From Flavobacterium urocaniciphilum (GTDB taxonomy: Bacteria; Bacteroidota; Bacteroidia; Flavobacteriales; Flavobacteriaceae): 64,000 nt of DNA. The stretch lies in assembly GCF_900110615.1 (NCBI RefSeq), contig NZ_FOEI01000001.1, positions 558,001 to 622,000 of the forward strand, written 5' to 3'. This document shows positions 1-64,000 of the stretch, piece after piece. How positions within the stretch are numbered: the first letter of the stretch is position 1; each line of letters begins with the position of its first letter. The translations under genes were made by a program, and so were the position numbers. The notes beneath the pieces were generated by a model. That model was not told the DNA's origin, made no database searches, and saw nothing but the letters and a program-made list of their open reading frames with translations.

Positions 1-1
1 A

Positions 2-1006
2 TCACAATCGCAAATTCGTTTATTCGGATTGAAAACTGGAGATACTGTAAAAGGTGTGGTTCGCCCGCCAAAAGAAGGAGAAAAGTTTTTCCCATTAGTT
101 AAAGTGTTGAAAATTAACGGACATGATCCGCAAGTTATTCGTGATAGAATTGCTTTTGAACATTTAACGCCACTTTTCCCAGAAGAAAAATTTAACCTTG
201 CGGATAAAAATTCTTCTATTTCTACAAGAATTATCGATTTGTTTTCACCAATTGGAAAAGGGCAACGTGCTATGATTGTAGCACAACCTAAAACGGGTAA
301 AACAATGTTATTAAAAGATATTGCTAATTCAATCGCGGCAAATCATCCTGAAGCTTACTTAATCGTATTATTAATTGATGAAAGACCTGAAGAGGTAACC
401 GATATGCAACGTAGTGTGCGTGGAGAAGTTATTGCTTCAACGTTTGATGAACCAGCAGATAGACACGTAAAAGTGGCGAATATTGTGTTGGAAAAAGCAA
501 AACGTTTAGTAGAATGTGGTCATGATGTAGTTATTTTATTAGATTCGATTACACGTTTAGCAAGAGCTTATAATACAGTTCAACCAGCATCAGGTAAGGT
601 GTTGAGTGGAGGAGTAGATGCCAATGCGTTACAAAAACCAAAACGTTTCTTTGGAGCGGCTCGTAACATTGAAAATGGTGGTTCATTAAGTATTATCGCA
701 ACAGCGTTAACTGAAACAGGTTCTAAAATGGACGAAGTTATCTTTGAAGAATTTAAAGGAACAGGTAACATGGAATTACAATTGGATAGAAAAATTGCGA
801 ACAAACGTATTTTCCCAGCTATCGATTTGGTTTCTTCAAGTACGCGTCGTGATGATTTATTATTAGACGAAAAAACCATTCAACATATGTGGATTATGCG
901 TAAATATTTAGCGGATATGAACCCAGTTGAAGCGATGGAGTTTTTAGAATCTCGTATTAAGCGAACTAGAAACAACGAAGAGTTTTTAATTTCTATGAAT
1001 GATTAA
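2..1006 (+). CDS. rho: Transcription termination factor Rho, C-terminal 334 residues (5' end outside window)
   Basis: Hexameric RNA-dependent ATPase/translocase that releases transcripts from RNA polymerase in the cytoplasm. The reading frame is open from base 2, so the gene starts before the window; the TTG at 29 is an internal leucine. Visible are the end of the RNA-binding domain ([20 protein letters not shown]), the Walker A motif [11 protein letters not shown], Walker [11 protein letters not shown], and the Q/R-loop block [20 protein letters not shown]. The C-terminus ([17 protein letters not shown]) is complete. It aligns essentially without gaps to E. coli Rho from memory. A strong hairpin terminator follows 22 bp after the stop. 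Confidence 0.98.
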
Positions 1007-1028
1007 GTGGATATATAATAATAAAAGA

Positions 1029-1050
1029 AAAGCGACAGATTTGTCGCTTT
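1029..1050 (+). terminator. Rho-independent terminator after rho
   Basis: Perfect 9-bp stem AAAGCGACA / TGTCGCTTT (1029-1037 with 1042-1050), 4-nt loop, followed by a T-rich tract. It ends the rho transcript. Confidence 0.9.
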
Positions 1051-1058
1051 TTTTGTTT

Positions 1059-1325
1059 TTAAGTAGTTAAGGATTTTCTTTTAGTAGATAATAAATCTAA
1101 ATCGGAAAGTTCTATATCTATATCGGAATGTTCTAAAATTATATTGGAATGTTCTATATCTAAATCGGAATGTTCTAAATTTAAATTGGAATGTTCTAAA
1201 TCTAAATCGGAATGTTCTAAATCTAAATCGGAATGTTCTAAATTTAAATCGGAATGTTCTATAACTAAATCGGAATGTTCTAAATTTAAATTGGAATGTT
1301 CTAAATCTAAAAGTAGTTGAGTCAT
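1059..1325 (-). CDS. Doubtful ORF of heptapeptide repeats (88 aa)
   Basis: The frame encodes about ten copies of a seven-residue unit of the type LEHSDLD between a short start (MTQLLLD) and a basic end (STKRKSLTT). No signal peptide or known domain is visible. Against a real gene: the ORF exists because a 21-bp repeat (a multiple of three) keeps frames open, and other frames on both strands are open through the repeat too. All differences between copies fall in codon positions 1 or 2 and none is silent, so purifying selection on this frame is not shown. For it: most changes are conservative (D/N, L/I/V), and the frame has an ATG start and lies upstream of, and co-directional with, a lipoprotein gene. 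No TAnnTTTG promoter is visible. Confidence 0.3.
   Translation of the reverse strand: MTQLLLDLEHSNLNLEHSDLVIEHSDLNLEHSDLDLEHSDLDLEHSNLNLEHSDLDIEHSNIILEHSDIDIELSDLDLLSTKRKSLTT
1104..1313. repeat. Tandem repeat, 21-bp unit, 10 copies
   Basis: Ten head-to-tail copies of a 21-bp unit, each starting GGAATGTTCT (GGAAAGTTCT in the first) and continuing with an AT-rich half such as AAATCTAAATC. Copies differ at 0-5 positions, mostly in the AT-rich half; GGAATGTTCT is nearly invariant. There are no unique spacers, so it is not a CRISPR array. Confidence 0.95.
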
Positions 1326-1397
1326 TTATGTTTTCTAATTCGGATTACACACAAGGCTTCAGCAGTACTTAAGAAGTAAATTAACACTATATTGAAC

Positions 1398-2072
1398 TTA
1401 TTCTAACTTAGTTGTATTCAATATTTTTACAATTTTATTGTATTCAACTTCATTATGATATCTATAAATTAGTATAAAATTAAAACAGCCATAGTTTTTT
1501 AAAGCAGCAATTATATATTCAATTTTTCCATCGCTTCTTCGGTTACATGTTTTTATGCTTGGTATTTTTACAGTATTAAAATTTAAAGAAGTATTTACTT
1601 TTATACCTTTTTTATTGTAATTATCTACTTCTTTGTCATTTGTAATTAACATTTCAAATTGCTTACATATATCTTCAATATCTTTATTTTCATCTTCATA
1701 TTTTGAGTGAATAATTGCAAATTGTATTTCACTTGGATAATTTACTTCTATGGGTTTCGAATCATATATTGTAAATATTTCACTCATATCTAAAGAACCT
1801 CTTCTTAAATTAAAATTTGATTTTATTTTAATGGTATCATATTTAAAGATGTTTTGAGGAACTTTATTTTCCATAGAAATAAATTGTTTATTTTTTAGTT
1901 TTTTTACTTCTATAAACCAATCTTTTGGTAATTGTAATTTAAGACCTAATTCTTTATTTATATATTCCCAATTTTCATTGATTTTCCCTTTACTAATTAC
2001 TTTTTCATCGCAAGATTTTTTGCAACCGATAACAATAATAATTACTATTAATAATGATAAAGTTTTCTTCAT
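1398..2072 (-). CDS. Predicted lipoprotein of unknown function (224 aa)
   Basis: The N-terminus MKKTLSLLIVIIIVIGCKK is a lipoprotein signal peptide with the lipobox cysteine directly after VIG, so the product should be lipidated at that cysteine and anchored in the envelope. The frame can be extended to a TTG at 2090, but the ATG at 2072 begins exactly at the signal peptide and is preferred. The rest (for example WEYINKELGLKLQLPKDWF) is a soluble domain with a short-motif resemblance to PsbP/DUF-type secreted proteins, but I cannot assign a family. It lies 20 bp downstream of the PhzF-like gene, on the same strand. Confidence 0.75.
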   Translation of the reverse strand: MKKTLSLLIVIIIVIGCKKSCDEKVISKGKINENWEYINKELGLKLQLPKDWFIEVKKLKNKQFISMENKVPQNIFKYDTIKIKSNFNLRRGSLDMSEIFTIYDSKPIEVNYPSEIQFAIIHSKYEDENKDIEDICKQFEMLITNDKEVDNYNKKGIKVNTSLNFNTVKIPSIKTCNRRSDGKIEYIIAALKNYGCFNFILIYRYHNEVEYNKIVKILNTTKLE

Positions 2073-2092
2073 TTTTCTGATTTTTATCAAAT

Positions 2093-2881
2093 TTACTCAA
2101 TCCAAATTGTGCCCATAAAATAAGTTCTAGCTTGTCCGCTAATAATTACACGTTCGTTTTTATTAGTACAATTTAAATGTCCTACTCTTTCTGAAATTTG
2201 CATTGCAGTTAATTCATTTTTTTTCAAACGATTTGCCCAAAAGGGTATAAGTGAACAATGTGCAGAGCCTGTTACTGGATCTTCTAAGATAGTTGATTGT
2301 GGAGTGAAAAATCGTGAAACAAAATCGCAATTTTCACCTTTTGCAGTTACAATTACACCTCCTGGATCTAAATTTATTTGATCGAAAAAATGACGGTTAA
2401 TTTGAATATTTTTAATTTCTTCTTCTGAATTATAAACTAAAACATAATCTCTCGATTTATAAATTTCGTTAGGTTGAATATTTAAAGATTTAGAAATTTC
2501 AATAGGTAAACTTGCTTCTATAGGCATTCTTGAAGGAAAATCTAATAAATAGAAGTCATTTTCTGCAATAACAGTTAAATTGCCACTTAACGTTTCAAAA
2601 ATAATTGTATTGTTTTCATACCCTAAAATAGTTTTCAAACAATGAGCAGTTGCCAACGTAGCATGTCCACATAAATCCATTTCAATTTCTGGAGTAAACC
2701 AACGTAAATGAAATTTATCTTCTTTTTTTACAAAGAATGCTGTTTCAGCAACTGCATTTTCTTTTGTAATTTTCAAAAGTAATTCATCGGGTAACCAACT
2801 ATCTAAAGGAACAACACAGGCCGGATTTCCGCTGAATATTTTATTTGTGAAAGCGTCTAATTGATAGAGTTCTAATTTCAT
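2093..2881 (-). CDS. PhzF family isomerase/epimerase (262 aa)
   Basis: Member of the PhzF/diaminopimelate-epimerase fold family, cytosolic proton-shifting isomerases whose individual substrates are mostly unknown. Family marks are the N-terminal LYQLDAFTNKIFSGNPACVV with the GNPA motif, the catalytic-glutamate region AVAETAFF, the GHATLATAH motif, and the C-terminal DPVTGSAHCSLIPFW. The start is set at the internal ATG (2881, MKLELYQLDAF): the upstream ATG at 2917 lies inside the terminator hairpin of the preceding gene and would add a non-homologous leader. Phenazine genes are absent nearby, so a phenazine role is not implied. Confidence 0.9.
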   Translation of the reverse strand: MKLELYQLDAFTNKIFSGNPACVVPLDSWLPDELLLKITKENAVAETAFFVKKEDKFHLRWFTPEIEMDLCGHATLATAHCLKTILGYENNTIIFETLSGNLTVIAENDFYLLDFPSRMPIEASLPIEISKSLNIQPNEIYKSRDYVLVYNSEEEIKNIQINRHFFDQINLDPGGVIVTAKGENCDFVSRFFTPQSTILEDPVTGSAHCSLIPFWANRLKKNELTAMQISERVGHLNCTNKNERVIISGQARTYFMGTIWIE

Positions 2882-2908
2882 TAGAATAAGAATTAAAGGA
2901 ATATAAAA

Positions 2909-2939
2909 ATAGCGCATATTCTTTAATAATATGCGCTAT
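2909..2939 (-). terminator. Terminator of the zinc metallopeptidase gene
   Basis: Perfect 12-bp stem ATAGCGCATATT (2909-2920) with AATATGCGCTAT (2928-2939), 7-nt loop. In the minus direction it is followed by a T-rich stretch (rc of 2901-2908). Confidence 0.85.
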
Positions 2940-2960
2940 AATATGTTTATTTAATATTTA

Positions 2961-3824
2961 TTATAATTCCTCAGCAAACGTATCATGTCGTTTAAAATCT
3001 CCGGTTTGGAAACCTCTAGTAAACCATTTTTTGCGTTGTTCTGAAGTTCCGTGAGTAAATTTTTCCGGTTGTACATAGCCTTGCATTTTACTTTGAATAG
3101 CATCATCTCCAACAGCATGAGCCGCATCGATTGCTTCTTCTAAATCTCCCACTTCAATACGATCTTGGTTGTATTTTGCCCATAATCCAGCATAGAAATC
3201 GGCTTGTAATTCTTGGCAAACAGAAAGTTTATTTCCGTCTTCTTCACTTAATTGTTGTTGTCTTTGACGAACTTTTGCAGAAGTTCCTAAAACGGTTTGT
3301 ACATGGTGACCTACTTCGTGAGCAATTACATATGCAATGGCAAAATCGCCACCTTTTGCACCAAAACGAGATTTTAATTCTTCAAAAAAGTCTAAATCCA
3401 TATACACTTTTTTGTCACCAGGACAATAAAATGGTCCAGAAGCAGAAGTAGCGCTACCGCAAGCTGTTTCAACAGATCCAGTAAATAATACCATTTCAGG
3501 TTTTGGATAATTCCCTAAACCTTCTTCTTGAAAAATTTTGGTCCAAGTATCTTCTGTCATTGCAAAAACGGCATTGGCAAAATCTCCAATTTCTTTCTGT
3601 TCTGGTGTTAATTCTGTAGCACCTTGAACTTGTGTTTCTTGTTGTGCTGGCTGCATTTGTTTGATAACATTACCAATTTGTTGACCTTGTTCGCCACCAA
3701 ATGTCATTAACAAAAATGCAATAATTCCAATCAGACCACCGCCTCCTAAAACTGCTTTACCAGTTCCACTCATACCGCGTCTATCATCAACATTATCACT
3801 TCTTCTGTAATCTTTCCATTTCAT
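2961..3824 (-). CDS. Neutral zinc metallopeptidase, YpfJ/KPN_02809 family (287 aa)
   Basis: Membrane-anchored zinc peptidase of the family known from E. coli YpfJ. The N-terminus MKWKDYRRSDNVDDRRG is the family signature, followed by a glycine-rich transmembrane helix (about residues 24-43) and a periplasmic catalytic domain. HEVGHH at residues 169-174 supplies the zinc ligands and catalytic glutamate; the later ELQADFYAGLWA helix carries the likely third ligand. Paired cysteines (ACGSATSASGPFYCP) also match the family. Full length. Physiological substrates are unknown. Confidence 0.93.
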   Translation of the reverse strand: MKWKDYRRSDNVDDRRGMSGTGKAVLGGGGLIGIIAFLLMTFGGEQGQQIGNVIKQMQPAQQETQVQGATELTPEQKEIGDFANAVFAMTEDTWTKIFQEEGLGNYPKPEMVLFTGSVETACGSATSASGPFYCPGDKKVYMDLDFFEELKSRFGAKGGDFAIAYVIAHEVGHHVQTVLGTSAKVRQRQQQLSEEDGNKLSVCQELQADFYAGLWAKYNQDRIEVGDLEEAIDAAHAVGDDAIQSKMQGYVQPEKFTHGTSEQRKKWFTRGFQTGDFKRHDTFAEEL

Positions 3825-3924
3825 AATATATACTTTTATGGTTTATTAAAAGAAATATGTTATCGCTATAGTATTTATAAATCAGAAATTTAAATTTCAA
3901 ATGGCGATTTCATAAAGTATGTTT

Positions 3925-4695
3925 TTATTCTAATCCAATTTCATCTAACGGATTTTTATTTTCAATTGGAATAATATTATCATATAAAGTATAAAGCATA
4001 CTATAAAAATATCCAATTGTAAAAATAATTCCAATACAAATAGCTACAATTCCTAATACAGCAATTAAAAAAGCAAATAGCATAGATAAAATAATTGCAA
4101 CAGGATTTCTAATGGCAATTTTAGCACTATAATTAATTGCTTCAGAAGCATTTTGATTTTCAAAAATGATTAATGGCACTCCAAAAATCAATAAGAATCC
4201 AATGATTAATTGAAAAATAGCTGCCATTGTAATCATATCTAAGTATGTTAAGCCTAACGAAATTACATTTGTAATAAGTGCAACTAATACACCATAAACA
4301 ATTAATTCTTTAGTGTAACTTGATGAATAATAATCAAATAAAGTACCTACACTAAAATCTTGATTAGTTTTTGCTAAATGGTTGATTTTATAAAAACCTG
4401 CTGTAATTGGTGCCATTAATCCAGCCATAACAATTCCTAAACCAGCATTTACTAATAAATAAGTTGTATCATGTTGTAAATAAGGACTGTCTTGCACAAA
4501 TTGCTCTAAAGAAGTAATTCCTAAAGTAAAGCTGAAAACTAGCATAGAAAGAATACCACCAACAACGGCTAATAATATCATTCCAACACCCATTATCCAT
4601 ACTGTTTTTTTAAAAGTTGCTAAACTTTCGTCTATAATTCTTCCAATATCAGGTGAAATGTTTTGATTAAATTTTTGAAAAAAATTTGGACTCAT
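3925..4695 (-). CDS. Multi-pass inner-membrane protein of unknown function (256 aa)
   Basis: After about 30 hydrophilic residues (SPNFFQKFNQNISPDIGRII) there are around five or six hydrophobic helices, including a glycine/valine-rich one near residues 35-58 and long ones at about 110-200 and 205-235; the C-terminus is acidic (ENKNPLDEIGLE). Similar flavobacterial proteins are often annotated as a beta-carotene monooxygenase, but nothing here (no metal-binding histidine set) supports an enzyme. It has no obvious operon partner: about 100 bp separates it from the gene on one side and 46 bp from the DUF5723 gene on the other. Confidence 0.75.
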   Translation of the reverse strand: MSPNFFQKFNQNISPDIGRIIDESLATFKKTVWIMGVGMILLAVVGGILSMLVFSFTLGITSLEQFVQDSPYLQHDTTYLLVNAGLGIVMAGLMAPITAGFYKINHLAKTNQDFSVGTLFDYYSSSYTKELIVYGVLVALITNVISLGLTYLDMITMAAIFQLIIGFLLIFGVPLIIFENQNASEAINYSAKIAIRNPVAIILSMLFAFLIAVLGIVAICIGIIFTIGYFYSMLYTLYDNIIPIENKNPLDEIGLE

Positions 4696-4741
4696 AATAG
4701 TTATTTAGTTTTTAGTTATATTCAAATTTAGACTATTTATG

Positions 4742-6097
4742 TTAAATTCCAAATCTAAAACCTAAATAAACATCTGCTTGTTTTGAATTGTTTAATGCTG
4801 CAGAAATAATTGAACCCGATCCTAAATAAAATCCAAATGCTCTAAATCCGAAACCACTTGTAAATCCAGAAATTTCATTTGAAGCTAAAGGAGCAAATAA
4901 TTCAAAAGATTTGAAAGCAATTCTAGGAATTAATGAATAGGTATTTTGAGTTGTAGCTAAATCATTTTCAGAATCATCAACTACTTTTTGAAGTATACTT
5001 GCTGTAACATAAAATTTGTTTTTAACTTTTATATCTGCATAGGCATTAATTGTTGTAGGCAATTTTACTTTAAAAGATTGATTTGTTTTTGTTTTTTGAA
5101 AAAAAGCCGCATTTGCAGGATCATCAATAATTTGTTCTATTTCTGTTAGACTGTTAACATTTTGAAACTGATTTAAATCCAAACTTTCTAAGCCACTTAC
5201 ATCTAAATTATAATCAATAGAAGTATTGTTTTCTTCTTTAAAAGTCATAGAACCAATATTTTTAATTGCTAAACCAGCAGTAATAATATATTTGTTTGAA
5301 TCTGCTTCTTTGTAAGTATACGTTCCTCCAATATCTGCAGCAACACCGTTAATTCCTTGTTTAAAGAAATTTGAATAGTTAGATGTATTATTAAAATCGT
5401 TGCCTAAAAAGCCTGAATATGCTAAATTAACTTGTGCTGTTGCATTTACTAATTCAATATCACCTAATGTGTTGTTTATTGTTCCTTGTAAATTACTGGC
5501 AGAAAAATTGGCATAAGCACTTGGGAATAAAAGTTTTAAAGTTGCACCTGCATTAACTTGATGACGAGATATTTCAATTAATTTTCTAGATAATGATAAA
5601 TCTATTTCTCCCCAAGTTGTAGCATTTATTCTTTGATTTTCTGTAGATGAAATTGTATTTTGAGAAATAATTCCACTTAAATTTCCATTTTGAATGGCGT
5701 TTCCTAAAGCTACATCAACATTGATAATATTAGCTTTTATATTGGCAACGGTGCTTATTGCATAGGTCCAATTTCCATTTTTATAAGCCAAACCCGGACC
5801 ATAAATTAAGGCATCAATTCTTACATTAGAAGATTCAGTACCGCTAAAAAATTTGTCTTCTAAATTATCTCCACTTACTAAGTCGCTAAATGTTAATTTA
5901 TTATTTGAATAATTAATACTTGTATTGAATAAATTAACATCAAACTTCATGTTCATGTTTGAAAGTTCAGCCGGATTCATACTTCCGTTTAACAATCCAC
6001 CTCGATTAGAAGTTGTAATTCCAGAAAAGTGTTCTTGAGAAAATCCGAATAAAGAAATAGTTAAAGTTGTCAGTGTTAAATAGATTCGATTTTTCAT
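4742..6097 (-). CDS. DUF5723 family outer-membrane protein (451 aa)
   Basis: A cleavable signal peptide (MKNRIYLTLTTLTISLFGFSQ) precedes alternating beta-strand-like segments rich in aromatic and glycine residues. The start of the mature part (GITTSNRGGLLNGSMNPAELSN) is typical of the DUF5723 family, which resembles PorV/FadL-type beta-barrels of Bacteroidota. It ends in an aromatic-rich strand (KQADVYLGFRFGI), as expected for an outer-membrane barrel. Function is not known; it stands as a single gene. Confidence 0.8.
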   Translation of the reverse strand: MKNRIYLTLTTLTISLFGFSQEHFSGITTSNRGGLLNGSMNPAELSNMNMKFDVNLFNTSINYSNNKLTFSDLVSGDNLEDKFFSGTESSNVRIDALIYGPGLAYKNGNWTYAISTVANIKANIINVDVALGNAIQNGNLSGIISQNTISSTENQRINATTWGEIDLSLSRKLIEISRHQVNAGATLKLLFPSAYANFSASNLQGTINNTLGDIELVNATAQVNLAYSGFLGNDFNNTSNYSNFFKQGINGVAADIGGTYTYKEADSNKYIITAGLAIKNIGSMTFKEENNTSIDYNLDVSGLESLDLNQFQNVNSLTEIEQIIDDPANAAFFQKTKTNQSFKVKLPTTINAYADIKVKNKFYVTASILQKVVDDSENDLATTQNTYSLIPRIAFKSFELFAPLASNEISGFTSGFGFRAFGFYLGSGSIISAALNNSKQADVYLGFRFGI

Positions 6098-6181
6098 AGT
6101 TTATGGATTAGAAGTTAATAAACTAACGTAGTAAATTTAAAAATTATTGTCATAAAGTTAGTAAAAAAGTCTTTCAAATTA

Positions 6182-6211
6182 TTGTAGAAATAAATAATAG
6201 AATTATCTTTG
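6182..6211 (+). promoter_or_regulatory. Promoter for the small membrane protein gene
   Basis: TTG at 6182-6184, a 19-bp spacer, then TATCTTTG (6204-6211). This matches the known Bacteroidota primary-sigma consensus TTG-N(17-23)-TAnnTTTG. It lies 30 bp upstream of the ATG at 6242. Confidence 0.7.
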
Positions 6212-6241
6212 AACAGAATTCACAAATAAAATTCCGGAAAC

Positions 6242-6412
6242 ATGTTTGAATTTCAACAGTATTTAGGCTTTATTCTTTTCTTAACCATTTTAACTATTGG
6301 TTTTTGGTTAATGTTTTTCTTGGTAGGTTTCGTACAATATTGGATTGGCGGTTCTATCATTGAATTAATCAAAGAAAAGAAAGCAAAAAAATTGGCTGAA
6401 CAAGAAAAATAA
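6242..6412 (+). CDS. Small single-pass membrane protein (56 aa)
   Basis: A short gene between the DUF5723 and TonB-receptor genes, both on the other strand. The translation begins MFEFQQYLGFILFLTILTIG, carries one long hydrophobic stretch (about residues 8-32), an amphipathic segment (QYWIGGSIIELI) and a very basic tail (KEKKAKKLAEQEK), so it probably sits in the inner membrane with the lysine-rich end in the cytoplasm. Its own matching promoter (6182-6211) and a strong terminator (6432-6461) frame it tightly, which supports expression. No family is recognised. Confidence 0.75.
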   Translation: MFEFQQYLGFILFLTILTIGFWLMFFLVGFVQYWIGGSIIELIKEKKAKKLAEQEK

Positions 6413-6431
6413 TTTTCTTAACAGTAAATAA

Positions 6432-6461
6432 AAAATCCCGATTAGTACTAATCGGGATTTT
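6432..6461. terminator. Bidirectional terminator (perfect palindrome)
   Basis: A perfect 30-bp palindrome: AAAATCCCGATTAGT (6432-6446) against ACTAATCGGGATTTT (6447-6461), with T-rich sequence on each outgoing side. It serves the small + strand gene and probably the convergent TonB-receptor gene, which ends at 6521. Confidence 0.88.
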
Positions 6462-6520
6462 TTTATTTTAACCACATTCCAACCTTCTCAAAAGAGAGAA
6501 GGGGAATAGGATTTTATTTT

Positions 6521-8995
6521 TTAGAACTCACCACCATTTTCTTCTTGTGGTTCTCGTTTTGGTTGTTTTTCTCTTTCGTTTTTCTGTTTGTTGAAACGGT
6601 ATGTAAATGAAAAACTGATTTGTCTTACTCTCCATTGCATTTCGCTGTAAGAGTTAACTGTTGGTAAATTTAAATCTTGAATTCTTTTTCTAGAATTGAA
6701 TACATCATTAACATTAAACGAAATAGTTCCTTTTTCTTTTAATATATCTCTACTGAAAGCTAAATTCATACTTGCAACTCCTTTAGATTTACCTTGGGCT
6801 GTTTTTTGTCCAGCATTGTAAGTAGCATTAGTTTGCCAATCGATTTTATATGGTAAATTAATTTTAGAAGTTAATCTTGTTGTCCAAGTACTCGATTTGT
6901 AATCGAAATTTTGAACTACTAAATTGTTACTAGTGTTGTAGTATTGGTAATCACCTTTAGTTTCATTATAAAAGAAATTAACATTAGAATTTAATTTCCA
7001 CCATTTTTTCAAAGTATAGTTTACAGTAACTTCCATTCCTAATCTGTTATCTTCACCTAAGTTAAAAGGCGTATTGATAATAACTGGAATTCCGTTAATT
7101 AAATCTCCACGTTCTTTTCTAACAAATTGAAATGCATCAGTTGAATGATTATAATAAGCAGAAGTACTTAAAGTTACATCTTTCCATTTTCTTAAAAATC
7201 CAATATCAAATGCATCTGTTAATGAAGGATTTAGATATGGATTACCAACCATTAAGTTGATATTACTGGTGTATGAAGAGAAAGGATTAATAAAACGATC
7301 TCTTGGACGACTAATTCTTTTGCTATAGTTTAACGAGATATTAGCATCATCATTTAATTCATACGTTAAGAAGAAACTTGGAAATAAATTATTATAGTTT
7401 CTTTTGTTGAAATCATTCGTTAATAATTGGTTGATTTCTAAGTTTGTATTTTCAAAACGTAAACCAGCTAAAACTGATAATTTATTAAAAAATTTTGTTC
7501 CGAATTGTGTATAAAAAGCACTTACGTTTTCAATGTATTCGAAGTTGTTTGTAAACTCAGCAATATTCGTATAAGGATCAAATTGATTTACTCTTTCTTG
7601 TACTTGATAATCACTTGAAGACTTTGTATAACTACCACGGTATCCCGCTTCAAATTGCGTATTTTCTTTTATAGGTAACACATAATCAGTTTGGAATAAA
7701 TTTCTATTTTGTCTTCCTAATTTTGAAGTTCTTTCATCCGATACAAACGAATTTGTTTCCAAAATACTTCCGTAAATATTAGTAAAATCATCTTCTTTAT
7801 TTAATGAAATCGAAGCGTCGATAGTAAGTTTGTGTCCACTCTTTTTGAAGTTTTTCAAGAAATTTGAACTAAATTCAATTGCTTCATTTTTAGAATCAGA
7901 ATTGTTATCACGAAGTCTAGTATTTACAAAATCTCTATTATTATCGAAATTAAAATACTTTACATCTTCATAGTTATTACCGTTATTTTTTCTGTAATTA
8001 AGACTGTTTGTCCAAGTAGTTTTTTTGTCTTCGCTTAAGAAAAATTCCATTCCGAAGTTTGCATTTACACCTTTAGAGTAACGATCATTATTTCTTCTTT
8101 CTTCAACATAAGAAACTAAATCACCATTTGAATCAAAATTTTCTTGATTAATTTTTGTTCTTCCAGGATTGTTTCTATCGTTATAACCAATAGTAGTAAA
8201 TAAATTGTAATGATCTGTTTTTGAATTGATATTAGCTGAAAGTCCATTATTTTTTGGGTCACCAGCTGTAGCAATTACAGTTCCGTTTAAACCTTTGTTT
8301 TTTCCTTTTTTAAGGATGATGTTTACAATTCCACCACCACCTTCAGCATCATAACGAGCAGATGGATTGGTAATTACCTCTACTTTATCAATAGCATCAG
8401 CAGGAAGAATTCTTAATGCATCTGCCACACTAATTGCATTGGAAGGTTTTCCGTCAATTAAAACTCTAACATTTTCGTTTCCACGTAAACTTACATTTCC
8501 TTCAGCATCAACGGCTACACTAGGAATGTTATCTAATACATCACTAACTGTTCCGCCTTTTACCATTAAATCCTGACCAACATTATAAACTTTTTTGTCT
8601 AGTTTAATGTCAACTGTTGTTTTTTCTGTGCGAATCACAACTTCTTCAATTACTTTAGCATCTTCTTGTAATAGGATATTTCCTAAATTCGTATCAGAAG
8701 AAATATTTTGATTTAATTTTTCAACAGTAGTATATCCAGAATATTCAAATTTTATATCATAATTCCCTGAATTTAAATCAATTGAAAAATCACCATTAGC
8801 ATCTGAAGTTCCTCCAGTTACTATTTCTATTGTTCCTGTTTTTAAAATTGTAATAACCGCATATTCAATTGGAGCAGTTGATTTCTTATCTAAAACTTTA
8901 CCAGAAAGTTTAACTTTTTTAAAATTGGCTTGTGAGAAAACACTTGTGGTTGCTAGTAAAAAAGCAAAAAATAAAATAGATTTTTTTATTGACAT
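6521..8995 (-). CDS. TonB-dependent outer-membrane receptor, outer-membrane beta-barrel family (824 aa)
   Basis: Signal peptide (residues 1-21, ending SVFSQ), a carboxypeptidase-regulatory-like domain (about 28-115, VKLSGKVLDKKSTAPIEYAV), a plug domain (about 130-230, with NIPSVAVDAEGNVSLRG, VLIDGKPS and KVEVITNPSARYDAEGGGG), then a long beta-barrel (PF14905-like) ending in FSFTYRF and a basic, glutamate-rich tail. Such proteins import ligands across the outer membrane with TonB energy. There is no SusD partner, siderophore or metal-transport gene next to it, so the substrate cannot be inferred. A TACATTTG -7 box lies 23 bp upstream of the start. Confidence 0.9.
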   Translation of the reverse strand: MSIKKSILFFAFLLATTSVFSQANFKKVKLSGKVLDKKSTAPIEYAVITILKTGTIEIVTGGTSDANGDFSIDLNSGNYDIKFEYSGYTTVEKLNQNISSDTNLGNILLQEDAKVIEEVVIRTEKTTVDIKLDKKVYNVGQDLMVKGGTVSDVLDNIPSVAVDAEGNVSLRGNENVRVLIDGKPSNAISVADALRILPADAIDKVEVITNPSARYDAEGGGGIVNIILKKGKNKGLNGTVIATAGDPKNNGLSANINSKTDHYNLFTTIGYNDRNNPGRTKINQENFDSNGDLVSYVEERRNNDRYSKGVNANFGMEFFLSEDKKTTWTNSLNYRKNNGNNYEDVKYFNFDNNRDFVNTRLRDNNSDSKNEAIEFSSNFLKNFKKSGHKLTIDASISLNKEDDFTNIYGSILETNSFVSDERTSKLGRQNRNLFQTDYVLPIKENTQFEAGYRGSYTKSSSDYQVQERVNQFDPYTNIAEFTNNFEYIENVSAFYTQFGTKFFNKLSVLAGLRFENTNLEINQLLTNDFNKRNYNNLFPSFFLTYELNDDANISLNYSKRISRPRDRFINPFSSYTSNINLMVGNPYLNPSLTDAFDIGFLRKWKDVTLSTSAYYNHSTDAFQFVRKERGDLINGIPVIINTPFNLGEDNRLGMEVTVNYTLKKWWKLNSNVNFFYNETKGDYQYYNTSNNLVVQNFDYKSSTWTTRLTSKINLPYKIDWQTNATYNAGQKTAQGKSKGVASMNLAFSRDILKEKGTISFNVNDVFNSRKRIQDLNLPTVNSYSEMQWRVRQISFSFTYRFNKQKNEREKQPKREPQEENGGEF

Positions 8996-9017
8996 AATTG
9001 TATAACATTTTACAGTA

Positions 9018-9025
9018 CAAATGTA
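9018..9025 (-). promoter_or_regulatory. -7 box upstream of the TonB-receptor gene
   Basis: TACATTTG on the minus strand (rc of 9018-9025), 23 bp before the start codon at 8995. No TTG at the usual 17-23 bp spacing is visible, so only the -7 element is supported. Confidence 0.5.
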
Positions 9026-9142
9026 GTGTTACAGAAACCAATTAATTATTAAAAGTATGTTAAATGATTTTAAGATTTTTTTGAGAAAAATTTATTTTTT
9101 GTTATAATTTTCTTTCAAATTAAATAAACAAATTAAAATTAA

Positions 9143-9150
9143 TATATTTG
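9143..9150 (+). promoter_or_regulatory. -7 box upstream of the TPR gene
   Basis: TATATTTG at 9143-9150, 59 bp before the ATG at 9210, in very AT-rich DNA. No clear -33 box. Confidence 0.5.
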
Positions 9151-9209
9151 AGATATGAGTCAACTTACCAAAATATCAAATTAAGTAACAACATTAACTA
9201 AATATAATT

Positions 9210-10268
9210 ATGAAAAAAATCTTAATCTTATTATTATTTTCTGGTCACCTATCTTTTTCACAAAATAAAGAATCAGCTGAAAAATTAGTTGAAGAAGGTA
9301 TTGAATTGCATGATAAAGGCGAATATAATGGAGCCATTGAAAAATATAATAAAGCATTAGAACTTGATAAAGATAATGCATTTGCTTTGGTAGAGAAATC
9401 TTATACTTTATTGACATTGAATAAGTCAGAAGAAACAATTGAAGTATGTAAACTAGCCATAAAAAAACATCCAAAAGCAACTATTTTAAAAACAGTTTAT
9501 GTGAATTATGGGAATTCATTGGATGCCATAAATAAAAGCAAAGAAGCTATTGAAATTTATGATGAAGGATTGAAACTTTTTCCAGATTATTACCAATTGT
9601 ATTTTAATAAAGGAGTTACATATTCAATTTTAAAAAAATTTGATGAATCAATTGTATGTTTTCAAAAAGCATTAACCTTTAATCCAAATCATGCTAGTTC
9701 ACATAATGGAATTGGAAGAATTGAAAATATCAAAGAAAGAAGAATTCCTTCTATTATGGCGCTTTGTAGATTTTTAGTTGTAGAACCACAATCTAAAAGA
9801 GCAGCTGAAAATTTAGGTTTATTAAAAGAGTTGATGACAGCTAATGTTGAAAAAACGGGAGATAATAATATCAATATTAATTTAAATTTAAATGTAGTTT
9901 CAGATTCTTCAAGAAAAGGGAAAGTTGTTGAAAATGATTTTTCTTCAACAGATTTAATTTCAACTATGGATATTGCTTTAGATTTTGATGATAAATATAA
10001 AGACAAAACTGAAGTAGAAAAGTTTATTCGAAAAATAGGAACGATTTGTTCTTCTTTAAATGAAACTAAAAAGAAAAACAAAGGATTTTATTGGGAATTT
10101 TATGCTCCTTATTTTATTGAATTACAAAAAAACAATTTTATAGAAACATTTTCATATTTAGTATATGCTTCATCTGAAGAAGAATATGTTATTAATTGGT
10201 TGGATAGTCATGAAAAAGAATTGAATAGTTTTTATGATTGGTCAAATAATTATAAGTGGAATAATTAA
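9210..10268 (+). CDS. Secreted tetratricopeptide-repeat protein (352 aa)
   Basis: Signal peptide MKKILILLLFSGHLSFSQ, then about four TPR units between residues 20 and 190 (LVEEGIELHDKGEYNGAIEK; ALVEKSYTLLTLNKSEETIE; YVNYGNSLDAINKSKEAIE; LYFNKGVTYSILKKFDESIV), which form helical protein-binding scaffolds. The C-terminal half begins with an asparagine-rich stretch (NNININLNLNVV) and has no domain I recognise; it ends WLDSHEKELNSFYDW. Its periplasmic or surface partner is unknown. Transcribed alone; it converges with the ArsC-family gene on a shared terminator. Confidence 0.85.
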   Translation: MKKILILLLFSGHLSFSQNKESAEKLVEEGIELHDKGEYNGAIEKYNKALELDKDNAFALVEKSYTLLTLNKSEETIEVCKLAIKKHPKATILKTVYVNYGNSLDAINKSKEAIEIYDEGLKLFPDYYQLYFNKGVTYSILKKFDESIVCFQKALTFNPNHASSHNGIGRIENIKERRIPSIMALCRFLVVEPQSKRAAENLGLLKELMTANVEKTGDNNININLNLNVVSDSSRKGKVVENDFSSTDLISTMDIALDFDDKYKDKTEVEKFIRKIGTICSSLNETKKKNKGFYWEFYAPYFIELQKNNFIETFSYLVYASSEEEYVINWLDSHEKELNSFYDWSNNYKWNN

Positions 10269-10312
10269 TTGAATTTTTAAAAATAAAAATTATTCAAAAT
10301 AAAATTATAAAC

Positions 10313-10346
10313 AAAAAACGTGTGAATTTATTTTCACACGTTTTTT
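10313..10346. terminator. Bidirectional terminator between the TPR and ArsC-family genes
   Basis: Stem CGTGTGAA / TTCACACG (10319-10326 with 10333-10340), flanked by A6 and T8 runs that can extend it. It lies between convergent genes and carries U-tracts on both sides. Confidence 0.88.
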
Positions 10347-10688
10347 TTATAATATATCGTTAATTTTTTCAGTTGGTCTTGCAATAACCGCTTTATTTCC
10401 GTTGATTACAATAGGTCTTTCAATTAATTTAGGAAAGTTAATCATCGCTTCAATAATTTCTTTATCCGATAAATTTTTTCCTTTAAAATTTTCTGTCCAA
10501 TCTTTTTCTTTAATTCTCACTAATTCAATTGGTTTAATATTTAGTTTTTTTATAATGCTTTCCAATTCACTATAAGTTGGAACTTTATCTAAATAATTAA
10601 TAATTTCAAAAGGCTGATTTAAAGCTTCGATAAAACAAAGTCCTTCTCTAGATTTCGAACAACGATTATTGTGTAAAATGGTTATCAT
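10347..10688 (-). CDS. ArsC/Spx family protein, putative arsenate reductase-like (113 aa)
   Basis: Thioredoxin-fold protein of the ArsC/YffB/Spx family. HNNRCSKSR at residues 5-13 holds the family cysteine; the body (LDKVPTYSELESII, WTENFK, MINFPKLIERPIVI, AVIARPTEKI) follows ArsC from end to end, including the LIERPIV segment. Arsenate reductases act with glutaredoxin or thioredoxin in the cytoplasm; no ars operon is nearby, so a redox or regulatory role is equally possible. The frame could be extended to 10757, but the ATG at 10688 gives the family N-terminus, and the promoter lies between the two positions. Confidence 0.88.
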   Translation of the reverse strand: MITILHNNRCSKSREGLCFIEALNQPFEIINYLDKVPTYSELESIIKKLNIKPIELVRIKEKDWTENFKGKNLSDKEIIEAMINFPKLIERPIVINGNKAVIARPTEKINDIL

Positions 10689-10704
10689 ATAAATATTTTT
10701 TTTG

Positions 10705-10737
10705 CAAATGTAATAATTGTACTTTAGTCGAGTCAAA
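10705..10737 (-). promoter_or_regulatory. Promoter of the ArsC-family gene
   Basis: On the minus strand: TTTG (rc of 10734-10737), a 21-bp spacer, TACATTTG (rc of 10705-10712), 16 bp before the start at 10688. A full match to the Bacteroidota consensus. It supports the shorter start. Confidence 0.78.
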
Positions 10738-10749
10738 TAAAATAAGAAT

Positions 10750-11670
10750 ATGTACATCGAACAACTTCAAAAATATAAATTAAACTTATTGTCTTATTTG
10801 CCAATTCCTCTTGCTTTTTTAGGATTAATGGCATATAATTACGTTGCTACAAAAGGCGCTGATACCGATGCCATGTTAGAAGAAATGATTGCTAAAATGG
10901 GTGCAAATACTGCCTTTTTTATATTGGTTGCCCCTTTAGCGTTAATGTTCGGAATTGTATTATTTTATAATAAGTATATTCAAAATAACACCACAAGAAT
11001 TTTAACAACATCTCGACCAAAAATTGATTGGAATAGAATTTTCTTTTCATTTTTTATTTGGTCAATCATAACTATTATTACAACTTTAATTAGTTATTAT
11101 TCGGCTCCAAGTGATTTTGTTTGGAATTTCAAACCAAAAGAATTTATTATTTTCTTTGTTTTAGCCCTTTTATTAATTCCATTTCAAACAAGTTTCGAAG
11201 AATATTTGTTTCGAGGACATATGATGCAAGGCCTAGGTTTAGCGACAAAAACCAAATGGATTCCATTATTTTTAACGTCTATTTTATTCGGTATTATGCA
11301 TATTGCAAATCCGGAAGTAGAAAAACTAGGAATGATTATTATGGTGTATTATATAGGAACTGGATTGTTTTTAGGAATTTTAACCTTAATGGATGACGGG
11401 ATGGAATTAGCATTAGGATTTCATGCCGCAAATAATTTAGTTGGCGCTTTATTAGTAACTTCAGATTGGTCGGCTTTTCAAACACATTCTGTATTAAAAG
11501 ATGTTTCAGAACCAAATGCTAGTTTTCAAATTTTTATTCCAGTTTTAATTGTGTTTCCTATTTTGTTATTCATTTTTGCTAAAAAATACAATTGGAACAA
11601 TTGGAAAGAAAAATTATTTGGAAAAGTGAAACCTTACCAGTTAGAAGAACTTGAATCCATAGGAAAATAA
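10750..11670 (+). CDS. CPBP family intramembrane glutamic endopeptidase (306 aa)
   Basis: Rce1/Abi-type membrane protease with about seven or eight hydrophobic segments. The three family motifs are present: EExxxR as FEEYLFRG (near residue 157), FxxxH as FGIMH, and HxxN as GFHAANN. Such enzymes cleave within the membrane; prenyl-protein processing is the eukaryotic role, while bacterial substrates are mostly unknown. The menE ATG begins at the base after this stop codon, so the two are almost certainly co-transcribed and translationally coupled. Divergent from the ArsC-family gene. Confidence 0.92.
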   Translation: MYIEQLQKYKLNLLSYLPIPLAFLGLMAYNYVATKGADTDAMLEEMIAKMGANTAFFILVAPLALMFGIVLFYNKYIQNNTTRILTTSRPKIDWNRIFFSFFIWSIITIITTLISYYSAPSDFVWNFKPKEFIIFFVLALLLIPFQTSFEEYLFRGHMMQGLGLATKTKWIPLFLTSILFGIMHIANPEVEKLGMIIMVYYIGTGLFLGILTLMDDGMELALGFHAANNLVGALLVTSDWSAFQTHSVLKDVSEPNASFQIFIPVLIVFPILLFIFAKKYNWNNWKEKLFGKVKPYQLEELESIGK

Positions 11671-12708
11671 ATGACACCAATTATTCATCCAGATTTTAAA
11701 TTAAATGGTAAAAGTTTTACGTATGTAGAACTTTTAGCAGAAGCTATATTTCTTAAAAACAACGGTTCTCTTTTTGAAAAGTCTATTGGTAAATTCTTGA
11801 TTGACTGGTTAAGTAACGAATCCTTTATTTTAGTAAAAACTTCTGGTTCTACAGGTAAACCAAAACAAATTGTTTTGCAAAAAGACGCCATGATAGCTTC
11901 TGCAAAAGCAACGGTGAACTTTTTTAAGTTACAACCTAAAAGTACAGCTTTATTGTGTTTATCTGCCGATTATATTGCGGGAAAAATGATGTTGGTTAGG
12001 GCAATCACTTTTGGATTGCATTTAGATACCGTAGAACCTTCATCAAATCCTTTAAATGAAATAAATAAATCGTATGATTTTGTGGCGATGGTTCCAATGC
12101 AAATAAAAGAATCATTAGAGAAATTGAATCAAATTAAAACATTAATTATAGGTGGAGCAAAAGTTGATTATCAATTATCTAAAGAAATCTTAAAAACAAA
12201 TTGTAACGCTTATGAAACGTATGGTATGACAGAAACCATCTCGCATATAGCCGTTAAAAAAATAGGAGAGAAGTCATTTTCAATTTTACCAAATATTGTT
12301 ATTTCAAAAGATGAAAGAAATTGTTTAGTTATTGAAGCAAAAGAACTTTCTGATGAAAAAATAATTACTAATGATATTGTAGAATTAATTTCAAATGAAG
12401 AGTTTATTTTTAAAGGTCGCTTTGATCATGTGATTAATTCTGGTGGTGTAAAAATTTTTCCAGAAGAAATTGAAGAGAAGTTAGCCAAACATATTTTCAA
12501 TCGTTTTTTTATTAGTTCATTACCGGATGAAAAGTTTGGCGAAAAAGTAATTTTGGTAATCGAAGGATCATCATTTCAAATTGATACAACCATTTTTTCG
12601 GAACTATCCAAATATGAGATTCCAAAAGAAATTCTGTTTATTTCTCAATTTACAGAAACAGAAACCAATAAGATAAATCGAAAGAAAACCCTAGAAAATA
12701 GAGCATAA
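11671..12708 (+). CDS. menE: O-succinylbenzoate-CoA ligase-like AMP-binding protein (345 aa)
   Basis: Adenylate-forming ligase; MenE activates o-succinylbenzoate to its CoA thioester in menaquinone synthesis. Motifs seen: P-loop-like SGSTGKPK (near residue 58), YETYGMTETISHIA, FKGRFDHVINSGG, and a terminal NKINRKKT that supplies the catalytic lysine. At 345 residues it is shorter than the usual roughly 450-500 of MenE, as is common in Bacteroidota. The menE assignment rests on family resemblance and on my memory of the same protease-menE pairing in flavobacteria; no other men gene lies in the window. Confidence 0.82.
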   Translation: MTPIIHPDFKLNGKSFTYVELLAEAIFLKNNGSLFEKSIGKFLIDWLSNESFILVKTSGSTGKPKQIVLQKDAMIASAKATVNFFKLQPKSTALLCLSADYIAGKMMLVRAITFGLHLDTVEPSSNPLNEINKSYDFVAMVPMQIKESLEKLNQIKTLIIGGAKVDYQLSKEILKTNCNAYETYGMTETISHIAVKKIGEKSFSILPNIVISKDERNCLVIEAKELSDEKIITNDIVELISNEEFIFKGRFDHVINSGGVKIFPEEIEEKLAKHIFNRFFISSLPDEKFGEKVILVIEGSSFQIDTTIFSELSKYEIPKEILFISQFTETETNKINRKKTLENRA

Positions 12709-12712
12709 AAAA

Positions 12713-12784
12713 AGTGTCACTCTAATAAAAAATCTTAGTTGTAATTAAATTCTCTTTTTGTAGATTTTTTTCCAGAATGACACT
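12713..12784. repeat. Imperfect inverted repeat, 72-bp element after menE
   Basis: 23-bp arms (12713-12735 and 12762-12784) match at 19 of 23 positions when one is reverse-complemented, ending in AGTGTCA / TGACACT, with a 26-bp AT-rich centre. It may be a degenerate small repeat element or a long-loop terminator for menE. The rest of 12709-12884 is AT-rich with no other feature. Confidence 0.6.
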
Positions 12785-12884
12785 CAATAATAACTTTATA
12801 ACTAACTAATAGTATAAGTTGTTTCGAAAAGATAAGCTAAGTTATTAAAAATAAATTAATTACACAATTTTTTTTTTAATTTTT

Positions 12885-13310
12885 TTATTGTTCCATTTTC
12901 ATGTTATAATCAACAGAATGTTTTCCACTTCCATAAAATGAGAAAAACAAGCATAACATAAATGCAATACTGGCTTGTAAGAAATTTGAGAGGTTAAATT
13001 CTCCAAAAAAGTTAATTAAAACCGCTGAAAGAATTATAGGTAATTGTGCATAAATTGACCATCTTGTAAAAAAGCCAATCACAATTAGAAAACCACCAAT
13101 CATGTGCGCAAAACCTACATAATGAATTAATAACATTTCACCACCAAATCCATTGAAGGTGTTTAGTACTTCATTTAAATAATGTCTGTCGCTAACGAAT
13201 GAAACCCCTTTTAAAAATAAAAAAACTCCTAATGCTATTCTAAGCATATCTATAGGATAAGAAGTATGAGCATTTGCCCATTTGTTCAATTGTTTAATAC
13301 TAGTAGCCAT
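12885..13310 (-). CDS. DoxX family membrane protein (141 aa)
   Basis: Four hydrophobic helices typical of DoxX: PIDMLRIALGVFLFLKGVSF, the segment around HYVGFAHMIGGFLIVIGFF, the one around LPIILSAVLINFF, and SIAFMLCLFFSFYG. DoxX-like proteins are small inner-membrane proteins, some linked to quinone oxidoreduction and sulfur stress, most of unassigned function. It stands alone, 64 bp from the M1 peptidase gene upstream. Confidence 0.85.
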   Translation of the reverse strand: MATSIKQLNKWANAHTSYPIDMLRIALGVFLFLKGVSFVSDRHYLNEVLNTFNGFGGEMLLIHYVGFAHMIGGFLIVIGFFTRWSIYAQLPIILSAVLINFFGEFNLSNFLQASIAFMLCLFFSFYGSGKHSVDYNMKMEQ

Positions 13311-13374
13311 AGAAAATAGATTTTAAATTATAGTCTAAGTTACTAAAAATTAATGAATTAAGATGATTTTGTAA

Positions 13375-15000
13375 TTATTTTTTTTCAACTCTAACGAAAA
13401 ATTGTTTGGTTTTAACCTCTACATTTTCTAATTCTACTTTTCGTTCAACTTTTAATTCTTGTTTAAAGGTCGTTGCATTTAACCGTATCGTTTTTTCATT
13501 AATCATAATATCAATAGGCATTTTGAAATTTGGAATAACATTTTCCCATTGATAATTTAGTTTATTACCTGACTTAGATAATACTAAACGCGGAATATTT
13601 GTAGTTGTTAAATATTGATTAAATACAGAAGTTAAATCGATTCCACTTTCTTTATTAAAATAATCTACAACAGTTTTAGTATCAATAATTTGTTTTTTAA
13701 AGGTTTCAGAATAGTTGTATAATAATTTCCACCATTTTACATCATCATTTATGATATGGCGAATTGTATTTAATAGGAGTGAACCTTTATAATACATATC
13801 ACCACTTCCTTCTCGATTTACACCAAATTGAGCAATTATTGGTTTGTCATTTCGAACATTATTTGCTTGACCGTTTATATATTTCATAGCTTGGTCGTAA
13901 CCTTTCATACATTCAATAAAAACAGTTTCAGTATAGGTTGTAAATCCTTCATGAATCCACATATCGGCAATATCTTTACTGGTGATACTGTTTCCAAACC
14001 ATTCGTGACCCGTTTCGTGAATCGTAATATAATCGAAAAACATTCCAGCACCTGTACCCGATAAATCCATTCCTAAATACCCTTTTTTGTATTTATTTCC
14101 GTATGCAACAGCACTTTGATGTTCCATTCCTAAATAGGGAGTTTCCACTAATTTATATCCGTCTTCATAAAAGGGGTATTTTCCAAATTTACTTTGAAAA
14201 CAATTCATCATTGGTTTTACATCATTATCAAAATGTTTACGCGCTTTTTCTTCATTTTCTCTCAATACGTAATAATCTAAATCCAATCCTTCATAATGAT
14301 CATGAATATGAACATAATCGGCAATATTTACTGTAATATCATAATTGTTAATTGGGTTTTTCACTTCCCAATCCCAACGCGTATATCCATCTTTTAGATC
14401 GGTTGAACTTATAAATCTTCCGTTAGAAACATTCATTAATCCGTTTGGAACGGCGACTTTTATAGTAGCACCATTGTCGGGTTCATCGGATTGTGAATCT
14501 TTACAAGGATACCATAAACTTGCGCCTGTTCCTTGAACTGCAACTCCAATCCATGGATTTCCTTTTTTATCTTTATTGAAAACAAAGCCACCATCCCAAG
14601 GTGCATTTTTTGCTACTAGTGGATTTCCAGAATAGTTGAAAGTAATTGTATGTGTGGTTCCTTTTTTTAATACTTCAGAAAAATCAATAAATACAGCGTG
14701 AAATTCTCTTTTGTAGTTCAACTTTTTATTGTTCCAAACAATAGATTCAATTTTCATATTATCGAATAAATCCACTTGAATTTTTTGAGTATCATCATCA
14801 ATTTTGAATTTAATTTCATTATATCCAACAACTGATTTTTCAGTTGGATTTATTTTGATATTTAAATCGTATCTCAAAACATCGTAACAAGTACGTTCTT
14901 CACGTAAACCACCTTGTAAAGAATCTTTACGTGTAAAATTTTGAGCTTGAATTTGCTGAAAACCAAAAAATATTGAGGCAATAAAAAGTGCTTTTTTCAT
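13375..15000 (-). CDS. M1 family metallopeptidase (aminopeptidase N-like), secreted (541 aa)
   Basis: Zinc aminopeptidase exported by a signal peptide (MKKALFIASIFFGFQQIQAQ). Catalytic features: HETGH at residues 328-332 with E351 in WIHEGFTTYTE (HExxH-x18-E gluzincin pattern), and the substrate-anchoring GMEH at 291-294 replacing GAMEN. The N-terminal beta-domain (YDLNIKINPTEKSVVGYNEI) and a short C-terminal beta-sandwich are present; the long helical C-terminal domain of E. coli PepN is missing, as in leukotriene-hydrolase-like bacterial forms. Probably periplasmic peptide degradation. A terminator-like hairpin sits directly before the start codon. Confidence 0.93.
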   Translation of the reverse strand: MKKALFIASIFFGFQQIQAQNFTRKDSLQGGLREERTCYDVLRYDLNIKINPTEKSVVGYNEIKFKIDDDTQKIQVDLFDNMKIESIVWNNKKLNYKREFHAVFIDFSEVLKKGTTHTITFNYSGNPLVAKNAPWDGGFVFNKDKKGNPWIGVAVQGTGASLWYPCKDSQSDEPDNGATIKVAVPNGLMNVSNGRFISSTDLKDGYTRWDWEVKNPINNYDITVNIADYVHIHDHYEGLDLDYYVLRENEEKARKHFDNDVKPMMNCFQSKFGKYPFYEDGYKLVETPYLGMEHQSAVAYGNKYKKGYLGMDLSGTGAGMFFDYITIHETGHEWFGNSITSKDIADMWIHEGFTTYTETVFIECMKGYDQAMKYINGQANNVRNDKPIIAQFGVNREGSGDMYYKGSLLLNTIRHIINDDVKWWKLLYNYSETFKKQIIDTKTVVDYFNKESGIDLTSVFNQYLTTTNIPRLVLSKSGNKLNYQWENVIPNFKMPIDIMINEKTIRLNATTFKQELKVERKVELENVEVKTKQFFVRVEKK

Positions 15001-15013
15001 ATAATTGTAAAAA

Positions 15014-15042
15014 AAAAATCTACTAATAAGTAGTAGATTTTT
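15014..15042 (-). terminator. Hairpin terminator of the DUF2059 gene, just before the M1 gene
   Basis: 12-bp stem AAAAATCTACTA (15014-15025) with TAGTAGATTTTT (15031-15042), 5-nt loop, followed in the minus direction by a T run. It ends the DUF2059 transcript but leaves only 13 bp to the M1 peptidase start. Confidence 0.8.
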
Positions 15043-15064
15043 GTGTTTTGTTACGAAAGTAAAA

Positions 15065-15508
15065 TTATTCTTCTAATAATCCTTTTTCTTTAAGTTTTTT
15101 TAATGCTTTTTCACCAATTTCTTCACCCCATCTTTGACCTACTTCCATAGATTCTTGCATGATTTCAGGTAATTTTGAAATCATTTTTTTTCCAACAGGT
15201 GTATTGTAAAATTTGATTAAATCGTCAATTTCACTTTCTGTAAAATGTTTATCATAAATTGGAACTACTAAATTCACTAAATCATCTGGTTTGATTTCTT
15301 TTTTAAATTCATTCCAAAATTGATCTTCTATATTTGGTGCATTTTTTTTAAAAATTTCAATCATGTTATCGGCAATTGAAACCCCTAAATTTCCAGATCC
15401 AGTTAACACCACTAGTTGTTTAATTTTTTCTTTTTTTGTATTTGTATTGTTTTGAGAATATGTAAAAACTGAAAAAACAATTAATACAATTGAAAATATT
15501 TTTTTCAT
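15065..15508 (-). CDS. DUF2059 domain-containing secreted protein (147 aa)
   Basis: Signal peptide MKKIFSIVLIVFSVFTYSQ, then a short helical domain with the DUF2059 pattern: LVNLVVPIYDKHFTESEIDD followed by LIKFYNTPVGKKMISKLPEI. Members are small periplasmic proteins without an assigned function. It lies between the M1 peptidase and the carboxylase gene, about 45 bp from the latter, on the same strand. Confidence 0.88.
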   Translation of the reverse strand: MKKIFSIVLIVFSVFTYSQNNTNTKKEKIKQLVVLTGSGNLGVSIADNMIEIFKKNAPNIEDQFWNEFKKEIKPDDLVNLVVPIYDKHFTESEIDDLIKFYNTPVGKKMISKLPEIMQESMEVGQRWGEEIGEKALKKLKEKGLLEE

Positions 15509-15552
15509 TAATTTAATTTTTTAAAAATGTAAAATTCTATTATTGATTTCAA

Positions 15553-17181
15553 TTAAACTTGAATTACTCCTAAATTAAATGGTTTTTGAATAGGAGCGTG
15601 GTTTGCCGCTTCAATTCCCATTGAAATCCATGTTCTTGTATCTATAGGATCTATAATAGCATCTGTCCATAAACGAGATGCGGCATAATATGGAGAAACT
15701 TGCGCATCATATTTTGCTTTTATCTTTTCGAATAATTCTGCTTCTTTTACTTCATCAACTACTTCACCTTTACTTTTTAAAGATGCTGCTTCTATTTGTG
15801 CTAAAACTTTTGCAGCTTGAGTTCCACCCATTACCGCTAATTCAGCACTTGGCCATGCGAAAATTAATCGTGGATCGTAAGCTTTTCCACACATTGCATA
15901 ATTTCCAGCTCCGTATGAATTTCCAATAACAACTGTAAATTTAGGCACAACTGAATTTGAAACTGCATTTACCATTTTCGCACCATCTTTAATGATTCCA
16001 CCATGTTCCGATTTACTTCCAACCATAAATCCGGTAACGTCTTGTAAAAACACTAATGGAATTTTCTTTTGGTTACAGTTCGCAATAAAACGTGTGGCTT
16101 TATCTGCAGAATCAGAATAAATTACTCCACCAAACTGTATTTCTCCTTTTTTAGTTTTAGAAACTAAACGTTGATTGGCTACGATTCCAACAGCCCAACC
16201 ATCAATTCTTGCATAACCAGTAATGATTGTTTGTCCGTAACCTGCTTTATATTCATCAAATTCAGAATTATCAACTAAACGCTTAATGATTTCCATCATG
16301 TCGTATTGTTCAGTTCTTAGTTTTGGTAAGATTCCGTAAATATCTTTTTGTTCTAAAGCTGGTTTTACTGGTTTTTCTCTGTTGAATCCTGCTTTGTCAA
16401 AATCGCCCATTTTAGATACAATATTTTTAATTCTATCTAAAGCTGCTTTATCGTCTTTTGCTTTGAAATCCGTTACACCAGAAATTTCACAATGTGTAGT
16501 GGCACCACCTAAAGTTTCATTGTCAATCGTTTCACCAATGGCAGCTTTTACTAAATAACTTCCTGCTAAGAAAATACTTCCTGTTTTATCTACAATTAAT
16601 GCTTCGTCACTCATAATTGGTAAATACGCACCACCAGCTACACAACTTCCCATTACGGCAGCAATTTGAGTAATTCCCATACTGCTCATTATGGCATTGT
16701 TACGGAAAATTCGTCCGAAATGTTCCTTATCAGGGAAAATTTCATCTTGCATTGGTAAATAAACACCTGCAGAATCTACCAAGTAGATAATTGGTAAACG
16801 ATTTTCCATTGCAATTTCTTGCGCTCTTAAATTCTTTTTAGCTGTAATTGGAAACCAAGCTCCTGCTTTTACAGTAGCATCATTTGCAACAACAATACAT
16901 TGTTTTCCTTTGATGTAACCCATTTTTACAACAACACCACCAGAAGGACAACCACCGTGTTCTTCATACATTCCATCTCCAACAAAACCACCAATTTCAA
17001 TATTGTTAGCTTTTTCATCTAATAAATAATCAATACGTTCACGTGCTGTCATTTTACCTTCAGCATGTAATTTATCAATACGTTTTTGTCCACCACCTAA
17101 TTTGACTTTCGCAAATTTTTGTAGCATGTCTGAAACTAATAATTTGTTATGATCTTCGTTTTTGTTGAAATTAATGTCCAT
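15553..17181 (-). CDS. Acyl-CoA carboxylase, carboxyltransferase (beta) subunit (542 aa)
   Basis: Transfers the carboxyl group from carboxybiotin to an acyl-CoA (propionyl-, methylcrotonyl- or geranyl-CoA family). Length and motifs fit: the N-terminal crotonase-like half has KMTARERIDYLLD, GAWFPITAKKNLRAQEIA and YLVDSAGVYLPMQ; the C-terminal half has PLVFLQDVTGFMVG, the GNSYGAGNYAMCGKAYDPR oxyanion region and ELAVMGGTQAAKVL. The methylcrotonyl/propionyl choice is not decidable here because no biotin-carboxylase alpha subunit is adjacent. It starts 10 bp after the end of the dnaX tau frame, so it could be co-transcribed with dnaX. Confidence 0.9.
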   Translation of the reverse strand: MDINFNKNEDHNKLLVSDMLQKFAKVKLGGGQKRIDKLHAEGKMTARERIDYLLDEKANNIEIGGFVGDGMYEEHGGCPSGGVVVKMGYIKGKQCIVVANDATVKAGAWFPITAKKNLRAQEIAMENRLPIIYLVDSAGVYLPMQDEIFPDKEHFGRIFRNNAIMSSMGITQIAAVMGSCVAGGAYLPIMSDEALIVDKTGSIFLAGSYLVKAAIGETIDNETLGGATTHCEISGVTDFKAKDDKAALDRIKNIVSKMGDFDKAGFNREKPVKPALEQKDIYGILPKLRTEQYDMMEIIKRLVDNSEFDEYKAGYGQTIITGYARIDGWAVGIVANQRLVSKTKKGEIQFGGVIYSDSADKATRFIANCNQKKIPLVFLQDVTGFMVGSKSEHGGIIKDGAKMVNAVSNSVVPKFTVVIGNSYGAGNYAMCGKAYDPRLIFAWPSAELAVMGGTQAAKVLAQIEAASLKSKGEVVDEVKEAELFEKIKAKYDAQVSPYYAASRLWTDAIIDPIDTRTWISMGIEAANHAPIQKPFNLGVIQV

Positions 17182-17190
17182 GTTGTTATG

Positions 17191-17856
17191 TTATAAGTCT
17201 AATTCAAATGTTTGTCTAAATAATTCTATTGTAGGATTTAACTCCTTAAAATGTTTGTATTTTTCTTCGTTGGTATAAATTACTTTTGGTTTGTAGGTTT
17301 CAATAACCGTAATTTTTATTTTGATATCGTAATTTCGAAGGTTCGTTTTTAAATAACTTAATAAGTCTGAATTGGTATTTTCAAAATCTTCTTTAGAACC
17401 TTCGTTTGGGAATTCTAACAAAATATTCGTTCCCATTAATATAGGTTTACTCAATCGCATATAACTAGCGAAAAGTTTTCGACCTTTATTTTCTAAAATT
17501 TCGATATAATCGTTCCAATGTTTTACGGCATCTTCTTGAGTGAAAGGATCTGCTAAATGTTCACCAACTGGTAAATGCTCAACTTTGGATTGATTAGAAA
17601 TTTCTGCTTTTTGTTTTAATCCTTTAATTGAAAGCGAAGAAACTCTTTTGCTTAAATCGATTGCAGGAGTAGGCTTTTGTTGGATTTGTTCGATTTTTGT
17701 TTCAACTTCAATTTTTGGTTCAACTTGTTGAATAGTTTCAGTTGTTACTGTTTCTGTAACTGAATTAGAAATTATTTCGGGTTGAATTGAAGGTGTTACA
17801 GACTGAATTTCTTTTCCTTTTTGAAAGAAATTAGAAGGTATTATAAAGTATTTAGC
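17191..17856 (-). CDS. dnaX: dnaX tau-specific C-terminal segment, -1 frame (221 codons)
   Basis: Directly after the A10 run the -1 reading frame is open without a stop from GCT (17856-17854) to TAA at 17191. Joined to the upstream frame it gives a 578-residue protein, the usual size of a tau subunit. It starts AKYFIIPSNFFQKGKEIQSV, goes through a low-complexity linker rich in T, E, Q and P (about 60 residues), then a folded-looking part (DPFTQEDAVKHWNDYIEIL, KLFASYMRLSKPILMGTNIL) ending FRQTFELDL. By analogy tau binds polymerase alpha and DnaB. It has no convincing start of its own (first ATG at 17460 is mid-domain), so recoding, or an assembly error in the run, must link the two parts. Confidence 0.78.
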   Translation of the reverse strand, partial: AKYFIIPSNFFQKGKEIQSVTPSIQPEIISNSVTETVTTETIQQVEPKIEVETKIEQIQQKPTPAIDLSKRVSSLSIKGLKQKAEISNQSKVEHLPVGEHLADPFTQEDAVKHWNDYIEILENKGRKLFASYMRLSKPILMGTNILLEFPNEGSKEDFENTNSDLLSYLKTNLRNYDIKIKITVIETYKPKVIYTNEEKYKHFKELNPTIELFRQTFELDL

Positions 17857-18926
17857 TTTTTTTTTTCGGCATCATGTGTTAATGAAGCCAATTGCATAAG
17901 TGTTAATTCAACAAATAATCGTTGATTTTGACTTACTTTATATTTTAAATCACATTCGTTTGCGATTTCAATTCCTGCTAATAAAAACTCTTGAGATGCT
18001 TTTTGAGCTTGAACTAAAAATTGTTGTTGTGTTTGTTCGCTAACTTCTAAAAGTGAAAGAGTAGCAGGGTTTTTACAAACTAATAAATCTCTAAAATGAG
18101 AAGCTAAACCAGCAATAAAATGATGTCCGTCAAATCCTTTTGCTAAAATATCATTATAGGTTAACAGTAATTCTGGAATATTATTCTCCAAAATTAAATC
18201 GGTTACCTTAATGTAGTAATCGTAATCTAAAACGTTTAAGTTTTCAGCAACAGCCTGACGTGTTAAGTTATTTCCACAATAAGAAACTACACGGTCAAAA
18301 ATTGATAAGGCATCACGCATGGCACCATCAGCTTTTTGAGAAATGATACGTAACGCTTCTTCTTCGAACTGCACATTTTGATTTTGTGCAATATCCATAA
18401 GATATTCTTTCGTGTCATTAATCGTAATTCTTTTGAAATCGAAAATTTGACAGCGAGATAAAATAGTTGGAAGAATTTTGTGTTTTTCCGTAGTAGCTAA
18501 AATGAAAATAGCATGCTTTGGTGGTTCTTCTAAAGTTTTCAAAAACGCATTAAATGCAGAAGTTGAAAGCATGTGAACCTCGTCAATTATATAAACTTTA
18601 TATTTTCCTGTTTGTGGTGGGATTCGAACTTGATCGATAATACTTCTGATATCATCTACACCATTATTAGAGGCAGCATCTAGTTCGAAAACATTGAAAG
18701 AAAAATCTTCATTCGGATCATCATAACCTTCTTGATTAATTTTTCTAGCTAAGATTCTAGCACAAGTAGTTTTACCTACACCACGTGGTCCTGTAAAAAG
18801 TAAAGCTTGTGCTAAATGATTATTTTCAATGGCATGTAATAAAGTATTTGTAATAGCCTGTTGCCCAATTACATCTTTAAATGTTTGGGGTCTGTATTTA
18901 CGGGCTGATACTATAAATTGTTCCAT
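17841..18926 (-). CDS. dnaX: DNA polymerase III subunit gamma (zero-frame dnaX product, 361 aa)
   Basis: Clamp-loader AAA+ ATPase of the replicase. Motifs: MEQFIVSARKYRPQTFKDVIGQ, Walker A GPRGVGKTT, Walker B YIIDEVHMLS, sensor 1 LATTEKHKI, SRC motif LSRCQIF, sensor 2 GAMRDALSIFD. Compared with E. coli, the four-cysteine zinc module after Walker A is absent (short ARKINQEGYDDPNEDF linker instead). The zero frame stops after the lysine run, four codons (LNTL) past the slippery A10, just after the collar domain, which is where gamma ends in other bacteria. The promoter at 18943-18974 is strong. Confidence 0.95.
   Translation of the reverse strand: MEQFIVSARKYRPQTFKDVIGQQAITNTLLHAIENNHLAQALLFTGPRGVGKTTCARILARKINQEGYDDPNEDFSFNVFELDAASNNGVDDIRSIIDQVRIPPQTGKYKVYIIDEVHMLSTSAFNAFLKTLEEPPKHAIFILATTEKHKILPTILSRCQIFDFKRITINDTKEYLMDIAQNQNVQFEEEALRIISQKADGAMRDALSIFDRVVSYCGNNLTRQAVAENLNVLDYDYYIKVTDLILENNIPELLLTYNDILAKGFDGHHFIAGLASHFRDLLVCKNPATLSLLEVSEQTQQQFLVQAQKASQEFLLAGIEIANECDLKYKVSQNQRLFVELTLMQLASLTHDAEKKKLNTL
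17856..17867 (-). other. dnaX slippery site: A10 run with A AAA AAG heptamer
   Basis: On the minus strand the codons are GAA AAA AAA AAG, ten consecutive A residues. The zero-frame heptamer A AAA AAG is the same as the E. coli dnaX -1 frameshift site, and a run of this kind also resembles the A9 of Thermus dnaX, which works by transcriptional slippage. No strong downstream stem-loop or upstream Shine-Dalgarno stimulator is visible. Confidence 0.75.
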
Positions 18927-18942
18927 AGGTAATAATCGAAAG

Positions 18943-18974
18943 CAAATATATATGTTTAAATATCAAAATGCAAA
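18943..18974 (-). promoter_or_regulatory. dnaX promoter
   Basis: Minus strand TTTG (rc of 18971-18974), 20-bp spacer, TATATTTG (rc of 18943-18950), 16 bp before the start codon: a full Bacteroidota-type promoter. Confidence 0.75.
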
Positions 18975-19064
18975 TCCCAAATTCCAAAATAACATCCAAG
19001 TTTAAATCTTAATTTAAATAAATAAAAATTTCGAACTTCTAGCTTCCAACTTCTAACTTCTAAC

Positions 19065-19072
19065 TATATTTG
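19065..19072 (+). promoter_or_regulatory. -7 box of rnpB
   Basis: TATATTTG at 19065-19072, five bases before the first base of the RNase P RNA P1 helix, which is the expected -7 to start distance. No TTG at the usual spacing; the upstream DNA is a degenerate CTTCTAA-type repeat. Confidence 0.7.
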
Positions 19073-19076
19073 CACC

Positions 19077-19389
19077 GCAGACCGCCTTATCGTCGTCTCG
19101 ATTCATCGGGAGGGAGGAAAGTCCGGACACCATAGAGAAGCATAGCGGGTAACGCCCGTCGCTCGATTTTTCGGGAAGGACAAGTGCAACAGAAAGTATG
19201 TACAGGTAATGCTGTAGTGAAACCAGGTAAACTCTATGCGGTGAAATTTCAAGTATATCAGTATTTAAGGGTTTCTCGTCCGTTGCTGAAGGGTAGAAAG
19301 ATTGATTCCGAGAGTAATTTCGGAACTAGATAAATGATAAGGGTCTCGTCTCATAGGACGAGATACAGAATCCGGCTTATAGGTCTGCA
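19077..19389 (+). ncRNA. rnpB: RNase P RNA (bacterial class A)
   Basis: Catalytic RNA that matures tRNA 5' ends together with RnpA. Diagnostic segments: GAGGAAAGTCCGGACACCAT near 19112-19131, TAGCGGGTAACGCCCG, and the conserved 3' block ACAGAATCCGGCTTATAGG. The ends pair as P1: GCAGACC (19077-19083) with GGTCTGC (19382-19388). A T-rich run follows directly as terminator. Exact ends are inferred from P1 pairing and may be off by a few bases. It lies between dnaX (divergent) and the phosphate-transport genes. Confidence 0.96.
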
Positions 19390-19447
19390 TTTTTTTCTTC
19401 ACAAAAAATTAAACTTCTGTTAACATTTAATCTACTATTGTTAATTA

Positions 19448-19482
19448 CTTAACATTAACTTAACATTGGAGATATACTTTTG
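19448..19482 (+). promoter_or_regulatory. Promoter of the DUF47-PiT operon with putative Pho-box repeats
   Basis: TACTTTTG -7 box at 19475-19482, 28 bp before the ATG. There is no -33 TTG; instead CTTAACAT occurs at 19448 and again 11 bp later at 19459. The 7+4-bp direct repeat spacing is that of known PhoB/PhoP boxes. Further TTAACA-like copies lie upstream (about 19419). Regulation by phosphate is an inference. Confidence 0.55.
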
Positions 19483-19509
19483 CACCGTAATTTATAAATA
19501 ACTAACAAA

Positions 19510-20154
19510 ATGGCTTTAAAGAACATTTTAAATTTTTTCTCTCCAAAGGATAAAACTTTTTTTCCTCTATTTGAACAAGCAACAAATAAATTAACAAAGT
19601 TATCTGAAGCGTTACATGAAGGTGTAAATGCGTCTAAAGGTGAAAGAGAAGTATATTTTAAGAAAATTGATGAATTAGCTGAAAGTATTGAAACTATTTC
19701 TCATAAGATGAATATCGAATTGAGTAAAAACTTCATTACTCCTTTTGATAGAGAAGATATTCATGCTTTAATGTCTACTATTGAAGACGTATCAAGTAAT
19801 TTACAAGAAGCATCTAATAGAATTAGAATGTATCAAGTTGAAAAAATTACAAAATCAATTAGAAAACTTACTGAAATTAATTTAGAAGCTTGTAATCACA
19901 TTTCAAAATCTGTAAAAGAATTGAAAGAGATGAAAAACTTTAAAAATGTATTTGATTCAGTTAAAAAGATAAATAAATTAGATAGAAAATCTGATTCAGT
20001 TTTTGAAAAAGCGGTTACAGATATTTTCGAAAATGAAACTGATGCTAAAAATATTATCCGTTACAAAGATGTATTAGGATCATTAGATAAAGTTTCTGAT
20101 AAATGTAAATCAGTTGCTAGAGTTTTAGAAGCAGTTGCTGTTAAACATTCTTAA
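19510..20154 (+). CDS. DUF47 family protein, PiT accessory (214 aa)
   Basis: All-helical PhoU-like protein (family DUF47/YkaA) normally encoded next to PiT permeases and thought to modulate them. The start ALKNILNFFSPKDKTFFPLF is the family signature; long amphipathic helices follow (KLTKLSEALHEGVNASKGER, YQVEKITKSIRKLTEINLEA). It precedes the PiT gene by 10 bp on the same strand, so the two form an operon. Cytosolic, no signal peptide. Confidence 0.9.
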   Translation: MALKNILNFFSPKDKTFFPLFEQATNKLTKLSEALHEGVNASKGEREVYFKKIDELAESIETISHKMNIELSKNFITPFDREDIHALMSTIEDVSSNLQEASNRIRMYQVEKITKSIRKLTEINLEACNHISKSVKELKEMKNFKNVFDSVKKINKLDRKSDSVFEKAVTDIFENETDAKNIIRYKDVLGSLDKVSDKCKSVARVLEAVAVKHS

Positions 20155-20164
20155 TTAATATTTT

Positions 20165-21796
20165 ATGTTTACATTATTAATAGTAATTATAGTAATTGCT
20201 TTATTGTTTGATTTGGTAAACGGATTTCATGATGCGGCCAATTCAATTGCAACAGTAGTTTCTACAAAAGTATTATCACCAACTCAAGCTGTAATTTGGG
20301 CTGCCTTTTTCAACTTTGTGGCTTATTGGGTTTTTGATATGAGTGTTGGTAATACAGTTGCTAAAACCGTTGATAATTCAGCCATTAATTTATGGGTTAT
20401 TTTAGCTGGTTTACTTGCAGCTACTGTTTGGAATTTATTAACCTGGAAATTAGGTATTCCATCTTCATCTTCACATACTCTTATTGGAGGTTTTGGTGGA
20501 GCTGCGATTGCTCATGCTGGATTTGGAGTATTAAATTCTTCTGAAATTCTTAAAACAGTATTATTTATTTTCTTAGCACCATTTATTGGTGGATTGATAT
20601 CCTTTTTTATTGCTTTAGTAACTATTCAGAGAAACTTTATTAAAAAGATAGTTATCTCAATTTTAGCATCTGTTGCTACTGTTTATGTTACATATAGTTT
20701 AAAAGATACTTTAGATATTAAGCCAATTATGATTTGGATTATCGCAATTCTATTAGGTCTTTTTATCATTGTATATTTTGGTTATCAAATTGTACATGGA
20801 AAAAATCCTTCGCATACTAAAGAAGGAAATATGTATAAAAAACTACAATTATTATCTTCAGCTGCATTTTCATTAGGTCATGGTGGTGCTGATTCTCAAA
20901 AAGTAATGGGTATTATTTGTGCAGCATGTATTGTTTATGCTAATTCTTATAGAAATGGTGTAGATACAGATATGCCAGATTTCATCAAAGAAAATAATTT
21001 ATTACATACAACTGAAATTTTACAAATTAAATACAATAATGATGAAGGTAAGGTGAAAAAATTCAAACCTTCTGTTGGAGTATTTGGTACTGACACTATT
21101 TATTTAGATGGTAAGAAAATTATCGATTTAACTACTGGTGAAAAAATTTATGAAGATGAGAAATTAAATAAGGAAGTTGCGAAAACAAATCCATTTTTAG
21201 TTGCATTAGCTAAAGAAAAAGTAGATGTAAATAACTTTGAAAAAGCTACTAAAGAGTTAACAAAGCTTGAAGTTTATTCGGATAAGAAAGACGTAAAAGA
21301 TGTTAAAACAAACGAAGTTATTTTTAAAGATAAAGAAATCAATCCAAATTATAGATACGCGAAAATTTTCGGAAAGTATTTAGACAAAGAAGGTAAACTT
21401 TTAGAGGGTCATAAAATCGAAACAAAAGTAACTAAAGATACAATGCCAACTTGGATTGCATTTGGATGTTATTTAATGATTGGTTTAGGAACTTTAATGG
21501 GTGGTTGGAAAATTGTTAAAACCATGGGAACAAAAATTACTAAAGTAACACCTTTAGAAGGAGTTTGTTCTGAAACTGCAGGAGCTTTAACTTTATTTAC
21601 AGTATCTCAAATGGGTGTACCAGTTTCTACAACACATACCATAACAGGTTCTATTATTGGAGTTGGAGCTACAAAACGTTTAAGTGCTGTTCGTTGGGGA
21701 GTTACCATTAGCTTATTATGGGCTTGGATTTTAACGATTCCAGTATCTGCAATTATGGGTGCAATTTTATATTACATCACTACTTTGTTCATTTAA
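20165..21796 (+). CDS. Inorganic phosphate transporter, PiT family, with large central insert (543 aa)
   Basis: Ion-coupled phosphate permease of the inner membrane. The two inverted PiT signature repeats are present: GFHDAANSIATVVSTKVLSP near residue 20 with SSSHTLIGGFGGAAIAHAG, and HGGADSQKVMGIICAA near 240 with VSTTHTITGSIIGVGATKR near 485. About ten hydrophobic helices. Between the halves (about residues 265-425) lies a soluble, lysine-rich insert (KKFKPSVGVFGTDTIYLDGK), which makes the protein longer than the roughly 420-500 residues of E. coli-type PitA. Followed by a strong terminator. Confidence 0.94.
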   Translation: MFTLLIVIIVIALLFDLVNGFHDAANSIATVVSTKVLSPTQAVIWAAFFNFVAYWVFDMSVGNTVAKTVDNSAINLWVILAGLLAATVWNLLTWKLGIPSSSSHTLIGGFGGAAIAHAGFGVLNSSEILKTVLFIFLAPFIGGLISFFIALVTIQRNFIKKIVISILASVATVYVTYSLKDTLDIKPIMIWIIAILLGLFIIVYFGYQIVHGKNPSHTKEGNMYKKLQLLSSAAFSLGHGGADSQKVMGIICAACIVYANSYRNGVDTDMPDFIKENNLLHTTEILQIKYNNDEGKVKKFKPSVGVFGTDTIYLDGKKIIDLTTGEKIYEDEKLNKEVAKTNPFLVALAKEKVDVNNFEKATKELTKLEVYSDKKDVKDVKTNEVIFKDKEINPNYRYAKIFGKYLDKEGKLLEGHKIETKVTKDTMPTWIAFGCYLMIGLGTLMGGWKIVKTMGTKITKVTPLEGVCSETAGALTLFTVSQMGVPVSTTHTITGSIIGVGATKRLSAVRWGVTISLLWAWILTIPVSAIMGAILYYITTLFI

Positions 21797-21819
21797 GAAA
21801 GAAATTACTTCTATATATG

Positions 21820-21847
21820 AATCCGCCTTGAATTTTCAAGGCGGATT
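21820..21847 (+). terminator. Terminator of the DUF47-PiT operon
   Basis: 13-bp stem AATCCGCCTTGAA (21820-21832) with TTCAAGGCGGATT (21835-21847), then a long T run. Confidence 0.92.
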
Positions 21848-21899
21848 TTTTTTTAAAACCTCTTTATTGTTAAGAAATTGTAAAATTAAACCCAAATAA

Positions 21900-21956
21900 C
21901 TTAAAGATAACTTAATATAAAATATAGTATTCGTCAAGTTGTTAACATTAATTTTG
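21900..21956 (+). promoter_or_regulatory. Promoter of the DUF2490-porin operon with putative Pho-box repeats
   Basis: TAATTTTG -7 box at 21949-21956, 52 bp before the ATG, with GTTAACATTAA directly overlapping it and CTTAA direct repeats at 21900 and 21911 (11-bp spacing). As in the DUF47-PiT promoter there is no -33 TTG at the right distance, which suggests dependence on an activator. Confidence 0.5.
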
Positions 21957-22008
21957 CACTATCAAAACAAAACAACAACTAATTCTTAACACAACAACAC
22001 AAGCACAA

Positions 22009-22821
22009 ATGAAAAAATTAATTTATCTTAACCTATTTGTTTTTTTTACAATTTTTAATCTTTCTGCTCAAACTAATAAAGTAGATCAATTTAATGGATG
22101 GATTTTTTATACAGGAAATCATAAACTGTCAGATAAATGGGGACTTCATACGGAATATCAATTTAGAAGAAATGATGGGTTTTCTAGTCCAATGCAAAAT
22201 CAAGTTAGATTAGGTATCGATTATAATATAAATAAGAGTTATTCTACTTCTATTGGTTGGTCTTACATTGAAACATTTGCATACGGCGATTTTGCAGAAG
22301 AAATACCTTCTAAGTATAATAATTACAAATTCAATGAACAACGAATCTGGGAACAATTTATTATTAAACATGAGCATGTTGGAAGGTTTCATTATGATAG
22401 TAGATTTAGACTAGAACAAAGATGGATTGCATCTTTTAAAAATTTTGGAACAGCTTCTGAACCAAGTTTTTTTAGATATGATGATCCTGCTGAAGGATTA
22501 TGGAAATACAGAAACAGAGCTAGATATAGATTTAGAATGCAAGTTCCATTAACTAAATCTGAAATGAAAGATAATACTTTGTTTTTAGTTGCAGCAGATG
22601 AAATTTTTGTGAATTTAGGTGGTCATGTTACTTCTAATGTATTTGATCAAAATAGATTGTATTTAGCATTAGGTTGGAGATTTACTAAAGATACAAATAT
22701 TCAATTAGGATATATGAATCAATTTATTGAAAAAGGTGATGGTTTACACAAAGAAAATAATCATACAATGCAAGTGGCTTTAACACATAATATTGATTTT
22801 TCAAAACTTTTTAAAAAATAA
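22009..22821 (+). CDS. DUF2490 domain-containing outer-membrane protein (270 aa)
   Basis: Signal peptide MKKLIYLNLFVFFTIFNLSA, then a beta-barrel-like sequence of alternating strands with the DUF2490 pattern: WIFYTGNHKLSDKWGLHTEY, QVRLGIDYNINKSYSTSIGW, RFRLEQRWI, RYRFRMQVPL, LYLALGWRFTKDTNIQLGYM. Function is unknown; it lies 9 bp upstream of the phosphate-type porin gene, so a role in phosphate or phospho-compound uptake is a reasonable inference from context only. Confidence 0.85.
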   Translation: MKKLIYLNLFVFFTIFNLSAQTNKVDQFNGWIFYTGNHKLSDKWGLHTEYQFRRNDGFSSPMQNQVRLGIDYNINKSYSTSIGWSYIETFAYGDFAEEIPSKYNNYKFNEQRIWEQFIIKHEHVGRFHYDSRFRLEQRWIASFKNFGTASEPSFFRYDDPAEGLWKYRNRARYRFRMQVPLTKSEMKDNTLFLVAADEIFVNLGGHVTSNVFDQNRLYLALGWRFTKDTNIQLGYMNQFIEKGDGLHKENNHTMQVALTHNIDFSKLFKK

Positions 22822-22830
22822 GAAATAACC

Positions 22831-24054
22831 ATGTTAAATAAAATAAAAACTATTTTAATATTTTTTCTTGTAGTAAACTTTAGTTTAAAAGCTCAAGACA
22901 ATAAAGATTCTAATAATGATCTAAAATTATCAACTTTACCATATTTCAGTACAGGTAAAGGAATTGGAATAACTTCACCAGATAGTTTATATCAATTGAA
23001 CCTTAGATTCAGAATGCAAAACCGTGTAACTTACATAGATAATGAAGGTGAAAACGGAACTTATGATGGTCAAATTAGACGTTTACGTTTACGTTTTGAT
23101 GGTTATGTTGGAAACCCGAAATTCTTATATGCTGTACAATTGTCTTTTGCTCCTGGAGATGTAGGTGAAATTAAAGAAGGTGAAAATATTAACATAATTA
23201 GAGATGCGGTATTTATGTATCGTCCAAATAAAAAATGGAATTTCAGTTTCGGACAAACAAAATTACCAGGAAACAGACAACGTGTTAATTCATCTGGAGG
23301 TTTACAACTAACAGATCGCTCAATTAATAATGCACGTTTTACAATTGATAGAGATTTTGGATTTCAAATTCATAATTTAAATGAGAAAAAAGATAAATTC
23401 TCCTACAATTTCAAAGGAGCCGTTTCAACAGGAGAAGGAAGAAATTCAACAGAAAAACCTGATGATGGTGTTGCAGTTACTGGAAAAATTGAAATATTGC
23501 CATTAGGTTCTTTTACTAAAGATGGTACTTATTTTGAAGGAGATATTATGAGAGAAAAGAAACCTAAATTAATGTTTTCAGGTGCTTTTCAACAAAATAA
23601 TCATGCGAGAAGAACGCAAGGTCAATTAGGTAACGACTTATATGAAAAAAGAACGATGCGTTCAGTTATGTTAGATGCGATGTTTAAATATAATGGTTGG
23701 GCTGCAATGTCGAGTTTCATGTCGAGAACCACAACTGAAAATGCAGTTACTTTTGATCCAACTGATATTACAAAATCAAATTATGCCTATGTAGGTAATG
23801 GTTTTGATTATCAATTAAGTTATAATACAACTTCAAACTATGAGTTTATTACAAGATATTCGATTCAAAAAGTAGGAGAAGATATTAAAAATTATGCGCC
23901 AAATTCTAAACAATTATCATTTGGTATCACTAAATATATTTGGGAACATACATTTAAATTACAAAGTGAAGTTACATTCGATACTTTAGAATATATTAAC
24001 GGAACTACAAAAAACAATTGGTATTTACGTTTCCAAGTTGAAATTGGAATATAA
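22831..24054 (+). CDS. Porin of the OprP/OprO (phosphate-selective) family (407 aa)
   Basis: Outer-membrane beta-barrel. Signal peptide (to about residue 22, SLKAQ), then the family start LRFRMQNRVTYIDNEG and RRLRLRFDGYVGNPKFLYAV, RPNKKWNFSFGQTKLPGNRQ, and barrel strands up to a final NWYLRFQVEIGI. In Pseudomonas OprP/OprO import phosphate and polyphosphate; anion selectivity cannot be read from this sequence alone. Its neighbours (PiT, DUF47, DUF2490) support a phosphate role. A terminator follows. Confidence 0.88.
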   Translation: MLNKIKTILIFFLVVNFSLKAQDNKDSNNDLKLSTLPYFSTGKGIGITSPDSLYQLNLRFRMQNRVTYIDNEGENGTYDGQIRRLRLRFDGYVGNPKFLYAVQLSFAPGDVGEIKEGENINIIRDAVFMYRPNKKWNFSFGQTKLPGNRQRVNSSGGLQLTDRSINNARFTIDRDFGFQIHNLNEKKDKFSYNFKGAVSTGEGRNSTEKPDDGVAVTGKIEILPLGSFTKDGTYFEGDIMREKKPKLMFSGAFQQNNHARRTQGQLGNDLYEKRTMRSVMLDAMFKYNGWAAMSSFMSRTTTENAVTFDPTDITKSNYAYVGNGFDYQLSYNTTSNYEFITRYSIQKVGEDIKNYAPNSKQLSFGITKYIWEHTFKLQSEVTFDTLEYINGTTKNNWYLRFQVEIGI

Positions 24055-24076
24055 TAGTTAGCTAAGTTAATTAAAA

Positions 24077-24101
24077 AGCCGATTTCAATTTGAAGTCGGT
24101 T
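24077..24101 (+). terminator. Terminator of the porin operon
   Basis: 12-bp stem with two G-T pairs: AGCCGATTTCAA (24077-24088) with TTGAAGTCGGTT (24090-24101), then T8. Confidence 0.85.
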
Positions 24102-24202
24102 TTTTTTTGTTAAATGTTAAAATTACCTTAAAAAAACTAAAATCAAGTAACATAAAATTTTTTTTCAGACAGATTAGTTAATAATTAACTAAACTTTATT
24201 TT

Positions 24203-26743
24203 ATGCTTAAAAAATCATTGCAGATTCTTTTATGTGTTTTTCTTCTAACAAGTGCAGAAAGTATCGCACAAAAGAAAAACAAAAAGAACAAAAATGCTCC
24301 ACAACCAGTTGCCGCTGATGTAAAAAAGCCAGACGGTAAAAAAGAACCAAAACCTTACAAGAAAGTAATTGATTCTACTGCGGTTACTCAAAAAGGACTT
24401 ATCGATGTACACAAAGTTGGCGATAAGTATTTATTTGAAGTTTCTGATGCTTTAATTGGAAAAGAAATTATGACTATCACTAGATATTCTAAAACACCAG
24501 CTGGTGGAGGAATTTTTGGTGGAGAAGAAATTAACCGTCAAGTTGTTCGTTTCGAAAAAGGTCAAAACAACACCATTATCTTACGTTCTATCACGTATGT
24601 AATTATGTCGCCAGATGAAAACAAACCTATTACTAAATCGGTTAAAAATTCAAGTGCTGATCCTATTATCGGAATCTATGATATTTTAGCATATAAAAAA
24701 GATGAAAACGGAAAAGAAAATGTAGGTAGTGTAATTGATATGACTGCTGCTTTCGATTCAGATTTACAAACGTTTTCTTTGAATCCAATCAATAAACAAT
24801 TATTAAGTATTCAAGCTTTTCAAAAAGATAAATCGTTTATTCAGTTTATAAAAAGTTTCCCAATTAACACGGAAATTAGAACTACCAAAACATTTACAAC
24901 TCAAGCGCCTCAAATTTCAAGAACTCCAATGCCTAAAATTGGAACTGATTTTCCAGCTGCTCTTGATGCAGGTGTAATAACAATGGAGTTAAATACTTCA
25001 TTCATCTTATTACCAGAAAATCCAATGCGTAAACGTACTTTTGATAAAAGAGTAGGTTATTTTGCGAATGGTTATGATGTGTTTGAAGAAGATTCTCAAA
25101 AATCAGATACAGATATTTTTGCAGTAAGATGGCGTTTAGAACCAAAGAATGCTGAAGATGCAGAAAGACAAAAAAGAGGTGAATTAATTGAGCCTAAAAA
25201 ACCAATTGTATATTATTTAGATCCAGCAACTCCAGACAAATGGAAACCTTTCATTAAACAAGGTATTGATGATTGGCAAGAAGCTTTTGAATTTGCAGGT
25301 TGGAAAAATGCAATTCGTGGTGAATATTGGCCAGAAAATGATCCTTCTATGAGTTTAGAAGATGCACGTTTTTCAGTTTTAAGATATTTCGCTGCAGAAA
25401 TTCAAAATGCGTACGGACCAAATGTTCACGATCCAAGAACAGGTGAAATTATGGAATCTCACATTGGTTGGTACCATAATATCATGAGTTTATTACGCGA
25501 TTGGTATTTAATTCAAACGGCTGCTGTTGATCCAAAAGCTAGAAATAAAAAGTTTGACGATAAATTAATGGGTGAATTAATCCGATTTGTTGCGGCTCAC
25601 GAAGTTGGACATACATTAGGATTACGTCATAATATGGGAGCAAGTTTTGCTACTCCAGTTGAAATGTTAAGAAATCCAGAATTCCAAAAGAAAAATGGTC
25701 ACACTTCTTCAATCATGGATTATGCTCGTTTTAATTATGTTGCGCAGCCAGAAGATAATGTAAAAGATTTATTCCCAAGAATTGGTGATTACGACAAATG
25801 GGCTATCAAATGGGGTTATTCTTATTTTAATGGTGCGAAATCTGAAGAAGAAGAAAAAGCATTATTAAATGAAATGACTAAAGATGCTTATAAAAACCGT
25901 AGATTATGGTTCGGAACAGAAACTAGTCCTTACGATCCTCGCTATCAAACAGAAGATTTAGGTGATAACGCTATGAAAGCTTCTGAATATGGTATCAAAA
26001 ACTTAAAAAGAATTTTACCAAACTTAATTGAGTGGAGTAAAGAAAAAGGAGAAGATTATTCTGAATTAGAAGGTTTATATAATTCGTTAGTGGGACAATT
26101 CCGTAGATATATGGGTCACGTTACTAAAAACGTTGGTGGTATTTATGAAACTCCAAAAACTTACGATATGGAAGGAAATGAATATGAAATCGTTCCTTCT
26201 TCAATTCAAAATGAAGCGGTTGCTTTCTTAAATGAGCAATTATTTAAAACGCCAACTTGGTTATTAGATCAAAACATTATTGCGAAAATTAATCCAGATA
26301 ATGGTGTCGAATTAATGAAAGGTATCCAAGATGGAACTTTATCAAGTTTATTATCTTACGATAGAATGGCTCGTTTAATGGAAACTTCATCATTAAATAA
26401 AGCAAATTATTCTATTGATGAATTATTAAGCGATTTAAAGAAAGGTATTTTCTCAGAATTAAGAACAAATACTGCAATTGACGTTTACAGAAGAAATTTA
26501 CAAAAAGCATTTGTTTCTAAATTGATTGATGCTATAAGTGTAGATAAAAATGTTTCTGCTAATTTTAACGGAAGAAGAATCGTTATTGCAGATACAGATT
26601 TACCTTCAATTTCTCGTGGACATTTAATTGAATTAAGAAGTCAATTAAGAGCAGCTAATGCATTAGCAACTGATAGATTAAGTAAGTTTCATATATCTGA
26701 TTTAGTTGCAAGAATTGATAAAGCATTAAACCCAAATAGATAA
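24203..26743 (+). CDS. Secreted zinc-dependent metalloprotease, DUF5117/DUF5118 type (846 aa)
   Basis: Large Bacteroidota metzincin. Signal peptide to about residue 23 (TSAESIAQ), a lysine-rich linker, a DUF5118-like stretch, the DUF5117 core (residues about 90-300), and the protease domain with the full metzincin zinc motif HEVGHTLGLRHN (H466, H470, H476, E467) and the Met-turn SIMDYARFNYV. The C-terminal 300 residues are helical. No T9SS sorting domain is present, so it probably stays in the periplasm or outer membrane. Substrate unknown. Single-gene transcript with its own terminator. Confidence 0.92.
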   Translation: MLKKSLQILLCVFLLTSAESIAQKKNKKNKNAPQPVAADVKKPDGKKEPKPYKKVIDSTAVTQKGLIDVHKVGDKYLFEVSDALIGKEIMTITRYSKTPAGGGIFGGEEINRQVVRFEKGQNNTIILRSITYVIMSPDENKPITKSVKNSSADPIIGIYDILAYKKDENGKENVGSVIDMTAAFDSDLQTFSLNPINKQLLSIQAFQKDKSFIQFIKSFPINTEIRTTKTFTTQAPQISRTPMPKIGTDFPAALDAGVITMELNTSFILLPENPMRKRTFDKRVGYFANGYDVFEEDSQKSDTDIFAVRWRLEPKNAEDAERQKRGELIEPKKPIVYYLDPATPDKWKPFIKQGIDDWQEAFEFAGWKNAIRGEYWPENDPSMSLEDARFSVLRYFAAEIQNAYGPNVHDPRTGEIMESHIGWYHNIMSLLRDWYLIQTAAVDPKARNKKFDDKLMGELIRFVAAHEVGHTLGLRHNMGASFATPVEMLRNPEFQKKNGHTSSIMDYARFNYVAQPEDNVKDLFPRIGDYDKWAIKWGYSYFNGAKSEEEEKALLNEMTKDAYKNRRLWFGTETSPYDPRYQTEDLGDNAMKASEYGIKNLKRILPNLIEWSKEKGEDYSELEGLYNSLVGQFRRYMGHVTKNVGGIYETPKTYDMEGNEYEIVPSSIQNEAVAFLNEQLFKTPTWLLDQNIIAKINPDNGVELMKGIQDGTLSSLLSYDRMARLMETSSLNKANYSIDELLSDLKKGIFSELRTNTAIDVYRRNLQKAFVSKLIDAISVDKNVSANFNGRRIVIADTDLPSISRGHLIELRSQLRAANALATDRLSKFHISDLVARIDKALNPNR

Positions 26744-26770
26744 TTAAATTTATTACAATTTATTACAATG

Positions 26771-26799
26771 AAAAAGCCTTCCAATTTGGAAGGCTTTTT
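26771..26799. terminator. Terminator between the metalloprotease and prfB (convergent)
   Basis: 14-bp stem AAAAAGCCTTCCAA (26771-26784) with TTGGAAGGCTTTTT (26786-26799); U-tracts on both outgoing sides. Confidence 0.9.
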
Positions 26800-26826
26800 T
26801 TATTTTTTACTTTTGTCAACTTGAAT

Positions 26827-27925
26827 TTATTCCTCTTCTTTTTGTCCCATCATCATCAAATAAGCTTTTAAGAAACCATCAATTTCTCCATTTAAAACCG
26901 CATCTGAATCGGACGTTTCAAAACCTGTTCGAACATCTTTAATCAATTTATAAGGATGTAAAACGTAGTTTCTAATTTGTGAACCCCATTCAATTTTCAT
27001 TTTGTTGGCTTCAATATCAGCACGCATTTCCATTTTTTTCTTTAACTCAATTTCATACAATTGCGAACGTAACATTTGCATAGCTCTGTCGCGGTTGTCA
27101 TGCTGTGAGCGTGTTTCCGAACATTGAATTTGAATTCCAGTTGGTTTGTGATATAATTGAACTTTTGTTTCTACTTTATTTACATTTTGACCACCAGCAC
27201 CGCTTGAACGAGCAGTAGTGATTTCAATATCTGCAGGGTTAATTTCAATTTCAATCGTATCATCAACTAAAGGATAAACATAAACAGATACGAACGAAGT
27301 ATGACGTTTTGCATTACTATCAAATGGAGAAATACGAACTAAGCGATGTACGCCATTTTCACCTTTTAAATATCCGAATGCAAAATCACCTTCAATTTCT
27401 AATGTTACGGTTTTAATTCCTGCAGCATCACCTTCTTGGTAATTCAGTTCTTTAACTTTATAACCTTGTTTTTCGGCCCACATTAAATACATACGCATCA
27501 TCATGCTTGCCCAATCGCAACTTTCTGTACCTCCAGCTCCAGCGGTAATTTGAAGTACAGCACTTAAATTATCACCTTCTTCCGAAAGCATATTTCTAAA
27601 CTCTAAGTCTTCAATATTGGAAATGGTTTTCTCAAAAATAGCATCTAACTCTTCTTCAGAAACTGCTTCTTCTTTATAGAAATCGTATGTAAGTTGTAAT
27701 TCTTCTGCTAACTCTTCGCAATGTTTATAATCATCTACCCATTTCTTTTTAGAACGTAGGTTTCTTACAACTATTTCCGCTTGTTTAGCGTTGTTCCAAA
27801 AGTCTGGTGCAAAGGTTTTTTCCTCTTCGTTAGCAATTTCAATTAGTTTGGCATCAACGTCAAAGATACCTCCTTAACGCTCCAAGGCGATTAATAATGT
27901 CCTTAATTTGTTCGGTATTTACCAT
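26827..27925 (-). CDS. prfB: Peptide chain release factor 2, with programmed +1 frameshift (365 aa)
   Basis: RF2 releases peptides at UGA and UAA. Translation starts at 27925 ([21 protein letters not shown]), meets an in-frame TGA at codon 22, and continues in the +1 frame as [20 protein letters not shown] through to QKEEE at 26827; the total of 365 residues equals E. coli RF2. The GGQ motif is in [15 protein letters not shown]. The anticodon-like tripeptide is in the block around KRHTSFVSV. The frameshift site lets the cell sense RF2 activity: low RF2 favours frameshifting and more RF2. The ltaE gene is divergent, with only 46 bp between the starts. Confidence 0.97.
27859..27874 (-). promoter_or_regulatory. 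RF2 autoregulatory +1 frameshift site
   Basis: On the minus strand: AGGAGG (27869-27874), TAT, then CTT TGA C. This is the classical arrangement of an internal Shine-Dalgarno-like element three bases before the CUU UGA C shift site. It is notable that the SD-like signal is kept in a phylum that seldom uses SD sequences for initiation. Confidence 0.96.
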
Positions 27926-27971
27926 TTTATTTGTAGTTTTACACAACAAAAATAGACTATTCAAACGATTT

Positions 27972-28997
27972 ATGGAAATTAATTTATTCAGCGATACTGT
28001 TACCAAGCCTACTCAAGAAATGTTGCAATTTATGTTTAATGCAAAAGTAGGGGATGATGTGTTTAAGCTTGATCCGACAGTCAATGAGTTAGAAGAAACT
28101 TTAGCGGATTTATTTGGTAAAGAAGCAGCGCTGTTTTTTCCTTCAGGAACTATGGCTAATCAAACGGCTATAAAATTACATACCAATCCTGGTGATGAAT
28201 TAATTTGTGATAAATGGGCACATGTATTTTTATATGAAGCTGGTGGTGTTTCGTTTAATAGTGGTGTTTCTTGTAATTTGATTGATGGAAATCGCGGAAT
28301 GATTACAGCAGAACAAGTTGAAAGAGCGATTAATGATCCAGAATTTTATCATGCTCCAATGACCAAGTTAGTTTGTGTTGAAAATACAACAAATAAAGGT
28401 GGTGGTGCGTGTTATGATATTGAAGATTTACGTAAAATTAAAGATGTTTGTACGAAACATAATTTAAAATTTCATTTGGATGGAGCGCGTTTGTGGAATG
28501 CTTTAGTGGCTAAAAAACAACATCCAAGAATTTACGGCGAATTGTTTGATACAATTTCAGTTTGTTTATCGAAAGGATTAGGTGCACCAATTGGTTCGGT
28601 ATTAATTGGATCGAAAGAAGATATGAAACGTGCGCTTCGTATTCGTAAAATATTTGGTGGCGGAATGCGTCAAGCTGGATATTTAGCGGCTGCAGGAATG
28701 TATGCGTTACAAAATAATATTTCTCGTTTAGAAGAAGATCATCGAAAAGCGAAAGAGTTAGGAAAAATTCTTGAAACTTTACCTTTCATATATAAAGTAG
28801 AACCTATAGAAACGAATATTGTTATTTTTACATTGAAATCGGGTATTACTGAAACTCAATTTATGGATAAATTGAAAGAAAAGAATATCAATATTAGCAA
28901 TATGGGACAAGGTAAATTACGAATGGTTACTCACTTGGATTACAAGCAAGTTATGCATGATTATGTAATGGAAACGTTGAGTAAGATAAGTTTTTAA
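27972..28997 (+). CDS. ltaE: Low-specificity L-threonine aldolase-like PLP enzyme (341 aa)
   Basis: Fold-type I PLP enzyme that cleaves L-threonine or allo-threonine to glycine and acetaldehyde. Family marks: INLFSDTVTKPTQEMLQFM, the GDDVFKLDPTVNELE block, KEAALFFPSGTMANQTA, FHLDGARLWNA, and the PLP lysine in SVCLSKGLGAPIGSVL. The start is taken at the ATG at 27972 (MEINLF); upstream codons in frame overlap the divergent prfB start region and would add a non-homologous 25-residue leader. Its last 4 bases overlap the end of the convergent thioesterase gene. Confidence 0.93.
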   Translation: MEINLFSDTVTKPTQEMLQFMFNAKVGDDVFKLDPTVNELEETLADLFGKEAALFFPSGTMANQTAIKLHTNPGDELICDKWAHVFLYEAGGVSFNSGVSCNLIDGNRGMITAEQVERAINDPEFYHAPMTKLVCVENTTNKGGGACYDIEDLRKIKDVCTKHNLKFHLDGARLWNALVAKKQHPRIYGELFDTISVCLSKGLGAPIGSVLIGSKEDMKRALRIRKIFGGGMRQAGYLAAAGMYALQNNISRLEEDHRKAKELGKILETLPFIYKVEPIETNIVIFTLKSGITETQFMDKLKEKNINISNMGQGKLRMVTHLDYKQVMHDYVMETLSKISF

Positions 28998-29719
28998 TTA
29001 GTTTCGATTTCCAAAGCAAAACAACTTTTTCCTTCTTTTGTAATTAAGAATGAACTCTCGGTATGATGAATTTCAATTGCATCTTTATAATTTAATTCTT
29101 GAATGTAATTTAAGTTTATCGCTTTGATGTGATTATTTAAAACCAATCTTATATCTGTCACATCCAAACACCATTCTAAATATTTGACATTATTAGCATG
29201 ATTTACAATATCAATATCTGATAATTGAATTGTTTTCTCATTTTTAAAAGTAAATTCTTCAGGAATAGTTATTTTTTGAATTGGATTTGAAATGCTATCG
29301 GTATCAAATTTTTCAAAGTGTTCATGTGGTAAGGCCAAACTATCTGGTCTTCTGGTTTTAGTATTAATGACTACCCAAAATGTTTCGCAACCGACCAATT
29401 TTTCATCATTTAAATACATTTCCAAGCAACGAATGGAACGAGAATTCTCTAAGGTTTTAATCCAAGTTTTAATCGTTACAACATCATTCCATTTTGGTAA
29501 TTTCGTAATTTCAACACGCATTCTACTCAAAACCCAAGCTTGATGATGTTCTTGCATGTCTAAATAGCTAATTCCGCCTAAATCGGCATGAATTCCTGCT
29601 ACAATCTGAAATAAATTACAGATTTCGGTATGTTTTAAAAATCCATTTGGATAACAATGCTGAAATCCGATTTCGAAATTGTGTTGGTATTTTGAGGTAA
29701 AATTTGGAGAAACGGGCAT
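28994..29719 (-). CDS. Acyl-ACP thioesterase, FatA/FatB-like (241 aa)
   Basis: Double hot-dog-fold enzyme that releases free fatty acids from acyl carrier protein. First domain: FEIGFQHCYPNGFLKHTEIC and WVLSRMRVEITKLPKWND. Second domain: the catalytic pattern D-x-N-x-H in QLSDIDIVNHANNVKYLEW, followed by LNYIQELNYKDAIEI. Length fits bacterial members. It ends in convergent overlap with ltaE, and lies two bases upstream of the gene starting at 30345, suggesting joint transcription with the outer-membrane protein gene. Confidence 0.9.
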   Translation of the reverse strand: MPVSPNFTSKYQHNFEIGFQHCYPNGFLKHTEICNLFQIVAGIHADLGGISYLDMQEHHQAWVLSRMRVEITKLPKWNDVVTIKTWIKTLENSRSIRCLEMYLNDEKLVGCETFWVVINTKTRRPDSLALPHEHFEKFDTDSISNPIQKITIPEEFTFKNEKTIQLSDIDIVNHANNVKYLEWCLDVTDIRLVLNNHIKAINLNYIQELNYKDAIEIHHTESSFLITKEGKSCFALEIETN

Positions 29720-29721
29720 GT

Positions 29722-30345
29722 TTAAAATTTAATACCTAATGAAATATTTAAAGCATTTGATTTATTAAAATAGTTTATATATTCAGGTATGGTTTGGACT
29801 TTAAAGGTATAAAAATTATATCCAATTGATGTAAAAAAAGCAAATTTTCGAGAAATATTATAGTCAAATTCTCCACAAATCCCCCAATAATCTCCATTGT
29901 TTCGGGCATAATATCCTGGAGCTCTTTGTTTTGTTTTTACATCTCCAACTAATAATTTTGGGATTATAGTAAATTTATAATCATTAAAATTATACTTGTA
30001 CGATAAACTTACAGCATATTGGTTAAGGCTGATAGAATTAAAATTTCCAACAATTTCTGGTTTTTCAACTTCTGAAACATTTGTTTCATAAATTCCACCA
30101 AATACAAAGTTTTTGTATTCTACAAAATTCAATTCAGAATGAAAACCAAAATAAGTGGCTTCATGTCCATCGCTTAAAAAATTATTTCCTGTGAAAATTT
30201 TCATATTCGGAGCCATTTGAAAATCTGAAAATATTTTTACTTTTTCTTTTTCTACATTTTTTTCATCTATATTTTTTTCCTGACCCAATGAAACATTAGA
30301 AATAAGTACAAATAAAATTGATAATTTTAAAAAAGTTGCTTTCAT
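29722..30345 (-). CDS. Putative outer-membrane beta-barrel protein (207 aa)
   Basis: Signal peptide MKATFLKLSILFVLISNVSLGQ, a charged spacer (EKNIDEKNVEKEKVKIF), then about eight alternating strands (EATYFGFHSELNFVEYKNFV, YAVSLSYKYNFNDYKFTIIP, KFAFFTSIGYNFYTFKV) ending in ALNISLGIKF. This is the look of a small eight-stranded barrel. No specific family recognised. It is preceded by the lipoprotein gene with one base between them, so the two likely work in one transcript. Confidence 0.7.
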   Translation of the reverse strand: MKATFLKLSILFVLISNVSLGQEKNIDEKNVEKEKVKIFSDFQMAPNMKIFTGNNFLSDGHEATYFGFHSELNFVEYKNFVFGGIYETNVSEVEKPEIVGNFNSISLNQYAVSLSYKYNFNDYKFTIIPKLLVGDVKTKQRAPGYYARNNGDYWGICGEFDYNISRKFAFFTSIGYNFYTFKVQTIPEYINYFNKSNALNISLGIKF

Positions 30346-30346
30346 T

Positions 30347-31003
30347 TTAAAAAATGATTGTATGGTAAATATTTTCTGAATTGCCTATGATAATAAATTC
30401 TGAAAAGATTGTACTCGTTTGAGTGGCATAATTATAAACTTTATATTTGACTTCGATTGTCTGATTTTTTTTGACTTTTTTTAGATATTCATTTGAGGGC
30501 ATTTCATCTTCAAATGTAATCCATTCGTTTGCAATTTCTCCAATAAATTGCACTTCTTCTAAAGACTTTTGTGAAGTTGTATTATTAAAAGTCAAGTTTA
30601 GATTCGATAAGTTCGCTTTTAAAAATAGTTTTGCTGTAGGTAGTTGCATGCTATAATTTAAAATGGAAATATTTTTAATATTAACAAACGTAGTATTTGT
30701 TAATTCTGAAGTTGAAGTCACTTCTTCATTAATATAAACATTATAATGACCATCATGTTTAGATTGAGGAATTAAAATGGAATAATTACCATTTGAATCA
30801 GTATTTCCTATTCCTATTCTATCTATTTCTGTATAATTATCATCATACGAACTATAGACTTTAATAGATTGATTGGCTAGAGGTTGATTAAATTCGTTAA
30901 TAATTTTACCTTTAAATTGTATTCTGTTTTCGCCATCATATTCTCTATCACATGAAAGAAATAGTATAGATAAAAATAACAGAAAAGATAAAAGATACTT
31001 CAT
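30347..31003 (-). CDS. Lipoprotein with carboxypeptidase-regulatory-like beta domain (218 aa)
   Basis: Lipoprotein signal MKYLLSFLLFLSILFLSCDRE with lipobox LFLSC. After the anchor comes a transthyretin/carboxypeptidase-regulatory-like domain: FKGKIINEFNQPLANQSIKV and NTDSNGNYSILIPQS. The second half is a beta-rich domain without a known name. Probably exposed at the outer membrane. It lies 36 bp downstream of the T9SS protease gene on the same strand, so the two may form one unit with the barrel gene. Confidence 0.75.
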   Translation of the reverse strand: MKYLLSFLLFLSILFLSCDREYDGENRIQFKGKIINEFNQPLANQSIKVYSSYDDNYTEIDRIGIGNTDSNGNYSILIPQSKHDGHYNVYINEEVTSTSELTNTTFVNIKNISILNYSMQLPTAKLFLKANLSNLNLTFNNTTSQKSLEEVQFIGEIANEWITFEDEMPSNEYLKKVKKNQTIEVKYKVYNYATQTSTIFSEFIIIGNSENIYHTIIF

Positions 31004-31039
31004 GATTTTTATTTTATTATTGTATGTTTAAATTTTCAA

Positions 31040-33958
31040 CTATTTCTTAATTATTTTTACAATTTTATTTTTAATTCCATAAAAATTTAGAAAATACACT
31101 CCACTTGAAAGACTTTCTAAATTAATAGTTTCATTTTCAGAAATTCCAATATTTTGAGAATAAAGTTTCTGACTTAAAACATTATAAATTGTAACACTAT
31201 GAAAATTTTCTTTACTATTATCAAAATAAACTGAATTAAAAGTAGGGTTAGGGTAAATTTCAAATGAATCATTTGAAATATCATCATTAAACAAATTATT
31301 ATTTACTGATATTAGTGCTGTTGCTGTATCATTTGTACAATTTCCAACCGTATTTATTTTATAATTAAAGGAGTAGTTTCCTGGAACTGTATTGGATGGA
31401 ATACTTATTTGTCCTAAATTATTAATGGTTGCACCAGATAAAGGAATTGGTGGAATTAAAGTAAATGTAACAGCTGAAATACTAGATTGGTTATTTAATA
31501 TTTCATTATAATAATCATTATTAAAAACACTTAATGTCAATCCACCATTCGTTGCATTAATAGGAGAATTTGTAAAATCATCATTAATTGCATTCAAATA
31601 ATTAGTTGAATATACTTCCACTAACTTTACATTATCTAAATAATAATATGCTTCTGAACTATTAGAAACAGCTACATTATTACAATCAATATTTGTAATT
31701 GATTCTATTTGACTTGAAATATTATTTAATGCACCTAAATGTAAATATTTTAAATTAGGATTGCTGCCAGTGGTAAAAGTGAAACTTATTGTTTCCCATC
31801 CGTTACTGCTTGACGAAAGTACATTTGAAAATGTTGAATTGGTTAAAAAAACTACATTGCTAGTTATAAAATTATTAGGAATAATACCTCCTGTTGTTAA
31901 TTGCAAATCAGTATCAGTAATTAAAGCTTGAAATTTTATAGGTCTTTGTCTGTTTTTTTCTGCAAGAGAAACATCAAAAGTTAAAGTATATGTTGTGTTT
32001 GGTTTTAAAGAACTAACTAATTCAGTTTTAATAGATTCTGAGTAAACGTTTTGTAAAACATAAGCTCTACCTGTAGCAATAACCATTCCTACATATGCGT
32101 GATTACCAGGAATTTTATCTAATTGAAAACCTTTAAAATTACATGGAATATTATAAAATTCACTTGTAGAATCTGAATTAAAATAATCTGCAGTTGCATG
32201 ATAACTTGAATTATTCCATCCACAAGCTTTATACACTTGACTATTATAAGTAGGTGGATAATTATGTGATTCAAAGTCTCCATTTCTTACCAAACTACAT
32301 ATATCATTTTGTATGCAGTTATTTAATACATTTACAAATATATATGTTATATTTCCTCTTTTACCTGTGCTAATATCATAAGGTACGTATCGTAATAAAT
32401 GTAAACCAGGAACAAATGATTTTAATGTAAAAGATTGATTATTTGCACCAGTAGTTTGAGAAAAAATAGCATTTAAATCAAATAAATCTTGTACAAATTC
32501 GTATCTCATGTTTGACGGTTGACCATTTGTATAATCATTATTTAGTATTCCGCTAATCGTAATAGGAGTACCTGAAAGACCTTCATATAAAAAACTACCC
32601 GTACTACTTAACCCATCATTTACACCTCCAATTCCAATTCCATTACAAACAGATGTATTATAATTTACATAAGTATGATTGGCATTATTTCCAAAAGTTG
32701 CTTTTAAACTATATCCAATATCACATAAAGTTAATCGCTCTTCAGATTTTAAATATCGTTTAGCAAAAGTTCCACTTGCTCTATCACTCATCATAAAATA
32801 TTGATCATTTGTATTACCATTATAACAAGCATCTTCAAAATGACTTAAACTACTTCCTGGTTCATAACATGGTGGAGTATAAACAGGTATATTTACACTA
32901 CCTGAGTAAACTATTGATGTTGAACAATTAAATAGTCCAGTATTACCTTGAAATGTTGATCCCGATGAACATTGAGGATAGATTACAGAATTTGAAACAT
33001 TTGGATTAAAGACATAATCATACATTTGACAATTGGAAGAACCAGAGTATGTATTACTTAACAAAGATACATTTGAAGAGGATTTCAAAAATTTATCATA
33101 ACGAGAATAATACCAACCTAATATATTCATATTTGAAGTATATGTTAATATACTATACCCATTTGAATCAATTAATGTGTTGAATCCTAACATATGTGTC
33201 AATTCATGAATCACAACTGTATAAAAATCAACACTATTAGTTACATAACCTGTACTTGAGTCGAATTTATTTAAATCTAAATTCCAATTTATTGTACTAT
33301 TAAAGTTAAAACAAACATAACCATGGTAAAAATCAGGATTCTGTTGTGTAGTTGAAAAAGGAAACATAGTATTTGAATAAGAATTTACTCCTGACTGTAT
33401 AGTCTTCCAAATTTCATTATCAACAATTCCTCTAGTTGGATTATCTTGGGATGGAATTATGGAATTTAGTTGTGGAATATTATAAAAAGAAGAAGCAGCT
33501 CCAGCAGCTTGAGTTGGTAATCCCAATGCAGTAGGGCTTCTTACCCAAATTTTAACTTTATTAGTGTTTCCAGTATTATTTAAAGGTGTGTTAATAAAAT
33601 CAGACATATCGCTAAATGCTTGGCATATGATTGCTCTTCTTTGATCTTGAATTGGATTTCCAACAATTTCCATACCTGATCCAGTTTCAAAATACAATTC
33701 AAAAATACCAGACGTACATAATAAAGAAGAATTATTTGTTTTTCCTACACCATCATTTTTTGAATGTTCAACAATAATATCAGACAAATTATATTTATTT
33801 CCTTTATCATCAAAGACTACATCAAAAATTCCATTAGGTGAAAATTTTGTTTCGTTTTTTTGAGAAAAACTTGAAATACTAATTAATATCAACAAAATTG
33901 AAAAGTATTTATTATTTAAAATTGATTTTTTTAAAAGGAAAGAGAATTTTAAAAACAT
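31040..33958 (-). CDS. T9SS-exported leishmanolysin-like metalloprotease (972 aa)
   Basis: Long N-terminal signal (hydrophobic core ILLILISISSFSQ around residues 20-33). The catalytic domain has HELTHMLGF at 251-259, which is the HExxHxxGF form of the M8/leishmanolysin metzincins with the third zinc ligand far downstream; H373 in SLSHFEDACY and a Met-turn-like FMMSD (388-392) fit that role. Then an Ig-like stretch (about 465-560), a carbohydrate-binding-like beta-sandwich starting RNGDFESHN (about 570-780), another Ig-like region, and a C-terminal type A sorting domain (EIYPNPTFNSVYFDN to KNKIVKIIKK) that directs export by T9SS. The product should be secreted or attached to the cell surface. 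Confidence 0.85.
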   Translation of the reverse strand: MFLKFSFLLKKSILNNKYFSILLILISISSFSQKNETKFSPNGIFDVVFDDKGNKYNLSDIIVEHSKNDGVGKTNNSSLLCTSGIFELYFETGSGMEIVGNPIQDQRRAIICQAFSDMSDFINTPLNNTGNTNKVKIWVRSPTALGLPTQAAGAASSFYNIPQLNSIIPSQDNPTRGIVDNEIWKTIQSGVNSYSNTMFPFSTTQQNPDFYHGYVCFNFNSTINWNLDLNKFDSSTGYVTNSVDFYTVVIHELTHMLGFNTLIDSNGYSILTYTSNMNILGWYYSRYDKFLKSSSNVSLLSNTYSGSSNCQMYDYVFNPNVSNSVIYPQCSSGSTFQGNTGLFNCSTSIVYSGSVNIPVYTPPCYEPGSSLSHFEDACYNGNTNDQYFMMSDRASGTFAKRYLKSEERLTLCDIGYSLKATFGNNANHTYVNYNTSVCNGIGIGGVNDGLSSTGSFLYEGLSGTPITISGILNNDYTNGQPSNMRYEFVQDLFDLNAIFSQTTGANNQSFTLKSFVPGLHLLRYVPYDISTGKRGNITYIFVNVLNNCIQNDICSLVRNGDFESHNYPPTYNSQVYKACGWNNSSYHATADYFNSDSTSEFYNIPCNFKGFQLDKIPGNHAYVGMVIATGRAYVLQNVYSESIKTELVSSLKPNTTYTLTFDVSLAEKNRQRPIKFQALITDTDLQLTTGGIIPNNFITSNVVFLTNSTFSNVLSSSSNGWETISFTFTTGSNPNLKYLHLGALNNISSQIESITNIDCNNVAVSNSSEAYYYLDNVKLVEVYSTNYLNAINDDFTNSPINATNGGLTLSVFNNDYYNEILNNQSSISAVTFTLIPPIPLSGATINNLGQISIPSNTVPGNYSFNYKINTVGNCTNDTATALISVNNNLFNDDISNDSFEIYPNPTFNSVYFDNSKENFHSVTIYNVLSQKLYSQNIGISENETINLESLSSGVYFLNFYGIKNKIVKIIKK

Positions 33959-34013
33959 ATTGAAAATAATTTTATGTAATAAAAGGGTTTATTTATAGAA
34001 GATGAATAAAGCC

Positions 34014-34955
34014 TTAAAAGGTTGCGTTTTTATGTGTTAAATTTTCAACAACTTTAATAATTTCATTTCTATCCGTTTCAAAATCAAACCAAGTGGCATT
34101 TTCAGTTCTTTTAAACCATGTCATTTGACGTTTTGCAAAACGGCGCGTATTCATTTTAATTTGTTCAATAGCTTCGTTTAAAGAAATTTTCTCATTGAAA
34201 TAATCGAACAATTCTCGGTAACCAACCGTTTGTAAAGCATTTAAGTGCTGATTTGGTAATAAAGATTTCACTTCTTCAACTAAACCTTCATTTACCATTA
34301 TATCAACACGTTGGTTAATTCGACCATACATAATTTCTCTGTCGGCTTCTAAACCAATAACAATAGGAGTGAAGTTGCGTTCGATTTTACGTTTACCTAT
34401 AAAACTAGAATAGGGAAGTCCCGAACCTAAACAAACCTCTACAAAACGTTTCATGCGTTGTGGATTCTGTAAGGTTTGCGGATTTTCAGTTTGGATTTTT
34501 TGATAATATTCAGGATCTAATTCTTGTAATTTATCTTGAAGAAATTCGATTCCAAATTCATCGTATTTTGCATTTATTTCAGTACGAACACTTTCATCAA
34601 TATCAGGAAATTCATCGAAACCTTTTAATACCGCATCTACATATAAACCTGAACCACCAACCATAATTTGGATGTTATTTTTTGTAAATAACTCTTCTAA
34701 TTTTTCTAATGCTTCTTTTTCAAAATCACCTACAGAATAATTCTCAAATATCGATTTATTTTGAATAAAATGATGTGGTGCTGCTGCTAATTCCTCTTTG
34801 GTCGGAACTGCGGTTCCAATATTCATTTCTTTAAAAAACTGTCGACTATCGCATGAAATAATATCACAACCAAAATGTTGCGCTAAAGCAATGCTTAAGG
34901 AAGTTTTCCCTATGGCTGTAGGTCCGATGATTGTGATGAGAATATTTTGTTTCAA
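34014..34955 (-). CDS. miaA: tRNA dimethylallyltransferase MiaA (313 aa)
   Basis: Adds a dimethylallyl group to A37 of tRNAs that read UNN codons. P-loop GPTAIGKTSLSIALA near residue 10, DSRQFFKEMNIGTAVPT, AAPHHFIQNKSI, MVGGSGLYVDAVLKGFD, the NPQRMKRFVEV helix, QTVGYRELF and RFAKRQMTWFKR all match MiaA. Full length. Coordinates stop close to the downstream intergenic region (33959-34013), in which I see nothing. Confidence 0.96.
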   Translation of the reverse strand: MKQNILITIIGPTAIGKTSLSIALAQHFGCDIISCDSRQFFKEMNIGTAVPTKEELAAAPHHFIQNKSIFENYSVGDFEKEALEKLEELFTKNNIQIMVGGSGLYVDAVLKGFDEFPDIDESVRTEINAKYDEFGIEFLQDKLQELDPEYYQKIQTENPQTLQNPQRMKRFVEVCLGSGLPYSSFIGKRKIERNFTPIVIGLEADREIMYGRINQRVDIMVNEGLVEEVKSLLPNQHLNALQTVGYRELFDYFNEKISLNEAIEQIKMNTRRFAKRQMTWFKRTENATWFDFETDRNEIIKVVENLTHKNATF

Positions 34956-34974
34956 GTTTATAGTTTATAGTTTG

Positions 34975-35268
<294 letters not shown>

Positions 35269-36630
35269 CTAAAACTTCAAAACACGCAATACCTTATGTT
35301 TCTTCAAATACATTTGAATAATGGTTTTCGTATCGCGATTATTTTGCATTGGAATGATGATATTTCTCAATACCTCAACATTGGTAATTTGATAGTTTAA
35401 ATCGAAAAAACAATAGCCTTTATAAATGCCATTTTCAATTAAAACAGCACTGCGCTCTTCAATACTTCTGCCTTTATCTACAACCACCATATTATTGCTT
35501 TCAAAGTGCATGTTTTGAATGAAATTTTCTACGCGAGCATTATATTCTTCTGGTGCTTCTTTTTGAACACAAGCACCAAAACATTCTTTTATTTTGTATT
35601 GAAAACAAGCGGTTTTTGTTTCGTATAAACCGTTGATTTTCTGACATAAATTATAATCAGATGTGATTTTAAAAAGCATATTTTTGCCTTCTTGTAAACT
35701 TGTAAAAGAAGTAATTTCCTTTTTTCTACCATCCGATTTTTCAACAGTTAAAGCCAAATATCCGTGTTCATCAACATGTGAATACATTGCATAATTGAAC
35801 AAAGTTTTGCGTTGTGCTCTGTTATAAATTGGTTTATTGATTTTTATTTCTTCTGATTCTTTTAATAATGCAATTAATTCTGAACCTGTTTCTTCAAAAG
35901 TTACAGCATATACATCGCGTTGAATTTTTTTACTTTTCGAATTCGAACCTGTAAAATGTTGATTCACACGTTTTTTGATGTTTTTACTTTTTCCAATATA
36001 AATTAAATCACCTTTTTCATTGTGGATATAATAAATTCCGGTTTTAGAAGGTAATTTTTCAACGATGTCTAATAATTTAGGTGATAATCCGGCTTTGATT
36101 TCTGTTTTTACGAAACTCTTTACAATTTCTTTTTCCAAATCTTTTGCCAATAGCATTTTGAATAATTTCACAGTGGCTAAGGCATCACCACTCGCTCTAT
36201 GTCTATCTGCCATTGGAATACCTAAAGAACGCACCAATTTTCCTAAACTATAGGATGGTAAATTCGGAATAATTTTTTTGGCTAATTCAACCGTACAAAG
36301 CGTTGGTTTTTTAAAATCGTAACCTAATCTTCTGAATTCTGTTTGTAAAATACGGTAATCGAAACTCGAGTTATGAGCCACAACAATTGTGCCTTCAGTA
36401 ATTTCAATAATGCGTTTTGCCACTTCATAAAACTTTGGTGCGCTACGAAGCATGGCACTATTAATACCCGTTAATTTTACAACAAAAGGTTGAATAGGTT
36501 TTTCTGGATTAACTAAACTAATAAATTGATCTACCACTTCGTGACCATCAAATTTATAGATAGCAATTTCCGTAATACCTTCTTCGTTGTATTGTCCGCC
36601 TGTGGTTTCTATGTCGATTATTGAGTACAA
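35269..36630 (-). CDS. DnaQ-like 3'-5' exonuclease fused to a GIY-YIG nuclease domain (453 aa)
   Basis: The N-terminal 165 residues are a DEDDh exonuclease: YSIIDIETTG (motif I, D and E), VVAHNSSFDYRIL (motif II) and HRASGDALAT (motif III). The middle (about 195-280) is a GIY-YIG domain of the UvrC/Cho type: KTGIYYIHNEKGDLIYIGKS, KKRVNQHF. The C-terminal part contains cysteine-spaced segments (CQKINGL, CFGACVQKEAP) that resemble the UvrC cysteine cluster. Likely involved in DNA repair or proofreading; the domain combination is known in other bacteria as an EPSILON-Cho type protein, but exact substrates are unknown. Confidence 0.88.
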   Translation of the reverse strand: MYSIIDIETTGGQYNEEGITEIAIYKFDGHEVVDQFISLVNPEKPIQPFVVKLTGINSAMLRSAPKFYEVAKRIIEITEGTIVVAHNSSFDYRILQTEFRRLGYDFKKPTLCTVELAKKIIPNLPSYSLGKLVRSLGIPMADRHRASGDALATVKLFKMLLAKDLEKEIVKSFVKTEIKAGLSPKLLDIVEKLPSKTGIYYIHNEKGDLIYIGKSKNIKKRVNQHFTGSNSKSKKIQRDVYAVTFEETGSELIALLKESEEIKINKPIYNRAQRKTLFNYAMYSHVDEHGYLALTVEKSDGRKKEITSFTSLQEGKNMLFKITSDYNLCQKINGLYETKTACFQYKIKECFGACVQKEAPEEYNARVENFIQNMHFESNNMVVVDKGRSIEERSAVLIENGIYKGYCFFDLNYQITNVEVLRNIIIPMQNNRDTKTIIQMYLKKHKVLRVLKF

Positions 36631-36703
36631 ATCAGTTTGCAGTGTTCAGTTTTTAGTATTAATTTTTAAATTATTGGCACATTGAAAATTGGCTAATTGA
36701 TAA

Positions 36704-37354
36704 TTATCTTCCTCCAAATATACTACTTCCAATTCGAACCATCGTACTTCCGCATGAAATTGCCAGTTGAAAATCGCCCGACATTCCCATAGAAAGCGTT
36801 TGAAGTAGGGAGTTTGAAACTTGAAGTTTATCAAAAATAGCTTTCAATAGTTTGAATTCTTTTTCAATTAGTGATTGATTATCTGTAAATGTTGCCATTC
36901 CCATTAAACCAACAATTTTGATATTTCCTAAATTTTTAAAATTTTCAGAAGTAAAAATCTCTTTTAATTCCTCTTCATTCAATCCAAACTTCGTTTCTTC
37001 TTCTGCGATATGAACTTGTAACAAACAATCAATAATTCGATTGTGTTTTTTCGCTTGTTTGTTGATTTCTTCTAACAATTTCAAACTATCCACACCATGA
37101 ATCAAACTTACAAAAGGAGCAATCAATTTTGCCTTACGAGATTGTAAATGCCCAATAAAATGCCATTGAATATCTTTTGGCATTTGCTCATATTTATCTA
37201 CTAATTCTTGAACATAGTTTTCTCCAAAAATACGCTGCCCAGCATTATAGGCTTCCATTAAATCGCTAACGGGTTTGGTTTTAGAAACCGCTACCAATGT
37301 AACGTGAGCAGGAAGTTGAGATTTTATTTCGGTAAGGTTTTGAGCTATTGACAT
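36704..37354 (-). CDS. YggS family pyridoxal-phosphate homeostasis protein (216 aa)
   Basis: Non-catalytic PLP-binding TIM-barrel protein (PLPBP/YggS) that keeps free PLP and amino-acid pools balanced. PLP lysine in LVAVSKTKPVSDL; further marks IFGENYVQELVDK, WHFIGHLQSRKAK, HGVDSLKLLEEI, GLMGMATFTD and the phosphate-binding end LSMGMSGDFQLAISCGSTMV. Complete. It starts 4 bases after the upstream hypothetical gene ends (37358), so the pair is co-transcribed. Confidence 0.95.
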   Translation of the reverse strand: MSIAQNLTEIKSQLPAHVTLVAVSKTKPVSDLMEAYNAGQRIFGENYVQELVDKYEQMPKDIQWHFIGHLQSRKAKLIAPFVSLIHGVDSLKLLEEINKQAKKHNRIIDCLLQVHIAEEETKFGLNEEELKEIFTSENFKNLGNIKIVGLMGMATFTDNQSLIEKEFKLLKAIFDKLQVSNSLLQTLSMGMSGDFQLAISCGSTMVRIGSSIFGGR

Positions 37355-37357
37355 GAT

Positions 37358-37894
37358 TTAATTATTAAAATCTAAAATTTCAGAATTAAAATTATGAATT
37401 ATATCATTTAGATTGTATCCAAGAATATTTTTTACGTTTTTAATTTTTGATTTTTTATCTATTTTAAATTCAAAATTTTCAGTAATTGTATCTTTATTCG
37501 GTATCGATTTTAAAAGTGAAATTTTCACATAAAATAATTCACTTTTAGAATAATATAATTCACAATAAATTGAAGATTCTTCTAAATTTGTTCGAAATAC
37601 ATTGGAAACATATATTGCTTTAATTAGTTTGTTGTTTTTTATTTCTTTAATTACATCGTCACTAGTAGGTTTATAATTAAATGTATTGTCATTTTTTGGA
37701 TAGATAAATGTTTTTATCTCATATTGACCTTTTCCAATATTTTCTTTTTTATCATTTTCCATTTCAAAATGACCAATTTTATATCCATAATTTTCATTCA
37801 CAGAACAAATGCTGTCAATTTGAGCAACAGTTAATTCTTTCTCTTGAGAAAAACTTAAGGTTGTAACTAATAAAATTAATAGCATTTTTTTCAT
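37358..37894 (-). CDS. Secreted protein of unknown function (178 aa)
   Basis: Cleavable signal peptide MKKMLLILLVTTLSFSQ, then a hydrophilic domain with strands such as IKTFIYPKNDNTFNYKP and KAIYVSNVFRTNLEESSIYC, rich in N, K and E. No family recognised. It lies directly upstream of yggS. Residues after the signal (KELTVAQIDSICSVNENYGY) give no hint of enzyme motifs. Confidence 0.65.
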   Translation of the reverse strand: MKKMLLILLVTTLSFSQEKELTVAQIDSICSVNENYGYKIGHFEMENDKKENIGKGQYEIKTFIYPKNDNTFNYKPTSDDVIKEIKNNKLIKAIYVSNVFRTNLEESSIYCELYYSKSELFYVKISLLKSIPNKDTITENFEFKIDKKSKIKNVKNILGYNLNDIIHNFNSEILDFNN

Positions 37895-37910
37895 GGTAAA
37901 AATTTATGAG

Positions 37911-37931
37911 ATTCTGAAACAAGTTCAGAAT
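37911..37931. repeat. Palindromic intergenic repeat and short tandem repeat
   Basis: ATTCTGAA (37911-37918), ACAAG loop, TTCAGAAT (37924-37931). I recall similar hairpins (TTCTGAA-ACAAG-TTCAGAA) scattered between genes in flavobacteria. It is followed at 37953-37973 by three copies of the 7-mer CGTAAAT. No gene lies in 37895-37986. Confidence 0.7.
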
Positions 37932-37986
37932 GACAAGATTGAGGTTAAATTTCGTAAATCGTAAATCGTAAATCCCAAATCGAAAA

Positions 37987-39204
37987 TTACAACTCATACA
38001 CCACCAAACCACTTCTGAACTTAGGTTCAATATACGTTGATTTTGGAGGCATAATTAAATTATTGTCGGCTAAAAGTTTAATTTCTGAAATGTCTGAAGG
38101 AAATAACATAAATCCAACCGCAAATTCTCCATCATCAATCTTTTCTTTCATGTGTAAAATAGATTGTTTTCCAGGAATATAGTCGATACGTTCATCGTTA
38201 CGTAAATCGCCAATTCCTAAAATAGGATGTAAAACCGTGTCGTATAAAATTTGAGCATCTAAATTCTCTAAAATACTTTTCGATTTATCTTTGAATTTAT
38301 ATTCTAATGCATAAAATTTTTCATCGAGATACATACCAAATTCATATTTGCTTTTTGGCTGATACAATTCTCTTTGTTTATCCGTAATAATAAAGTTTTT
38401 AGCCACTAATTTGATAAAATCTTCTTTAGAATGACCATTTAAATCATGAATTACTCGATTGAATTCATAAATTTTCACATTGCTTTCTGCAATTAAAAAG
38501 CTCATGAAATATTTTAAATTCGGATTTCCTAAACCTTTATCTTCTTCATATAATAATTCTGCAGAAGCTGAACGATGATGTCCGTCTGCTATATATAAAT
38601 TCGGAATTTTTTCAAAATGTTGTTGTAACCAATCTATTTCCGACTCCGTATCAATTTTCCAAAGAGTATGAATTTCTTTGTTTGGAGTCGCAAAAGCATA
38701 AATTGGTTCACTTTTTTTACGCAAAGAAATAAACGTATTAATTTCTACAGAATCTGGATAAGTAATTAAAACAGGTTCGGTATTAAATCCCGTTTGATGT
38801 AAATAATCTTTAAATAATTCTACTCGAAATTGTAACGTATCTTCATGTTTTTTGATGATATTGTTTTGATAATCTTCAACAGAAGTTCCAGCAATAATTC
38901 CGGTAAACGTCTGATTCTTTGTCTGAATTTCGTATAAATAAAACACAGGATGTTCTTCGGAAATAAGAATATTTTCGTTTTTAAAATCCTGATATTTATG
39001 TAAAACACCTTTAAAACGCTTGTCGATTGTGATTTTTTGAGTATTCGCATACGCAGGATGAATCACGTGTAAAAACGAATACGGATTAAAGTTTAACCAA
39101 GCTGCAAGCTCCGCTGAACTATAATCGTCATACGTTCTACAAGTAACCAAAGCAACTTTATCTGCTGTGGGACGAACCGCTTTAAAAGGGATTATTTTAC
39201 TCAT
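37987..39204 (-). CDS. DUF1015 domain-containing protein (405 aa)
   Basis: Cytosolic protein of the DUF1015 (HGG-motif kinase-related) family. Typical features are IIPFKAVRPTADKVALVTCR, the Y-D-Y block DDYSSAELAAWL, LYIADGHHRSASAELLYEED with the conserved GHHR motif, and PKSTYIEPKFRSGLVVYEL at the end. Members are found in many bacteria, often near serine metabolism genes; in this window no such neighbour exists. Function not established. Confidence 0.9.
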   Translation of the reverse strand: MSKIIPFKAVRPTADKVALVTCRTYDDYSSAELAAWLNFNPYSFLHVIHPAYANTQKITIDKRFKGVLHKYQDFKNENILISEEHPVFYLYEIQTKNQTFTGIIAGTSVEDYQNNIIKKHEDTLQFRVELFKDYLHQTGFNTEPVLITYPDSVEINTFISLRKKSEPIYAFATPNKEIHTLWKIDTESEIDWLQQHFEKIPNLYIADGHHRSASAELLYEEDKGLGNPNLKYFMSFLIAESNVKIYEFNRVIHDLNGHSKEDFIKLVAKNFIITDKQRELYQPKSKYEFGMYLDEKFYALEYKFKDKSKSILENLDAQILYDTVLHPILGIGDLRNDERIDYIPGKQSILHMKEKIDDGEFAVGFMLFPSDISEIKLLADNNLIMPPKSTYIEPKFRSGLVVYEL

Positions 39205-39210
39205 TTATAT

Positions 39211-39282
39211 CAATTGATAATTGACAATTGACAATTAATAATTTGTGTAAAAAATTATCAATTATCAATTATCCATTGTTAA
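39211..39282. repeat. Inverted array of 7-bp repeats
   Basis: Left arm (39211-39244) has three TTGAYAA units, the right arm (39250-39282) has TTATCAA units in inverted orientation, so the transcript can fold into a long AT-rich hairpin. It fills the gap between the 3-hydroxyacyl-CoA dehydrogenase gene and the DUF1015 gene and may act as an intergenic structure or terminator. Confidence 0.7.
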
Positions 39283-40173
39283 TTATTTTGAAAATTGAGA
39301 AGAAACTTTCTCAGCTTTTTTACTTTCTGAATAGTCGTAGAAACCTTCACCAGATTTTACTCCTAATTTTCCAGCCATTACCATGTTTACTAATAACGGA
39401 CAAGGAGCATATTTTGGATTTTTGAATCCGTCGTACATTACGTTTAAGATAGATAAACAAACGTCAAGTCCGATAAAATCTGCTAATTGTAATGGTCCCA
39501 TTGGATGTGCCATACCTAATTTCATTACAGTATCAATTTCTGCAACACCAGCAACACCATTGTATAACGTTTCGATCGATTCGTTAATCATTGGCATTAA
39601 AATTCTGTTAGCTACGAAACCTGGATAATCGTTTACTTCGGTTGGAGTTTTACCTAATTTTACAGATAAATCCATGATAATTTTAGTTACTTCATCAGAA
39701 GTAGAATATCCACGGATGATTTCAACCAATTTCATAATCGGCACCGGATTCATAAAGTGCATACCAATTACTCTTTCTGGATGAACTACTTGAGCAGCAA
39801 TTTGAGTAATAGAAATAGAAGATGTATTACTTGCTAAAATTACATTATGATCACATAAATCGCTTAATTGCTTGAAGATATTTAATTTTAATTGAACATT
39901 TTCTGTAGCTGCTTCCACTACTAAATCACATCCAACAACACCATCTTTAATATCTGTGTACGTAATAATGTTTGAAATTGTTTTGTGTTTATCTTCTTCA
40001 GTAATACTTCCTTTAGCAACCATTCTGTCTAAGTTAGCAGCAATTGTTGCCATTCCTTTTTCTAATGATTTTTCAGAAATATCAATTAATTTAACTGTAA
40101 ATCCTGATTGTGCAAATGTATGAGCAATTCCATTACCCATTGTTCCTGATCCTATTACGGCTATTTGTTTCAT
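39283..40173 (-). CDS. hbd: 3-hydroxybutyryl-CoA dehydrogenase (296 aa)
   Basis: NAD(P)-dependent reversible oxidation of 3-hydroxyacyl-CoA, in fatty-acid or butyrate-type metabolism. Rossmann motif VIGSGTMGNGIAHTFAQSG, EKGMATIAANLDRMVAKG, VVEAATENVQLK, the active region ILASNTSSISITQIA with IGMHFMNPVPIMKLVEII (catalytic His), NRILMPMINES and AHPMGPLQLADFIGLD. Length as expected for the single-domain Hbd family. Co-directional with the Gfo/Idh/MocA gene 38 bp upstream. Confidence 0.93.
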   Translation of the reverse strand: MKQIAVIGSGTMGNGIAHTFAQSGFTVKLIDISEKSLEKGMATIAANLDRMVAKGSITEEDKHKTISNIITYTDIKDGVVGCDLVVEAATENVQLKLNIFKQLSDLCDHNVILASNTSSISITQIAAQVVHPERVIGMHFMNPVPIMKLVEIIRGYSTSDEVTKIIMDLSVKLGKTPTEVNDYPGFVANRILMPMINESIETLYNGVAGVAEIDTVMKLGMAHPMGPLQLADFIGLDVCLSILNVMYDGFKNPKYAPCPLLVNMVMAGKLGVKSGEGFYDYSESKKAEKVSSQFSK

Positions 40174-40211
40174 TTTTGAGTTTATATGTTAGTTGTTATT
40201 TAGTCTAATTT

Positions 40212-41177
40212 TTATTTCCCAATACAATCTATTATTTGATAGGCTACACGTAATGCTTCTGTTCCATCTTCTAATGTTACAATAGGAGTAGTGTTATTAT
40301 TGATTGCATCTGCAAATGTTTCCAATTCGTCTAAAATAGCATTATTAGGATTCACATTCGGATTATCGAAATAGATTTGTTTTTTTACGCCTTCTGCATT
40401 TTGTAAAATCATATCAAAATCACCTGGAACTTCTGGAGCATCTTGCATACGAACTACTTCACAAATTTTATCTAAATAATCAACAGAAATGTAGGCATCT
40501 TTTTGGAAGAATCTCGATTTACGCATATTCTTCATAGAAATTCTACTTGCTGTAATGTTTGCTACACAACCGTTTTCAAATTCTAAACGGGCATTCGTAA
40601 TATCTGGAGAATCAGAAATAACGGCAACACTACTGGCGTTAACCGTTTTTACTTTTGATTTTACCACACTTAAAATTGCATCTATATCGTGAATCATTAA
40701 ATCTAAAACCACAGGAACATCTGTACCGCGTGGATTAAACTCAGCTAAACGATGCGTTTCGATAAACATAGGATTATTGATTTTGTCTTTAACAGCAGTA
40801 AAAGCAGGATTAAAACGTTCAACGTGTCCAACTTGTCCTTTAACCTTGTATTTATTTGCTAATGCTACTATTTCTTCTGCTTCTTCAACGGTAGTTGCGA
40901 TTGGTTTTTCAATGAAAATATGTTTTCCTGCTTCAATAACCATTTTTGCACATTCGAAATGTTGAATAGTTGGAGTTACGATATCTACAACATCTACAGC
41001 TTCAATTAAACTTTCAATTGAGTCGAATTTAGTATAGCCGAATTCTGCTGCGACTTTTACTGCATTTTCTTCAAAAGGATCGAAGAAACCAACTAATTCA
41101 AATTTTTCAGATTGATTTAGTAATCGTAAATGTATTTTTCCTAGATGACCTGCACCTAAAACTCCAACTTTTAGCAT
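40212..41177 (-). CDS. Gfo/Idh/MocA family NAD(P)-dependent oxidoreductase (321 aa)
   Basis: Rossmann-fold dehydrogenase with the N-terminal GVLGAGHLGKIHLRLL, the KHIFIEKPIATTVEEAEEIV block with the EKP motif, GQVGHVERFNPAF, and RGTDVPVVLDLMIHDIDAIL. Substrates in this superfamily (sugars, inositols, biliverdin-like) cannot be read from the sequence. The start at ATG 41177 gives the family N-terminus (MLKVGVLGAG); an in-frame codon at 41195 only adds six residues. A TAAATTTG -7 box lies at 41201-41208. Confidence 0.9.
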   Translation of the reverse strand: MLKVGVLGAGHLGKIHLRLLNQSEKFELVGFFDPFEENAVKVAAEFGYTKFDSIESLIEAVDVVDIVTPTIQHFECAKMVIEAGKHIFIEKPIATTVEEAEEIVALANKYKVKGQVGHVERFNPAFTAVKDKINNPMFIETHRLAEFNPRGTDVPVVLDLMIHDIDAILSVVKSKVKTVNASSVAVISDSPDITNARLEFENGCVANITASRISMKNMRKSRFFQKDAYISVDYLDKICEVVRMQDAPEVPGDFDMILQNAEGVKKQIYFDNPNVNPNNAILDELETFADAINNNTTPIVTLEDGTEALRVAYQIIDCIGK

Positions 41178-41200
41178 AAAAAAAAATTTCATCAAAAATA

Positions 41201-41208
41201 CAAATTTA
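41201..41208 (-). promoter_or_regulatory. -7 box of the oxidoreductase gene
   Basis: TAAATTTG on the minus strand, 24 bp before the start at 41177; no good -33 TTG. Confidence 0.45.
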
Positions 41209-41364
41209 GTTTAAAGTTAAAAGGTTAAAAGTTCAAAAGTTTTTGTAAAGGAAATCTGAAAAAACATGGCGCGATTTTTGAAATTTTAAAATCAAATTGA
41301 TATCTTATTTTTTTGCATTTTGACAAAATTCCATCTACATTTACGAAAAAAATTACTCACCAAA

Positions 41365-42006
41365 TTGAAAGATACGGCCAAACATCAAGGACTAAGAAAT
41401 CAACTTGTTAAACAATTAGAAGACAAAGGAATTAAAGATATCAACGTGTTAAATGCAATTAAAAAAATTCCACGTCATTTATTTTTAAATTCCAGTTTTG
41501 AAGATTTTGCTTATCAAGACAAGGCATTTCCTATTGGAGCTGGTCAAACTATATCACAACCATACACTGTTGCTTTTCAATCGGAACTTTTACAAGTTGA
41601 GAAAGATCATAAAATACTTGAAATAGGAACGGGTAGTGGATATCAAACAGCTGTTTTGGTAACTTTAGGCGCCAAAGTATATTCAATTGAAAGGCAAAAC
41701 GAATTATTTAAAACAACTAAATTATTATTACCAAAATTAGGAATTCGACCTTCTCATTTAACCTTTGGTGATGGTTATAAAGGATTGCCACAATTTGCTC
41801 CTTTTGATAGTATTATAGTTACAGCTGGTGCACCAATTATTCCACAAGCCTTATTATCTCAATTAAAAATAGGAGGAAGGCTAGTAATTCCTTTAGGAGA
41901 TGATGTGCAAGTAATGACTTTATTAGTTAGAAAAAACGAAACACAATTTGAAAAAACTGAATTTGGTGATTTTAGATTTGTTCCTCTATTAGAAAATAAA
42001 AATTAA
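41365..42006 (+). CDS. pcm: Protein-L-isoaspartate O-methyltransferase (213 aa)
   Basis: Repairs isoaspartyl residues by SAM-dependent methylation. Conserved GAGQTISQPYTVAFQ, SAM motif I LEIGTGSGYQTAVL, YSIERQNELF, FGDGYKGL, IIVTAGAP and RLVIPLGDD. There is no ATG near the 5' end; the TTG at 41365 gives LKDTAKHQGLRNQL, where I recall family members starting, while an earlier in-frame TTG at 41320 would add 15 basic residues. The longer form cannot be excluded. A gap of 26 bp leads to the DUF3857 gene. Confidence 0.93.
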   Translation: MKDTAKHQGLRNQLVKQLEDKGIKDINVLNAIKKIPRHLFLNSSFEDFAYQDKAFPIGAGQTISQPYTVAFQSELLQVEKDHKILEIGTGSGYQTAVLVTLGAKVYSIERQNELFKTTKLLLPKLGIRPSHLTFGDGYKGLPQFAPFDSIIVTAGAPIIPQALLSQLKIGGRLVIPLGDDVQVMTLLVRKNETQFEKTEFGDFRFVPLLENKN

Positions 42007-42032
42007 TTAACTTTTTAACCCCGATTATTTAA

Positions 42033-45000
42033 ATGAAAAAACTGATTTTAGGATTTTTATTTGTCACTAATTTTATTTTTGCTCAACAGAATTATTCTGG
42101 AGTAGTAGATTTATTAGTTAGTAACAAAAGAGAAGAAGCAAGAAAATTGTTTGATAAACAATTTGGCAAAACAAAAAATACAAGTATTGATTTATTGTTT
42201 TTAGACGCTTTAATTGATGTACAAAATGGTAAATTGTATTTTGATGAAAGCCTTTTAAAAGGAATTGAAAATTTACCAAATTCTCAATATTATATTGATC
42301 CTTTTATCAATGAAAATTATGTTCTAACAAACATAAATGATTCGGGTTATGATGATTTAACCTATAAAAAGATTGATTTTTTAGCGAACTCACCAAAATT
42401 CAAAGACAAACCAATTGTAATTTATAGAAAAGCTGTTGCTGATAGAAATAGATATAAATTTAATGAAGCAACTGCAGGAATTGATAAATTAAATGTAATT
42501 ACAAATTGGCAGTTTTGTGGAGTTTTTGAAAACTTAAATGGAAGTGGTATTAATACAGAATACGAGCCAGAAGTTTATGCTAAAAACGATAAATTATTTG
42601 ATGCCAATAGTAATGGAATGGTAGGTTGGTACGTGCCAACAAAATACACAAATGAAGGTTACCATTTTTTTTATAATGAAGCTGAATACGGTGATGGAAT
42701 AGATTATGCACAAACTTTTGTAACGGTTCCAGAATCTAAGACTTACATTTTAAGTTTTGGTTGCTCTTCTGCAATTAAAATTTTTGTAAATGATGTTGAA
42801 GTTATTCAAAAAGAAGAAACAGGAAAAACGAATTTAGATGCATTTAACATAAAAGTGAATCTAAAAAAAGGGGTTAATAGAATTTTAGTTAAAATTGAAC
42901 AATCGGGTTCTTCTTATTTTTCTGTAAACTTAAAAAATACAGATTACTCTAAAACAAATTTCACGTATTCTAACAGTTATTTACCTTACAATACTTCTAC
43001 TATAGAAGAATTAGCTGTTGAAGAAATTAATTTAGATTTTGAAAATTATTTTCAAAACTTAGTAAAACAAAACCCAGATAATTTATTATATAAATTTTAT
43101 TTGTTTAAAGCATATACTGCTAATGAAAAGAAAGATCTAGCTTTAGATGTTATTGATGGTTTAGATAAAAAATATCCAAACAGTACTTTTATCCAAGAAC
43201 TATTCGTACTTTATTATGGATTAGATGGTGATTCTCAAAAAATTGAAGAAATCAATAAAAACATTGAAAGTGTTGATAAAGATTATTTTGGTGTAACACT
43301 TGGAAAAATTAATGATCAAGATTGGTTAAGTAATTCTGATATTAAAGTTTTAGAAGAATACAGTAAAAAATCTGAAAAATATTTATCTCCATTTTGTAAA
43401 ATTATGTTCGATTTCTTAATCGCTTCAAGAAAATCAGACAAAAATGGCATGGTGACTTTAATTGAAAAATTATCAAAAGAATCTTATGGTAATCAAAAGT
43501 TTAATTTATTATGTACTTCAATAAAATATAGACTTAACAACGATAAAGATACTTATATTTCTGAGTTGTTAAATATGACTAAGAACTATGAAAATTTAGA
43601 AGCAGAAAATTTATTAGTTGAATATTACGAAGAAATTAATGATAAAGAAAAAATTAAAGAATACGCTTTAAGTCAAATTAATAGATATTATTTTATCAAC
43701 TCACTTAGAAGTGGTTATATCAATACGCTTTTAAAAGATAATAAATATGATGAGGCATTAAAATTTGTTGATGAAAACTTAGGTTATTTCCCATATTCTT
43801 ATAAAAATTTCGAAGAAAAAGCGACGATTTATTCGTTACAAAAGAAAAATGCTGAAGCTGAAAAATTCTATTTAAAAGCGCTTTCTCATGATTCTGCAAA
43901 TTCTAGTTTAAGAAAGAAATTACATGACTTAACAAACAAAAAAGATGAGATCGAATTAATTGAAACAACAAATATTTATGATTTCATCAAGAAAAAAAGA
44001 AACATTACTCAATTAAAAGGAGATTATGGTGTTCAACTTTTATTAGATGAATATTTAGTTAACATTTTAGATTCTGGTTCTCGTAAAACTAAAATTAGAT
44101 TAATTTATGAAGTTCTTACAGAAAGTGGAATTGAAAGTTTAAAAGAATATAGTTTAAATACTTATGGAGTTAACTTAGTTAAATCTGAAATTGTTAAGAA
44201 AAATGGTTCTTTAGTTCCTGCTGAAGATAGTGGAGATACTTTAGTGTTTTCTAATCTTGAAGTGGGTGATGTAATTTATATTGAGTACGATTATTTCTCT
44301 AATTCATACGGTAGATTTTATAAAGATTTCTATATCGATTATGCATTTAATGGAGCGTATCCAGCTTTAGAATCAATCTTTTCTATTATCCATACTCCAG
44401 ATTTAAAATATCAAGTTGATATTAAAAACGGAAATGTACCTATGACTGAGAAAAAGTTAGGTAATAAAGTGGTAAGAACTTGGAAAAGATCAAATACTCC
44501 TGCAATTCCTACTTATGAATCAGTTGCACCAAACTATTCTGATGTAACTAATGTAATCACATTAGGAACAATTTCTTCATGGAAAGATATTGCAAATTGG
44601 TATTCTGATTTAGTAAAAAAGAATATTAAATTCGACAAGGTTACTCAAAATGCTTATAACCAAATTTTCCCTAATGGAACTACTGGTTTAACAGAAACAC
44701 AACGTGCAGAAAAAATTTACAGATACATTTGTGATAATATTACTTATAGTTTCTTAGATTTTAGACAAAGTGGATATGTTCCTCAAAAACCATCAAAAAC
44801 GATAACTTCTAAATTAGGAGATTGTAAAGATTTATCTACTTTATTTGTTACTCTAGCTGAAAAAGCAGGTTTAAAAGCGAATTTAGTACTTGTTTTAACT
44901 AATGATAATGGATTAAAAACATTGCCATTACCTTCTAAAGAATTCAATCATTGTATTGCTAAAGTTATGTTAGAAGGTAAAGAGCATTATTTAGAAATGA

Positions 45001-45776
45001 CAGATAAGTTTTTACCATTTAAAGCGATTCCTCCAACTTTATATAAAGCAAATGCTTTAGTAATTTCGTTTGATAAAGCTCAAAATGAAAATGTAAAATT
45101 AATTAGCATTCCTGCAGATAATGCAATTAAAAATGTTAGAAGTGTAAAAACAGTTGTTGATATTCAAGACGACAAAAAATTATATACAAATACACATTAT
45201 ATTAAAGGTGCTGGAAAATCATATATCAATGAATTATTTTCATCTTCAACAACTGAAGAGGTTAGAAAAGGTGAATTTGAAGAAAACTATAATCAAAGAT
45301 TAAATAAAACGATTTCATTCCAAGAAGCAAAATGTGCATCTACAGATAAATTCTCTGATTCAGTTGAGTTTTCAACTAAGTTTCAAGTAAACGAAAAATT
45401 ACAACAATTAGGTAGTTTAAAAGTTGTTTCTGTTCCATTTATTGAAGTTTCTTATACTAAAGATTTAGTAAATAGTGATACTAGAAATTATGATATTTAT
45501 TATGCTAGTTATGAAACAACTAACGAATATCAATCTGAAATTTTAATGAATATTGCTGAAGGAAAGAAATTTATAGAAATTCCAGAAAGTAAAACGTTAT
45601 CGTTTAAAAATCACAAATACGTAATTGAATATAATTTATTAAAAAATAATCAATTACAAGTTAAACGTAATGTACAATTAGATTGGTCAGATATTTCTAA
45701 AACAGATTATTTAGAATTTAAAAAATATGTTGAAGATATTTTAGCCATTGAAGAACAGATTATCGGATTCAAATAA
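42033..45776 (+). CDS. DUF3857 and transglutaminase-domain envelope protein (1247 aa)
   Basis: Very large secreted protein. Signal peptide MKKLILGFLFVTNFIFAQ; a beta-sandwich stretch (about 200-305, FVTVPESKTYILSFGCSSAI, NRILVKIEQSG) like a PA14 or carbohydrate-binding domain; helical, TPR-like repeats (about 340-630, ending YLKALSHDSANSSL); DUF3857 (about 650-800); and a transglutaminase-like core (about 870-975) with cysteine in KLGDCKDLSTLFVTLAEKAG and histidine in FNHCIAKVMLEG, followed by EMTDKF (aspartate). It could be a peptidase or cross-linking enzyme in the periplasm or on the outer membrane; the function is not known. Confidence 0.87.
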   Translation: MKKLILGFLFVTNFIFAQQNYSGVVDLLVSNKREEARKLFDKQFGKTKNTSIDLLFLDALIDVQNGKLYFDESLLKGIENLPNSQYYIDPFINENYVLTNINDSGYDDLTYKKIDFLANSPKFKDKPIVIYRKAVADRNRYKFNEATAGIDKLNVITNWQFCGVFENLNGSGINTEYEPEVYAKNDKLFDANSNGMVGWYVPTKYTNEGYHFFYNEAEYGDGIDYAQTFVTVPESKTYILSFGCSSAIKIFVNDVEVIQKEETGKTNLDAFNIKVNLKKGVNRILVKIEQSGSSYFSVNLKNTDYSKTNFTYSNSYLPYNTSTIEELAVEEINLDFENYFQNLVKQNPDNLLYKFYLFKAYTANEKKDLALDVIDGLDKKYPNSTFIQELFVLYYGLDGDSQKIEEINKNIESVDKDYFGVTLGKINDQDWLSNSDIKVLEEYSKKSEKYLSPFCKIMFDFLIASRKSDKNGMVTLIEKLSKESYGNQKFNLLCTSIKYRLNNDKDTYISELLNMTKNYENLEAENLLVEYYEEINDKEKIKEYALSQINRYYFINSLRSGYINTLLKDNKYDEALKFVDENLGYFPYSYKNFEEKATIYSLQKKNAEAEKFYLKALSHDSANSSLRKKLHDLTNKKDEIELIETTNIYDFIKKKRNITQLKGDYGVQLLLDEYLVNILDSGSRKTKIRLIYEVLTESGIESLKEYSLNTYGVNLVKSEIVKKNGSLVPAEDSGDTLVFSNLEVGDVIYIEYDYFSNSYGRFYKDFYIDYAFNGAYPALESIFSIIHTPDLKYQVDIKNGNVPMTEKKLGNKVVRTWKRSNTPAIPTYESVAPNYSDVTNVITLGTISSWKDIANWYSDLVKKNIKFDKVTQNAYNQIFPNGTTGLTETQRAEKIYRYICDNITYSFLDFRQSGYVPQKPSKTITSKLGDCKDLSTLFVTLAEKAGLKANLVLVLTNDNGLKTLPLPSKEFNHCIAKVMLEGKEHYLEMTDKFLPFKAIPPTLYKANALVISFDKAQNENVKLISIPADNAIKNVRSVKTVVDIQDDKKLYTNTHYIKGAGKSYINELFSSSTTEEVRKGEFEENYNQRLNKTISFQEAKCASTDKFSDSVEFSTKFQVNEKLQQLGSLKVVSVPFIEVSYTKDLVNSDTRNYDIYYASYETTNEYQSEILMNIAEGKKFIEIPESKTLSFKNHKYVIEYNLLKNNQLQVKRNVQLDWSDISKTDYLEFKKYVEDILAIEEQIIGFK

Positions 45777-45780
45777 TAGT

Positions 45781-45804
45781 AAAAGCCTCTTTTTAGAGGC
45801 TTTT
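45781..45804 (+). terminator. Terminator of the DUF3857 gene
   Basis: 10-bp stem AAAAGCCTCT (45781-45790) with AGAGGCTTTT (45795-45804), T4 loop, then T run. Confidence 0.92.
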
Positions 45805-45834
45805 TTTATGTTTATACTTTCTTTCATTTTTAGT

Positions 45835-45842
45835 TATATTTG
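45835..45842 (+). promoter_or_regulatory. -7 box of the alkaline phosphatase gene
   Basis: TATATTTG at 45835-45842, 15 bp before the ATG at 45858, with a TTTA-like -33 about 20 bp upstream. It overlaps the in-frame TTG at 45840, which therefore is not the start. Confidence 0.65.
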
Positions 45843-45857
45843 CATAAAACATATATA

Positions 45858-47465
45858 ATGAAATACAATCGCTTTTTATTTTTAGCCCTTTTTAGTGCTT
45901 TTTTAAATGCTCAAGATAAACCAAAATTAGTAGTTGGAATTGTTGTTGATCAAATGAAAATGGAATATTTATATCGTTTTTCAAATGATTTTTCAGATAA
46001 TGGTTTTAAACGATTAATGAATCAAGGGTATACTTTTCATAATGCACATTATAACTATATGCCAACATATACAGCTCCCGGACATGCTTCTGTTTATACA
46101 GGAACCACACCGTCAGTTCATGGAATAGTTGGGAACGAATGGTTCAATAAAGAAACGGGTAAAGAAATGTATTGTACAGATGACGAATCGGTAACTTTAC
46201 TTGGAAACGGAGTAGAAAGTGAAGGAAAAATGTCGCCTAAAAATTTACAAGCTACAACCATTACAGATGAATTAAAATTAGCGACTAATTTTAAAGGTAA
46301 AGTAATTGGAATGAGTATTAAAGATAGAGGCGCTATTTTACCTGCAGGTCATTTTGCCGATTGGGCTTTTTGGTATAGCAAAACGGGTGAATTTGTTTCA
46401 AGTACTTTTTATGGTACTGAATTACCAGCTTGGGCAACACAATTTAATAGTGAAAAAAACTATTTGAAGTATATCGAAAAAGGATGGGATTTATATAAAC
46501 CAAAAGAAACTTATAATGAAAGTTTAACAGATGATAATCCTTATGAAGGGAAATTGTATAAAAAAACTCCATTTTTTCCATATAACTTAAAAGATATGTA
46601 TGCTGCTAACGATGCAGGAATATTAAGAACAAATCCTTATGGAAATAATTTATTAGCCGATTTCGCTAAAAAAGCTATTGTATCTGAAAATTTAGGGAAA
46701 GATGATGTAACCGATTTTTTAGCTATTAGTTTCTCTTCTACAGATTATGTCGGACATATTTTAGGTCCACGTTCAATAGAATTACAAGACACTTATTTAC
46801 GTTTAGATGCAACTGTTGCCGATTTATTAAATTATTTAGATAGCACGGTTGGAAAAGGAAAATACTTAGTATTCTTAACGGCAGATCATGCTGGAGCAGA
46901 AAATGTAACGTATTTAAAAGACAATAAATACAATGTAAATAATTTAAATACTTCAAACATTAAGCAATCAATTGTGGAATATACTACAAAGACATTTGGT
47001 GATAATTATTTGTTAGATTATTCAAATTATAATGTGTTTTTAGATAAAGCAAAAATTAAAGCAAAAGGTTTGGATGTTGAGAAAGTAAAGGCTTCAGTTA
47101 AAGAATTTTTATTGACTCAAGATTTTATTAAAAATGTATATACTGAAGAACAAATTCAAGAATCTTCGCCAACAGATTTTAATTTACAAGCTATAAATAG
47201 AGGTTATGATGTAAAACAAAATGGAGAATTAATTATTTTGTTTAAACCTGCTTATGTAGAATATTCTATGACCGGAACAACGCATGGTTCACCATATTCA
47301 TATGATACACATGTTCCTGTTTTGTTTTATGGATGGAAAATCAAAAAAGGGGAATCTCATGCCAAAAAATACATCACTCAAATTGCGCCAACTTTAGCTC
47401 AGAAACTTAAAATTACGATGCCAAATGGTACACAATCGGAAGTGTTAGAAGAAATATTAAAATAA
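45858..47465 (+). CDS. pafA: PafA-type alkaline phosphatase (535 aa)
   Basis: Periplasmic phosphomonoesterase with nucleophilic threonine, named from Elizabethkingia and studied in Flavobacterium. After the signal peptide (to about residue 19), the PafA residues are found with a constant offset: D31 (VVDQM), T72 nucleophile in YTAPGHASVYTG, N93 in GNEWF, the KDR of SIKDRGAILPAGH (K and R of the monoesterase site), SSTDYVGHILG (D, H), LTADHAGAEN (D, H) and GTTHGSPYSYDTH (H). All zinc ligands are retained. It releases phosphate from organic esters, which the PiT and porin genes elsewhere in the window could then take up. No Pho-box repeat is visible before it. Confidence 0.93.
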   Translation: MKYNRFLFLALFSAFLNAQDKPKLVVGIVVDQMKMEYLYRFSNDFSDNGFKRLMNQGYTFHNAHYNYMPTYTAPGHASVYTGTTPSVHGIVGNEWFNKETGKEMYCTDDESVTLLGNGVESEGKMSPKNLQATTITDELKLATNFKGKVIGMSIKDRGAILPAGHFADWAFWYSKTGEFVSSTFYGTELPAWATQFNSEKNYLKYIEKGWDLYKPKETYNESLTDDNPYEGKLYKKTPFFPYNLKDMYAANDAGILRTNPYGNNLLADFAKKAIVSENLGKDDVTDFLAISFSSTDYVGHILGPRSIELQDTYLRLDATVADLLNYLDSTVGKGKYLVFLTADHAGAENVTYLKDNKYNVNNLNTSNIKQSIVEYTTKTFGDNYLLDYSNYNVFLDKAKIKAKGLDVEKVKASVKEFLLTQDFIKNVYTEEQIQESSPTDFNLQAINRGYDVKQNGELIILFKPAYVEYSMTGTTHGSPYSYDTHVPVLFYGWKIKKGESHAKKYITQIAPTLAQKLKITMPNGTQSEVLEEILK

Positions 47466-47468
47466 AGA

Positions 47469-47495
47469 AAAAGCTCATCAAAATGATGAGCTTTT
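47469..47495. terminator. Terminator of pafA
   Basis: 12-bp stem AAAAGCTCATCA (47469-47480) with TGATGAGCTTTT (47484-47495), 3-nt loop, short T-tract. It lies between the convergent pafA and lysA genes. Confidence 0.82.
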
Positions 47496-47530
47496 CCGCA
47501 ACATAACAAAAAATATTTAATGAAAAAAAA

Positions 47531-48736
47531 TTAAATTTCTACTTCAATTTGGTTTCTAATAATGTCTTCGAAAGTTTCTCTTTCTCTTATTAAAATACCT
47601 TTACCATTATACCATAATACTTCTGCTGGTTTTGTTCTCGAATTATAATTTGATGACATTGAAAAGCAATACGCTCCAGCATTTCTAAAACATAAAATAT
47701 CACCTTCGTGAATTTCTTGAATTCTTCTGTTGCTAGCGAAAGTATCTGTTTCACATATATAACCAACAACTGAATAGTATCTTTCTTTTCCTTTTGGATT
47801 AGAAATGTTTTCGATATAATGTTCCGAACCATAAAACATTGGTCGGATTAAATGATTGAATCCTGTGTCTACGAAAGCAAAAACAGTAGAAGTAGTTTGT
47901 TTAACTACATTTACTTTTGCTAAAAAGAAACCTGCTTCACTTACCAAGAATTTACCTGGTTCAAAAGCTAAAGTCAAGGTTCTACCATACTCTTTTTCGA
48001 AGGCTAAAAATCGTTTTGTTAATTTTCTACCAAACTCCTCAACATTCGTTTCAATATCTCCTTTTTTGTATGGAACTTTAAATCCACTTCCAAAATCGAT
48101 AAAATCTAATGATTTGAAATGAATTGCTGTGTCAAATAAAATTTCAGCAGCATATAAGAATACATCAATATCTAATATATCTGAACCAGTGTGCATATGA
48201 ATTCCGTTGATATGCATTTTTGTGTTTTCAATGATTCTTAATATATGAGGTAATTGATGAATTGAAATTCCGAATTTACTATCAATATGACCAACAGAAA
48301 TATTTGCATTTCCACCTGCCATAACATGTGGATTAATTCTAATACAAACTGGAATTTCTGGATGTTTAGTTCCGAATTGCTCTAAAATAGATAAGTTATC
48401 GATATTAATTTGAACACCTAATTGAGCCACAGTTTCTAATTCTTGCATAGAAACTCCGTTTGGAGTATAAATAATATCTTTCGGATTAAATCCTGCATGT
48501 AACCCAAGATGAACTTCTTGAATAGAAACCGTATCCAATCCACTTCCTTGGTTTTTCAAAAGTTTTAGTACATTTACATTCGATAATGCTTTAACCGCAT
48601 AATGAACCTTAAAATTTTCAACCTTACTAAAAGCTTTTGTTAAGCGATTATACTGACTGATAATTTTCTCAGCATCGTACACATATAATGGTGTTCCGAA
48701 TTCTTGTGCTAATTGTACTAAATCTTGATTTTGCAT
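47531..48736 (-). CDS. lysA: Diaminopimelate decarboxylase (401 aa)
   Basis: PLP fold-type III enzyme, last step of lysine synthesis (meso-DAP to lysine). PLP lysine in VHYAVKALSNVNVLK, HMHTGSDIL, IDFGSGFKVPY, the glycine-rich phosphate site (EPGKFLVSEAG), CETDTFA and AYCFSMSSNYNSR. The first residues (MQNQDLVQLAQEFGTPLYVY) are the family N-terminus, so the ATG at 48736 is used, not the upstream in-frame codon at 48802, which lies beyond the -7 box. Confidence 0.94.
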   Translation of the reverse strand: MQNQDLVQLAQEFGTPLYVYDAEKIISQYNRLTKAFSKVENFKVHYAVKALSNVNVLKLLKNQGSGLDTVSIQEVHLGLHAGFNPKDIIYTPNGVSMQELETVAQLGVQINIDNLSILEQFGTKHPEIPVCIRINPHVMAGGNANISVGHIDSKFGISIHQLPHILRIIENTKMHINGIHMHTGSDILDIDVFLYAAEILFDTAIHFKSLDFIDFGSGFKVPYKKGDIETNVEEFGRKLTKRFLAFEKEYGRTLTLAFEPGKFLVSEAGFFLAKVNVVKQTTSTVFAFVDTGFNHLIRPMFYGSEHYIENISNPKGKERYYSVVGYICETDTFASNRRIQEIHEGDILCFRNAGAYCFSMSSNYNSRTKPAEVLWYNGKGILIRERETFEDIIRNQIEVEI

Positions 48737-48750
48737 ATTTAATTTTTCTG

Positions 48751-48758
48751 CAAATATA
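48751..48758 (-). promoter_or_regulatory. -7 box of lysA
   Basis: TATATTTG on the minus strand (rc of 48751-48758), 14 bp before the lysA start; a TTTA-like sequence lies about 20 bp further upstream. Confidence 0.6.
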
Positions 48759-48902
48759 TCTACTAGAATGATTCGAGTAAAATAAATAACAAAATATAAC
48801 AATAAATAACAAAATGTGATATTTTAATTGTATTTGTTTTAAAAATTAAAATATATCAATTAAAAATATGATTAAATATTAGTCCAATATAAATTAGTTT
48901 GT

Positions 48903-48910
48903 TATTTTTG
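48903..48910 (+). promoter_or_regulatory. -7 box of sucC
   Basis: TATTTTTG at 48903-48910, 35 bp before the ATG at 48946. No clear -33. The lysA-sucC gap is extremely AT-rich. Confidence 0.5.
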
Positions 48911-48945
48911 TGCCACAAAATAAACAAGATTAACTCATTCATATT

Positions 48946-50139
48946 ATGAACTTACACGAATATCAAGGTAAAAGTATATTAGCTAGTTATGGAGTTCGCG
49001 TTCAACGTGGCTATGTAGCGAACAATGCTGAAGAAGCTGTTGAAAAAGCTAAACAATTAACTGCAGAAACTGGTACAGGTTGGCATGTAATCAAAGCTCA
49101 AATCCACGCAGGAGGAAGAGGAAAAGGCGGTGGTGTTAAGTTAGCTAAAAACTTAGACCAAGTTAGAGAGATTTCAGGTCAAATTATTGGAATGGATTTG
49201 ATTACACCTCAAACTCCACCAGAAGGTAAAAAAGTACACAAAGTTTTAGTTGCTGAAGATGTATACTATCCAGGTGAATCTGAAACGAAAGAGTTTTACA
49301 TGTCTGTTTTATTAAACAGAGGTAAAGGTCGTAATATGATTATGTATTCTACTGAAGGTGGAATGGATATTGAAGAAGTTGCAGAACACACTCCAGAAAA
49401 AATCTTTACAGAAGAAATTGATCCATCTGTAGGATTACAAGGTTTCCAAGCTAGACAAATTGCTTTCAATTTAGGTTTATCAGGTGAAGCTTTCAAAGAA
49501 ATGGTAAAATTTGTTGATGCTTTATATAAAGCATATATTGGTTCTGATTCATCTATGTTTGAAATCAACCCAGTATTAAAAACTTCAGATAATAAAATTA
49601 TGGCTGTTGATGCTAAAGTTACTTTAGACGACAACGCTTTATACCGTCATACTGATTTAGCTGAAATGAGAGACGTTACTGAAGAAAGACCAATCGAAGT
49701 TGAAGCTAAAGAAGCTGGATTAAACTATGTTGATTTAGATGGAACTGTAGGTTGTATGGTAAACGGAGCTGGATTAGCAATGGCTACTATGGATTTAATT
49801 AAGTATGCAGGTTTCGAACCAGCTAACTTCTTAGACGTAGGTGGTACTGCTGATGCTAAACGTGTTGAAACAGCTTTCCGTATTATCTTAAAAGATCCAA
49901 ACGTAAAAGCAATTTTAATCAACATTTTTGGAGGAATCGTTCGTTGTGACCGTGTTGCTCAAGGTGTAGTTGATGCTTATAAAAATATGGGTGATGCTAT
50001 AAAAGTGCCAATCATCGTTCGTTTACAAGGTACAAATGCTGAAATTGCAAAAGAATTAATCGATAATTCAGGTATGCCAATTTTATCAGCTGTACAATTC
50101 CAAGAAGCTGCTGATCAAGTACAAAAAGCTTTATCTTAA
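48946..50139 (+). CDS. sucC: Succinyl-CoA synthetase (ADP-forming) beta subunit (397 aa)
   Basis: TCA-cycle enzyme subunit that binds nucleotide and CoA in an ATP-grasp fold. Family marks: MNLHEYQGKSILASYGVRV, KAQIHAGGRGKGGGVKLAKN, MFEINPVLKTSDN, FLDVGGTADAKRVETAF and NIFGGIVRCDRVAQGVV near the active end. Usual length. The alpha subunit (sucD) is not next to it, which is common in Flavobacteriia. Single-gene unit with its own terminator. Confidence 0.96.
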   Translation: MNLHEYQGKSILASYGVRVQRGYVANNAEEAVEKAKQLTAETGTGWHVIKAQIHAGGRGKGGGVKLAKNLDQVREISGQIIGMDLITPQTPPEGKKVHKVLVAEDVYYPGESETKEFYMSVLLNRGKGRNMIMYSTEGGMDIEEVAEHTPEKIFTEEIDPSVGLQGFQARQIAFNLGLSGEAFKEMVKFVDALYKAYIGSDSSMFEINPVLKTSDNKIMAVDAKVTLDDNALYRHTDLAEMRDVTEERPIEVEAKEAGLNYVDLDGTVGCMVNGAGLAMATMDLIKYAGFEPANFLDVGGTADAKRVETAFRIILKDPNVKAILINIFGGIVRCDRVAQGVVDAYKNMGDAIKVPIIVRLQGTNAEIAKELIDNSGMPILSAVQFQEAADQVQKALS

Positions 50140-50165
50140 TAAGAAATTATTATTTTATATATTTG

Positions 50166-50187
50166 AATCCCGACTTAGTTCGGGATT
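50166..50187 (+). terminator. Terminator of sucC
   Basis: 8-bp stem AATCCCGA (50166-50173) with TCGGGATT (50180-50187), then T8. Confidence 0.88.
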
Positions 50188-50302
50188 TTTTTTGTCTCTT
50201 TTTTAAATTTGTTTAAATTAAATGTATTCTCTTACAAAAACACTAACTAATTGATATTCAATACAATAAAATGTTAAAATTTAGTGTATTTCATCGATTT
50301 TA

Positions 50303-50333
50303 TTTGCAGTTAATCTGAAAAAACGTACTTTTG
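50303..50333 (+). promoter_or_regulatory. Promoter of the CAP-domain lipoprotein gene
   Basis: TTTG at 50303-50306, exactly 19-bp spacer, TACTTTTG at 50326-50333, 32 bp before the ATG: the best consensus promoter in the window. Confidence 0.85.
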
Positions 50334-50364
50334 TCGAGTAAATTAATCATTTAGTCGATAAATT

Positions 50365-50868
50365 ATGAATAAGAAATTGTTTTTAAGAAGTATTTTAATT
50401 TTATGTTTTTCTTTTACTTTATTATCATGTTCAAGTGAAGATGTTAAACAAGAAGATACTACTCAACCAGCAATTACATTAAGAGCATATACACAATCTT
50501 CATTTGAAATTGAATTATTAGATTTAATTAATCAAGATAGAGTTTCTAAAGGTTTAAATGCGTTAAGTATTATTAATGAAATTTCTTATGTAGGTTCTAC
50601 TCATAATGATTATATGATTGCTGCAGGGGCTATCAATCATGATAACTTTTCACAAAGAGCAGAATCTTTACAAGCTGGATTAGGTGCATTATCTGTTGGA
50701 GAAAATGTTGCATCTGGTTTTAATACAGCGCAAGGTGTTTTAAATGGTTGGAACAACAGTCCGGCACACAAAGCAAATTTAGAAGGAAATTATACACATT
50801 TTGGAGTAGCTGTAAAAGCTGATTCAACAGGTAAAAAATATTATACTTTATTGTTAATCAGAAAATGA
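50365..50868 (+). CDS. CAP (SCP/PR1) domain lipoprotein (167 aa)
   Basis: Lipoprotein signal with lipobox LLSCSS at about residue 21, a spacer, then a CAP domain of the bacterial YkwD kind: LDLINQDRVSKGLNALSI, STHNDYMIAAGAINHDNF (the histidines of the CAP cavity), GENVASGFNTAQGVLNGWNN, SPAHKANLEGNYTHFGVAV. The CAP family binds lipids or acts in extracellular defence in other organisms; the bacterial role is unknown. Probably displayed at the outer membrane or periplasm. Confidence 0.9.
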   Translation: MNKKLFLRSILILCFSFTLLSCSSEDVKQEDTTQPAITLRAYTQSSFEIELLDLINQDRVSKGLNALSIINEISYVGSTHNDYMIAAGAINHDNFSQRAESLQAGLGALSVGENVASGFNTAQGVLNGWNNSPAHKANLEGNYTHFGVAVKADSTGKKYYTLLLIRK

Positions 50869-50903
50869 TTTCATAAAAGTTTAATTATTTAGTTTTTAGT
50901 TAC

Positions 50904-50935
50904 AAAAAAGTCCTGATGCAAATCAGGACTTTTTT
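50904..50935. terminator. Terminator between the CAP gene and rsmD (convergent)
   Basis: 14-bp stem AAAAAAGTCCTGAT (50904-50917) with ATCAGGACTTTTTT (50922-50935), 4-nt loop. The rsmD stop codon sits at its edge. Confidence 0.92.
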
Positions 50936-51555
50936 TATTCAGTTTCATCTGTTTCAAATTCATCGTCATCATAATCGTCATCATCTTCAGTTACCTCATC
51001 TATTTCGTCTTCATCACTTAAAAGTTCAAAAAATGTAAATGTGGTTCCACCATAGGTTCTTGCAAACGAAAAATTATCCAAATGTTCTAATTTAGTGTCT
51101 TTAGAATGTTCTATAACTAACATTCCTACTTCATCTAATAATTCATTTTCGAAAATTAATTTTGGAATATTTTCGAAATCTTTTTGATCTAAATGATACG
51201 GAGGATCAGCAAAAATGATATCATAGCTTCCTTTGTGTTTTTGTAAAAAAGAAAACACATCGCTTTTTATGGCTGAAATATCGAAGTCGAATTCTGCTGC
51301 AATTTTTTTAATATAATTCACACAGCCAAAATCGGCATCAACACAAACAATTGGTTGTGAACCTCTAGAAGCAAATTCATAAGAAATGTTACCTGTTCCA
51401 GCAAAAAGATCTAATATTTTTAATTCTCCAAAATTGAAATGATTGTTCAAAATATTAAACAATGCTTCTTTTGCCATATCGGTAGTAGGACGAACGGGTA
51501 AGTTTTTCGGAGCTTGTAAACGTCGCCCTTTATATTTTCCTGAAATTATTCTCAT
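50935..51555 (-). CDS. rsmD: 16S rRNA (guanine966-N2)-methyltransferase RsmD with acidic tail (206 aa)
   Basis: SAM-dependent methylation of G966 in 16S rRNA. Motifs: MRIISGKYKGRRLQAPKNLP, RPTTDMAKEALFNIL, LDLFAGTGNISYEFASRG (SAM motif I), and the catalytic IIFADPPYHL (motif IV). E. coli RsmD ends at about 198 residues, and here the catalytic part stops near residue 178, followed by an acidic tail (about 28 residues, mostly D and E). The start overlaps the DUF3822 stop by four bases (ATGA type), so they form an operon. Confidence 0.93.
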   Translation of the reverse strand: MRIISGKYKGRRLQAPKNLPVRPTTDMAKEALFNILNNHFNFGELKILDLFAGTGNISYEFASRGSQPIVCVDADFGCVNYIKKIAAEFDFDISAIKSDVFSFLQKHKGSYDIIFADPPYHLDQKDFENIPKLIFENELLDEVGMLVIEHSKDTKLEHLDNFSFARTYGGTTFTFFELLSDEDEIDEVTEDDDDYDDDEFETDETE

Positions 51556-52355
51556 GAATGAAATAAAATAAAATGCTTTAACATGTCTTTTTCTTCCACA
51601 TTAAAGGCAGTTTTTAATTGAAATACATCTAAAATATCGCAATTTCGAATGTATTTATAGGCAATTTTAAAATAATCACTTTCTTTATTAATATCTCCAA
51701 TAAATTGAACTGGAACTATTTCCGGATTCAATTGTAATTGCTCATAAGTGAACAATAAATAGTAGATAAAATCTTCTAATGTATTGTAAATAAATGTATT
51801 GAATAAAAGTAAATGTTGGTTTTTGGTAACTACAATTTCAAAACGATCTTCCTGAAAATGTACCCAAACTTGTTTACTATCTTTATTTTTAGAAAAATCT
51901 AATGCTTTCTTTACAAATATCGAATTACAATTTTTATAATCAAACGAATCGTAATGGTCTAATAAATAGTTATTAATATTTGTATGCGGAATAAACACAT
52001 TGTTTAAATCGTACGTATCTATATAATCGTAAGCAAAGTAATCAGTTTCAAAAACTTTAGAATTATATTGAATATAGCTTCCTAAATAATTCGGATCAAA
52101 TAATGAAGACGGCACAAAACTATTTAAATTGGAATTGTGTAGTACAATTACATCATCATATCGTTCAGCTAAAATTGGGTTTTCAACAAACACTTTCCAT
52201 AATTCTTCTTCAATAACATTATTAACGTTGATTTTATACGATTTATGAGAAACTATTTTGTTGCTTATCAAATCCATAACACAAAAAGAGAAGTTGTTTG
52301 GAGCAACTTCAAAGCATAATTTTTTATATGTTTTTTGAGTGATATCTTGATGCAT
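51552..52355 (-). CDS. DUF3822 family protein (267 aa)
   Basis: Bacteroidota-specific cytosolic protein with the DUF3822 pattern: KLCFEVAPNNFSFCVMDLIS, NSNLNSFVPSSLFDPNYL, FIYNTLEDFIYYLLFTYEQL. It is regularly paired with rsmD; the overlapping start and stop seen here supports coupling, but its role is unknown. The ATG at 52355 is used, because the -7 promoter box at 52373-52380 lies within the longer reading frame that opens at 52409. Confidence 0.85.
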   Translation of the reverse strand: MHQDITQKTYKKLCFEVAPNNFSFCVMDLISNKIVSHKSYKINVNNVIEEELWKVFVENPILAERYDDVIVLHNSNLNSFVPSSLFDPNYLGSYIQYNSKVFETDYFAYDYIDTYDLNNVFIPHTNINNYLLDHYDSFDYKNCNSIFVKKALDFSKNKDSKQVWVHFQEDRFEIVVTKNQHLLLFNTFIYNTLEDFIYYLLFTYEQLQLNPEIVPVQFIGDINKESDYFKIAYKYIRNCDILDVFQLKTAFNVEEKDMLKHFILFHS

Positions 52356-52372
52356 CTTTTTTATTTGATTGA

Positions 52373-52380
52373 CAAATTTA
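52373..52380 (-). promoter_or_regulatory. -7 box of the DUF3822-rsmD operon
   Basis: TAAATTTG on the minus strand, 18 bp before the DUF3822 ATG. Confidence 0.55.
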
Positions 52381-52434
52381 CATTTTTTGAGAGAATTTAA
52401 AACCTTCAAATCAAATTATATTTAAAAACCTTGC

Positions 52435-52442
52435 TATATTTG
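52435..52442 (+). promoter_or_regulatory. -7 box of the RecD-like helicase gene
   Basis: TATATTTG at 52435-52442, 22 bp before the ATG at 52464 and divergent from the DUF3822 promoter about 60 bp away. It removes the TTG at 52431 as a start. Confidence 0.6.
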
Positions 52443-52463
52443 AGGTTCATAAATAAAAACTAC

Positions 52464-53882
52464 ATGTCGCCATCGCAATTTTATAAAATTTTAATGGATA
52501 ATTTTCCTTTTGAGCCTACCGCAAATCAGGATATTTTCTTTCAAAAAATTGCCGGTTACATTTTACATTCCAAAGACGATTTATTTGTTTTAAAAGGTTA
52601 TGCCGGAACAGGTAAAACCACTGTTATTTCTACTTTAGTTAATTTATTACAAGAAGCTAATAAAAAGGCGGTTATGTTAGCGCCTACAGGTAGAGCTGCG
52701 AAAGTTATGTCGGCCTATTCTGAAAAACCGGCTTTCACAATTCATAAGCGAATTTATTTTCCTAAAAAGAATAAAAATGGTGGTATGGGATTTGTCATGC
52801 AAGCCAATAAATTTAAGGATACAATTTTTATTGTAGATGAATCGTCTATGATTTCAGACCAATCAAACGAAACAAGTTTGTATGAAAATGGTTCTTTATT
52901 GGATGATTTATTGTTTTATGTAGATGCAGGTCAAAATTGCAAATTAATTTTAGTTGGAGATACGGCTCAGTTGCCTCCGGTAAATTCAGATATTAGTCCG
53001 GCTTTAGATATTCATTCCTTAAATGTGCATTACGATAAAGAAGTACAGCATATTGAATTGGATGAAGTTATGAGACAAGCTGTAAATTCTGGAATTTTGT
53101 ATAATGCTACAGAATTACGAGAATTATTAAAATCACATTTTGTAGACGATTTTAAATTCAGTTTGAAACGCTTCAAAGATATTATCCGATTAGAAGATGG
53201 ATATGATATTGAAAATGCCATTCATGAATCGTTTCGAAATTATAGTACAGAAGATACTGCTTTTATTGTACGTTCGAACAAAAGAGCCAATCAATACAAT
53301 CAGCAAATTAGAAATCGAATTTTAGGAAGAGAAAGTGAATTAGCAGCTGGCGATTTATTAATGGTTGTAAAGAATAATTATTTCTGGTTGAATGACACGT
53401 CGCAAGCTGGATTTATAGCGAATGGCGATATTATTGAAGTGTTGAAAATTAGAAATATTCAGGAATTATACGGATTCAAATTCGCGAATGTTACCATCAG
53501 AATGATTGATTATCCGAATGAGCCTTCATTTGAAACCGTTTTGCTTTTGGATACAATTGAAAGTGAAGCTGCATCTTTAACTTATGAAGAATCGAACTTA
53601 TTATACCAGGAAGTTTCTAAAGATTACGAAGACGAAATTCATAAATACAAAAAGCTTTTAAAAGTTAAGAACAATCCCTATTTCAATGCCTTGCAGGTAA
53701 AATTTTCATACGCGATTACGTGTCATAAATCGCAAGGCGGACAGTGGAGTAGTGTGTTCGTTGAAAAACCATATCTGCCAAACGGAATAGATAGAGATTA
53801 CATTCGTTGGTTATACACAGCAATTACTCGTGCCCAAGAAAAGTTGTATTTAATTGGTTTTAAAGACGAAGATTTTAATTAA
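52464..53882 (+). CDS. RecD-like ATP-dependent DNA helicase (472 aa)
   Basis: Superfamily 1B helicase with AAA-type N-terminal half. Walker A GYAGTGKTTVISTL (about residue 47), motif Ia LAPTGRAAKVM, Walker B IVDESSMISD, motif III LVGDTAQLPPV, and the UvrD-like C-terminal part with ITCHKSQGGQWSSVFVEK and WLYTAITRAQEKLYLIG (motif VI). Similar to RecD2/TraA-type enzymes but short, with no N-terminal extension. Probably a DNA-repair helicase. The DUF4126 gene follows 21 bp later on the same strand. Confidence 0.92.
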   Translation: MSPSQFYKILMDNFPFEPTANQDIFFQKIAGYILHSKDDLFVLKGYAGTGKTTVISTLVNLLQEANKKAVMLAPTGRAAKVMSAYSEKPAFTIHKRIYFPKKNKNGGMGFVMQANKFKDTIFIVDESSMISDQSNETSLYENGSLLDDLLFYVDAGQNCKLILVGDTAQLPPVNSDISPALDIHSLNVHYDKEVQHIELDEVMRQAVNSGILYNATELRELLKSHFVDDFKFSLKRFKDIIRLEDGYDIENAIHESFRNYSTEDTAFIVRSNKRANQYNQQIRNRILGRESELAAGDLLMVVKNNYFWLNDTSQAGFIANGDIIEVLKIRNIQELYGFKFANVTIRMIDYPNEPSFETVLLLDTIESEAASLTYEESNLLYQEVSKDYEDEIHKYKKLLKVKNNPYFNALQVKFSYAITCHKSQGGQWSSVFVEKPYLPNGIDRDYIRWLYTAITRAQEKLYLIGFKDEDFN

Positions 53883-53903
53883 ATTTATAATAAAAATTTG
53901 ACC

Positions 53904-54455
53904 ATGACAGAAACAATAATAAGTATTTTATTGGGAATTGGATTAGCAGCTTCTTCTGGATTTAGAGTATTTGTGCCTTTATTTGTGTTGAGTTTAGCGA
54001 CACATTTTGGTTTTGTACCGGTTGGAGAATCCTTTGTTTGGATTGGAAGTTCAACAGCTATAATTTGTTTAGGAGTAGCCACTTTTGCAGAGATTTTAGG
54101 TTATTATATTCCATTTGTAGATAATTTATTGGATACGATTTCTCTTCCATTAGCCGGAATAGCCGGTACTATTGCTATGGCATCAACCATGTTGCATTTA
54201 GACCCGATGATTACTTGGGGATTAGCAATTATTGCTGGAGGCGGAACAGCTGTAGCAATTTCCACATCAACTGCTGCTACAAGAGCGGCTTCTAGTGTGA
54301 AAACGGCTGGAATTGGAAATCCAATTGTTTCAACTGTCGAAACTACAACTGCTTCAATTTTATCTTTGTTTGCTGTTTTTTTTCCTATAATTGCTTTTAT
54401 ATTTGTACTTATAATACTATTTATCGGATTTAAATTATTCAAACGATTTTTTTAG
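53904..54455 (+). CDS. DUF4126 family membrane protein (183 aa)
   Basis: Four or five hydrophobic helices; the family's GLAASSGFRVFVPLFVLSLA near the start, then LGYYIPFVDNLLDTISLPLAG, the glycine-rich GGGTAVAISTSTAATRAASS and a hydrophobic C-terminus (FFPIIAFIFVLIILFIGFKL). Function unknown. The ATG at 53904 is preferred to the in-frame TTG two codons earlier. Same strand and 21 bp after the helicase gene. Confidence 0.85.
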   Translation: MTETIISILLGIGLAASSGFRVFVPLFVLSLATHFGFVPVGESFVWIGSSTAIICLGVATFAEILGYYIPFVDNLLDTISLPLAGIAGTIAMASTMLHLDPMITWGLAIIAGGGTAVAISTSTAATRAASSVKTAGIGNPIVSTVETTTASILSLFAVFFPIIAFIFVLIILFIGFKLFKRFF

Positions 54456-54486
54456 TTCAAAATCATAAATCATTAACTCATTGAAA

Positions 54487-55224
54487 ATGAAAATTATTGC
54501 TGTCATTCCTGCGCGTTATGCATCTACACGATTTCCTGCTAAACTAATGCAAGATTTAGGTGGAAAAACGGTTATTTTAAGAACGTATGAAGCTGCTGTA
54601 GCAACCAATTTATTTGATGATGTTTTTGTAGTTACCGATTCGGATTTGATTTTTAATGAAATAATTTCGAATAATGGAAAAGCGATTATGAGTATCAAAG
54701 AACACGAAAGTGGGAGCGATCGTATTGCAGAAGCAGTAGAAAATATTGATGCGGATATAGTAATAAATGTACAAGGTGATGAGCCTTTTATCAATAAAGA
54801 ACCTTTAGAACAAATTATAGAGGCTTTCAAACAAGATGTAGAAAAGAAAATTGATTTAGCTTCGTTAATGTTTGAAATTAAAGATAAAACAGATATTGAA
54901 AATCCGAATAATGTAAAAGTAATTACTGATCAACAAGGATTTGCCTTGTATTTTTCTCGTTCTGTAATTCCTTATCCACGTGAAGAAAATGTAGGTGTAC
55001 GATACATGAAACACATTGGAATTTACGCTTTTAGAAAACAAGCTTTAATTGATTTTTATCGTTTACCAATGCTTTCTTTAGAAGCTTCAGAAAAATTAGA
55101 ACAATTACGTTATTTAGAATACGGAAAACGTATCAAAATGATAGAAACTTCTCATGGAAGTATCGGAATTGACACAAAAGAAGATTTAGAAAAAGCAAGG
55201 TTGATTATTAGTAATACAATCTAA
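54487..55224 (+). CDS. kdsB: 3-deoxy-manno-octulosonate cytidylyltransferase (245 aa)
   Basis: Makes CMP-Kdo for lipopolysaccharide (lipid A core) synthesis. Motifs: [54 protein letters not shown] and [20 protein letters not shown]. Usual length. The start at ATG 54487 is used because the TTG at 54481 adds only two residues. It overlaps the convergent DUF6642 gene by 17 bp. Confidence 0.95.
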
Positions 55225-55768
55225 AATCTAACAGTTTACATAATTCGTATTTTTTTTGAAAAAGGGTTTCAACTACTTCAGTAATATCATCATCTTCTTG
55301 GTATAATTGAAAAAAGAGTTGATCTAAAGGATAACTTTTCAAATTATTAAATTTTGCGCCATAACCTGAAATGGCTTTAGCACCAGTTACATCAAGAAAA
55401 AACTGTGCTTCATCTTGCGTTAAATCAAGTATTTTAGTATTCGCAAAATGAATAATTTTTCCTTTCATTTTTCCTTCAAAAAGTTCGGCAATTTCATCCA
55501 GACTATAGAAAAAATCATGAATGCAAATGTTGTTATTTTCACCTTGCATTACTAAATATATGATTTCATAGTTCTTAAAATTATGATCGTCATAAAGAAG
55601 CGTATTTAAACTTTCTTCCAATCCTTCTATAGTATCGCAAGTCTTATAAATATTTGAAATTCCGTTATTTAAAGCAGCATTTACCAGATGTTTTTCAACT
55701 TCAGTAGTATCTAAAATTTCAACATCTGGAACTGCTTCTAAACAGAAAATAAATTGATCATTTTCCAT
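55208..55768 (-). CDS. DUF6642 family protein (186 aa)
   Basis: Hydrophilic, acidic cytosolic protein ([60 protein letters not shown]) that I recall as DUF6642 in Bacteroidota. The pattern of strands and the phrases ISGYGAKF and [10 protein letters not shown] point to a small Rossmann-like or CHAT-like fold (caspase-like peptidases have similar blocks), but no catalytic His-Cys pair is evident. It lies three bases upstream of the YitT gene stop (55772). Confidence 0.7.
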
Positions 55769-55771
55769 ATT

Positions 55772-56737
55772 TTAATGTAATGGACGTTTTTTAATCATAC
55801 CGCCTCGAGTATCTTTTACACTATTCATCACGACAAAAGCTGATGGAGAAATTTTATCAATTTCTGTCATTAATTTATTCAATTCTAATCGAGTAATAAC
55901 AGTATAAACAATATCTGTTTCTTTAGTTTCACCGCTTTTGCCATAACCTTTTCTTCCACTATAAACTGTAACACCTCGACCCATTTGATTGATAATCATT
56001 TTTCTAATTTCTTCATTATGAGAGGAAACAATCGTTACACCAATATATTCTTCAATACCTTCAACTATAAAATCTAAAGTTTTAGATGCTGCTAAATAAG
56101 TTATCATAGAGTATAAAGCGATTTCAATACTTAAAAAATAAGCGGCAGTTCCGAAAATGATTACGTTAATAATGATGATAATATCACCAATAGTGGCTCC
56201 AAATTTTCGACTCAAATAAATGGCCAAAACTTCGGTTCCATCTATTACTGCGCCACCTCTAATGGCAAATCCAATTCCAGCACCTAAGAAAAAACCACCA
56301 AAAACAGCTACTAATAAATTATCATTAGTAATATTTGGAAAAGTTAATGTTGCTAAAGCAAGAGATAATCCGCCAATGGCAAAGGCTGTTTTTATGGCAA
56401 ATTGTCGGCCAATAACATTGAAACCTAAGAATACAAAAGGTAAATTAACACAAATGATCAATATGTATAAGGGAACTTTTGTAAGCGAAGCTACAAGTAA
56501 TGAAATACCTGTAGCACCGCCATCAATAAAATGATTCGTTAATAAAAAAGCTTTAAATCCGAATGCAGCTGATAATATTCCTAAAATAATAAAAAAAACA
56601 TCTTTTATATTATGTTTTATAGTAACTTTTAGTTTTCTATAAGCTTTTGCAGTAATATAATTCGACGTGTTTTTTAAATCTGATTTATTAGTGTAATGGA
56701 TTAATTTTAATAGTATATTTTTCCAAAATAAATTCAT
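55772..56737 (-). CDS. YitT family membrane protein (321 aa)
   Basis: YitT/DUF161 permease-like protein with a C-terminal DUF2179 domain. The core has about six hydrophobic helices (LGILSAAFGFKAFLLTNHFI, GGATGISLLVASLTKVPLYI, GFFLGAGIGFAIRGGAVIDG, TEVLAIYLSRKFG); the soluble end (about 235-315) has GRGVTVYSGRKGYGKSGETK and VITRLELNKLMTEIDKISP. Substrate unknown. The N-terminal 35 residues are poorly conserved; a later start such as after the YRKLKV block cannot be excluded. Confidence 0.88.
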   Translation of the reverse strand: MNLFWKNILLKLIHYTNKSDLKNTSNYITAKAYRKLKVTIKHNIKDVFFIILGILSAAFGFKAFLLTNHFIDGGATGISLLVASLTKVPLYILIICVNLPFVFLGFNVIGRQFAIKTAFAIGGLSLALATLTFPNITNDNLLVAVFGGFFLGAGIGFAIRGGAVIDGTEVLAIYLSRKFGATIGDIIIIINVIIFGTAAYFLSIEIALYSMITYLAASKTLDFIVEGIEEYIGVTIVSSHNEEIRKMIINQMGRGVTVYSGRKGYGKSGETKETDIVYTVITRLELNKLMTEIDKISPSAFVVMNSVKDTRGGMIKKRPLH

Positions 56738-56756
56738 TCTATAGCTTATAAAGTAA

Positions 56757-57209
56757 TTATGTTGTGATTTTTAATAGTTTATGCCACTTTTGAATTAGTT
56801 CCAATTCGTTGATAATAATTCTGCTTACTTTGATATTGAAAAACTCTAAAACGATTGTAGGTTTATCGGCGAATTTTAATTCTAATTCTAGTTTTTCAAT
56901 AGCTTTATGATTGCTTACAGTTTTTTCAATAGAACAACTGTGCAAGTCAGAAATATTTACTGATATAAATTTATCAAATTCATCTGAACTTTTAGAAAAA
57001 AATAGCATTTTATTTTTATTGTCAATACCAATTATCGATTGATTCCAAATATCTTTTTCATGAATAACTGCATTGTTTTGATTAGCGATTTTTTCTAAAT
57101 TTAAAAATCTGATTTTACGTTTTTTATTATTCTTTAAACTATATAATAGGAATGGTAATACGCACACAACAAATAATGTTATGGCAATACTTATAAATGA
57201 AAAGTCCAT
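56757..57209 (-). CDS. Small membrane-anchored protein of unknown function (150 aa)
   Basis: One N-terminal transmembrane helix (ISIAITLFVVCVLPFLLYSL), a basic stop-transfer (KNNKKRKIRF), then a cytosolic domain of about 110 residues (VIHEKDIWNQSIIGIDNKNK, VLEFFNIKVSRIIINELELI). No family recognised. It precedes the YitT gene by about 20 bp on the same strand. Confidence 0.6.
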   Translation of the reverse strand: MDFSFISIAITLFVVCVLPFLLYSLKNNKKRKIRFLNLEKIANQNNAVIHEKDIWNQSIIGIDNKNKMLFFSKSSDEFDKFISVNISDLHSCSIEKTVSNHKAIEKLELELKFADKPTIVLEFFNIKVSRIIINELELIQKWHKLLKITT

Positions 57210-57289
57210 GTTTATTTTTATTTTAATTAATTGTACATTTTGAGATTAGTAAAAAAATCTCCGATTTGTGTTTTAAAATGCAACAATAA

Positions 57290-57661
57290 TTACCAAAAAT
57301 AATGAAAGGGAAAAATGATATCCGTTGGCGAAAAACCAATAGAAATAAGGTTATAAGTATAATGATTTTTAGCTAAAACCGATTTGTTCTCGCTTTTCTT
57401 TGAAATCGGTTTTAAGATTTGAATACCGAAAAATGATTTTGCAATTTTAGTTTTTGCAAATGAAAAAGTAATAGAATAATTTCTGCTTAAATTATCACTT
57501 AAAAGGGTAGGAGAATCAACAGTATGTAATTCTTTTGTATCAGAATTATCCTGATGAGAATAATATTCAGTTTTTGTAATTAACTGTTTTTCATTACCAT
57601 ATGACCAGTAACTAATTACAGAACATAAAACTATAAATATTATTTGAATCGATTTTCTCAT
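57290..57661 (-). CDS. Short protein with signal-like N-terminus, function unknown (123 aa)
   Basis: Hydrophobic N-terminal stretch (SIQIIFIVLCSVISYWSYG), then a low-complexity, serine- and lysine-rich body (DNLSRNYSITFSFAKTKIAK) and an aromatic end (FSPTDIIFPFHYFW). No family recognised. Supported by a TACTTTTG -7 box six bases before the start, so it is probably expressed; whether it is a protein of function or a recent ORF is open. Confidence 0.5.
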   Translation of the reverse strand: MRKSIQIIFIVLCSVISYWSYGNEKQLITKTEYYSHQDNSDTKELHTVDSPTLLSDNLSRNYSITFSFAKTKIAKSFFGIQILKPISKKSENKSVLAKNHYTYNLISIGFSPTDIIFPFHYFW

Positions 57662-57666
57662 TTTGT

Positions 57667-57674
57667 CAAAAGTA
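57667..57674 (-). promoter_or_regulatory. -7 box of the gene at 57290-57661
   Basis: TACTTTTG on the minus strand (rc of 57667-57674), only six bases upstream of the start codon at 57661, which would give a leaderless or nearly leaderless transcript. Confidence 0.45.
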
Positions 57675-57730
57675 AGTCTAATCGTCTTAATTAACTAATG
57701 AGGTTACGTTTTTTAGGATAATTTTAATAT

Positions 57731-58447
57731 TTATAATTCACTTTCATGATCAAAGTATCCTTTGCTTTTTACTTTCGATGAAAAGAAATTTAAAAATAAA
57801 ACTAAGAATGATAAAAAGAACATAGCCTGAATACTTACTAATACTTTTGCAAAAAGTGTAACCGGATAATAATCTCCATATCCAATTGAATTGGAAGTGA
57901 TTATACTAAAATATATTGAATCAAACCAATGAACAAAGGGCTTATTCATGTTGTCGCCTAAAGTATAAAATACCGCAAAAGCACATACTATTTCCAAATA
58001 ATTTAAGAATAAAAGCATCATTGATCGCTTATAAGAACGTGGTCTTGATAGCATATCTGAAGCAAATATTAAAGTAGGAATATATAATACAGTTTCAAAA
58101 AGTAAATATGTCATTATTATTATAAGCAAGTTCTGTTCTTGCCAATGATTTTTTAAAATTAATATTGGGAATAATAATTTTAAAAGTATATAAAGATCCA
58201 TCGAAATATCTTGATATTCAAAATTCCTTTTTGAAGTAAAATATTTAATATAAATTCCAGGAAATAAAAGTTGAGAAATAGATAAAAACAATCTGAAAAT
58301 CTTTTCAATACCATTATCATCTTGATGGTCATTATTCCAAATTGCTCTTATATTTAAAATTCTTTTTTGAATCGGATTGATATGTAATCTAGGTTTATCT
58401 TTTGAGGTAATTTTACCTAGTAGTAGTTTTTTAACAAATCTTTTCAT
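57731..58447 (-). CDS. Potassium-channel-like membrane protein (238 aa)
   Basis: About five hydrophobic segments with a C-terminal pore module: the pore helix HWFDSIYFSIITSNSIGYGDYYP contains a K+ selectivity filter variant (S-I-G-Y-G-D; T in the standard TxGYGD is replaced by S). The inner helix is VLVSIQAMFFLSFLVLFLNFF. No cytosolic RCK/TrkA domain. Two-pore-helix ion channels of this type let K+ pass along its gradient. It is encoded 12 bp downstream of the spermidine-synthase-like gene, in the same direction. Confidence 0.78.
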   Translation of the reverse strand: MKRFVKKLLLGKITSKDKPRLHINPIQKRILNIRAIWNNDHQDDNGIEKIFRLFLSISQLLFPGIYIKYFTSKRNFEYQDISMDLYILLKLLFPILILKNHWQEQNLLIIIMTYLLFETVLYIPTLIFASDMLSRPRSYKRSMMLLFLNYLEIVCAFAVFYTLGDNMNKPFVHWFDSIYFSIITSNSIGYGDYYPVTLFAKVLVSIQAMFFLSFLVLFLNFFSSKVKSKGYFDHESEL

Positions 58448-58458
58448 AATTCTAAAGT

Positions 58459-59133
58459 TTACTTTTTAACACTATGAATGATAATTAAATCATTAAATCG
58501 TTCTACGTTTTTGATTACTTTCATCACATATTCATTTTCTTCAAAGTGATTAAAATAATTTTCGGAAATGATCTTTTTTTGAATTTTAGAATCCATTATG
58601 TTGAATAAAATATATCCCTTTTTTTGAAGTAAATTTTTAGTATTGTGAATGAAATCATTTTCAAATAAAAAAGCAGGCATCACTTTATCATTGAAAATAT
58701 CAATAATAATTAAATCGTATTTATTGGGAGTTTCTTCTACAAAATTTTGAGCATCGTCAATTACACATTCAAAATTTTGAAATGTATTCAGATTAAAATA
58801 TTTATTCGCAATATCAATAACATGTTGGTCTAATTCTACACCAGTAATTTTATTAGAAAAGTTAAAATCATTGACCAAAGTTTTAACAACACTTCCACCA
58901 GCAACGCCTAAAATTAAGATATGCTTCATTTCAGAAATATTATTTTTTCCAATTTCTAATAGTCCTTTTTTTAAAACAGTTTGTAAACTTCCGTATGAAT
59001 AATTGGTATTTTTAGTGTTTAAAAGATATTTTCCATTGTATAATGTAACTTCTAAAGTTTCACTTATACTTGACTTTTCTTTATATAAAGTAATCGGGTA
59101 GAGGTAACTAAGTATTTTTTTCAGCATAATCAT
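58459..59133 (-). CDS. Spermidine-synthase-like methyltransferase-fold protein (224 aa)
   Basis: Rossmann-like SAM/decarboxy-SAM domain with ILILGVAGGSVVKTLVNDF (nucleotide site), KITGVELDQHVIDIANKYF, VIDDAQNFVEETPNKYDLII and DIFNDKVMPAFLF. It resembles spermidine synthase (SpeE family) but is shorter, without the N-terminal beta domain; the GGGE of typical SpeE reads GVAGGS here and the catalytic DSTDP region reads IIDIFND, so spermidine synthesis is uncertain. The start could also be two codons later. Confidence 0.72.
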   Translation of the reverse strand: MIMLKKILSYLYPITLYKEKSSISETLEVTLYNGKYLLNTKNTNYSYGSLQTVLKKGLLEIGKNNISEMKHILILGVAGGSVVKTLVNDFNFSNKITGVELDQHVIDIANKYFNLNTFQNFECVIDDAQNFVEETPNKYDLIIIDIFNDKVMPAFLFENDFIHNTKNLLQKKGYILFNIMDSKIQKKIISENYFNHFEENEYVMKVIKNVERFNDLIIIHSVKK

Positions 59134-59155
59134 AAGAAACTATGTAAATATAAAT

Positions 59156-59163
59156 TAAATTTG
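59156..59163 (+). promoter_or_regulatory. -7 box of the PlsC-type gene
   Basis: TAAATTTG at 59156-59163, 22 bp before the ATG at 59186 and divergent from the spermidine-synthase-like gene. Confidence 0.55.
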
Positions 59164-59185
59164 CCGACTTTAATAACTATTTTAA

Positions 59186-59734
59186 ATGAAACGAATTCTT
59201 TATCGCTTTATATTTTTTAAATTAATGGGTTGGAAAGTTGAAGGAACTTTTGATGAAAGCATAAAAAAATGTGTAATCATTGTAATTCCTCATACTAGTT
59301 GGCACGATTTTTTTATTGGGATTTTTTTTCGAGGAACTTTTCCATTAGAAATTAATTTTTTAGCGAAAAAAGAATTATTCAAATTTCCTTTAGGCATCTA
59401 TTTAAAATGGGTTGGAGGAACAGCTTTAAACAGACAAAAAACGGAAAATAAAGTAGATACTATTTCTAAGATTTTCGAAACGAAAGATGTATTTCGTTTA
59501 GCGCTATCTCCTGAAGGAACTAGAAAGAAAGTTTCTGAACTAAAATCAGGTTATTATTATATTGCACAAAAAGCAAATGTGCCAATTATTCCTATTGCCT
59601 TTGATTATGAACATAAAAAAGTAATCATTTTCAATACTTTCAATATTACCAATGATTATGAAAAAGATTCAAAATATCTAGAATCGTTATTTAAAAATAT
59701 CAAAGGAAAAGTTCCAGAAAATAGTTTTAATTAA
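59186..59734 (+). CDS. 1-acyl-sn-glycerol-3-phosphate acyltransferase-like protein (182 aa)
   Basis: PlsC-type acyltransferase of phospholipid or lipid modification. Catalytic HX4D motif in IPHTSWHDFFIG, then FLAKKELFKFPLGIYLKWVG, the substrate-binding SPEGTRKKVSELK and NVPIIPIAFDYEHKK. Shorter (182 residues) than typical PlsC (about 240), lacking an N-terminal membrane helix. The acyl-acceptor cannot be told from the sequence. Confidence 0.85.
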   Translation: MKRILYRFIFFKLMGWKVEGTFDESIKKCVIIVIPHTSWHDFFIGIFFRGTFPLEINFLAKKELFKFPLGIYLKWVGGTALNRQKTENKVDTISKIFETKDVFRLALSPEGTRKKVSELKSGYYYIAQKANVPIIPIAFDYEHKKVIIFNTFNITNDYEKDSKYLESLFKNIKGKVPENSFN

Positions 59735-59797
59735 AATTTTTAAAACCATAATTAAAAGTATTACGTATATGAAACAATAACGTAAAAACTTTTAAAT

Positions 59798-60808
59798 ATG
59801 AAAACATTCTTTTATTCAATTACAGCTGTAACAGCTTTATTGTTAACATCGTGTTCAGATAATGACGATATGTCGATGTCGGTTAGTAATCCAGAGTTAA
59901 AACTAGTAACTACAAGTAATACAACTGGAAAAGTATCTTATGTGAATCTATTGGAAAGTATGCCAACTGCCAAAACTTTAACAATTGGAAGTTTAGATTC
60001 TGATGGTGCCTATTTTAATAGTGAAACGGATGAGTTAATTGTAGCTTCTAGAACAAATAATAAATTAGAATTGTATTCAGGATTAAACGGCTCGATTTTA
60101 AATAATGTCGATAATTTAATGTTGAAATTTTCAAGTAATTCTGATTTCAATAATCCGAGAGAAATTGCTGTTTCAGGAGATAAAGTTATTGTAACACAAG
60201 ATCAAAATACTGCAAATGGTAATGTAAGTAAACTATTGGTTTACCAAAAAACAACAACTGGATTTAATTTATTAAATACGTACACAGTAAATTTTAAAGC
60301 GTGGGGAATTCATATTGAGGGTACTACTTTATATGCAATTGCTGATTCTACAAGTGATTTATTGTCATTTGATAATTTCTTTTCAAATGCTGATGGTAGT
60401 ATTTTGCCAACAAAAAGAGTTACAATTGAAGGTTTAGTAAGAACTCACGGTATTACTTATTCTGCAATGGATAATAGAATGATTTTAACCGATGTTGGAA
60501 GTGCTACAGTAGATTCTGATGGTGGTATTATCGTTATCAATAATTTTTCAAGTGTTTTTGGAAGTACTACAAATATGGGAACAATTGCTATGACTAATCA
60601 AGTTCGAATTTACGGTCCAAACTCAACGTTAGGAAATCCATTAGATGTTGCTTTCGATTATGTAACAGATAAAATTTATATCGCAGAAAGATTAAATGGT
60701 GGAGGTAAAGTGTTAACTTTTGCTTTACCAACTGCAACTGGAGATGCTACACCAACTAATAGCAGATTGGAAGCTGGAGTTTCTTCTGTTTATTTAGTTA
60801 GAAAATAG
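59798..60808 (+). CDS. Lipoprotein of unknown function, possible beta-propeller (336 aa)
   Basis: Lipoprotein signal MKTFFYSITAVTALLLTSCSD with lipobox LLTSC. The body has repeated blocks of the type DGAYFNSETDELIVASRTNN, KVIVTQDQNTANGNVSKLLV, HGITYSAMDNRMILTDVGSA and LDVAFDYVTDKIYIAERLNG, spaced 40-50 residues apart, which looks like blades of a beta-propeller. Function unknown. A bidirectional terminator follows. Confidence 0.72.
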   Translation: MKTFFYSITAVTALLLTSCSDNDDMSMSVSNPELKLVTTSNTTGKVSYVNLLESMPTAKTLTIGSLDSDGAYFNSETDELIVASRTNNKLELYSGLNGSILNNVDNLMLKFSSNSDFNNPREIAVSGDKVIVTQDQNTANGNVSKLLVYQKTTTGFNLLNTYTVNFKAWGIHIEGTTLYAIADSTSDLLSFDNFFSNADGSILPTKRVTIEGLVRTHGITYSAMDNRMILTDVGSATVDSDGGIIVINNFSSVFGSTTNMGTIAMTNQVRIYGPNSTLGNPLDVAFDYVTDKIYIAERLNGGGKVLTFALPTATGDATPTNSRLEAGVSSVYLVRK

Positions 60809-60836
60809 GGTTACGTTTTAAAGTTAGTTTTTATTA

Positions 60837-60870
60837 AAATCCCAATTTGAATTATTTCGAATTGGGATTT
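60837..60870. terminator. Bidirectional terminator, overlapping the 3' end of the XRE gene
   Basis: 11-bp stem AAATCCCAATT (60837-60847) with AATTGGGATTT (60860-60870), 12-nt loop, T7 after the right arm. The right arm encodes the last codons of the XRE gene, which stops at 60852. Confidence 0.82.
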
Positions 60871-61388
60871 TTTTGTTTATACGAACTAAATGTTCCATTA
60901 GTATAAAAAATCACAATTTTTTCAATTTCCAATTGATCACTATTTGTGTCAAAATTTGTAGTCGTCAAAACTTCCGTATTTGAAAAATTTTTAAAATCAT
61001 TTTCATTTACGCGATTTTTTTCAATTTCAATTTTTTCATGAATAGGAGTAGAAAATAAATCTGCTTGTAAATTTGTAAATGAATTTTCATTTGAATCAGC
61101 AATTTTCTCTTCAGTTTCCAATTTAATTTCAGTTGATGAAATTGTTTGAATTGGATTTTCACTTTTTGGAAATTTACCTGTTCCATTTAAAATCCATATC
61201 AAATCTACTTCAGGAAATGTTTCTATTAATTTCATGATAAAATCTAAACTCGGTTTATTTCTTCCTGAAAGTAGGTGAGAAATGCTAGAGCGCTGAACGT
61301 TAATTTTATCGGCAAAAGAAGAAGCCGTTAAACCATAATAGTCGAAAATGATTTCTAATCGTTTTACAAATTCATCAATATTTAGCAT
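60852..61388 (-). CDS. XRE family transcriptional regulator (178 aa)
   Basis: N-terminal helix-turn-helix (residues about 5-65): LEIIFDYYGLTASSFADKIN, VQRSSISHLLSGRNKPSLDF, then PEVDLIWILNGTGKF, which together are the Cro/CI-type motif. The rest (about 75-178) is low-complexity, rich in N, E, S and T, and probably disordered. The start codon at 61388 lies next to an array of palindromic sites (61413-61664) that run toward the divergent M14 gene, so it may control both. Confidence 0.82.
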   Translation of the reverse strand: MLNIDEFVKRLEIIFDYYGLTASSFADKINVQRSSISHLLSGRNKPSLDFIMKLIETFPEVDLIWILNGTGKFPKSENPIQTISSTEIKLETEEKIADSNENSFTNLQADLFSTPIHEKIEIEKNRVNENDFKNFSNTEVLTTTNFDTNSDQLEIEKIVIFYTNGTFSSYKQKNPNSK

Positions 61389-61412
61389 TAGAAAATAGTA
61401 TTAAAATTGTTG

Positions 61413-61664
61413 TTTACAAATGTAATAAATTTTTAGTTCACAAATAAATTTACAAATGTTAAATGATAATTAAACAAGCAATAAAGTATTAACTACAAAT
61501 TTAAATAATAAGATGTAACTAATTGGAAAATAAGTATTTAAAATATATTAATTAACACTATTTACAATTGTCAATTTCAATAAAATTCTAATGTTTACAA
61601 TTGTTTACAAAGGAATTAAAACGATAGTTTACAAATGTAAAATCAAATATATTTACATTTGTAA
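61413..61664. promoter_or_regulatory. Operator array between XRE and M14 genes: TTTACA-WW-TGT sites
   Basis: At least six copies of the inverted repeat TTTACA-(AA/AT/TT)-TGT in about 250 bp: 61413, 61449, 61561, 61594, 61628 and 61652, several continuing to a perfect TTTACA/TGTAAA (61628). The two outermost sites overlap candidate -7 boxes (TACATTTG) for the XRE gene (rc of 61417-61424) and the M14 gene (61654-61661). Binding by the XRE protein is inferred from context. Otherwise 61389-61665 is AT-rich and without a gene. Confidence 0.6.
61654..61661 (+). promoter_or_regulatory. -7 box of the M14 carboxypeptidase gene
   Basis: TACATTTG at 61654-61661, only four bases before the ATG at 61666. 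The expected start of transcription is at or next to the ATG, so the mRNA may be leaderless. Confidence 0.5.
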
Positions 61665-61665
61665 T

Positions 61666-62778
61666 ATGATAGACAATTTACAATTAGCAACTCAATATTT
61701 ATATAAAGATATTACTGGTCGATATGTAACAATGGAATATGTTGATACATTTCTAAACAGTTTAAATTCTAATTTTAAAATCTCAGAAATTGGATTTTCA
61801 ATTCAGAATAGAGTTATTAAATCGATTCAATTCGGACACGGAACAACTAAAATTTTGATGTGGTCTCAAATGCACGGAAACGAGTCGACGACTACAAAAG
61901 GATTACTTGATTATTTAAATTATTTAAATAACGATGTAAAAGAATTTGAAAACATATCTAAAAACTTCACCTTTTATATCATTCCAATTTTAAATCCAGA
62001 TGGTGCGATTCTTTATACAAGAGAGAATGCTGATGGAGTAGATTTGAATAGAGATGCTTTTAATTGTACACAGCCAGAAAGTAAAGTATTAAGAACAATA
62101 TTAGAAGAATTTAATCCGGATTTTTGTTTTAATCTACACGATCAACGTACCATTTTTGGATTGTTAGAGTCAAAAAAACCGGCAACTATGTCGTTTTTAA
62201 CAGCTGCTTATGATGAAAATAGAGATTTTAATGAAGTTCGTAAAATTGCGGCTAATGTAATAGTAGGGATAAATGAAGAATTGCAAAAATTCATTCCTAA
62301 TCAGGTAGGTCGTTTTGATGATTCGTTTAATGTGAATTGTACAGGAGATTATTTCACTCAAAAAGGTTATCCAACCATTTTATTTGAAGCTGGGCATTTT
62401 GATACTGATTATCAGAGAGATAATGTAAGAAAATATGTTTTTATTTCTTTAAAATCAGCAATTTACACTATTTTAAATTTAACTTCTGAAACTGATGAAA
62501 TTCAAAATTATTTGAACATTTATCAAAATAATAAATGTTTTTTTGATTTTATTTTCAAAAATGTGAAAATTATTGATAATAATGTAGAAAAAATAACTAA
62601 ATTTGCAGTTCAATATAAAGAAGTGTTATCTGGAAACAAAATTGAGTTTAAACCAGAAATTATTCAAATAGAAAATTTAGAACAAATCTTTTCGCATCAT
62701 ACTATTGATTTTCACAACAAATTATATGAATATGATGGTAGAAACTTCCCTGTAATTGGAGACATTGTTCAGGTTTAA
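61666..62778 (+). CDS. M14 family zinc carboxypeptidase-like protein (370 aa)
   Basis: Zinc exopeptidase domain of the carboxypeptidase A family. Ligands: MHGNES (H70 and E73) and NLHDQ (H158); E241 in ILFEAGHF is the catalytic glutamate. NPDG and DLNRDAF are the usual substrate-binding motifs. No signal peptide, so it is cytosolic, as for the bacterial M14 peptidases of peptide turnover. The ATG at 61666 is used, since the earlier in-frame ATG at 61591 lies within the operator array and would add 25 residues of unusual composition. The lrp-type gene follows 49 bp later. Confidence 0.88.
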   Translation: MIDNLQLATQYLYKDITGRYVTMEYVDTFLNSLNSNFKISEIGFSIQNRVIKSIQFGHGTTKILMWSQMHGNESTTTKGLLDYLNYLNNDVKEFENISKNFTFYIIPILNPDGAILYTRENADGVDLNRDAFNCTQPESKVLRTILEEFNPDFCFNLHDQRTIFGLLESKKPATMSFLTAAYDENRDFNEVRKIAANVIVGINEELQKFIPNQVGRFDDSFNVNCTGDYFTQKGYPTILFEAGHFDTDYQRDNVRKYVFISLKSAIYTILNLTSETDEIQNYLNIYQNNKCFFDFIFKNVKIIDNNVEKITKFAVQYKEVLSGNKIEFKPEIIQIENLEQIFSHHTIDFHNKLYEYDGRNFPVIGDIVQV

Positions 62779-62827
62779 TTAAATTTTTAACCGATAACAT
62801 AAATCAAAAAAATATAAAAAAAAATTT

Positions 62828-63307
62828 ATGAGTAAGTTTAGGTTAGATGAAGTGGATCATCAGATTTTAGACATGTTAATTGACAATACTAGAATTCCAT
62901 TTACAGACATTGCAAAAAAATTATTAATTTCTGCAGGAACTGTACATGTAAGAGTTAAAAAAATGGAGGATGCTGGAATTATTCAAGGTTCTTCGTTAAC
63001 TTTAGATTATGAAAAGTTGGGTTATTCTTTTATTGCATACGTTGGTATATTTTTACAAAGTACTTCTCAAACAAAATTTGTTTTAGAAAGAATTAATGAA
63101 ATTCCATTTGTTACTGTAGCTTCTGTAACAACAGGTAAATTTAATATTTTCTGTAAAATTAGAGCAAAAGATACTGCACATGCTAAAGATGTAATTTTTA
63201 AAATTGACGACATCGATGGTGTATACAGAACAGAAACAATGATTTCTTTAGATGAAAGCATCAACGATAAAAAACGTTTAATGCATACAATTTTTAAAGA
63301 ATTATAA
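62828..63307 (+). CDS. Lrp/AsnC family transcriptional regulator (159 aa)
   Basis: N-terminal winged helix (LDEVDHQILDMLIDNTRIPF, TDIAKKLLISAGTVHVRVKK) followed by a RAM ligand-binding domain (GYSFIAYVGIFLQ, VASVTTGKFNIFCKIRAKDT, TETMISLDES). Such proteins sense amino acids and form octamers on DNA. It follows the M14 peptidase gene on the same strand, so a link with peptide or amino-acid use is an inference. Ligand unknown. Confidence 0.93.
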   Translation: MSKFRLDEVDHQILDMLIDNTRIPFTDIAKKLLISAGTVHVRVKKMEDAGIIQGSSLTLDYEKLGYSFIAYVGIFLQSTSQTKFVLERINEIPFVTVASVTTGKFNIFCKIRAKDTAHAKDVIFKIDDIDGVYRTETMISLDESINDKKRLMHTIFKEL

Positions 63308-63314
63308 TATAATT

Positions 63315-63335
63315 AGGCTTTCAATTTGAGAGCCT
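63315..63335 (+). terminator. Terminator of the Lrp-type gene
   Basis: 10-bp stem AGGCTTTCAA / TTGAGAGCCT (63315-63324 with 63326-63335, one G-T pair), then T9. Confidence 0.85.
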
Positions 63336-63351
63336 TTTTTTTTAATAGATT

Positions 63352-63861
63352 ATGAAAAATATTGAAAGAAGTGAGTATTCTGATTATTTTGAATATTATA
63401 TCAATTTAAATCCGAATGATACAATTATTGAAGGATTAGAAAATCAATTAAAAGCAACAACTGATTTTTTTAAAAACATCCCATCTGAAAAATTAGAATA
63501 TCAATACGAAGTAGGGAAGTGGACGCCTAAAGATATCTTACAACATCTTATCGATACGGAAAGAGTTTTTTCTTATCGCGCATTACGATTTGCAAGATTT
63601 GATGAAACTCCGTTATCAGGTTATGAAGAAAATGATTTTGCAGCCAGTGCAAATGCAAATTTAAGAAGTATTGAAGAACTTATTGAAGAATATGTTATTG
63701 CTAGAAAATCTACTATATTATTATTTAAAAGTTTTAGTGATATTATGTTAGAAAGTGTTGGAGTAGCAAGTGGTGCGAGTAATTCCGTAAGAGCAATTGG
63801 TTATGTTATAACAGGTCATGACATTCATCATATAAATGTTATAAAGGAAAGATATTTGTAA
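63352..63861 (+). CDS. DinB family protein (169 aa)
   Basis: DinB_2 four-helix-bundle fold. The candidate metal-binding histidines are in WTPKDILQHLIDTE and the TGHDIHHINVIKERYL end, with further family text FSYRALRFARFDETPLSGY. DinB-like proteins are often metal-binding thiol-dependent enzymes, here without a known substrate. It begins 44 bp after the regulator's stop, past its terminator. Confidence 0.88.
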   Translation: MKNIERSEYSDYFEYYINLNPNDTIIEGLENQLKATTDFFKNIPSEKLEYQYEVGKWTPKDILQHLIDTERVFSYRALRFARFDETPLSGYEENDFAASANANLRSIEELIEEYVIARKSTILLFKSFSDIMLESVGVASGASNSVRAIGYVITGHDIHHINVIKERYL

Positions 63862-63862
63862 T

Positions 63863-63894
63863 AAAAAAGCCTGTTTATTAAAACAGGCTTTTTT
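63863..63894. terminator. Terminator after the DinB-family gene (convergent)
   Basis: 14-bp stem AAAAAAGCCTGTTT (63863-63876) with AAACAGGCTTTTTT (63881-63894), 4-nt loop. It stands between convergent genes. Confidence 0.92.
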
Positions 63895-63899
63895 TATGA

Positions 63900-64000
63900 T
63901 TAATCTTCGTCGTCTTCGTCTGAATCATCTGAACTTGAGCTTTCGCCGTCTTCATCTTCATCGTCTAATTCGATTTTTTCTTCTTTTTCATCTTCATCGT
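63900..64000 (-). CDS. 3' end of an unknown gene with a highly acidic tail (partial, 32 codons)
   Basis: On the minus strand, TAA at 63900-63902 is preceded by 32 open codons running off the window. The residues are almost all D, E and S (for example DEDEKEEKIELDDEDEDGES and SSSSDDSDEDDED). Acidic C-termini of this kind occur on several unrelated flavobacterial proteins, so I do not assign a product. The frame is open to the window edge. Confidence 0.7.
   Translation of the reverse strand, partial: DEDEKEEKIELDDEDEDGESSSSDDSDEDDED

Follow-up and report, generated by a model that had tools for sequence, protein, structure and literature searches.

Layout of the dnaX locus

The window analyzed here, a stretch of 64,000 nucleotides from the genome of Flavobacterium urocaniciphilum (2.85 Mb in 23 contigs), carries on its minus strand a dnaX gene that is divided between two reading frames by a run of ten adenines, A10 (Table 1). 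The minus-strand junction reads GCC GAA AAA AAA AAG CTA AAT ACT TTA TAA. In the zero frame the AAA+ ATPase, lid and collar domains are followed by the C-terminus EKKKLNTL and a stop, giving a product of the size of a gamma subunit, while the -1 frame is free of stops across 17191-17865, up to the TAA at 17191-17193, and would complete a tau subunit of 578 amino acids (354 + 3 + 221). Past the run, the zero frame ends after CTA AAT ACT TTA and the third frame after a single codon. A preliminary description of this DNA had reported ten adenines in GAA AAA AAA AAG, a zero frame closing four codons on after 361 residues, a -1 frame open for 221 codons to 17191 with a 578-residue tau, and the heptamer A_AAA_AAG of E. 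coli; our reading bears this out, and the heptamer lies in phase.

Table 1. Features of the dnaX locus in the window, together with further A10 runs that lie in frame elsewhere in the genome.
Feature	Position	Strand	Basis or remark
dnaX zero frame, gamma-sized, 361 aa	17841..18926	-	ORF list and translation
A10 run, codons GAA AAA AAA AAG	17857..17866	-	sequence read
Zero-frame TAA terminating gamma	17841..17843	-	inside the tau-frame codons ATA ATA (Ile-Ile)
tau-specific tail, -1 frame, 221 codons + TAA	17191..17856	-	open-frame reading
L285, in-frame A10 in intact ORF	G000:C9:139349		TlpA-like protein, named by eye from sequence
L301, in-frame A10 in intact ORF	G000:C15:485809		LysM protein, named by eye from sequence
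L305, in-frame A10 in intact short ORF	G000:C15:859085

The 361-residue product matches the Pfam families DNA_pol3_delta2, DNAX_ATPase_lid and DNA_pol3_gamma3 and the NCBIfam model TIGR02397 (dnaX_nterm, 391 bits), whereas the tail alone finds no match in Pfam. Both are recognized by a single NCBIfam DnaX model of 614 positions, NF011531, of which the zero-frame product covers 1-370 and the -1 tail 410-613 (E 1.1e-20), so that the two frames represent two parts of one protein family. Compared with three relatives, the tail shows dN of 0.14-0.15 and dS of 0.86-0.94, with differences commonest at third codon positions. Purifying selection thus acts on the tail as read in the -1 frame; a decaying tail is ruled out by the dN/dS values together with the NF011531 match.

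Conservation within the genus Flavobacterium

A match to dnaX was present in 60 of 61 genomes of the genus, the host's own included. The open frame in these rows extends over 361-401 codons in 58 cases, 236 codons in a partial match (G003) and 609 codons in G035. Among 30 genus loci that were read, 29 have the codons GAA AAA AAA AAG and a tail open in the -1 frame, and the remaining one, L031 of G035, retains A10 and has tau in the zero frame. The analysis was extended to 97 distinct genus-level sites, 63 of which (from 80 loci) were assigned by a DnaX similarity of 82-97% and not by record title, a few of them being MAGs that carry other genus names. Here tau lies in the -1 frame in 92, in the zero frame in four (the state seen in F. 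paronense) and in the +1 frame in one, Flavobacterium sp. H122, with a run of A12.

In 95 of the 97 sites the run itself is exactly A10; one of the remaining sites has A11 and one A12. In the alignment of these relatives the three consecutive codons GAA AAA AAA are each invariant (97/97) and AAG follows in 95, as compared with 13 other conserved lysine columns of dnaX in which AAA accounts for 77-99% of rows. At the gamma-default sites of the genus, as listed, the zero frame is closed within 5 codons. No relative in the genus combines a continuous frame with the loss of the run, as the four with a continuous frame keep A10 or A11. These tau-default genes are L031/L247, L236, L243 and L252; in L031, L236 and L243 the run is still A10, and the alteration sits in its flank.

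The preliminary description had held a homopolymer error to be the main alternative to a functional split. Homopolymers are error-prone, and run lengths from A9 to A14 do occur among relatives, as would also be in line with phase variation of the run at the DNA level. Nevertheless, the same split and run recur in 92 of the 97 distinct sites, in isolates as well as MAGs, including F. difficile KDG-16 (L188), the closest named relative by DnaX with 97% identity. A homopolymer error in the window gene is thereby excluded, and an origin of the split in sequencing, assembly or phase variation is altogether improbable. By this comparison of sequences, the frame split is a conserved feature and not a sequencing error.

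Run length and reading phase across the Bacteroidota

For a wider survey, 311 loci were sampled from Flavobacteriaceae, other families of the class and a few other classes, and were reduced to 289 distinct stretches that differ over the run and 60 nt on either side. The run of each locus was taken as the longest A stretch in the 420 nt past the conserved part, and homologue counts refer to the matches listed. A run of A9 or longer is found in 276 of the 289 sites and is exactly A10 in 243; among the others, four have A6-A7 and nine have none, and A8 does not occur. Within 12 genomes from other classes the run is present in 8 and absent in 4. Setting aside L102, where the contig ends ten bases past the run, tau is in the zero frame at 128 of the run-bearing sites, in the -1 frame at 140 and in the +1 frame at 7. 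Note that the shares of gamma-default genera are biased, as among the matches listed the split rows were all read and the unsplit rows only partly. Among these matches, tau in the zero frame is the state in most other genera of Flavobacteriaceae. Groups vary in the codon phase of the run as well as in the residues that it encodes, so that what is conserved is the stretch of nucleotides and not a particular peptide. Of the seven +1 sites, five have runs longer than A10, for which a homopolymer miscall is possible; only L085 and L122 are exactly A10.

Several loci depart from this pattern. The dnaX genes of L110, L116, L132, L146, L154, L156, L313, L315, L316 and L317 are without a long run (none, or A6-A7), and lineages of this kind seem to have lost the run or never to have had it. 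L114 and L182 are tau-default with only A7 and near stops in both other frames, making them candidates for ribosomal, not transcriptional, shifting. In L163 (G476:C1, from another family of Bacteroidia) dnaX is split, with a tau frame open for 206 codons and no A run; it may be a pseudogene, use a shift site of a different type or reflect faulty assembly.

Closure of the frames beyond the run

Beyond the run, a single frame continues for about 200 codons, and stops soon follow in the remaining two. The non-tau frames are both closed within 6 codons at 96/97 genus-level, 81/86 family and 80/93 other sites, as compared with 17, 20 and 13%, respectively, at control positions upstream in the same genes; these and the following counts come from related rows and are hence not independent. 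The third frame alone is closed within 6 codons at 91/92 gamma-default sites of the genus (expected 49.7), 65/70 tau-default sites of the family (29.3) and, elsewhere, at 49/55 tau-default (20.0) and 29/36 gamma-default sites (16.9). In Flavobacteriaceae one of the stops sits in conserved Ile-Ile codons, a peptide that the group from other families does not have. Ribosomal shifting by -1 leaves the closure of the third frame unexplained, as it needs only one stop.

Transcriptional versus ribosomal shifting

With a probability of about 0.75 we consider that programmed transcriptional realignment on A10 enables this dnaX gene to provide both clamp-loader subunits. RNA polymerase would slip on the run and produce messages with 9, 10, 11 or more adenines. 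Those with ten (and +3n) would be read to the TAA four codons on and yield gamma with 361 residues, while those with eleven (and those with eight) would lead into the tail frame and yield tau with 578 residues. Messages with nine would enter the third frame, stop after one codon and give rise to another gamma-like protein. The slip at the RNA polymerase and its efficiency, as well as the production and use of both proteins, are what we infer from the DNA.

Several lines of evidence favor transcriptional slippage. The long run, tau frames displaced in either direction and the closure of both other frames are all seen; 276 of the 289 sites reach at least A9 and A8 is missing, though a ribosomal heptamer needs just seven bases. 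For Antonov et al. (PMC3711429), mixed direction among orthologs is a sign of transcriptional realignment. In addition, the sequences have no consensus structure, the window gene has no Shine-Dalgarno (SD)-like motif, and the tail shows purifying selection.

The most serious alternative is programmed -1 ribosomal frameshifting at A_AAA_AAG or A_AAA_AAA, by which tau would be the frameshift product and the roles known from E. coli would be reversed. The heptamer is present, and a search with RF00005 plus ARAGORN, in which 150 of 322 first-look candidates were scored, gave 41 tRNA matches in the genome, with tRNA-Lys represented only by the UUU anticodon, in two copies. A shift is thus possible. 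Sites proposed for tRNA-Lys by an earlier pattern search were discarded, as these places hold no tRNA. In E. coli the sole tRNA-Lys, UUU, reads both AAA and AAG, according to Atkins et al. (2016; PMC5009743). The motif GGAG abuts the run in 93/97 genus-level, 57/86 family and 1/93 other sites, and its near constancy in the genus speaks for ribosomal shifting, as does the prevalence of -1 over +1 sites (140 vs 7). The motif is, however, missing next to the run in the window gene and its near relatives L004, L188 and L193 as well as in nearly all sites outside the family, and none of GGAG, GAGG, AGGA and AAGG occurs in the 20 nt before the window run. Since the anti-SD sequence matters little in F. 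johnsoniae (PMC8710568), we infer that the conserved GGAG merely encodes Gly-Glu.

The preliminary description had seen no clear stem-loop stimulator, and none emerged here: the consensus RNA structure contains 0 pairs in 16 sequences, and the fold at the window's own dnaX site is weak (z -1.58), with 10 of 200 shuffles folding equally well. We therefore reject a conserved stem-loop. A ribosomal shift would, moreover, leave the +1 genes, the lower limit of nine adenines and the closed third frame without explanation, and we regard it as unlikely. A combination, in which the mixture stems mostly from polymerase slippage, with ribosomes slipping on A_AAA_AAG as well, is permitted by the sequences of the genus, but its second step is needed by no evidence, and we hold it to be considerably less likely still.

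Counting against transcriptional slippage are the excess of -1 over +1 sites, the possible miscalls among the +1 runs longer than A10, the GGAG that abuts the run throughout most of the genus, and the three other intact ORFs with an in-frame A10 in the same genome (Table 1). In all, the locus is a conserved recoding site, probably of transcriptional nature. The leaning toward transcriptional slippage in the preliminary description thus holds as the best-supported reading, although A_AAA_AAG and tRNA-Lys UUU leave room for the ribosomal route.

Changes of the default product

On a family protein tree built from 126 rows, of which 40 represent genus-level sites (out of the 97) and 86 are others, the three-state label requires at least 18 changes and the distinction of gamma versus tau at least 17, as compared with a mean of 40.5 for shuffled gamma/tau labels. 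Over 40 FastTree bootstraps these values range from 16 to 20 and from 13 to 19, respectively. When only the 114 rows with A10 are considered, which sets aside possible homopolymer miscalls, 8-12 changes remain over the 40 bootstraps; this again argues against sequencing error or phase variation of the run as the source of the split. Zero-frame, -1 and +1 states are all present inside one genus.

On balance, we lean toward the view that the frame of dnaX behind the run is nearly free to drift in Bacteroidota, as in an essential gene that is agnostic to frame, where slippage on A9-A10 would always sample all three frames. With all frames sampled and both wrong frames stopping at once, an indel near the run would alter the supply of either subunit little. 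The variants point to an almost neutral DNA frame in an essential gene wherever the polymerase slips dependably.

Relation to known dnaX systems

In Thermus thermophilus, slippage on dnaX was reportedly described by Larsen et al. in 2000. As described in PMC5009743 and PMC1088944, Thermus dnaX has a run of at least nine adenines with near stops in both other frames and supplies gamma and tau from one gene. The arrangement in the window is alike in all of these respects, but the zero frame encodes tau in T. thermophilus and gamma here, and slippage was measured there and is deduced here. Escherichia coli dnaX shares with the window gene the A_AAA_AAG heptamer, a tRNA-Lys found only with the UUU anticodon, and the products gamma and tau (PMC5009743, PMC3711429); it differs in that the window gene has ten adenines, no SD-like stimulator or conserved stem-loop, and a zero frame that is not that of tau.

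The closest counterpart is the gamma-default or 'two ORF' dnaX of Antonov et al. (2013; PMC3711429), who report 17 dnaX genes, spread over 12 genera, that require a -1 shift to yield tau; nine have A10, and the authors infer transcriptional realignment. The zero-frame gamma, the tau reached by -1, the A10 and the conserved transition are common to that set and the window gene, and Flavobacterium may be among the nine A10 species. A gamma-default A10 dnaX is thus a known arrangement, described in that work, and the reversed logic relative to E. coli that the preliminary description had pointed out is real but not new. That set consists of -1 cases throughout, in contrast to the Bacteroidota studied here, where the run is phylum-wide, relatives with zero-frame and +1 tau occur and the third frame is closed. 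What the present analysis adds is the extent of the run through the phylum, the switching of phase and the closure of the third frame, none of which was found in the literature searched; for phase switching of dnaX across Bacteroidota, no account was found in that literature, from whose scope most subscription-journal papers fell out.

What appears to be a replication gene broken by a frameshift carries a conserved expression signal, where plain annotation yields a 361-residue protein or a frameshift error. Work on whether polymerase or ribosome gives rise to the two forms of DnaX has centered on E. coli and Thermus. As naturally occurring genes of every phase are available in Bacteroidota, some within one genus, the mechanism and the required ratio of gamma to tau become directly testable.

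A runs in other reading frames of the genome

The window contains 52 ORFs of at least 150 amino acids, a mechanical list that was not checked for genes, and long A runs are scarce in them as compared with synonymous shuffles: five runs of A8 or longer were counted against 21.7 expected, one of A9 or longer against 9.0, and one of A10 or longer, that of dnaX, against 4.8. Such scarcity is what one would expect were slippage harmful at other places. The genome as a whole has 34 distinct runs of at least A10 (counted by hand from 44 positions). In-frame A10 runs are not confined to dnaX, contrary to what had been supposed, as three other intact ORFs, L285, L301 and L305, have one (Table 1); slippage would truncate part of their products.
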